Assembly: GCA_021796895.1 (NCBI GenBank)
Contig: JAKABN010000008.1
Coordinates: 1-33,598, forward strand
Direction of reading: 5' to 3'
Length of the DNA: 33,598 nucleotides
Source: Thermoplasmata archaeon
GTDB lineage: Archaea; Thermoplasmatota; Thermoplasmata; Sysuiplasmatales; Sysuiplasmataceae
The notes below the pieces were generated by a model. That model had not been told where the DNA came from, ran no database searches, and was given only the letters and a program-made list of their open reading frames with translations. Shown here one piece after another: positions 1 to 33,598 of this stretch (the first letter of the stretch is position 1; every line of letters starts with the position of its first letter). A program made the translations under genes and the position numbers.

Positions 1-393
1 AATCAGTTATACTAAAACGTTCCTTTTATCTTTCTCTTCGACTAAATTAGAATCCGTGATACATATAAAAAATGATTAAATATAAATAACTATATGTTAA
101 TTTCGCTGACGCTTCAACTCTCCGGAATGACAGAGAGTCCATCATTTCCACTGGAAAAATCAGTTTGGGTGGGCAATACTCCGGCCTGGTGTTCCTGTCA
201 CCAACTCTCTCCAGTTTTTTGTTTGGATCGTGTGCTTTTTGTGTATTACAATACATAGTTACATCAATCATTACACTTTCATGTGTTTATGAAAATAACC
301 ACATCAAAACGATCATAAATGCATTGTTCATAGAGAAATTGACAGCGGGCAGTGCCGTGTAGTTTTTCCACTGGAAATCGTACTCTCTCTGAT

Positions 394-774
394 TTACATT
401 TTGAATTGTCTTTTCTTGTCTATTACCATGTCTTCATATTTTCTTGGGAGAACCCAGGCAAGATACTCTATCTCTTCCATATTCTTGACAAATTTCGCCT
501 TGCTGTCAACTTTCAGATACTTGAGAAGTTCCAGCGTCTTTTTCACCGAGTCCACAAACCACCAGACGCCTCCGACAAGCAGTATGGGGCCAATTACAAG
601 AAGCCAGTAAAGCCATGGGCCAATCGTCTTTATTGCAGGCTGAAATCCGATAAGATAGGACGGCAGTTTCGGCACAAACAGGCCGACACCCGATATGAAT
701 GTCATAACCACACCTACTGCAAGCATCAATACCGACAGCTCGAACCGGAACTCCCTGGTTAACGCCTTTGCCAT
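394..774 (-). CDS. Small membrane protein of unknown function (about 3 TM segments; resembles DUF3198-type Thermoplasmata proteins)
   Basis: 126-aa ORF with hydrophobic segments LSVLMLAVGVVMTFISGVGLFV and IGPWLYWLLVIGPILLVGGVWWFV; the family name is from memory only. Confidence 0.6.
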   Translation of the reverse strand: MAKALTREFRFELSVLMLAVGVVMTFISGVGLFVPKLPSYLIGFQPAIKTIGPWLYWLLVIGPILLVGGVWWFVDSVKKTLELLKYLKVDSKAKFVKNMEEIEYLAWVLPRKYEDMVIDKKRQFKM

Positions 775-949
775 CGGATTACATCAAAAGTGCATACTGT
801 ATTTAAACGATTCATAGGGCCGGCATTCTCCACCTGTTCGCACCGATACTTCCGTGCCCGGCTCCCCTGTTCCTCAGTGCCACTACGATCAGCCAGATTT
901 TTAAGTCCGTGCAGATTAGTCAGACTAACCGGACAGGCAGGAGAACCCG

Positions 950-2311
950 ATGGAGACGCACCTTCACATAGGATTCGACGACACGGATTCGGCCGATGGC
1001 ATGTGCACGACGTATGCAGTCACGGAGATCATAAGGCAGCTGGACTTCCCAGTGCTGCTCGGGTATCCACGCCTGGTGCGTCTTAATCCCAATATACCAT
1101 GGAAGACACGCGGAAACGGGGCGCTCGCGCTCACTATCGGCGGATCCGCCAGAACAGCATTCAAGATCGGTGAGATTTCGGGCAAACCCGTTCTTGCTTC
1201 GTTCGACGAGGGTGAAGAGAAGCAGAACCGGCGCGCGATTTCGGAAAAGGCTTCCGCTGCCATCGAAGCACTTGCGGAAATGGATGATGAAAACACGAAT
1301 CCCGGCCTAATTGTCTGTGACACAAGGCCTGCACCGTCTTTTTACTGGCGGGCCGTGAGATATGTTGTGGACAGGGAGGACGCTCTGGATGTCTGCAGGG
1401 AAGCCGATGCATTCATAGCAGAATGGAAGAACGGAAGGGGAATAATAGGAGCGACCGCGGCCGTTGCCTGGCTTCCCGCCGGAAGGACATATGAAGTCAT
1501 CACCTACAGGGAGAGGAACAGATGGGGCAAAACCCGAAACGTGAACGAGGAGGATGCGTCCATGCTCAGTGTGAGGTATCCATCGACGTTCAACAATTAT
1601 GACAATGAAACAAGGCACATGTGCATTTCCCCGGCGTCTCCATGCCCTGTCCTCTTCGGCATACGGGGAAGCGATCCCTCCATTCTCCCGAACGCCATGC
1701 AATCAGTCCGCTCAGAGCTTGTTGACCGCTGGCTCATATTCGAATCCAATCAGGGCACCGACGATCACATCATCCGATTGTCACAGGAACCGGAGCAATT
1801 CTGCTCGTACTTCGCATCCGGTCAGGTTAAGACCGGACCGAGAACGATCACTGGAGGGCATGTTTTCTTCGAGATGCAGTACGGGACGCGGATCATAACC
1901 TGTGCTGCGTTCGAGGAGACAAAGAACCTGCGGAATATTGTGAGAAAGCTTGTTCCTGGCGACGGCGTTGCCGTCTGGGGGGCATACAAAGCAGGGGCAG
2001 AGGGAAAAACGCTGAACCTCGAAAAGATACAGATACTTTCACTGGTGAAGAGATTCGTAAAGGTTGGAAATCCCCTGTGCACGAGATGCGGAAAGAGCAT
2101 GAAGTCAGCAGGAAGAGGATTAGGCTATCGCTGCCGGGCATGCAGGACAACTGCGCAGGAGGCGAGGTTCAGGGAGGCCGATTGCACCGTCTCCACAGGT
2201 CTTTATTCAGCAACGACTTCATCAAGAAGACATCTTTCAATGCCGGCGGAACTCGCTGTCCGCTGCGCAGCCGGGAAGGCAGCCAACAATTGGCAAGAAA
2301 ATGATAACTAG
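950..2311 (+). CDS. tiaS: tRNA(Ile2) 2-agmatinylcytidine synthetase TiaS
   Basis: N-terminus HIGFDDTDSADGMCTTYAVTEII...YPRLVRLNPNIPWKTRGNGALAL, C-terminal zinc ribbon CTRCGKSMKSAGRGLGYRCRAC and SSRRHLSMP tail are typical of TiaS. Confidence 0.93.
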   Translation: METHLHIGFDDTDSADGMCTTYAVTEIIRQLDFPVLLGYPRLVRLNPNIPWKTRGNGALALTIGGSARTAFKIGEISGKPVLASFDEGEEKQNRRAISEKASAAIEALAEMDDENTNPGLIVCDTRPAPSFYWRAVRYVVDREDALDVCREADAFIAEWKNGRGIIGATAAVAWLPAGRTYEVITYRERNRWGKTRNVNEEDASMLSVRYPSTFNNYDNETRHMCISPASPCPVLFGIRGSDPSILPNAMQSVRSELVDRWLIFESNQGTDDHIIRLSQEPEQFCSYFASGQVKTGPRTITGGHVFFEMQYGTRIITCAAFEETKNLRNIVRKLVPGDGVAVWGAYKAGAEGKTLNLEKIQILSLVKRFVKVGNPLCTRCGKSMKSAGRGLGYRCRACRTTAQEARFREADCTVSTGLYSATTSSRRHLSMPAELAVRCAAGKAANNWQENDN

Positions 2312-2340
2312 CCTTTCACTCTTAGTGACGTGCGGTCACT

Positions 2341-3534
2341 ATGGAAAAACGGACTCTTGAAGAGGCTGTCATCGTTTCCGCAGTCAGAGTGCCTGTGGGT
2401 AAGTTCGGCGGAGTATACAGGGAGACTTCCGCAATTGAACTTGGGAAAGCAGTCGTCGGCGGCGCTATCAGGAGTGCAGCGCTGTCCCCGGCAGACGTGG
2501 ATGAAGTGATAATGGGTAATGTGTTGCCAGCAGGCCTTGGCCAGTCTCCTGCGAGACAGTGCGCAATGGGGGCAGGCGTGCCCGCCGCATCAGGCTCATT
2601 CTCGCTGAATAAAGTGTGCGGTTCCGGCCTTAAGGCGATTATGCTCGCCGCAAACTCAATACGCGCTCGAGAGCATGATGTTATTGTCGCCGGCGGCATA
2701 GAGAACATGAGCAGGGCGCCATATCTCTCAACATCGAACCGATGGGGCAGCAGATACGGTGATGCCAGTCTCACGGATTCCATGATACACGACGGGCTTT
2801 GGGATGCATACAACGATTTCCACATGATGATCACAGGGGAGATAGTCGCCGAACGATTCAACGTGACGAGGGAGGAGGCAGACAGATTTGCTCTCAGGAG
2901 TCACAGGAGAGCCGTCAGTGCTACCGAGGAGGGTTTTTTCAGTGCTGAAGTGCTGCCTTTCGATGTGCTGCTTGATGGAGAGAAGGTAACAGTCACACGT
3001 GACGAAGGCATGCGCCCCAATTCAACGCTCGGAAAACTTTCTTCACTCAAGGCAAAGTTCAGGAAGGGAGGCATATGCACGGCCGGAAATTCCTCCCAGC
3101 TCAGCGACGGAGCATCCGCTGTTGTTGTCATGTCTGCGCCAAAAGCTGAGAAATCCGGCGTCAGGCCCCTGGCAAGGATAGTGGATTACGTCACGGGCGG
3201 CACCAGGCCGGAATGGGTGATGGAAGCTCCCATAGCTACGACGAAGAAGCTCCTGAAACGCAACAGAATGAGTATCGAAGACATCGATCTCTTCGAGCAC
3301 AATGAAGCGTACGCAACGGCAAGCATTGCCGTGATGAATGAACTCGGCGTAGATGAAAAGCGCTTCAACATATCCGGCGGCGCGGTGGCGATGGGTCATC
3401 CGCTTGGCGCGAGCGGGGCAAGGATCACCACGACTCTGCTGCATAATATGCAGAGGCTGAAGAAGGACAGAGGGATTTCGACGCTGTGCCTCGGCGGAGG
3501 AAACGCGGTTGCGATGCTGCTGGAGCGATGCTGA
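2341..3534 (+). CDS. Thiolase (acetyl-CoA C-acetyltransferase, bacterial-type)
   Basis: NKVCGSGLKAIMLAANSI active-site Cys motif, GGIENMSRAPY, NISGGAVAMGHPLGASGARI and CLGGGNAVAMLLE. Confidence 0.93.
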   Translation: MEKRTLEEAVIVSAVRVPVGKFGGVYRETSAIELGKAVVGGAIRSAALSPADVDEVIMGNVLPAGLGQSPARQCAMGAGVPAASGSFSLNKVCGSGLKAIMLAANSIRAREHDVIVAGGIENMSRAPYLSTSNRWGSRYGDASLTDSMIHDGLWDAYNDFHMMITGEIVAERFNVTREEADRFALRSHRRAVSATEEGFFSAEVLPFDVLLDGEKVTVTRDEGMRPNSTLGKLSSLKAKFRKGGICTAGNSSQLSDGASAVVVMSAPKAEKSGVRPLARIVDYVTGGTRPEWVMEAPIATTKKLLKRNRMSIEDIDLFEHNEAYATASIAVMNELGVDEKRFNISGGAVAMGHPLGASGARITTTLLHNMQRLKKDRGISTLCLGGGNAVAMLLERC

Positions 3535-3535
3535 A

Positions 3536-4378
3536 ATGCTTAAGGTGGGCGTGGTCGGGCTGGGAACAATGGGCTCTGGCATTGTACAGTCGTGTGTGGA
3601 ATCAGGATTCGATGTTGTGGCCGTCGATGTCTCCGGCGACATTGTTTCGCGGGCGGTAGACAGAGTCAAACTGGGACTGGACAAACGCGTGGAAAAGGGA
3701 AAACTGGAGGCCCGATCAGCATCTGCAGCCGCGGCGAAAATTCAGGGAACTACAAAGTTCGACGATCTGCAAGGCTGCGCAATAATCATCGAAGCCGTAT
3801 ATGAAAAGCAGGAACTGAAGAAGTCCGCGATCGGGAGAATAAGCGAAACAGCGGGGAATGACTGTGTGATTGCCACAAACACCTCATCCATTTCAATCAC
3901 TCTTCTTTCGAAATATTCTAGACATCCTGAAAATTTCATTGGAATGCACTTCTTCAACCCCGTCCCTCTCATGCCCATCGTCGAAATAGTCAGGGGATAT
4001 CTCACCTCCGATTCGACCGTTTCCTCGGCCACAGCTCTCGCGAAGGGCATGAAGAAGGAGATAGTTGAGGTGGCCGATTATCCGGGATTCGTGTCGAACA
4101 GGATACTCATGCCAATGATCAACGAGGCTGTTTTTGCGCTGATGGAAGGTGTGTCTACACGCGATGGCATAGATCGGGTGATGAAACTCGGAATGAACCA
4201 TCCCATGGGTCCTCTCGAGCTCGCAGATTTCATAGGGCTCGACGTGTGCCTGGACATACTCAATGTTCTGTACGAAGGTTTCCGCGATCCGAAATACAGG
4301 CCAGCCCCTCTCCTTGTCAACATGGTCAATGCAGGAAGGCTGGGAAGAAAGAGCGGCGAGGGTTTCTATCGTTATTGA
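3536..4378 (+). CDS. 3-hydroxyacyl-CoA / 3-hydroxybutyryl-CoA dehydrogenase
   Basis: Rossmann motif VGVVGLGTMGSGI, NTSSISIT, FIGMHFFNPVPLMPIVEIVRG, NHPMGPLELADFIGLD. The ORF opens at 3509 but the likely ATG is 3536, directly after the thiolase stop. Confidence 0.92.
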   Translation: MLKVGVVGLGTMGSGIVQSCVESGFDVVAVDVSGDIVSRAVDRVKLGLDKRVEKGKLEARSASAAAAKIQGTTKFDDLQGCAIIIEAVYEKQELKKSAIGRISETAGNDCVIATNTSSISITLLSKYSRHPENFIGMHFFNPVPLMPIVEIVRGYLTSDSTVSSATALAKGMKKEIVEVADYPGFVSNRILMPMINEAVFALMEGVSTRDGIDRVMKLGMNHPMGPLELADFIGLDVCLDILNVLYEGFRDPKYRPAPLLVNMVNAGRLGRKSGEGFYRY

Positions 4379-4394
4379 GACGAATGTTCACAAC

Positions 4395-5189
4395 TCATGG
4401 CGCCACGCCAACCGCAATTTCGGGTATTTCATTTCTGTCAATTCTTCTGATTACAGTCCAGTAGGCGATAGCGAAGAGAATTACGGGAATCGCGTCGAGT
4501 AACTTCAGGTATCCTATGCCGTTCAACTCCGCAATGACGCTCGCAAGAGCTGCTGAGTTCGGCGGATTGCTGGAAAGTGCCGCGACCATTCCGCTTTTCA
4601 CGATAGAATACGTCACTAAAGTGGCGACGGAAATCACCACGACTTGAGCAGCGAAGCCGCACCATGCAAGGATTCTTCCAAAGCGATCCTCAAGAGCATA
4701 GAGAATCAGGACATAGGACAGACCGGTGATCAGACCAGCTATAATGATACCGGCATAGAGGGAGGAAAGCGCGGACAGAGCCGAAGAGACGGTCAGGCTG
4801 CCGCTCGCTGCCATGCTCGCGATGTCGGTGGCAAAACTCAGAACAAGTATGAAGGCGATAACGGTGCCCACAACAAAAATTACAGCAGCCGCTACCGGAT
4901 AATTGTAATGATTTCCACCGAACGTCCCCCTGCTCAATATGATCAAAATAACGCCGGCAGCTCCCAAAATGAAACCAAGGATGTTCAGGTAGGGAATCCA
5001 GCTGAGAAGTGTGGCAAAGATGAGAAACCATATGCCGGTCCGCGTTCTTTCTCTGTCCTTTTCTGCAGTGTCTTCCAGTCTTGCTGAGAATTCACTCATC
5101 GGGCTAGGATTTCCACAGCCAGCGCAAATCGCGTAAAATTCCTGATTCTTATGGCCACAATTGGGGCAGTACGTTTCAGTCAATTTCAA
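4395..5189 (-). CDS. Zinc-ribbon multi-TM membrane protein (DUF973-like)
   Basis: N-terminal CPNCGHKNQEFYAICAGCGNP ribbon followed by about 5 TM helices. A TTG start at 5189 behind GGAGAG looks more likely than the ORF-track start at 5348. Confidence 0.6.
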   Translation of the reverse strand: MKLTETYCPNCGHKNQEFYAICAGCGNPSPMSEFSARLEDTAEKDRERTRTGIWFLIFATLLSWIPYLNILGFILGAAGVILIILSRGTFGGNHYNYPVAAAVIFVVGTVIAFILVLSFATDIASMAASGSLTVSSALSALSSLYAGIIIAGLITGLSYVLILYALEDRFGRILAWCGFAAQVVVISVATLVTYSIVKSGMVAALSSNPPNSAALASVIAELNGIGYLKLLDAIPVILFAIAYWTVIRRIDRNEIPEIAVGVAP

Positions 5190-5420
5190 CTCTCCCTTTG
5201 CAGGCGCAATGTTGAATTTTATACACACTTGAACGGCAGGATGCCTAATATACGTTCGGAAGAACACTTTGACTTCCTCCGGCAGCGTTCGGACATGCCA
5301 GTCGCCTTTCCGCTTTCTCCGACGGTTGCAGATCCGGACTCCTGCCATCGATCAAGTGTGCCAGGATTCATGCAGTCGCAAAGTTAAATACGATTATACA
5401 TGTAGTCAGGCACAGAAGCA

Positions 5421-6383
5421 ATGAGACAAACACCAGTCACAGCCGGCTCCGCAGGCTCGCCCTACATATCGTTTTCAAGAGAGGAATGGAAGAAGCTCCG
5501 TGACTCCACTCCTCTCACTCTCTCGCAGGCGGATCTTGAACGCATAAAGGGAATCAACGAAAAGATATCAATGGCTGAGGTTGAAGACATATTTCTTCCA
5601 ATTTCCCGTCTTCTGAACCTGTACTATCGCGGATCCAGGGAGCTGTACGAGGCAAGGAGGACGTTTCTCGGGACGGAACGCGAGCGTATTCCGTTCATAA
5701 TCGGTGTGGCCGGAAGCGTGGCCGTCGGCAAGAGCACCACGTCAAGAATACTCAAATCGCTCATATCTGCCTGGCCCTCCTCTCCCGTGATTGATCTGAT
5801 TCCAACGGACGGCTTCCTCTATCCGAACAGCGTGCTCGAAGGCAGGAGACTGATGAACAGAAAGGGTTTTCCAGAAAGCTATGATCTCAGGAAACTCATA
5901 CGCTTTCTTTACCGTCTTAAGTCCGGCGACGACAATCTTTCAGTGCCCGTATACAGCCACGTGCGCTATGACATAGTCCCGGGTGAATATACGACGGTGG
6001 GTTCGCCGGACATAGTCATACTCGAAGGACTGAATGTGCTGCAGACAAGAAGTGTGGCATCGCCGAAGGAGCCTGAACTTCTGGTCTCCGACTTCTTCGA
6101 TTTTTCGGTCTACATAGACGCCGATGAAACATCCGTGAAGAAGTGGTACACGGAACGGTTCAGGGTGCTGAGGGACACGGCTTTTCGGCGTGAAGACTCA
6201 TATTTTCACGGAATGGCCAGACTCTCGGACGAAGAGGCAGATGCCGCGGCGTCCAGAATATGGGACGAGATAAATGCGGTGAATCTGCGCGAAAATATTG
6301 CGCCTACCAAGCACCATGCTCATCTGATACTCGAGAAGGGAAGCGACCACAGCATAACCGGCGTCAGAATGAGAAAGATATGA
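5421..6383 (+). CDS. coaA: Pantothenate kinase, bacterial CoaA (type I) family
   Basis: YISFSREEWKKLRDSTPLTL, GVAGSVAVGKSTTSRIL P-loop, IPTDGFLYPNSVLEGRRLMNRKGFPESYD, YSHVRYDIVPGE, ILEGLNVLQ. Confidence 0.92.
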   Translation: MRQTPVTAGSAGSPYISFSREEWKKLRDSTPLTLSQADLERIKGINEKISMAEVEDIFLPISRLLNLYYRGSRELYEARRTFLGTERERIPFIIGVAGSVAVGKSTTSRILKSLISAWPSSPVIDLIPTDGFLYPNSVLEGRRLMNRKGFPESYDLRKLIRFLYRLKSGDDNLSVPVYSHVRYDIVPGEYTTVGSPDIVILEGLNVLQTRSVASPKEPELLVSDFFDFSVYIDADETSVKKWYTERFRVLRDTAFRREDSYFHGMARLSDEEADAAASRIWDEINAVNLRENIAPTKHHAHLILEKGSDHSITGVRMRKI

Positions 6384-6669
6384 GGCGCCCCTTTCTCAGT
6401 CCATCATGGCAATCCGCCTTCCATTGACCGTCCGGTCAGAACGGAGGGGCTTCTGCTGCAGATATGTTGGTCAAGTCACAAAAATCTGTCCGCAGAGCAC
6501 AAGATTTCTTCTTGCAGGCGATGTATCACACGCCTCTCATGCATTAGTATTTCAATGCGCGTGCCGGCGATCGGAAAACCTCAGCCCTGGCAAACCCCAC
6601 AGAAGAATTCACGGGCTTCGGCTACCCTGTGGTAAAACCGTCCGTGTCAAAGGTCGCAGTGCCTGTCGA

Positions 6670-7389
6670 TCACTGAACATGGTCCATGATTTCAGAAAGT
6701 GTGCTTATTGTCAGAAAGGGCTCATCATGGAGTCTCTCCTCATCGCCTCCAGCATTCACCCATATGCCCTTTATTCCGAGCTTCTGTGGTGCGAAGACAT
6801 CCCAGACAGGGTTATCTCCAATCATCCAGGTTTCAGCAGGCCGTGTTCCGAGCGCAGTGAGCGCCTTGAGGTATATGCGCTCGTCAGGCTTTCCGTAGCC
6901 CTGTTCTCCTTCTATGAAAATATGATTGAACAGTCCCGAAAGACCGAATCTCTCTATTTTTCTCCTCTGGACAGCCGCGTTTCCGTTTGTCACGAGGGCG
7001 AGCAGTACACCTCGTTCCCTGAATTTGCCAACGGTCTCTATTGCACTTGGAAATGGATGCATGGCCTCCTCTCTGACTGCCGAGAACCTGTCCGCTATTT
7101 TTTCTGCAAGACCATTGTCAGGCAAACGCAGATCACTGAAAGTCTCCTTCACTATCTCCCTCCTGGCTTCATCGATACTCTGTCTCCAGACCCTGTGTCT
7201 TTCGGCATCGGACCAGAATACATCTGAATGTTTCAATATGGAGGAAATGAGCCGACCTGCCCCTATTTCCTTCAAGGTGACCGAAAACTCTTTTTCTACC
7301 CGGTTCCAGCACTCTTTCTTCAACGTCTCGTTTGCGATTATTGTGTCGTCAAGATCCAGCATTATCGCCCGCGGGAGAGTAAGTTTCAT
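6670..7389 (-). CDS. HAD-superfamily hydrolase
   Basis: DLDDTIIANETLKKECW motif I, LVTNGNAAVQRRKIERFGL motif II, GYGKPDERIYLKAL and MIGDNPVWDV motifs. Likely ATG 7389 (MKLTLPRAIMLDLDD). Confidence 0.88.
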   Translation of the reverse strand: MKLTLPRAIMLDLDDTIIANETLKKECWNRVEKEFSVTLKEIGAGRLISSILKHSDVFWSDAERHRVWRQSIDEARREIVKETFSDLRLPDNGLAEKIADRFSAVREEAMHPFPSAIETVGKFRERGVLLALVTNGNAAVQRRKIERFGLSGLFNHIFIEGEQGYGKPDERIYLKALTALGTRPAETWMIGDNPVWDVFAPQKLGIKGIWVNAGGDEERLHDEPFLTISTLSEIMDHVQ

Positions 7390-7529
7390 TCTGCTGCCTG
7401 AAGAGCACAAGGGGGCACCCGGCTATTAAATCCAGCTCCCGTGCAACTCCGCAAAAACGGCCCTGGCTACGGTGATACGTACCTCCATCCATAACATTTA
7501 AGCGCTGACCATAATTTCCCACGTGAGGG

Positions 7530-8834
7530 TTGAATATGAACGTACTGGCGCAATACGGCAACTCCCGCAGAATAATATTCGCCGCATGGCTCGGCTGGCT
7601 GATGGACGGATACGTCACCATCAGCTATCTCATCCAGGTCCGGACGGTCAGCCCGCTCTTCTTTCCCGCATCATTGAGCCTCTTCTACTTCCTTGCCTTC
7701 GGCGTCAACGGCATCGCCCGGGCCCTGGGTTCGGCGGTACTCGGCAACTTTATAGGCGACAGGATTGGGAGGAAGAGGATGCTCGTTATGACCATTGGTC
7801 TTTTCTCTCTCTCAACGGCTTCGCTGGGCCTCCTGCCAACATACCAGCAGGCAGGGATCGCAGTATCCTTTGCCGTTTTCATTCTTCTTTTCCTGATGGG
7901 CATATTCGCCGGCGCCGAATATGGCGGAGGCACCGCACTCTCGATGGAGAGCGTTCCACCTGAGAAGAGAAACTTTTACGGTGCATTCGTTCAGAGCGGT
8001 TTCGGTTGTGGTTATGCAATTCTCGCGGGTGTCTTCACGCTCATTTACTTGGTGACAGGTCCTGCGGGATACTCAACGATCGGATGGAGGATACTCTTCC
8101 TCTCAACCATGGTGCCTGGTGCCCTCACGTTCTTCATACGGGCATTCACCCCTGAGTCGCAGATATTCGAGGAGACGGAAAGGAAGGGGGCGATTGAAAA
8201 GACACCACTGCTGAAGATGTTCAGAGAGGTTTACGGACGCCTTGCCGCAGTGGTGATGATTACCGCCGGCCTTCTTTACATTAACGCTTCAACTTTTTCG
8301 CTCTATCCACTGATACTGGAAACAGTGAACGGTTTCGGGAATGGAATTTCCGGAATAGCGCTCACCGTGATAAATCTCATCTCCATAGTCGGGGTGATAC
8401 TCGGCGGTTTTTTCGCCACCCGGACAAGGGACAGGGCAGGCTACATACTCAAGTATACGGTACTGTTCATGGCCCTGTCGCTGCCTGTCGATCTCATTGC
8501 GTTCGGCAGCAATGTGTTCTTTGTGATGTTTGCATTCTCAATCCAGGCATTCTTCGAGGCAATGATATTTTCGACGCTGCCCGCCTTCATGTCTGAAGCG
8601 TTCAGCAGGAGGTACAGGACTACGGCGGTTGGCTTCGCATATAACCTCGGCTCCACTTTCGGCGCTTTCGCCCTGGTGATTGTTCCACTGACCGCTGCGG
8701 CCATCGGATGGGGAACGGCCTGGATATCGAACATTCTGGCAGCCGGCGTCTTAATGATTGCAGGAACAGCCCTCTCGCTCAGCATCTGGTCTGCAAGAGA
8801 CGCATCGGAGAAGCGCGATCTCATAATGGAATGA
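7530..8834 (+). CDS. MFS transporter (metabolite:H+ symporter-like)
   Basis: 12-TM-like hydrophobic pattern; GNFIGDRIGRKRMLVMTI MFS motif A; AEYGGGTALSMESVPPEKR motif. Confidence 0.88.
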   Translation: MNMNVLAQYGNSRRIIFAAWLGWLMDGYVTISYLIQVRTVSPLFFPASLSLFYFLAFGVNGIARALGSAVLGNFIGDRIGRKRMLVMTIGLFSLSTASLGLLPTYQQAGIAVSFAVFILLFLMGIFAGAEYGGGTALSMESVPPEKRNFYGAFVQSGFGCGYAILAGVFTLIYLVTGPAGYSTIGWRILFLSTMVPGALTFFIRAFTPESQIFEETERKGAIEKTPLLKMFREVYGRLAAVVMITAGLLYINASTFSLYPLILETVNGFGNGISGIALTVINLISIVGVILGGFFATRTRDRAGYILKYTVLFMALSLPVDLIAFGSNVFFVMFAFSIQAFFEAMIFSTLPAFMSEAFSRRYRTTAVGFAYNLGSTFGAFALVIVPLTAAAIGWGTAWISNILAAGVLMIAGTALSLSIWSARDASEKRDLIME

Positions 8835-9049
8835 TTGCCCGGAAGTACAGACACTTGTGTTCACGCAATGAGATGGCACAGGCCTTCCTGCCGGCGGAGA
8901 AGTAATGTACCGGCGGCCAGCGGACTCGAATACACACGGCTTCGTTCCGGTCTGCCCCCAGTTCTGAGAAAGGATGCAGCGCGCGGCGCATTCATACTGC
9001 GGACGATATGCAGTCAACAGATATTGTCATTCTGTCATGCCGGTGTGAT

Positions 9050-10057
9050 TCAGCGCCTGACCGAGAGCCATCCCTTTATCGGCGCAACGCCCGGTATCTC
9101 CCAGTCATTCCACATTTCGTCCACCCTGGACTGCACGAACTCGAAATCATCTTCTATGAAATGCGAGAATCTGCCCTGCTTCTCAAGGTACTCCCTGACG
9201 GGCACACGTTTCGTCTTCCGTGCGTCGTATGTGTAATTCACCTCTCCCTTTATTATCTCGTAGAGAGGGAAAATGCCCGTCTTGATTGCCAGCTGGCCCA
9301 GATCTCCGGAATAGCGCGGATGGTAGTCCCATCCCTTCGGACACGGGTCCATGGTGTGTATCAGCGTCGGTCCGCCTATCGAAAGCGCCTTCTTCACCTT
9401 GTTCATGTAATCCATCGGCGGGAATGTGGCGCATGCAGTTGCAACGTACTTGCAGTTGGGATGGCCGATGGCGAGCATGGGCGCGACGTTCTTCTTCCAT
9501 TTATCGTGCATTATTCTCTTTTTTGAGCCGGTAGGAGTGAATGTGGTCTGCGCTCCCCATGGCGTCATGTTCGTCGCCTGTATGTCCGTATTGGCTGCGG
9601 ACTCATTATCGTAGATTATGATGAGCATGTCGTAGTCCGTCTGCAGCGCACCCGATATGCCACCCAGTCCCATGTCTCCTCCCCCCAGGTCGCCGGAGAA
9701 GTTGATCACGTTTATCTTCTCATCCGGTATCTTGCCCTTCCTCATCAACGCTCTCAGGCCGGCAGCCATGCCCACTGCGGACGCCCCTCCGCCGCCTAGC
9801 TGTGTATGCATCCACGGTACTACCCAGGGTGTCGTCATGTAGCTGGTGTTAGCGACATACATACAGCCTGTCGCACCAGTCACAACCGTTCTGGGCCCTG
9901 ATGCCTTCACAAAATCACGCATTACCAGCGCCGACTCGCATCCCTGGCACGTCCTGTGGCCCGACGTGTAAAACTCCTCCATGTCTATTCCATGGACACT
10001 CTTGTAGAGCTTTGCGTTTTTGAACTCCTCTTTGGATACTCCTGTTGTAGTTGCCAT
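9050..10057 (-). CDS. 2-oxoacid:ferredoxin oxidoreductase beta subunit (TPP-binding), oxalate-oxidoreductase-like cluster
   Basis: GHRTCQGCESALVMRDF, GATGCMYVANTSYMTTPW, NFSGDLGGGDMGLGGISGALQ (TPP motif), DPCPKGWDYHP. Likely ATG 10057 (MATTTGVSKEEF). Confidence 0.9.
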   Translation of the reverse strand: MATTTGVSKEEFKNAKLYKSVHGIDMEEFYTSGHRTCQGCESALVMRDFVKASGPRTVVTGATGCMYVANTSYMTTPWVVPWMHTQLGGGGASAVGMAAGLRALMRKGKIPDEKINVINFSGDLGGGDMGLGGISGALQTDYDMLIIIYDNESAANTDIQATNMTPWGAQTTFTPTGSKKRIMHDKWKKNVAPMLAIGHPNCKYVATACATFPPMDYMNKVKKALSIGGPTLIHTMDPCPKGWDYHPRYSGDLGQLAIKTGIFPLYEIIKGEVNYTYDARKTKRVPVREYLEKQGRFSHFIEDDFEFVQSRVDEMWNDWEIPGVAPIKGWLSVRR

Positions 10058-10058
10058 C

Positions 10059-11324
10059 TCAATCGCCTCCTTTCCTCTCCATCCCTGCGCCATTCCCTTC
10101 CCTTACCCTTATCCACGTGACCAGTTCGCCTTCTCCTTTGTGGTTTGCGGTAATGCGGACCATTCTTGCGACGTCCTCAATCGATATTTCCCTGCCTGCC
10201 AGACCTCCTATGAAGTCAACGATCTGGGGTCTGTTGCTGGAATGGTACAGCGCTGCCCGTACATCGTTGAAGAGCACACCGCCGTCATCCGGACCGCCGT
10301 GCGCAAAATCACGGTCTATAACGCCGACTGCCCTGACTTCCGAAAGACTCTCCCTGAGTTCTTCGGCTGGGAAGGGTCTGAACCATCTCAACTTGACATA
10401 GCCCACCTTCACTCCCTTCTCCCTGAGCAGTTTGACCGCTGCCTTTGCAGCCGACGTCACGGTGCCCATGCCTATGAGCGCTATTTCCGCATCCTCCATC
10501 ATGAACTCTTCGAAGAACGGATTCGCGTAAGAGCTGTGGAAAACTTCGTTGTACTCCTTGTATGCCCTGTATATGACTCCCCTCGCTCTCCTCGCCGCTT
10601 CCCAGTTCTGTCTCCTTATTTCCATTCCCCAGTCCTCGTTTATCTGCGGCGCGATGGATACCGGGTTGTCCGGGTGCATCCTTCTGGTCCCGAGATTGTA
10701 TGGAGGCAGGAATTTCTGTACAGCCTCCTTTGTTGGTATTTTCACTATGTGCTGCGAATGCGTGAGGTACCCTCCGTCGATGGCAACCGCGCACGGCATC
10801 ATCACTGAAGGATCTTCCGCTACTCTGTAGGCAATAAGCGTTGTGTCGAGTGCTTCCTGTGCGGTCGAAGCCCAGACAATCAGCCATCCGAGGTCGCGGA
10901 CGAGCATGGCATCGTTGTGTTCCACCCCAAATGCGCCCGGATCATCAAGCGCCCTGTTACCCACGAGCGCTACAAGCGGCAGCCTGTCTGTTGCGGTGGC
11001 GGCAAGCGCCTCAGTGGCGTAAAGCCATCCGGTTCCGCTGCTTCCGGCAAACGCCCTCGCTCCCACAGATGACGCGTGCTTCGCTATTTCGAATTGTGAA
11101 TGCTCGCCGTCCGCAATTATGTATTCGGAATCGAATTTGCCGTCCGCAATGAATTTAGCCAGTCTGTCCATAACACCCGTGTACGGTCTTATCGGATATG
11201 CAGAGAACACGTCGACGTCCGCGAGTCTTACCGCATGCGCAACGGCATCAGTTCCCGTCGCAAGCTCCTCGCGTTCGTATATCTTTCTGTCAACCAGTTC
11301 GGTCGTCATTTCAGTTCCCTCCAT
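10059..11324 (-). CDS. 2-oxoacid:ferredoxin oxidoreductase alpha subunit, oxalate-oxidoreductase-like
   Basis: VAHAVRLADVDVFSAYPIRPYTGVMDRLAKFIADG...EHSQFEIAKHASSVGARAFAGSSGTG is a pyruvate/oxalate ferredoxin oxidoreductase alpha domain; the YPIRP replaces the usual YPITP. Confidence 0.88.
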   Translation of the reverse strand: MEGTEMTTELVDRKIYEREELATGTDAVAHAVRLADVDVFSAYPIRPYTGVMDRLAKFIADGKFDSEYIIADGEHSQFEIAKHASSVGARAFAGSSGTGWLYATEALAATATDRLPLVALVGNRALDDPGAFGVEHNDAMLVRDLGWLIVWASTAQEALDTTLIAYRVAEDPSVMMPCAVAIDGGYLTHSQHIVKIPTKEAVQKFLPPYNLGTRRMHPDNPVSIAPQINEDWGMEIRRQNWEAARRARGVIYRAYKEYNEVFHSSYANPFFEEFMMEDAEIALIGMGTVTSAAKAAVKLLREKGVKVGYVKLRWFRPFPAEELRESLSEVRAVGVIDRDFAHGGPDDGGVLFNDVRAALYHSSNRPQIVDFIGGLAGREISIEDVARMVRITANHKGEGELVTWIRVREGNGAGMERKGGD

Positions 11325-12528
11325 CCTGTTTGAAGGGCACTGCAGCCTTGATCTCCGTGTGCCTGACTCCTTTGCCGGTTACTGGTGAAGGCATGAAGCG
11401 CACTTTTCCCTTCTTCTCTTCCAGCCATTTGACGTAACCCTCTGCGTCCCTCTTGTACATTTCCCAGGGGCTGCTGTTGTCTTCAAAATTGAGATCGTCC
11501 ACCATGACTATGCAATCGTCCACTGGGCACACCTGAGCACATCTGCCGCATCCAGTGCAGTACTCATAATTCACATCGTACAGTCCATCGGCCGTGGGAT
11601 CGAAGCACTCGTCCGGGCAGTCGTACCAGCACAGCGTACACTTGATGCATGTGTCAAACCGTATTACTGGCCTTTGCGTCTTGCTGGTCCCTCGTTTGAA
11701 ATTCGGATTTCTGTTTTGTCCCCTGGGTCCCAGCGTGAAACCCCTCTCCACTGATTTTACGACAATACCTTCGTCAAAACTGTCCCATGAAGGCAGTTTC
11801 GGTTTACTGTGCGGCCATGCGATACCTTCGCTCTGCTTCACTTCCCTTACGACAACGGAATCATAGGCTTCCTGAAGACTCTTCACCTTTGCGGCGTCGT
11901 TGTACTTCTTCTTTACATATTCCTCGACGCTATGTATGCCGACGATTTCCGGGGCCACTCTCGCCACTGCCGCTATGGTTCTGACGTCCGTGGCATCATC
12001 CCTGTAATACCAGAGACCGGCAAAACTCTGGTCGCCAGGCAGGATCGCTATATTGTAATCGAAAGTTTTCTTTTCGAGGTGCCGTATGAGCTCTTCCGGC
12101 TTCCTTCTCGAGACGATGAGCAGTGTGCCGCCTGGAATCACCTTTTCATTGATGGGTCTTATTCCGTAGTGCCCCCAGGGCTCGAGTCCCTTTACCATCG
12201 TGTCGTCGAGCACAACGACGACGTTGGCTCTGTCGATGTCCATGCTCGCGCTCGCCACTGCTTCGAGGTCATCCTCGGAGAGCGCATCGGAAAAGAAAGC
12301 AAAGTTGGCGCATGGCACACCGTTCCTCTGCGGATCATCGCTGTATCTTCCGTTGGAAAAAGCCGTCTTCCCTTCAGAATGTGCAGCATAGACCAGATCA
12401 TTGGTTATTCTATACGCCAGTGATTTCTGGAATATGCCTCTGTAGTTGACCTCAAGCCGGAGCACCGATTTCTCCATTTCTGCAGTCGATACCGCCTCGC
12501 TTTTAGTGCCTCTGGAACTGCCGGACAT
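11311..12528 (-). CDS. 2-oxoacid:ferredoxin oxidoreductase, fused gamma-delta subunit
   Basis: N-terminal gamma-like domain (RLEVNYRGIFQKSLAYRITNDLVYAA) fused to 2x[4Fe-4S] delta domain (CIKCTLCWYDCPDECFDP...CTGCGRCAQVCPVDDC); overlaps the alpha start by 14 nt. Confidence 0.88.
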   Translation of the reverse strand: MSGSSRGTKSEAVSTAEMEKSVLRLEVNYRGIFQKSLAYRITNDLVYAAHSEGKTAFSNGRYSDDPQRNGVPCANFAFFSDALSEDDLEAVASASMDIDRANVVVVLDDTMVKGLEPWGHYGIRPINEKVIPGGTLLIVSRRKPEELIRHLEKKTFDYNIAILPGDQSFAGLWYYRDDATDVRTIAAVARVAPEIVGIHSVEEYVKKKYNDAAKVKSLQEAYDSVVVREVKQSEGIAWPHSKPKLPSWDSFDEGIVVKSVERGFTLGPRGQNRNPNFKRGTSKTQRPVIRFDTCIKCTLCWYDCPDECFDPTADGLYDVNYEYCTGCGRCAQVCPVDDCIVMVDDLNFEDNSSPWEMYKRDAEGYVKWLEEKKGKVRFMPSPVTGKGVRHTEIKAAVPFKQDGGN

Positions 12529-12608
12529 TTAAAAACCTCGATAACTTTCCTGCATCGATCTTTCTCATATGCTAAATCATTTATGTTGAACAGGTTAGAT
12601 CAGCTGTT

Positions 12609-13459
12609 TCATGCGACACATTCAGTCATCATCCACTTGTACTGCGGAGTGTAAAGACACTCACCAGGCTCGAACTGGGCAACTGCCAGGCCGTTCACGC
12701 TGAGATCCTTGATGTGAGTCTCTGTTTCCTCCATGTTATGGGGTCGATATAGCCGGGCCACCATCCCTTTGGAGGATCCTTCATCAATATGCCTGCAACA
12801 ATCTGAATCACCATGATGATACCTCCCGTGATGAGCAGCATCGGCGCGATGTTTGTGCAGTAATTGTTCGCGGTCAGTCCTGGATATCCCAGTCCGCCAT
12901 ATGCCCACCATATTATGAAGGGGAAGTCTCCGTAAGCCCATGCGCCGTTGACAAGCCCTGTTCTCCATCCCTTCTTTTCGGGGAACCATTTCTGCACGCC
13001 GTTGACTCCCGCGGCGTAGGCGAAGCCGGAACCCAGTCCCCCGCTTGCCGCGTAGCCCACATATGCTATCCAGATATGCGATGCGTGCGTAAGGGCGAAA
13101 TATGCAAAGCCTATCATCACACCGCCAAGAATGACAAATATCCCAACCGGGAGATTCTTTTTTTCACGGAGATATCCGAGCAGAGGCGCTGCAAGCGTCG
13201 CCTCGAACACAACATATGTCGTATAGTTCCAGTAGCCTGCGGCTATGCTCCAGTGGTAATAGGGCGCCAAGAATATGAACGACGACGCCCAGCCGTATTC
13301 AAGCACACTTCCTGCTGACAGCGCAAGCCAGAATCCGAAAAGGCAAACTTATCTGGATTTCCTCCATACGTGCAGTTCGCTGTCCTTTTCGCCTATTCTG
13401 TACTCGCGACCGTTCTCGTCCGCAACAGTCCTGTATTTTGTGGTCACAAATTCTCCCAT
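12609..13459 (-). pseudogene. Decayed OFA-family MFS transporter (oxalate/formate antiporter family), N-terminal half
   Basis: Reading from ATG 13459: MGEFVTTKYRTVADENGREYRIGEKDSELHVWRKSR*VCLFGFWLALSAGSVLEYGWASSFIFLAPYYHWSIAAGYWNYTTYVVFEATLAAPLLG...NGVQKWFPEKKGWRTGLVNGAWAYGDF...PPKGWWPGYIDPITWR. In-frame TAA at 13349-13351, then a frameshift near 12720 into ETETHIKDLSVNGLAVAQFEPGECLYTPQYKWMMTECVA*; TM7-12 are absent. Confidence 0.75.
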
Positions 13460-13723
13460 TTAACACATCCTCCCGACGGCCCAGAACCACGGCTGATATA
13501 CCACAGATTGATTACACACGCTTTGCCCGTTTCGAGTGATGTCCGCCTCAACTCCGCAGTTGTGAGCTCTCTCCGGTCTCAAAATATGTTGAGATCACGG
13601 TGTCCGTCCGCACTAGAATTTATGAAACAATGAAAGCTGTTCCTTTCTCTATAATCATATTCTTGAACCTGTTCACCTTTTGATGGATTGGTTCACGGGC
13701 CCGCTGCTCGCAGGGCGGCGAGC

Positions 13724-14443
13724 TTATCTTCTTGCGTCCGTTCCACGGTGCGGCAGCGACTCGCAGAATCCGGAATCGCTGGAAAGGATGCCTGCAAGCT
13801 TCTTTTCAGCGCTCCTGACATGATAGGACAGCGTGCTCTTGGACATCTTCATCTTTCTGCTCACCTGAGTGAGGCTGGCTCCCCGCGGCCAGTCAAAGAA
13901 TCCCATCTCGTTGATCGTGTTGAGCAGTTTTACCTCTTCACCGGACAGCATGTTCATCATGTGCGCAACGTTGAGCCTGCTGAAAACAGTCGGATACTGG
14001 TGGAAGAACTCTTCCTGGGCAATGGAGTTCATAGCCAGAATGGTGGTGAATTCGTCGTTGACGTCGTACTCTCCAAGCGGTTTAGGACTGCTGTTGATAT
14101 AGAACCACTTCTCCTTTCCCATATGAACGAGTATGGGATGTATGCGGAATCCTAACTTCGCAGTCTTGCAGAACATGGACGTCTTCACCATTCTGTAGAA
14201 TACCATTGCAATGTTGCCCTTCTTCGATATCAGATTGAAATCAGAAACTCTCTTGTGTGAAGACAGTGTCTGAAGCACAGCGTTCAGTTCATCGATTTCA
14301 GATGAATACACAATTGAGAACATGTTCTGGTGTTTTCCGGACGCTTCGGTGTTCATTATGAGTATGCACGTATTCTCAAGGTTCTTAGTTGCGTCGACGT
14401 TGGGACAATCGGTCTGAGTAATCTCGAGTTCCCAGAGCGCCAT
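13724..14443 (-). CDS. Transcriptional regulator with C-terminal HTH_10 (bacterio-opsin activator-type) domain
   Basis: C-terminus LLNTINEMGFFDWPRGASLTQVSRKMKMSKSTLSYHVRSAEKKLAGIL is the canonical HTH_10 pattern. Confidence 0.88.
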   Translation of the reverse strand: MALWELEITQTDCPNVDATKNLENTCILIMNTEASGKHQNMFSIVYSSEIDELNAVLQTLSSHKRVSDFNLISKKGNIAMVFYRMVKTSMFCKTAKLGFRIHPILVHMGKEKWFYINSSPKPLGEYDVNDEFTTILAMNSIAQEEFFHQYPTVFSRLNVAHMMNMLSGEEVKLLNTINEMGFFDWPRGASLTQVSRKMKMSKSTLSYHVRSAEKKLAGILSSDSGFCESLPHRGTDARR

Positions 14444-14497
14444 AGTCCCTGTATACCTGCTACCGGCAATATTAACCTTCGTGGCGTATGTCGACTC

Positions 14498-15760
14498 TCA
14501 TTGCACTGTCGCTCTTTCCGTGCTCCTTATGCGCCGCGAGAACGAGAGAAGTGAAACGAATGACGTTGCCGCAGAGAGCACGAAGAATGAGGCTGCAAGA
14601 CTCCCGAACGCCCACCGCTCGCTCAGCAGGACAATGAGTAACGGACTGACAGCAGCGCCAAAACCCACAGCCGCCCACACCACGCCACGGCTAAGATGAG
14701 CTTCACCGGCATCAACCATTTTCGTGGCGATCGGAAACAGTATCGGAAATCCGCTGAATGCGAACAGACTGAAGAATGCCAGCGATATGGCGTCGAAGTA
14801 AATGTTCAGCGGATAGAGCAGAAACATCATGACGAAAATTCCGGACATAAATGTAGTGAGAAACAGCGTCCTGACGAGTCCTATCCTGTCAGAAATCCAG
14901 CCAATCATGATCTGACCCGGTATAGGCAGTGAAAGTATGAATGTCATTGTGAGTCCTAGGCTGAGACCGTACGGAAGCAGATGCGCCCTTATGAAATAGG
15001 TTGGAAGATAGAGTATGATCCCAGTAGATGCAGCGCTCCTGACAAAAGTCATGACAATCAGGGGCGACGTCCCTCTGACCACAGGACCGATTTCGTTCCA
15101 GTTGCGTACATTTCCGGCACCCGATGCAGGTTCTGCATCTCCTTCATAGAAGTGGAAGAAAAAGCGCATGGGAAGGGCTACTGCGATACAGGCGGCGCCG
15201 ATTACCAGAAGCCCTCCTGAGAGCATCAGTTCTCCGAAGGCCAGAACAGATATCGTTAGAAATATCGCTCTGCCGAAACTGCCCAGCGCCCCGTTTATTC
15301 CAAGCGCGAGGCCCATTGCATCGCTCCTGAAGCTCTTCTGCACGATTCCGCTCCCGATGGGATGGTAGTAACTGGAGCCGAAACCCGCTATACATGAAGA
15401 AACTATTATTCCGGCATATGCCAGCTGCGTGTATCTGCCAAGGAAGGCTGCACAGAGGCCCGTGAGTGATATGCCTATCCCAAGAATCAGCAACCCTTCA
15501 CTCAGTCCCCTTCCCGTATTTCCGCTTCTCGCCACACGCGAAACAGCGAAAGGACTTCCGAACGAGGAGAAGAGGTAAAAACATGCAGCAACCGCCGCGA
15601 GCGCATAACTGCTAGAAATCGAATATGCGAGGAGGGGTATGACCACGGGCAGCAGCGCGCTTTCCCCGTCGTTGATGAAGTGCGCAACCGACGTCACAAT
15701 CAGAATGAATGAATTATTTACACCGCCGACAGAAGCTGTGAAGCCGTCTTTCAGATTCAC
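14498..15760 (-). CDS. MFS transporter (Fsr/fosmidomycin-resistance-like)
   Basis: VTSVAHFINDGESALLPVVIPLLA..., SSYYHPIGSGIVQKSFRSDAMGLALGINGALGSFGRAI, GWISDRIGLVRTLFLTTFMSG. GTG start at 15760 overlaps the atpI stop as GTGA; the longer ORF-track start is an artefact. Confidence 0.82.
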   Translation of the reverse strand: MNLKDGFTASVGGVNNSFILIVTSVAHFINDGESALLPVVIPLLAYSISSSYALAAVAACFYLFSSFGSPFAVSRVARSGNTGRGLSEGLLILGIGISLTGLCAAFLGRYTQLAYAGIIVSSCIAGFGSSYYHPIGSGIVQKSFRSDAMGLALGINGALGSFGRAIFLTISVLAFGELMLSGGLLVIGAACIAVALPMRFFFHFYEGDAEPASGAGNVRNWNEIGPVVRGTSPLIVMTFVRSAASTGIILYLPTYFIRAHLLPYGLSLGLTMTFILSLPIPGQIMIGWISDRIGLVRTLFLTTFMSGIFVMMFLLYPLNIYFDAISLAFFSLFAFSGFPILFPIATKMVDAGEAHLSRGVVWAAVGFGAAVSPLLIVLLSERWAFGSLAASFFVLSAATSFVSLLSFSRRIRSTERATVQ

Positions 15761-17691
15761 TTTCCGCCCTTCATGTCCATATCGAATTGCTTTATTGTGT
15801 AGTTCCTTGGGCTGGAAAAGGGTCTGAAGTATCTCCCGTTGCCCTTGTAGAATTTCGAGAAGAATTCCACATAGAGAAGCCTCGCGCCCTGTATACCCGA
15901 CTCGAAAACGGCTATGATGAGATTGAACACCTGTCCCACGATAACGATGAAAATTCCGACCGGTATCAGCAGCGGATCGGATGCGAACGCGCTCAGGGCT
16001 ATGTTGATGACGCTCGCCAGTATGACGGAAGCAAGCAGTATGCCTACAATCCTTGTATACGACAATATATGGCTTATTATCGACGGTATCTCCATCGCGC
16101 CCATGGTCCCTTCCACGGCAAGGACCGTCGCAACGCCGCCTATGATGAGCGCCACAGGAACCGATACACCGGGATTGGCGAAGTTCATGGGCACTCTGTG
16201 CAGAAGGTTGAGACCGAATACGGCAATGCCCCATGCGAATGCTAGCCAGCCTGCCTTTCCCGCTATCCCCTTCCTGTGGCCGACCGTGTATTCGTTTATT
16301 GCGCCGAGAATCAGCCCGAAGGATACGAGCAGCAGGCCTATGTACCCTGAAATGAGCAGCAGCTTTGCGAGTCCCGGTTCCACGGCAAACACCGTGAACG
16401 GTAGTACCTGAAAGCCAAAAAATTCGTTGAAGAGCGCCCCGACGGCTATTGCGACGAGGGAAGACGGAATGAGTGCCTTCGCAAGTGTTCTGAGTGCGTT
16501 TGGCCCCATGATCATGAGCACGAAGCGGCTCAGGAATTTAGGTATGTGGCTGTGCGCCACAGGATGGTCGAGCCTGTGAATTATGAATAGCGATATCAGC
16601 AGTATTGCGAGACCGTATCCCCAGTCACCCACCATCAAACCGAAGAACAGCGGGAACACGAATGCAAAGACAAGAGTTGGTTCGATTTCATATTCCCTGG
16701 GAAGAGAGTAGAATCGTATGAAGAACTCGAAGAGTTTGACGCCGCGCGGATTGCGGAAAAGCGTCGGAGGCTCCTCGTTCGTTTTCACCCTGGACAGTAT
16801 GACGCTGCCTGATGTCAGATTATCCAGCATTTCACCGAGCATGCCGAAGTAGCGGGACGGAATCCACCCCTCAAGTGCGAATGCATCAGTCGTGCCGGCC
16901 AGTTTCTCCGACACATCATATTTCTTCGACTCAATATCCAGCTGTTCCCTGATCTGCGCTATGGCGGGAAAATGAATATCGGCGATATCCGAGAGCCTCT
17001 TTGAAACGGTTTCCAGCTCCGCTCTCAGCGCCTCGGCCTCAAGGCGTGTCCTTTCGCCGAATTCGGACGGCGTACCGTTCATTTCCGGTACGGCCACCAG
17101 GCTCATGCCCTTCTCATTCGCAAGACGAGCGAGCTCAGCCTCCCTGTCGGCTCTGATGGCGACCAGGCACGCATCGCCGATATCCTTTACCACGGCATCT
17201 TCTATGGCTCCCTTCACCGTGCCCTTTATGTCCTCTCCGCCTGACGCTATGAACGACGATATGTGTGCCGACCTGAATACTGAAAGGTCATAGTCCAGTC
17301 CACTCATCTTCTGCACGATCTGCAATCTGTTCTCGAGCTCTCTCAGCGCGGCGTTCAGAGCAGTCTCCCTTTCCCTCAGTGTTTTTATTTCGTTGTCCGC
17401 CTTCACGTTTGCCGCGGCTTCCAGCAGCTCCCTGGTCGAGGCGAAATATTTCCTTTCGCCGACCCTGCGGTGTGGCAGGACGGCTTCCATTCCCCTGAAG
17501 CGTAGCAGCTCCCTGTTGAGGAATTCCACATTCTCCGCAGTAACCCTTTTCTGCAGCATCTCCGCCGCCTCCCCGCTTAGCTCCTCGAGCTGCATTACGC
17601 CCACGTCGTGCAACGCTGAAATTACCGTCTTTCTGCAGTCGTTGGAGCCTATAACTCTCACCCTGATTATCTTCTCCGACCGCAGCAGCAC
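15757..17691 (-). CDS. atpI: A/V-type ATP synthase subunit I
   Basis: 644 aa; coiled-coil N-terminus, then multi-TM C-terminus with FGLMVGDWGYGLAILLISLFI and EGTMGAMEIPSIISHILSYTRIVGILLASVILA. Confidence 0.95.
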   Translation of the reverse strand: MLLRSEKIIRVRVIGSNDCRKTVISALHDVGVMQLEELSGEAAEMLQKRVTAENVEFLNRELLRFRGMEAVLPHRRVGERKYFASTRELLEAAANVKADNEIKTLRERETALNAALRELENRLQIVQKMSGLDYDLSVFRSAHISSFIASGGEDIKGTVKGAIEDAVVKDIGDACLVAIRADREAELARLANEKGMSLVAVPEMNGTPSEFGERTRLEAEALRAELETVSKRLSDIADIHFPAIAQIREQLDIESKKYDVSEKLAGTTDAFALEGWIPSRYFGMLGEMLDNLTSGSVILSRVKTNEEPPTLFRNPRGVKLFEFFIRFYSLPREYEIEPTLVFAFVFPLFFGLMVGDWGYGLAILLISLFIIHRLDHPVAHSHIPKFLSRFVLMIMGPNALRTLAKALIPSSLVAIAVGALFNEFFGFQVLPFTVFAVEPGLAKLLLISGYIGLLLVSFGLILGAINEYTVGHRKGIAGKAGWLAFAWGIAVFGLNLLHRVPMNFANPGVSVPVALIIGGVATVLAVEGTMGAMEIPSIISHILSYTRIVGILLASVILASVINIALSAFASDPLLIPVGIFIVIVGQVFNLIIAVFESGIQGARLLYVEFFSKFYKGNGRYFRPFSSPRNYTIKQFDMDMKGGK

Positions 17692-17693
17692 GC

Positions 17694-18017
17694 CTATTCC
17701 TCCAGGTACTTCCCTATCAGCTTTCCGACAATGCTATCCAGATCCTTCTGTGTGGTTTTGAGCGTGATCTCGTCTGCGTCTGCCTTCGCCGCCGAGAGAA
17801 TTTTCCTCCGCTTATCGTCTACCCGCTCCTTTGTCTTTCGCAGCGCCTCGGCCTTCTCCCTGCCCGCCTTCTCCGCCGCGTCATCAATCGCTGCATGCAT
17901 CTCCTTTCTCATTGCCTCCAGCTTCTCCTCCAGGCTCACGGATAATTCCCGCAGCTCGCGTTCGACTCGAAGCTCACTCTCCTTTATCGCCCTGAGTACT
18001 TCTAAATCGTCTGTTAT
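17694..18017 (-). CDS. atpH: A-type ATP synthase subunit H (start uncertain: GTG 17939, or upstream ATA 18017)
   Basis: Coiled coil SLEEKLEAMRKEMHAAIDDAAEKAGREKAEALRKTKERVDDKRRKILSAAKADADEI...VGKLIGKYLEE. The open frame extends upstream as ITDDLEVLRAIKESELRVERELRELS, starting at ATA directly after an in-frame TGA. Confidence 0.75.
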   Translation of the reverse strand: MTDDLEVLRAIKESELRVERELRELSVSLEEKLEAMRKEMHAAIDDAAEKAGREKAEALRKTKERVDDKRRKILSAAKADADEITLKTTQKDLDSIVGKLIGKYLEE

Positions 18018-18188
18018 TCAAAACACCCCTGCCATGACTATTATTATGCCCGCAATTGCGATTGCGGGATTCAGTATCAGGAATAGCATCCTGAGCCTGA
18101 TAAACAGCCTGAGTCTGCCGTTATTCCTGATCATCTCCAGTGTTATGCCGATCCGGGGATAGTAATCCTTCGCCCTGTACTTCACCAT
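18018..18188 (-). CDS. 56-aa small membrane protein inside the ATPase operon (not in supplied ORF track)
   Basis: Own translation: MVKYRAKDYYPRIGITLEMIRNNGRLRLFIRLRMLFLILNPAIAIAGIIIVMAGVF*. It fits tightly between atpD (stop 18190) and atpH and has one hydrophobic helix. Confidence 0.65.
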   Translation of the reverse strand: MVKYRAKDYYPRIGITLEMIRNNGRLRLFIRLRMLFLILNPAIAIAGIIIVMAGVF

Positions 18189-18189
18189 A

Positions 18190-18837
18190 TCATGCACCCT
18201 CTTCAGCTGAGCTGCGCTGAACCATCTTTCTCTTGATTGTTTTCAGCGTGGTGAACGTATCCCGTTCTATCTCGTCGAGTCGCATCCTTATGTGCTTGGC
18301 GGCAGCGCTCAGTTGTGGTATGAGCATATTCTCTATTGCGTTGGAACGTCTCTTTGTCTTGTCTATCTCCTGCAGGAGTCTGCGCATCGAATTCTCCTTT
18401 TCCGCAATCTCTATCATCGACGAGAAGACTGTTTCAAATCTCCTGATGGCATCGTTTATTGGAGCTGGAACGGAGGTCGCCCTGTACTCCGGGCTCAGCA
18501 CTGAAGCGCCGGCCCTGTAGCTCAGTTCCGGCACTTTGACCCCCATGACGTTCTTGGCGCCCACACCAAGTGCGGAGTTTGCGGACATCTGTGCCACCCG
18601 CTCCACTTCCATCGCTCCGCTCATGACTTCCGCCATTTTCATGGATTCCAGAGCCATGCCGACATCTGCCCTGAGATTTTCCCTCAGCCCGCGTACCTTT
18701 CTGCTTATTGCAAAAAATTCCATCACTAGCGCGTTTCTCTTCATTTTCAGCAGATCCAGCCCTCTCTTTGCCAGTTTTATCCTTCTGTTGGTCCGTATGA
18801 GCTCTATGCGCGTGGGCTTGATCTGCTGCGAAGGCAT
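18190..18837 (-). CDS. atpD: A-type ATP synthase subunit D
   Basis: IKPTRIELIRTNRRIKLAKRGLDLLKMKRNALVMEFF plus C-terminal NAIENMLIPQLSAAAKHIRMRLDEIERDTFTTLKTIK. ATG at 18837 overlaps the atpB stop (TGATG). Confidence 0.95.
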   Translation of the reverse strand: MPSQQIKPTRIELIRTNRRIKLAKRGLDLLKMKRNALVMEFFAISRKVRGLRENLRADVGMALESMKMAEVMSGAMEVERVAQMSANSALGVGAKNVMGVKVPELSYRAGASVLSPEYRATSVPAPINDAIRRFETVFSSMIEIAEKENSMRRLLQEIDKTKRRSNAIENMLIPQLSAAAKHIRMRLDEIERDTFTTLKTIKRKMVQRSSAEEGA

Positions 18838-20225
18838 CAGTCCTTCCTCCACTTGCCGTATTTTCCAATGTGGTCGCGCTTTACCCTCTTCATTTCGTTT
18901 TCCGGCAGCACGCTGAGCAGTTCCCATCCGAGGTCGAGTGTCGTCTCAATCGTCCTGTCCTCGTACACACCCTGATTCACGAACCTCTTTTCGAATTCGT
19001 CTGCGAATTTGAGGTAGAGCCTGTCGTTTGCCCCCAGTGCTTCCTCACCGACAATCGCGCTGAGCGAACGCAGATCCTTTCCGTTTGCATAGGCAGAATA
19101 CAGCTGATCTGCGACACCTCTGTGGTCTTCCCTTGTCCTCTTGGCTCCTATCCCCTGATTCATGAGTCTGGACAGGGACGGAAGAACATCGATTGCCGGA
19201 TATATTCCCTTCCTCTGCAGATCCCTGCTGAGCACTGTCTGTCCTTCGGTTATGTAGCCCGTGAGGTCCGGTATGGGGTGTGTTATGTCGTCCCCGGGCA
19301 TCGTGAGGATTGGTATCTGTGTTATGGAGCCGTTCTTGCCGCGGATCTTCCCGGCCCGCTCGTATATGGTGCTCAAATCGGTGTACATGTAGCCGGGGTA
19401 TCCCCTTCTGCCTGGAACCTCTTCCCTCGCGGCTGAAATTTCACGGAGCGCTTCGCAGTAGTTGGTCATATCCGTCAGTATGACGAGTATGTGCATTTCC
19501 CTCTCGTATGCGAGGTATTCGGCTGTTGTGAGTGCCACTTTCGGAAGTATGATGCGCTCCATCGAAGGATCGGAGGAGAGATTGAGGAACAGGACCGCCC
19601 TCGAGAGAGCGCCCGTGTTTCTGAACTCGCTTATGAAAAAGTTCGCCTCCTCGCTTGTGATGCCCATGGCACCGAATATGACCGCGAAATTCTCTCCCTT
19701 GCCGAGCACTTTTGCCTGCCTTGCTATCTGAGCGGCTACCATGTTGTGCGCCATGCCGGAACCCGAAAATATGGGCAGTTTCTGTCCTCTCACGAGAGTG
19801 TTCATACCGTCTATTGTTGAGATGCCTGTCTCTATGAATTCAGACGGCTCCTCTCTGGAATAGGGGTTTATGGCATTTCCAACGATCTCGATCTTTTCTT
19901 TGCTGACTATTTGCGGCCCGCCGTCCGTCGGCTGTCCAAGGCCGTTGAATATCCTCCCCAGCATTTCGTCCGAAACGCTTATTCTGGCAGTGCTTCCGGA
20001 AAACTTCACACGCGTCCTGCTCGCATCCAGTCCAGCCGTGGGTCCGAATACCTGCACCACCGCCAGTCCTGCGCTGGTATCGAGGACCTGTCCCATTCTC
20101 GTTTCGCCGTCACCGCTCTTTATTTCAACAAGCTCATTGTATGCTGCATTCTGCACATTTTCCACAAACAGCAGCGGTCCCGAAATCTGAGATATCGACT
20201 TGTAACTTACACCGGGCATGTTCAC
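18837..20225 (-). CDS. atpB: A-type ATP synthase subunit B
   Basis: 462 aa; [83 protein letters not shown] start overlaps the atpA stop (GTGA). Confidence 0.96.
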
Positions 20226-21970
20226 GCCTCCACTGCGCCTACCTGCGCCTTAATCTCTCCAAGCAGTTCCTCAAAATACTGCTGGAAATCCGTCTCCCTG
20301 ACCTCCTTCATTCTGGATATCTTGTTTCTCACTGGCAGGGCAGCGAGTTTTTCCATGGAAACACCGCGCTCAATGGCTTCGTTCTGATAGCGGGACATCT
20401 CCATTATGGTCTTCAGCATTCTGTACTGCTTCTTCGTGGAGCAGTACGAGTCCACTTCATCAAATGCGCTCTGCTGCAGGAAGTCTTCCCTGATCATCCT
20501 CGAAATATCCAGTATTGCCTTCTCCTTTTCAGGTAGCGCGTCGTAACCGACGAGCTGCACAACTTCCTGCAGTTCGGCCTCCTTCTGCAGTATGGCCATT
20601 GACTCAGAATATACAGACTGCCAGTCTTTTGCCACATTCTTCTCGTACCATTTCGACAGTTCCAGCTGGTAGAGAGAGTAGCTGTTCAGCCAGTTTATGG
20701 AAGGGAAATGCCTTCTCGATGCGAGCGACGAGTCGAGAGCCCAGAAAACTCTCGTGACACGAAGGGTGTTCTGCGAAACAGGCTCCGAAACGTCGCCGCC
20801 GGGGGGAGATACGGCGCCGACGATCGTGACTGAACCGTATCGCTCATCAGGCGATATAACACGCGAGTTTCCGGAACGTTCGTAGAATTCCGAAACTTTT
20901 CTTCCCAGGTATGCCGGATAGCCTTCCTCGCCTGGCATCTCTTCCAGCCTGCCGGAAATTTCCCTTAGCGCCTCGGCCCATCTGGAAGTGCTGTCGGCCA
21001 TGAGTGCCACGTCATAACCCATGTCCCTGTAATATTCCGCAATGGTTATGCCTGTGTATATGCTCGCTTCTCTTGCGGCCACCGGCATATTTGATGTGTT
21101 GGCTATGAGCACCGTTCTCTCCATTAGCGGTTTACCGCTTTTCGGATCCAGCAGCTCAGGGAACGTGGCAAGTATTTCTGTCATCTCATTGCCCCTTTCC
21201 CCGCATCCGACGTACACCACTATGTCGCTGTCCGACCATTTTGAGAGCTGATGCTGAACAACAGTCTTTCCCGAACCGAACGGCCCGGGGACAGCGACCG
21301 TTCCTCCTTTTGCAACCGGGAACAGGGAATCTATGACTCTCTGACCTGTTATCAGAGGAGTGTCGGGCGGGAGTTTGTTCCTAACTCTTCTCGCCTCCCT
21401 GACCGGCCATTCCTGTTTCAGTCTGATCGGTACCTCCCCTTTGTCGTTCTTGACAGTGGTCACTGTCTCGGAAACGGCGTAATCCCCTTCCCTGTTATTT
21501 CCCAGCGTGCCCGACACTCCACTGGGCACCATGATCCTGTGGACAATGAGGCTAGTTTCCTGCACTTCGCCTATCACCTGTCCCGGTGATACCTTATCCC
21601 CCTTCTTCAACAGCGGTCTGTATGACCATTTCCTGGTCTCGTCGAGAGGGCTGGCGGAAAAACCTCTTCTTATGAAATCACCGCTCTTTTCCCGTATGAC
21701 GTCGAGCGGCCTCTGAATACCGTCATAGATGGATTTCAGCAGACCCGGACCCAGCTCCACCGAAAGCGGCTTCCCGACGTTTTCCACTTTCTCTCCGGGC
21801 CTTATTCCGCTGGTGTCCTCGTAAACCTGAACGGTAACACGCTCGCCGGAAATTCTTATCACTTCACCTATGAGTCCTAGATCTCCGACCCTGACGACGT
21901 CATACATCCTGACATCCTTCAGGTCCTCCGCTATGACGACCGGTCCAGAAACTCTTGCAACTTTTCCCAT
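20222..21970 (-). CDS. atpA: A-type ATP synthase catalytic subunit A (no intein)
   Basis: 582 aa; continuous P-loop [71 protein letters not shown]. Confidence 0.97.
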
Positions 21971-21974
21971 TTAT

Positions 21975-22283
21975 TCACCTGCCTATTTCGACGCCAAGAA
22001 CCCTCTTTGCGAACTTCTCTATCGACTCTTCTTCGCTTCCACCGGGAAGAGGAACGAAGACAACAAGAGGAGTTGTCGACGTGTTCACCAGATCCATCGT
22101 CTTGCCGTCCATGTGCTTTCTGACGTTCTCGGACAGCATGATGAAGGAATGTTTTCCCGCTTCGTACAGCTCCTTGAATTTCTCCACCGCCTGAACGTCC
22201 TCTGCTGGAAACGCGTCGACTATGCCCAGGAGTCGGAATCCAAGCACGAGCTCCCTCTCACCTACCACTGCAACTTCTCCCAT
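21975..22283 (-). CDS. atpF: A-type ATP synthase subunit F
   Basis: MGEVAVVGERELVLGFRLLGI...EAGKHSFIMLSENVRKHM...TTPLVVFVPLPG. Confidence 0.9.
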   Translation of the reverse strand: MGEVAVVGERELVLGFRLLGIVDAFPAEDVQAVEKFKELYEAGKHSFIMLSENVRKHMDGKTMDLVNTSTTPLVVFVPLPGGSEEESIEKFAKRVLGVEIGR

Positions 22284-22304
22284 GAAGCTGCTTCCCGGCA
22301 AGAT

Positions 22305-23366
22305 TCACACCCCGCCTGCTAGCAGCGCTATTTTCCCGGGCTCTATGCCGTAAACCTTGCTTGTGGCGATAGAGCGCAATACATCTCTTTCTCTCTCCGC
22401 CCTGAATACAAATGCAAAGACGGAACCAATTGAAATCGACTGTGACGATAGAATGCCTGCATATTTTTCATATATGTGGTTGCGCAAGCCGGATTCAAAG
22501 ACACTGAGGTCGCCTCCTTCGCTGTATCTGGCTACCGCATCATTCATGCCGAATCTGTCACTGAGCTTTCGGGCCATCTCCTCGACACTGTCTGATCCGT
22601 AGAGTGCCTGGAAGTTCTCCATCGAAAGGGTTCCGTAAGGCAGCAGAGACTCCCTTATCTTCTCAAATTGCACTTTCATCTGTTTTGCCGTGAGCATTAC
22701 AATGATATTGTGTGCATCCACTTCCTCGCCGAAGTATCTCAGCAGCGGTCCCTCGTTGCCGAGATAGAATCTCAGGCTCGCAAACAGCCGCTTGTAATAG
22801 AATCTGTCAAGTGCATGCAGCATGGGCGCGACATCTCCCTCTTTCCTGTATCTTTCCATTTCCTGCATGAGCACCTGCCCGTAGCCGTATCGCGAAAGGG
22901 TCTCTACCAGGCCATCCATTCCGGTCTGACCTATGAGTATGTTGAAATCGTCGGCTGTCATGTTTCCGGCGAAGGCGCCGATCGGAACGTCTCTGAAGCT
23001 GACTAGAAATGTTTCTGACTGTTTGAGGGAATATCCAACGTACCTCGACGTTATGATGGACTTTATGTTCTTTATGTCCCATTTCGACAGATAGGCTCTC
23101 AGCATATCAGACGCATTAGGCGGTGGAGCAAACTGGGCGATTCTGTTTCTCCTGACGAGTCTCCTGTTGATTGCCATCTCGAGCAGTTCTGGATTCCTGT
23201 AAGTGGAGTAGAGTGCGTCAATATCTTCCTTGTAAGCGGTCGCTGACAGTGATCTCGTGATTGCTTCTATATCCATTTCACGCAGATTTGATATAAAGCC
23301 GTCGCTCAGGAACTCCATTCTGGCCGCCCTGATCCTTCCATAACTTCCGGAATATGTGGAATCCAT
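22305..23366 (-). CDS. atpC: A-type ATP synthase subunit C
   Basis: GSYGRIRAARMEFLSD...YLSKWDIKNIKSIITSRYVGYS...FVFRAERERDVLRSIATSKVYGIEPGKI. Confidence 0.92.
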   Translation of the reverse strand: MDSTYSGSYGRIRAARMEFLSDGFISNLREMDIEAITRSLSATAYKEDIDALYSTYRNPELLEMAINRRLVRRNRIAQFAPPPNASDMLRAYLSKWDIKNIKSIITSRYVGYSLKQSETFLVSFRDVPIGAFAGNMTADDFNILIGQTGMDGLVETLSRYGYGQVLMQEMERYRKEGDVAPMLHALDRFYYKRLFASLRFYLGNEGPLLRYFGEEVDAHNIIVMLTAKQMKVQFEKIRESLLPYGTLSMENFQALYGSDSVEEMARKLSDRFGMNDAVARYSEGGDLSVFESGLRNHIYEKYAGILSSQSISIGSVFAFVFRAERERDVLRSIATSKVYGIEPGKIALLAGGV

Positions 23367-23367
23367 C

Positions 23368-23937
23368 TTACTTAGCACCGATTCTCTCATACAGCTCAAG
23401 CGAAAGACCATCTCTCAGATCTTTCATCATGGTCGTGACTGTCAGATCCATCTCCCTGCTTCCGTCACGGGATTCGGCAATCAGGCCACCGTACGGATCT
23501 ATGTCCTGCATCCTCACCGTAATGCCCTTGACGCCCTTCAGCAGAGAGGCGTCTGCCTCGTTTACTGTGACCGTGCAGCCGTCACCGAGTTTCTTTCTGG
23601 CAAGATCAACCATGTCAGTAATCATCTTCTTGTATGATTTTGAAGAGCGGACGTTCTTCATGAAATCAAAAGCTTTCGTCAGATTCTCCTCAACAAGCTG
23701 CGCCCTCTTTTCCCATACAAGCTTCCTCGCCTCTATTTCCGCATTTGAGAGTTCCTTGTTCTCCAGGGAACGGCATTCCTCGGCGCTCTGTCTGGCCGAA
23801 TCATTGACTATTTCCTGTATCTTCTTTTTTGTGATCTTTTCGAGGTCGCGCATCTGCACTTCAAAGGATGCAGTAATGCGCTCCATCTCCGTTGCTTTGC
23901 GCTGCTCGATCGACTGGAGAATGTTCTCTAGCGGCAT
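23368..23937 (-). CDS. atpE: A-type ATP synthase subunit E
   Basis: 189 aa peripheral-stalk coiled coil, ILQSIEQRKATEMERITASFEVQM; C-terminal IDPYGGLIAESRDGSREMDLTVTTMMKDLRDGLSLELYERI. Confidence 0.92.
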   Translation of the reverse strand: MPLENILQSIEQRKATEMERITASFEVQMRDLEKITKKKIQEIVNDSARQSAEECRSLENKELSNAEIEARKLVWEKRAQLVEENLTKAFDFMKNVRSSKSYKKMITDMVDLARKKLGDGCTVTVNEADASLLKGVKGITVRMQDIDPYGGLIAESRDGSREMDLTVTTMMKDLRDGLSLELYERIGAK

Positions 23938-23946
23938 CTGAACACT

Positions 23947-24183
23947 TCACAGTATGTGTAGCAACAGAATCAGACCAAGCACAAATCCGAGTATCCAGAG
24001 CGTCTCAGGTATCACGAAGAAAAACAGTACCTGTCCGAACTTCTCCGGCTTCTCTGCGATAATGCCCATTCCTGCGGCTCCAATTCCCTGCTGGGCCATT
24101 CCTGTTCCTATCAGGCCGCCCGCAATGGAAATAGATGCGGCTATTGCGAGAAGGGCATCCACGGTGGTTACGGTTGCTACCAT
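23947..24183 (-). CDS. atpK: A-type ATP synthase proteolipid subunit K/c
   Basis: 78 aa, two TM helices; AASISIAGGLIGTGMAQQGIGAAGMG and FFFVIPETLWILGFVLGLIL with the ion-binding Glu. Confidence 0.94.
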   Translation of the reverse strand: MVATVTTVDALLAIAASISIAGGLIGTGMAQQGIGAAGMGIIAEKPEKFGQVLFFFVIPETLWILGFVLGLILLLHIL

Positions 24184-24215
24184 TAAATATTCACCGTTCT
24201 TGGACTATTTGACCT

Positions 24216-24228
24216 CCTTATAAAAAAC
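24216..24228 (-). promoter_or_regulatory. Probable archaeal TATA box for the ATPase operon
   Basis: Minus-strand GTTTTTTATAAGG about 35-45 nt upstream of the atpK ATG (24183). Confidence 0.4.
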
Positions 24229-24379
24229 TTATCTAGTCTTGAGCGTCTGCAGGAGCAGAGCATACCTCTGTCGACCGCCACCTCATCTCGCCATTTTCCC
24301 GGATGAGAAGCACTGTCAGAAAACGTCTCGGAAACATGAAATGATTAAATACGCTCAACGGTCTACTTTTGCCTTGCCT

Positions 24380-25111
24380 ATGATTGAAATCAGGAATCTG
24401 ATTAAACGTTATTCAGGCAAGGGACCCGCCGCCGTGGACGATCTCACTCTGACCATAAACAATGGAGAGATCGTTGGTTTCGCCGGTCTGAACGGCGCAG
24501 GCAAGACCACAACTATCAGGGCATGCACCGGCATAATATATCCTACTTCCGGGACCATTCTCATTGATGGCGCGGATGTCGTAAGCCAAAAGACAGCCGC
24601 ATCTTCTTCTGTCGGGTGGGTACCGGAGCTTCCAAATTTCGAACCGAATGCGAAACCGATGCAGCTGCTGAAATACTACGGTGGTTTCTATGGCATGAAC
24701 TCGGAAGAATCCCGGACAAGGGGAATGACGCTTCTGGAAGCCACCGGTCTCTCCGGCGACACGAACAAGAAGCTGAGGAATTACTCGCAGGGGATGAAGA
24801 AGCGATTCTCCCTGGCCGCATCGATGCTCAACGATCCGCGGAACTATTTCTTCGACGAAACGCTGAACGGTCTTGATCCGGAGGGGATTCGGTATGTCAG
24901 AAAGCTTGTGACCGAGTTGAAGTCCAGGGGTAGAGCCATACTGCTGTCTTCACACATATTGAATGAACTTGAAACGCTGGCCGACAGGATAGCAATAATA
25001 CACAGAGGAAAACTCGTAGAGGTGCTGAACAGGGAAAAGATTGACGCCGTGATGCAGAACGGCGGCAGGCTTGAAGATCATTTTTTCAGCATCATCGGCC
25101 TCAACGTGTGA
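24380..25111 (+). CDS. ABC transporter ATP-binding protein
   Basis: GLNGAGKTTTIRACTGIIYPTSG Walker A, NYSQGMKKRFSLAASMLNDPRNYFFDETLNGLDPEG signature/Walker B, ILLSSHIL. ATG at 24380. Confidence 0.95.
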   Translation: MIEIRNLIKRYSGKGPAAVDDLTLTINNGEIVGFAGLNGAGKTTTIRACTGIIYPTSGTILIDGADVVSQKTAASSSVGWVPELPNFEPNAKPMQLLKYYGGFYGMNSEESRTRGMTLLEATGLSGDTNKKLRNYSQGMKKRFSLAASMLNDPRNYFFDETLNGLDPEGIRYVRKLVTELKSRGRAILLSSHILNELETLADRIAIIHRGKLVEVLNREKIDAVMQNGGRLEDHFFSIIGLNV

Positions 25112-25121
25112 AGGCGCTGAT

Positions 25122-25970
25122 ATGCAGAATTTTATTTACGAAATGCAGAGGACGTTCAGGAGCAAACTGGTCATCGTCATGATGATCATCATCATCCTTG
25201 CGTCCAGTCTTGTCGCCTACGGTATCACCGGTCCGGGCTCACCGAAACCGGTCATCAAACCATCGATGACGCATGCCGCTCAGGCAGTCATATTCAACAT
25301 AATGAATGCGGTATTTCTATTTCTGATCCCGGTACTCGCGATATTCGAAGGTTACATCATCTATGGCAAAGACAGAACAAACGGTGTGCTTGAGTCCGTT
25401 GTGACAAGACCTACTACCAAGGGACAGATACTCTTTTCCAGATTCTTTGCCTGTGCTGCTTCGATATTCATAGGGCTGCTCCTTTCCACACTGATTATAG
25501 ATGCGGGGGTTGCCAGTTACTACGCAACCGGTCTTCCACTTTCCATGATGCTTGCCCTCATAGCCGCCTATCTCGTAGCGGGTGCCGCATTCATTGGACT
25601 CGTTTTTCTGCTATCTCACCTGGTGAAGTCACAGACTTCCGTGCTTGGTCTTGCGATAACAATCTTCCTGGTCATGGTGATTTTCTGGGACACAATTACA
25701 TTCCTGATCCTGATACTCGCACTGAAGCTTTCGCCGGGAACTATAGGTTTCGGCAAAGCAGAAGTGATACTGTCCTTCATCAACCCTGCTTATTTCGGAT
25801 CAAACGTCGTGCTCTATGCCACGGACGTGAGCCTGTTTGGAGGATTCTTCGGCACGGGAATCAATCCTGCCGCATACGGCGTGACGCTGACTTCCCTTGT
25901 CGCCGTGGGCATTGCATGGATGGCATTGCCCATACTCTCCGCATACGCTATGGCAAAAAAATTCGACTGA
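25122..25970 (+). CDS. ABC transporter permease (ABC-2 type)
   Basis: Follows the ATPase gene by 10 nt; N-terminal EMQRTFRSKLVIVMMIIIILASS, KDRTNGVLESVVTRPTTKGQILFSRFFA, multi-TM. Confidence 0.88.
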   Translation: MQNFIYEMQRTFRSKLVIVMMIIIILASSLVAYGITGPGSPKPVIKPSMTHAAQAVIFNIMNAVFLFLIPVLAIFEGYIIYGKDRTNGVLESVVTRPTTKGQILFSRFFACAASIFIGLLLSTLIIDAGVASYYATGLPLSMMLALIAAYLVAGAAFIGLVFLLSHLVKSQTSVLGLAITIFLVMVIFWDTITFLILILALKLSPGTIGFGKAEVILSFINPAYFGSNVVLYATDVSLFGGFFGTGINPAAYGVTLTSLVAVGIAWMALPILSAYAMAKKFD

Positions 25971-26044
25971 AGGGTATCTGTTACTGACCAGGTTGACCCC
26001 CCTTCCTGAAGCCTGTGCTGCCGGATACGCGATTCAACCGGGTG

Positions 26045-27523
26045 TCACGGCATCCCGGCTCTCTGCTTCCTCCTTTCCGCTCTTGAGAAATCACTGAAAT
26101 TCACAACACTCAACTCCAGGTCCGAAAGGCTGATCACAGGCATCATTGCAGGAATAGGCGTAATATTTTTCATCTTCTGGTAAGATGTCTGGGACTGCCA
26201 GGTGCTTCCGCTCACGAGCTTCACACCTCTGTAATCGGAAAGACCGTAAGAATGAATGTGCCCTGTTATGAACACGTCCGGCACTTCGTCAATGACGAGA
26301 TAGTCTTTCCGTTCGGGTGCAAGCGGCGTCTTCTCCCCGTAAACAGGTGCGAGATGTCTTCTCTTCAGCAGTTCAACCATTGCCTCTATGGGTTTCTCCC
26401 AAGAAAGTCCGGGAATCGTGCTTATGACGTCATCGAAACTTCTGCCGTGGTAGGAGAGTATCCTCCTCCCCTCCAGTTCGATTAGCGATGGATTTCCGAC
26501 GAATGTGACATTCGAGTCAAACATCTTTCTTATCTCCTGCTGAAAGGTCGGTTGCGGTTCTGCCGGCCTAACCGCATCGTGGTTTCCTGGCATAAGCACC
26601 GGTCTCACCCAGTCCGGCAGCTCAGAAAAGTACTGCGAGACGCGCTGATATTGTTCGAATACGTCGCTTATCTCCAGATCATCCTCCTGGTCCGGGTACA
26701 CCCCTATGCCGTCGGCAAGATCTCCGGAAACTATCAGGTAGTTGATATCCCTCGCTTCAGGAGAGTTCTTCAGCCACGCGAGCAGATCATCCCATTCATC
26801 CCTGAGAAATGTCCTGCTGCCCACATGCGTGTCTGAGAGCACGGCCACCTTTGAATCAGTGTCTATCTTCTCAGTCGTTCTGTTGAATGGCACATCGGGT
26901 CTTATCAGGGAATCGGCCACCAGCATCTTCCTGTCCCTGCTCATTCTGCCGTGTATGCCCAGGACTTCGTCTTTCAGGACGGTGTCAAACCCCTTCTCCT
27001 TCAGCAGGAGAACAGTGCACCGTTCCTCTTCGTCCTCTATTTCCAGTATTCTGTGGCCGTTCCTTGTCTGATGCACAGTATTGACTATGCCTATGACCCT
27101 GGCATCTCTGTTCACGTGCAGCGCTTTCGAGATAGGTATCGCGCCTGACATGTCCTTTCTCTTAAGCAGTATCCTCTTTATGGAGCGGAAACGGTCGCTG
27201 AAGTACTTTGCAAAGTCCTTAACATTGCCAGTGGTCGTGCTGTTTCCCGTTATGTCCCTGATAACGCGTGGCGCTTCCTGCACTGAAGATATTCGTCCCA
27301 CGTTTTTCGGCACTTCCTGCGTCGCTGTTTCGCCATCTCCTGTAGAGGCTGGCAAAAGCATTCCAGCAGTCACAACCAGAGGAGGGGTCTCAAGCGAATC
27401 GAGATATGACCGGAGTACCGCAAATCCATCCGTTCTGACGCTCAGTTCCTTCAGCGCGTCAGGTTCGAGAAGGACGCCTCTCGACGAGGCAAGTTTCAGC
27501 ATTTCCTCTGTTGAAGAATTCAT
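26045..27523 (-). CDS. DNA polymerase D (DNA polymerase II) small subunit DP1
   Basis: 492 aa; calcineurin-like motifs VLSDTHVGS, VSGDLADGIGVYPDQEDDLEISDVFEQY, PGNHDAVRPAEPQP, ISYHGRSFDDVI-like segment, FITGHIHS. Confidence 0.93.
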   Translation of the reverse strand: MNSSTEEMLKLASSRGVLLEPDALKELSVRTDGFAVLRSYLDSLETPPLVVTAGMLLPASTGDGETATQEVPKNVGRISSVQEAPRVIRDITGNSTTTGNVKDFAKYFSDRFRSIKRILLKRKDMSGAIPISKALHVNRDARVIGIVNTVHQTRNGHRILEIEDEEERCTVLLLKEKGFDTVLKDEVLGIHGRMSRDRKMLVADSLIRPDVPFNRTTEKIDTDSKVAVLSDTHVGSRTFLRDEWDDLLAWLKNSPEARDINYLIVSGDLADGIGVYPDQEDDLEISDVFEQYQRVSQYFSELPDWVRPVLMPGNHDAVRPAEPQPTFQQEIRKMFDSNVTFVGNPSLIELEGRRILSYHGRSFDDVISTIPGLSWEKPIEAMVELLKRRHLAPVYGEKTPLAPERKDYLVIDEVPDVFITGHIHSYGLSDYRGVKLVSGSTWQSQTSYQKMKNITPIPAMMPVISLSDLELSVVNFSDFSRAERRKQRAGMP

Positions 27524-28037
27524 TCACTGTCTCTAATGCTCTCTGATAATAAATGTGATTGCAACCGATGGTTCTGTGAGAACTGGGCTCACAGGCAAGA
27601 GCCTGCACTCGCCATTCAGTTCAGAGTGAGATGCAGCAATTCGTGCGAACGTTCTGGTGTGAATGCTGTGGCATTGTCAGAGACCATCCAGCTCAGTCCT
27701 GAAGCTCACACTGCAACCCGGAGTTGCCCGGACGCTCGAAACGTCTGTGTGGAGAAATGAGTTCAGCGATCAGTAACGTTAACCCAGAATTCAGGGGAAG
27801 CCAGAATCGGAGGATGTCATGGAGGCCCATGATTTTCGCAACAGTGCTGATAATCATGGAAAGGGATGAACCGGAGCTCACATGTGGTTGTCGTCCGTGC
27901 AACGCTGTCAGGCTACAGACACAGGCCAGAGGAGCGCCGGTAGACGAAGGAGACGAAGGACAAAGGTTTTCATCGAGATGGTAAATGTCGTCGCTGCCGG
28001 GGCCGCCGCCAAGGTCGGTCTCCGGGCGGCGTCAAAG

Positions 28038-29186
28038 ATGAAATACATCGCTGTTACAATACTCGGGAGAGACACAGAAGGCATACTTGCCCGTGCCATC
28101 GATTCAGTTCTGCGCGGCGGTTCCCACATTGCAGATATACAGCAGAGCGTGGTGCACGGCATACTCAGCCTCTTCATACTCACGGAAGGTGAAGGATCCG
28201 CCGGACCTTTCAGAGACAGAATGATTTCCGCGCTTTCGGGTTTCAACCTGTCCGTCGACGTCCATGAAACAGAGGAGTATGTTACAGACTCGTTCTCCGA
28301 GAAGTTCGTCATAACAATGATAGGAAAGCGCTCGGATGAAATGCTCCGTGTCTTTGCAGTGACTGCCGCATCTCTGGGCATCAACAATATAAGAATCAAT
28401 ATGCTCAGCAGGGGTGACCTCTCCGCAATGCAGTTCGTCGTGGATCTCGACGGGTGTCCGCCTGAAAAGGCAAGGAAGGACATAGAAAGTGCAATGTCTG
28501 GACTCGAGGTTGATGTGATTTTTGAGCAGGAATCGACTTTCAGGATGGGAAAGAAGCTCATAGTTTTCGACATGGACTCTACGCTCGTGAGCAATGAAAC
28601 CATCGATGAGCTTGCCGAGATTGCGGGCATAGGGGAGGACGTGAGCAGGATAACGGAGAGGGCAATGAACGGTGAAATTGACTATATACAATCCATACGC
28701 GAACGTGTTCGGCTGCTGAAGGGAATACCCGCATCTGTACTGGATGAGATGAAATCATCGCTTACGCTGAACCCCGGTGCGCGCGAACTGATATCTTCCC
28801 TGCGCTCGATGAAATACCGCATCGCTCTGGTCAGCGGAGGTTTCACCGAGTTCACAGATAAGATGAAGGAGGAACTCGGCCTGGATTACGCATTCGGCAA
28901 CAGACTGGAAGTCAAGAACAACCATCTGACTGGGAATCTGGAAGAACCAATACTCGATGCCTGCGGCAAGCAGCGCATAATCGAGGAAGTAATGATGGCC
29001 GAAGGAATCTCATCCAAGGAGGTTGTTGTCGTGGGCGACGGTGCAAATGATACTGTCATGGTCAAGAACGCTGGCCTTGGAATAGCATTCAGGGGAAAGG
29101 ATGTGCTCAGGAAGGTGGCCGACGGGACGCTCTCCAAAAGCGATCTGCGATCTATACTCTACTGCCTGGGACACTACGGCGACTGA
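28038..29186 (+). CDS. serB: Phosphoserine phosphatase SerB with N-terminal ACT-type regulatory region
   Basis: Two ACT-like segments (KYIAVTILGRDTEGILARAIDSVLRGG; KFVITMIGKRSDEMLRVFAVTAASLGINN), then HAD VFDMDSTLVSNETIDELAEIAG, LVSGGFTEFTDKMKEELGLDYAFGNRLE, VGDGANDTVMVKNAGLGIAF. Start may be 28038 or further upstream. Confidence 0.92.
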   Translation: MKYIAVTILGRDTEGILARAIDSVLRGGSHIADIQQSVVHGILSLFILTEGEGSAGPFRDRMISALSGFNLSVDVHETEEYVTDSFSEKFVITMIGKRSDEMLRVFAVTAASLGINNIRINMLSRGDLSAMQFVVDLDGCPPEKARKDIESAMSGLEVDVIFEQESTFRMGKKLIVFDMDSTLVSNETIDELAEIAGIGEDVSRITERAMNGEIDYIQSIRERVRLLKGIPASVLDEMKSSLTLNPGARELISSLRSMKYRIALVSGGFTEFTDKMKEELGLDYAFGNRLEVKNNHLTGNLEEPILDACGKQRIIEEVMMAEGISSKEVVVVGDGANDTVMVKNAGLGIAFRGKDVLRKVADGTLSKSDLRSILYCLGHYGD

Positions 29187-29692
29187 GAATCCTCTGCAGC
29201 CTCGATCCCCTTCTTCCCTGTCTCCACCGGAAGGGCAGCCTCAATCCATTTCCTGTATCCATGTGCGAGGTTGTACAGTTCCTTGCCCCGCGATTTTCTC
29301 AAGGCCATTCTGGATCTGTGTCCGGTCGAGCACACGAAAACAGTCGGAACAGGAAGGGCCGTATTTTTCGCTATTCTGGTGAACGGTATATTGATAGCGC
29401 CGGGTATGTGACCGCGAGCGTATTCCGTCCTTGATCGCACATCAACAATCCTGAGGTCTTTCTGTGTCCTGATCAGTTCATAGAGTGCGGCGCTGTCCAC
29501 ATCGGTGTAAGTTCCCTTCTCCGCATATGGCCATCCGTAATACCTGTACGGCAGAAGCGATGAGGCCAGGCCAAGAACAAGCAGGCATGTCAGTACAATG
29601 ACTGGCACTGTGAATCCGAATGCAGTGTACAGCGCCACTAGGAACATGGCACAGAGTGCCAGGAGCGTTAGTGCAAGCGGCAGCGTACGCAT
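29174..29692 (-). CDS. Membrane-anchored rhodanese-domain protein
   Basis: Two N-terminal TM segments, then LRIVDVRSRTEYARGHIPGAINIPF and FVCSTGHRSRMA (active-site Cys). Confidence 0.87.
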   Translation of the reverse strand: MRTLPLALTLLALCAMFLVALYTAFGFTVPVIVLTCLLVLGLASSLLPYRYYGWPYAEKGTYTDVDSAALYELIRTQKDLRIVDVRSRTEYARGHIPGAINIPFTRIAKNTALPVPTVFVCSTGHRSRMALRKSRGKELYNLAHGYRKWIEAALPVETGKKGIEAAEDSQSP

Positions 29693-29756
29693 GTCGTCTC
29701 AGCCCTCCCCCGCATCGTCGTATGGGCTCGATACGCCGCCACTGTGTTTCAACAGT

Positions 29757-30293
29757 TCACTGCTCCTTCCGGATCATTCTGGGCTCGCCCTTGACCACCA
29801 GGGTGCCAGCCAGTATGTCACCCAGCCTCTGCCTTCTCTCTGTCAGGAGGGCTATTATGAAGCCCACTATGTAGAGATTGCCGGGAAAGGAATCAATGAT
29901 GCGCAGCACGTTCCTGATTATCATCTGTGTATGATCCTCCGCTTTCAGACTGCCCGCGTCCACTGTCCTTATGCCTGAGAACTTCTTGCCGGGCGTTTGA
30001 CGTCCGTTCCACTCGAACACAATGAAGTAGATGATGCTCAGAACCAGTATATCTGTCGAGAAATCGGCGGCAAATGTCAACGGCCTGAAGAGCAGAGAAA
30101 ACGGAATCGCAACTATTAGTATCACGATACCGATCACTGCAACAATGAGTAGGTCTATGATAATGCTTATGATTCTGTCTGCCAGAGGGGCAAGCTCATA
30201 ACCCATCTCGGTCAGCGATGCACGTCCGTGTCCTCCACGGCCGCTACCGTCTTCCCCGCCGCCTTCAGGGGGCATGATACTGTCGCCTGTCAA
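29757..30293 (-). CDS. RDD-family membrane protein
   Basis: LAPLADRIISIIIDLLIVAVIGIVIL, FEWNGRQTPGKKFSGIRTVD, IRNVLRIIDSFPGNLYIVGFIIALLTERRQRLGDILAGTLVV. Confidence 0.9.
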   Translation of the reverse strand: MTGDSIMPPEGGGEDGSGRGGHGRASLTEMGYELAPLADRIISIIIDLLIVAVIGIVILIVAIPFSLLFRPLTFAADFSTDILVLSIIYFIVFEWNGRQTPGKKFSGIRTVDAGSLKAEDHTQMIIRNVLRIIDSFPGNLYIVGFIIALLTERRQRLGDILAGTLVVKGEPRMIRKEQ

Positions 30294-30441
30294 AACCTGT
30301 TCACCATTCGCGGTCTATTACCACGTAGACCTTAAATTTTGGGCATACGTAACTTCGTGAACGGAGAAAACAGGCATAACGAAATCATATATAGTTTTGA
30401 AAAATTAACTGTTCGGGAACTGGAGTCTCGCGTGAACTCGG

Positions 30442-30888
30442 ATGAACAATAAATCGGAAGAGTTTCGGAATGATGAACGGCCAGTGAAGTTTTTCACCGT
30501 CGACGAGGCCAACGATCTGATACCGATGCTGGAATCAATGCTGAAGGAATGCGACAGGATTCTCCTTGAGATCAGGACGGTGGCAGAACTTACCGAGGAC
30601 ATTGAGTGGTACTGGGGTGAATCAATCCGCCAGGATGAGAATCCTGACCGCGGCGAATATCTCAAGCTGGAGAAGGAGAAGGGCGCCCGGATAGGACGGT
30701 GGAATGAGGCTGTGGAGAAGATAAGTGCACTGGGCGTCGTGTTGAAGAATCCGGATATGGGACTCATTGACTTCTATTCATCAAGGGAGGGCCATGTTAT
30801 TTTGCTCTGCTGGCAAAGGGGAGAACCGGAGGTGCGTTACTGGCATACGCTCGAGGGAGGCTACGCAGGCAGGAGACCACTGGAGTAA
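30442..30888 (+). CDS. DUF2203-like conserved protein
   Basis: FFTVDEANDLIPMLESML..., GVVLKNPDMGLIDFYSSREGHVILLCWQRGEPEVRYWHTLEGGYAGRRPL. Confidence 0.85.
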   Translation: MNNKSEEFRNDERPVKFFTVDEANDLIPMLESMLKECDRILLEIRTVAELTEDIEWYWGESIRQDENPDRGEYLKLEKEKGARIGRWNEAVEKISALGVVLKNPDMGLIDFYSSREGHVILLCWQRGEPEVRYWHTLEGGYAGRRPLE

Positions 30889-30894
30889 ATGGTT

Positions 30895-31124
30895 TCACCA
30901 CCATTTCATGCCGTTTTTCAGAGTGGAAACTTTCTCTGACTGGAGAGGTTTCCTGAAAACGTAATGGTGTTCGTGCCCGATCTTGTAGAAATCGTATCCG
31001 TGTCCCTTCCATCTCTGACGCCCGCTCGGCGTCCTGTGCTGCATCTTTATTATATCCTCCTTGAGGAGGAATCCCGCATTCATGAACGAATTGAGAACAT
31101 GACTGAACACAGGCTGTTTTCATA
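30895..31124 (-). pseudogene. C-terminal remnant of a DNA N4/N6-methyltransferase
   Basis: KQPVFSHVLNSFMNAGFLLKEDIIKMQHRTPSGRQRWKGHGYDFYKIGHEHHYVFRKPLQSEKV...KWW matches the C-terminal block of N4/N6 DNA methylases (FLLKEDIIK.QH...W....YDFY.I.HEH..VFRKP). In-frame TGA just upstream and no catalytic motifs present. Confidence 0.65.
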
Positions 31125-31157
31125 AATAAGCATGAACTGGTAGGGAAAGTGCTGGGG

Positions 31158-31345
31158 CATACCAGACGGTCATCAATCTGATAGGTGCGGCAACAAACAG
31201 GAGCATCCTGAAGGCACATGCAAGGCTTGGCAGAAGAATGTACGAGAATGGAGAACGCATAGACGGCTCAGCGATGAACATCTCAACATCCGCCAGCGCA
31301 GAACGCTTCTGCAATGGAAATACACTGTAACGCCTTCTGCCTGAG
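31158..31345 (+). mobile_element. Decayed C-terminal tail of an ISAzo13-like transposase
   Basis: AYQTVINLIGAATNRSILKAHARLGRRMYENGERIDGS, then a frame change into SDEHLNIRQRRTLLQWKYTVTPSA*. Pattern resembles the transposase tail V-NLI--T-T--GLKV-A-LD---YP-GIK--D------N-----F-GEWNYTI-PS (recalled). Confidence 0.5.
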
Positions 31346-31676
31346 TCACATATTTATTGCAGTTACAAATAATATAAATCAACACTATCAAACCCTTAGT
31401 GTAGAGCAGTTCAGTCACTTCACTGAGCTATTCCTCCGAGAAGACGGCAGGCTCCCTTCAATAGTTCGGAAATCCATGTTGCGCCCATACCTCCGTCTGA
31501 ATGGCACAATGGCACTGCGCTTGAGGTTCGCACAGAAATCGAGTGAAGCTACAGAGTTACCAGCCACTGCGTTCTGAAATACTGAATAATAAAGCAGTCT
31601 TTCAATTTCATCCTTCAACTGCTATTTTCAAATACATGTGGTTAGGATCTTCTTGACCTAGAGCTCGAGCCCAAAA

Positions 31677-32486
31677 TTATTCAGCTCTCTGATATTCTCC
31701 AGATCCGATGAATTTTATGAATCTTCTATCACGCAATATTTGCAATTGCTGTCTTATCTTGTCCCTAATGTGTCTGTTTTGCGGATGCAAAGTTGCAAGC
31801 TCATTTTCATAGCGGTAAACGTCGTTCAGGTTAAATCTTGGTGGCAGTCTGTCGATGAAGTTAATTATGTCTGCTGTCCATCCTCTCTGGATAGTATTTC
31901 CTTTCAACAGCTTTGACACTTTATCCCATCTATTCTGTACTATGTTTTTGTCAATAATGTTACTATCATCTATCATCGTTATGCGCCCAAGTTTGGGTAT
32001 CACGTCCAAGGTTATGATACTGCCTTGCCATCCCGCTCTCCTTGCAGTAACAGGCAGCGGTTTTCTAGGTTTTATGCAGCTTGAAGTTATTGATAGTCTG
32101 TGAACAAGCATTGCATCTTTAACTGCCATCTCTCTCCTTTCATAATGTAACAGAATCAGAGAAGGAAATGCGCCCTGTTTCAAGATGCGCATTGCGGTAT
32201 TGTACTCTCCTCCTTGTATCTTATTTGAGAAATGTCTTTTAGGAAAACTACGGGTGCTTTTCAGTTGGAAATTCTCTCTGGGTACAACAATAATTTTTTC
32301 GTTAGAATGGTCGCAATAAAAGTCATAAACCGGCTTATTGTTGGGATATTGCTCAAGACCACTTCCGCATTTTGGGCAATAAAGATTATCACTTGCCCAT
32401 TTCTCAGTTATTCTGCCACTTATCTGGGAACCGCTTTTGTACTGAGCTGTAATTTGACTATAGTACGCCGATAGATCAAGATTCAT
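31677..32486 (-). CDS. DpnI-family (Dam-replacing/DRP type) methyl-directed restriction endonuclease
   Basis: CPKCG...NNKPVYDFYCDH, FQLKS, RKPLPVTARRAGWQGSIITLDVIPKLGRI, QRGWTADIINFIDRL, VYRYENELATLHPQNRHIRDKIRQQLQILRDRRFIKFIGSGEYQR. Near-colinear with S. pneumoniae DpnI as recalled, including the C-terminal winged helix. Confidence 0.9.
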   Translation of the reverse strand: MNLDLSAYYSQITAQYKSGSQISGRITEKWASDNLYCPKCGSGLEQYPNNKPVYDFYCDHSNEKIIVVPRENFQLKSTRSFPKRHFSNKIQGGEYNTAMRILKQGAFPSLILLHYERREMAVKDAMLVHRLSITSSCIKPRKPLPVTARRAGWQGSIITLDVIPKLGRITMIDDSNIIDKNIVQNRWDKVSKLLKGNTIQRGWTADIINFIDRLPPRFNLNDVYRYENELATLHPQNRHIRDKIRQQLQILRDRRFIKFIGSGEYQRAE

Positions 32487-32507
32487 AAGAATAGAATGGA
32501 TGGAATA

Positions 32508-32517
32508 CCTTATAAGT
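32508..32517 (-). promoter_or_regulatory. Probable TATA box for the DpnI-like gene (leaderless-type spacing)
   Basis: Minus-strand CTTATAAGGT about 22-31 nt upstream of the ATG at 32486. Confidence 0.4.
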
Positions 32518-32914
32518 CAGGGTTAAGAGTAAGTTAGACATAAGTCCCCTATCCGGAAGTCATGTTGAAGATATTGTGCCAAATTCCCTTACACATTACT
32601 GCACTCCATGTCCTGTCCTCATTTTCTGATTCATGTGCCAACCTGTAGTCCTCTTGTCCGCCAACAGCTGTGACGCTGCGTTCTCCCTCCTGCAATGCAT
32701 ATCGAATGCCATGCACTGCGCTGTCATTCCGTTCATTTCTTTCCTTCTGCAAACCCGACTGGGTCTCAGCATTCTCCCGTACGTCCACAAAGGACAGACG
32801 AACCCGTTCTTGGGACGGTCTTACTCCAATGCGCAAACTTGGTGCAAGTCTAGGGGCGGTGCCCCAAGCTCGATTTTACAAGCCTAGGATGAGGTTTGGG
32901 GGTAATGGAGGTTT

Positions 32915-33181
32915 TCACGTGCACTCCCCCGCCGAGCTGTATTTCAGGATTAGATTCCGCGGTATGTACGGACTCCAATTTCCCCTGAAATTACCTCTGT
33001 GTGTGGCCCAGTCTCCCCTGCCCTGGAAGCTCCACACCATCCATTCTTCTGGGGAAAACCCTTCGTGCCAGTATCCGTCGGGTTTCTGTCCCCTGACAAG
33101 TTCAACACATGTGTTTCCCACCTTGACGGAATCGTTCTTCCTCAGGAATTCAGAGTACTCACGTTGTGTAACCTTCCTCAT
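32915..33181 (-). pseudogene. N-terminal remnant of a DNA N4/N6-methyltransferase
   Basis: MRKVTQREYSEFLRKNDSVKVGNTCVELVRGQKPDGYWHEGFSPEEWMVWSFQGRGDWATHRGNFRGNWSPYIPRNLILKYSSAGE ends exactly where the SAM motif (VLDP..GSGTT) should follow, then stops. Confidence 0.7.
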
Positions 33182-33305
33182 CGACTATAGCCGCGTTTCC
33201 TCTCTGTCCTTCATAACTGATTCCGGGTATCTGGATGGTTCCTTTTAACTGAAACGCTATAGTCGTGCAAAAAATTGCCGGAGGGCGCGCAAGCCGTTAA
33301 GGGCG

Positions 33306-33598
33306 TCACATTTTTCTTGCCTTGATGTGCGAGCTGTGGTAAGCGGAATCTCCAGCATCTGAGGAGGATGCACGTTCGATAGACACGTCCACAAATCCGG
33401 CTTTCTCAAGGGCACTTCTGTATGCGGCGTCCGTCAGGCCTCCACTCACACAGGCGGACCATGAATCCATGTTTCGCCTCTCATTTTCAGGTATATCCCT
33501 GTCCAGAGTGACGTCGGCAACAGCAAACGTCCCTCCCTTTTTCAGGACTCTGAACGCCTCATCGAAGACAGCCTGCTTGTCCGGCGAGAGATTGATCA
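33306..33598 (-). CDS. SAM-dependent methyltransferase (ArsM/UbiE-like), C-terminal part; 5' end beyond window
   Basis: Own translation: LINLSPDKQAVFDEAFRVLKKGGTFAVADVTLDRDIPENERRNMDSWSACVSGGLTDAAYRSALEKAGFVDVSIERASSSDAGDSAYHSSHIKARKM*; arsenite-methyltransferase-like FRVLK.GG.FAV.D and C-x-x-G-x-L/T-D blocks. Confidence 0.8.
   Translation of the reverse strand, partial: INLSPDKQAVFDEAFRVLKKGGTFAVADVTLDRDIPENERRNMDSWSACVSGGLTDAAYRSALEKAGFVDVSIERASSSDAGDSAYHSSHIKARKM

Follow-up and report, generated by a model that had tools for sequence, protein, structure and literature searches.

A DpnI-family protein from an archaeal clade with an altered zinc knuckle, encoded where a methyltransferase gene has lost its core

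The restriction endonuclease DpnI requires zinc, which is bound in a Cys4 motif (PMC4081073). In its DNA-bound structure, Asp53 and Glu64 ligate metal (Glu64 at metal 1) and Lys66 positions the water; the two methyl groups are held by Leu129, Arg135 and Trp138, where Trp138 packs against Gly140 (PMC4117772). A DpnI-like gene of a Thermoplasmata archaeon encodes a protein in which one of the four cysteines and Glu64 are replaced. At issue are whether its product still cuts methylated GATC, whether it still binds zinc, and how the gene came to its present place. The gene lies in a 33,598-nucleotide stretch (positions 1 to 33,598 of contig JAKABN010000008.1, assembly GCA_021796895.1), here called the window, which comes from a fragmented metagenome-assembled genome (MAG) of 241 contigs. 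The account that we favour, with a probability of about 0.62, is that of an active Gm6ATC-directed DpnI with a CCCH zinc site, gained horizontally into a methyltransferase gene.

Identity of the reading frame and its departures from DpnI

Positions 31677-32486 hold an intact open reading frame (ORF) of 269 amino acids (P0001), exactly the span given by an earlier sequence-only reading, which had left out that the strand is minus. The product matches the Pfam profile DpnI (PF06044; E = 1.7e-58, 197.7 bits against a curated cut-off of 26.7) followed by DpnI_C (PF17726; E = 2.3e-29, 101.8 bits against 23), in the order expected for the family and with both scores far above the cut-offs. Residues 11-267 match the sequence of DpnI in the PDB (4esj/4kyw, E = 7e-50), and the PADLOC profile mREase_II is matched at 2e-65. 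An AlphaFold (AF2) model, built from 58 sequences of the window and genome contigs, reaches a mean pLDDT of 91.9, and its top PDB matches are DpnI entries, 4esj giving TM 0.79 on the query and 0.86-0.88 on the target. The profile matches rule out a chance ORF, and by profile and fold the protein is a variant inside the known DpnI family, in agreement with the colinearity proposed from the sequence. The C-terminal winged helix (residues 200-266; 31689-31889, minus strand) is likewise as well conserved as had been claimed. Upstream, a TATA-like box (TTATAAG; 32509-32515, minus strand) lies 23-29 nt before the ATG, a distance that would suit leaderless transcription in an archaeon; most relatives, too, have a comparable AT-rich box about as far ahead of their DpnI genes.

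Alignment to the 4esj sequence, the reference for residue numbers, bears out the DpnI positions C34, C37, D53, C56, C59, E64 and K66 as well as three departures that had been pointed out. The first zinc knuckle, C37-P-K-C40 (DpnI C34 and C37; 32367-32378, minus strand), is kept. The catalytic D55 (DpnI D53) is followed by an altered second knuckle, C58-D-H60-S61 (32304-32324, minus strand), in which C59 has become S61 (codon TCT), so that three of the four cysteines of the family's Cys4 site are present. Eight extra residues then separate S61 from Q74; they correspond to the insertion IIVVPREN (32271-32294, minus strand), which lengthens the hairpin between the Asp and the QxK motif. The predicted active site Q74-L-K76 (DpnI E64-L-K66; 32259-32267, minus strand) thus keeps the Asp and Lys of the PD-(D/E)XK motif, with Glu64 replaced by Gln (codon CAA). 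A second insertion, of four residues after QLKS, had been missed. An independent MAG (G178/L058) encodes a DpnI 75% identical to that of the window with the same Ser, Gln and eight-residue insert, and since the features are common to independent MAGs, assembly or sequencing error is ruled out as their source.

An archaeal clade with a CxH knuckle

To place these departures, homologues were gathered from close relatives, 390 genomes of the phylum, 400 genomes of the class and GTDB genomes. All three are common to 14 distinct archaeal sequences (the window, G178, G352, ten from I-plasma's family and one Micrarchaeota MAG), each of which has QxK and lacks C59, with about 8-14 residues inserted. 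In a tree from which the trait columns had been left out, a branch with an SH-aLRT of 100 separates these 14 from the rest; judged from these sequences, the loss of C59 and the insertion define one archaeal clade. Invariant in all 14 are the equivalents of D53, K66, C34, C37, C56, L129, R135, W138 and G140 and of K229 and R231 in the winged helix. In one genus of the I-plasma lineage, 9 of the 11 genomes sampled carry DpnI, and the two that do not are 52% and 89% complete. Several MAGs of the clade presumably come from acidic habitats, judging by their names. Four archaeal genomes (G021, G030, G055 and G430; e.g. L011-L017) each hold more than one incomplete DpnI-like copy, and in-frame stops interrupt some of these, a picture that suggests genes gained and lost repeatedly. 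No full-length relative was found in viral contigs or phages, and a plasmid search returned only two Neisseria records, both chromosome-sized; viral or plasmid carriage is therefore rejected. Three viral contigs (L138-L140) contain stretches similar to the DpnI winged helix alone.

C59 is kept by 99 of 99 homologues outside the clade, and inside it the position is taken by Ser, Tyr, Phe, Pro, Arg or Leu. The residue just before it (DpnI H58, window H60) is His in all 14 members, while both of its neighbours vary; outside the clade, Asn, Ser, Lys and Arg prevail here, and only six homologues, including DpnI, have His. Because the other three cysteines and the adjacent His are invariant while the neighbours of the His vary, the site is read as a CCCH zinc site, the simplest reading being that one ligand has shifted by a single residue, from C-x-x-C to C-x-H. 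This pattern suggests that the DpnI Cys4 zinc site is not fixed and that one archaeal branch moved a ligand to the neighbouring His.

The Gln of the active site is a different matter. Among the 99 homologues outside the clade, the E64 position is Glu in 71 and Gln in 28, and all 28 Gln sequences have an intact Cys4 motif. Only two changes between Glu and Gln are seen on the homologue tree, and Gln is the usual state in the sampled archaeal lineages and in some Acidobacteriota and Verrucomicrobiota. QxK is thus rejected as a novelty; it is, on the evidence of this tree, an ordinary and deep state in the DpnI family, and its standing as a regular active-site state over much of the tree is relevant to annotation.

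The DpnI segment and methyltransferase genes

The DpnI gene has a GC content of 39.6%, against about 51% for the surrounding region, and lies in a low-GC segment of 1795 bp (31114-32908). The segment also holds an IS-like repeat remnant (32529-32692) that is 73-76% identical to copies in the window's genome (G000; contigs C58, C140 and C177) and in related genomes, and the repeat occurs at other sites of the genus. On both sides lie pieces of one permuted N6_N4-type DNA methyltransferase, each recognised by tblastn with the orthologue from the congener G003: an N-terminal remnant (residues ~1-117) at 32909-33258 (minus strand; 61%, 8e-46) and a C-terminal remnant (residues 252-324) at 30895-31113 (minus strand; 81% identity, 1e-37). 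The part with DPMVGSGTT and HPPY is absent from the window. In G003, flanks with 74-81% identity to those of the window are joined by 442 bp, compared with 1835 bp in the window, and these 442 bp are the middle of an intact gene for a 324-residue methyltransferase (L170:758-1732); a further intact relative is found in G001 (L171:1108-2013). The segment thus stands where about 440 bp of the gene would be as in G003, and since only residues ~1-117 and 252-324 remain as its flanks, it replaced the core of the gene. The DpnI segment occupies the place of the catalytic core in a methyltransferase gene that was resident here, a replacement through which a conflict of methyl marks between close archaeal relatives could be studied in nature. 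An Rfam scan of 30800-33598 and a tRNA scan of the window gave no matches.

A related methyltransferase accompanies DpnI elsewhere in the clade. In the I-plasma-lineage genus, an intact permuted enzyme (PADLOC PDLC03351), related to the one broken in the window, follows DpnI in the same orientation in eight of nine genomes (L060-L067), either directly or with one gene between; in the ninth (G591), a contig break falls between the two. In three cases (L060, L062 and L063), the pair sits between tRNA-Asn and tRNA-Met. A methyltransferase is a surprising partner for DpnI, which cleaves methylated DNA; the enzyme must either make a mark other than Gm6ATC or accompany a nuclease that is restrained. 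An active nuclease would require that the downstream I-plasma enzyme does not make Gm6ATC, and this counts against the main reading. The partner is not required, since in G178, whose genome is 99% complete, DpnI is found and a methyltransferase of the adjacent type is not. There, and in the window, where the adjacent gene is broken, DpnI would work without a cognate methyltransferase, although these genomes still contain other methyltransferases. The region just ahead of DpnI in the Micrarchaeota MAG (L059, 332-4193) encodes an N6_N4 methyltransferase and an 833-residue HATPase protein that matches Mrr_cat weakly.

Function and relation to known systems

Taken together, the window protein would be a Type IIM restriction endonuclease of the DpnI family, directed by methylation and acting alone. 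Its intact readout residues suggest that Gm6ATC would be read by both the winged helix and the PD-(D/E)XK domain, and the DNA would be cut with Mg2+ by the D55...Q74-x-K76 site. Structural zinc would be kept through three Cys and the His two residues past the third, a proposal built on conservation. The clade is set apart by the loop that joins the metal Asp to the QxK strand, which is variable and about 8-14 residues long. The host, an acidophilic archaeon, would make no Gm6ATC of its own, and the enzyme may guard it against DNA with that mark from phages, plasmids or neighbours. Its gene sits on a low-GC, IS-bordered segment within a methyltransferase gene, and horizontal acquisition is the probable route. 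The predicted methyl-binding pocket, L144, R150, W153 and G155 (DpnI L129, R135, W138 and G140; 32022-32057, minus strand), is the same in all 14 members, so that the proposed retention of m6A-GATC targeting is very likely, and the window DpnI is most likely an active Gm6ATC-dependent nuclease.

Of the 13 DpnI-bearing genomes searched, one yielded the motif NxxGxFNVPFG of Dam-type D12 enzymes, which we take as a mark of GATC methyltransferases. In that genome (G591), a CxH DpnI and a Dam-type methyltransferase occur together, which counts against the main reading; its Dam-type gene (L142, contig C68) has a small nuclease-like ORF next to it and an integrase-like ORF nearby. In the window's genome, the sole D12 methyltransferase found is without this motif, a point in favour of the main reading; the presence there of PF01555-type methyltransferases, and a completeness of only 78.8%, count against it. 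The congener G002 has a Dam-type D12 enzyme and no DpnI. GATC methylation has been reported for Thermoplasma (PMC10050889), and methylated DNA from related archaea is therefore plausible. The observed/expected ratio of GATC, which for the window's genome rests on 20 contigs excluding the window itself, is 0.75, so that GATC is not depleted relative to G003 (0.74), a congener that lacks DpnI; given these equal counts, GATC avoidance lends no support either way as a sign of activity.

The most serious competitor is a catalytically weak or dead reader, in which both domains bind Gm6ATC, the Gln impairs cutting and the protein acts as a silencer or sensor. The role of DpnI Glu64 as a ligand of metal 1 (PMC4117772) speaks for it, as does the maintenance of the lineage by selection even next to a methyltransferase gene, but D53 and K66 are invariant in the clade, QxK is found across deep lineages of the family and Mrr-type PD-QXK nucleases are recognised (PMC11037411). 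A reader of this kind is unlikely, if worth keeping in mind. The view of the sequence-only reading that QxK does not imply a loss of activity is plausible, and the gene shows no sign of decay. Decay or an artefact of assembly could be suspected in so fragmented a MAG, but the ORF is full-length, independent MAGs have the same features, and dN/dS is low (0.20-0.22 among close pairs and 0.07 between the window and G178, a comparison in which dS approaches saturation); a pseudogene is rejected, and the chance of either is negligible. Of the "modified or zinc-independent nuclease core" proposed earlier, the zinc independence is probably wrong. Loss of zinc across the clade, with the inserted hairpin stabilising the fold instead, would explain why the fourth Cys is missing from all 14 members and always alongside the insertion. 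It would not account for three invariant Cys and an invariant His beside the lost one, and the insertion itself is weakly conserved in sequence and has the lowest confidence in the model (mean pLDDT 69 over residues 61-70), so that this version appears improbable.

Two further readings turn on the neighbouring methyltransferase. A conventional restriction-modification pair, with a DpnI fold of changed specificity partnering the adjacent enzyme, draws on the order and shared orientation of the two genes in one I-plasma-lineage genus, several of them between the same two tRNA genes. It is disfavoured by G178, which has the nuclease alone, by the window, where DpnI is intact and its adjacent methyltransferase broken, and by the intact methyl pocket, and must be considered very unlikely. 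Alternatively, the CxH-clade DpnI and a permuted methyltransferase that makes a different mark may form a two-gene module, the window being an exchange of DpnI and methyltransferase alleles as with pneumococcal DpnI/DpnII; we regard this as rather doubtful.

Several described systems are close to the window protein. It is about 40% identical to R.DpnI of Streptococcus pneumoniae (Type IIM/IIE; 4esj, 4kyw), which it matches in length and in the order of its domains, and with which it has in common the catalytic Asp and Lys, the pocket for the methyl groups, the winged helix and the CPxC knuckle. It differs from R.DpnI in having Ser for C59 after a clade-invariant His, Gln for Glu64, the insertion of about 8 residues and four more after QLKS. 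Archaeal and acidobacterial QxK homologues (L026, L003 and L074) share the Gln and the conserved readout residues, but have all four zinc Cys and are without the insertion. The I-plasma-lineage DpnI (L063, ATMD01000002.1) and its relatives (L058-L067, including the Micrarchaeota L059) share the CxH knuckle, the insertion and FQLK; the I-plasma-lineage genus differs in the intact methyltransferase after DpnI, and in G178 and G352 the DpnI gene stands apart from any such gene. The proposed CCCH knuckle and the replacement of the methyltransferase are the parts of most specialist interest, and a DpnI from an acid-adapted archaeon could serve as a practical reagent. Finally, the alternative DpnI/DpnII cassettes of S. 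pneumoniae resemble the window in that one locus, among related strains or species, holds either a methyltransferase or DpnI, a likeness of locus occupancy only.
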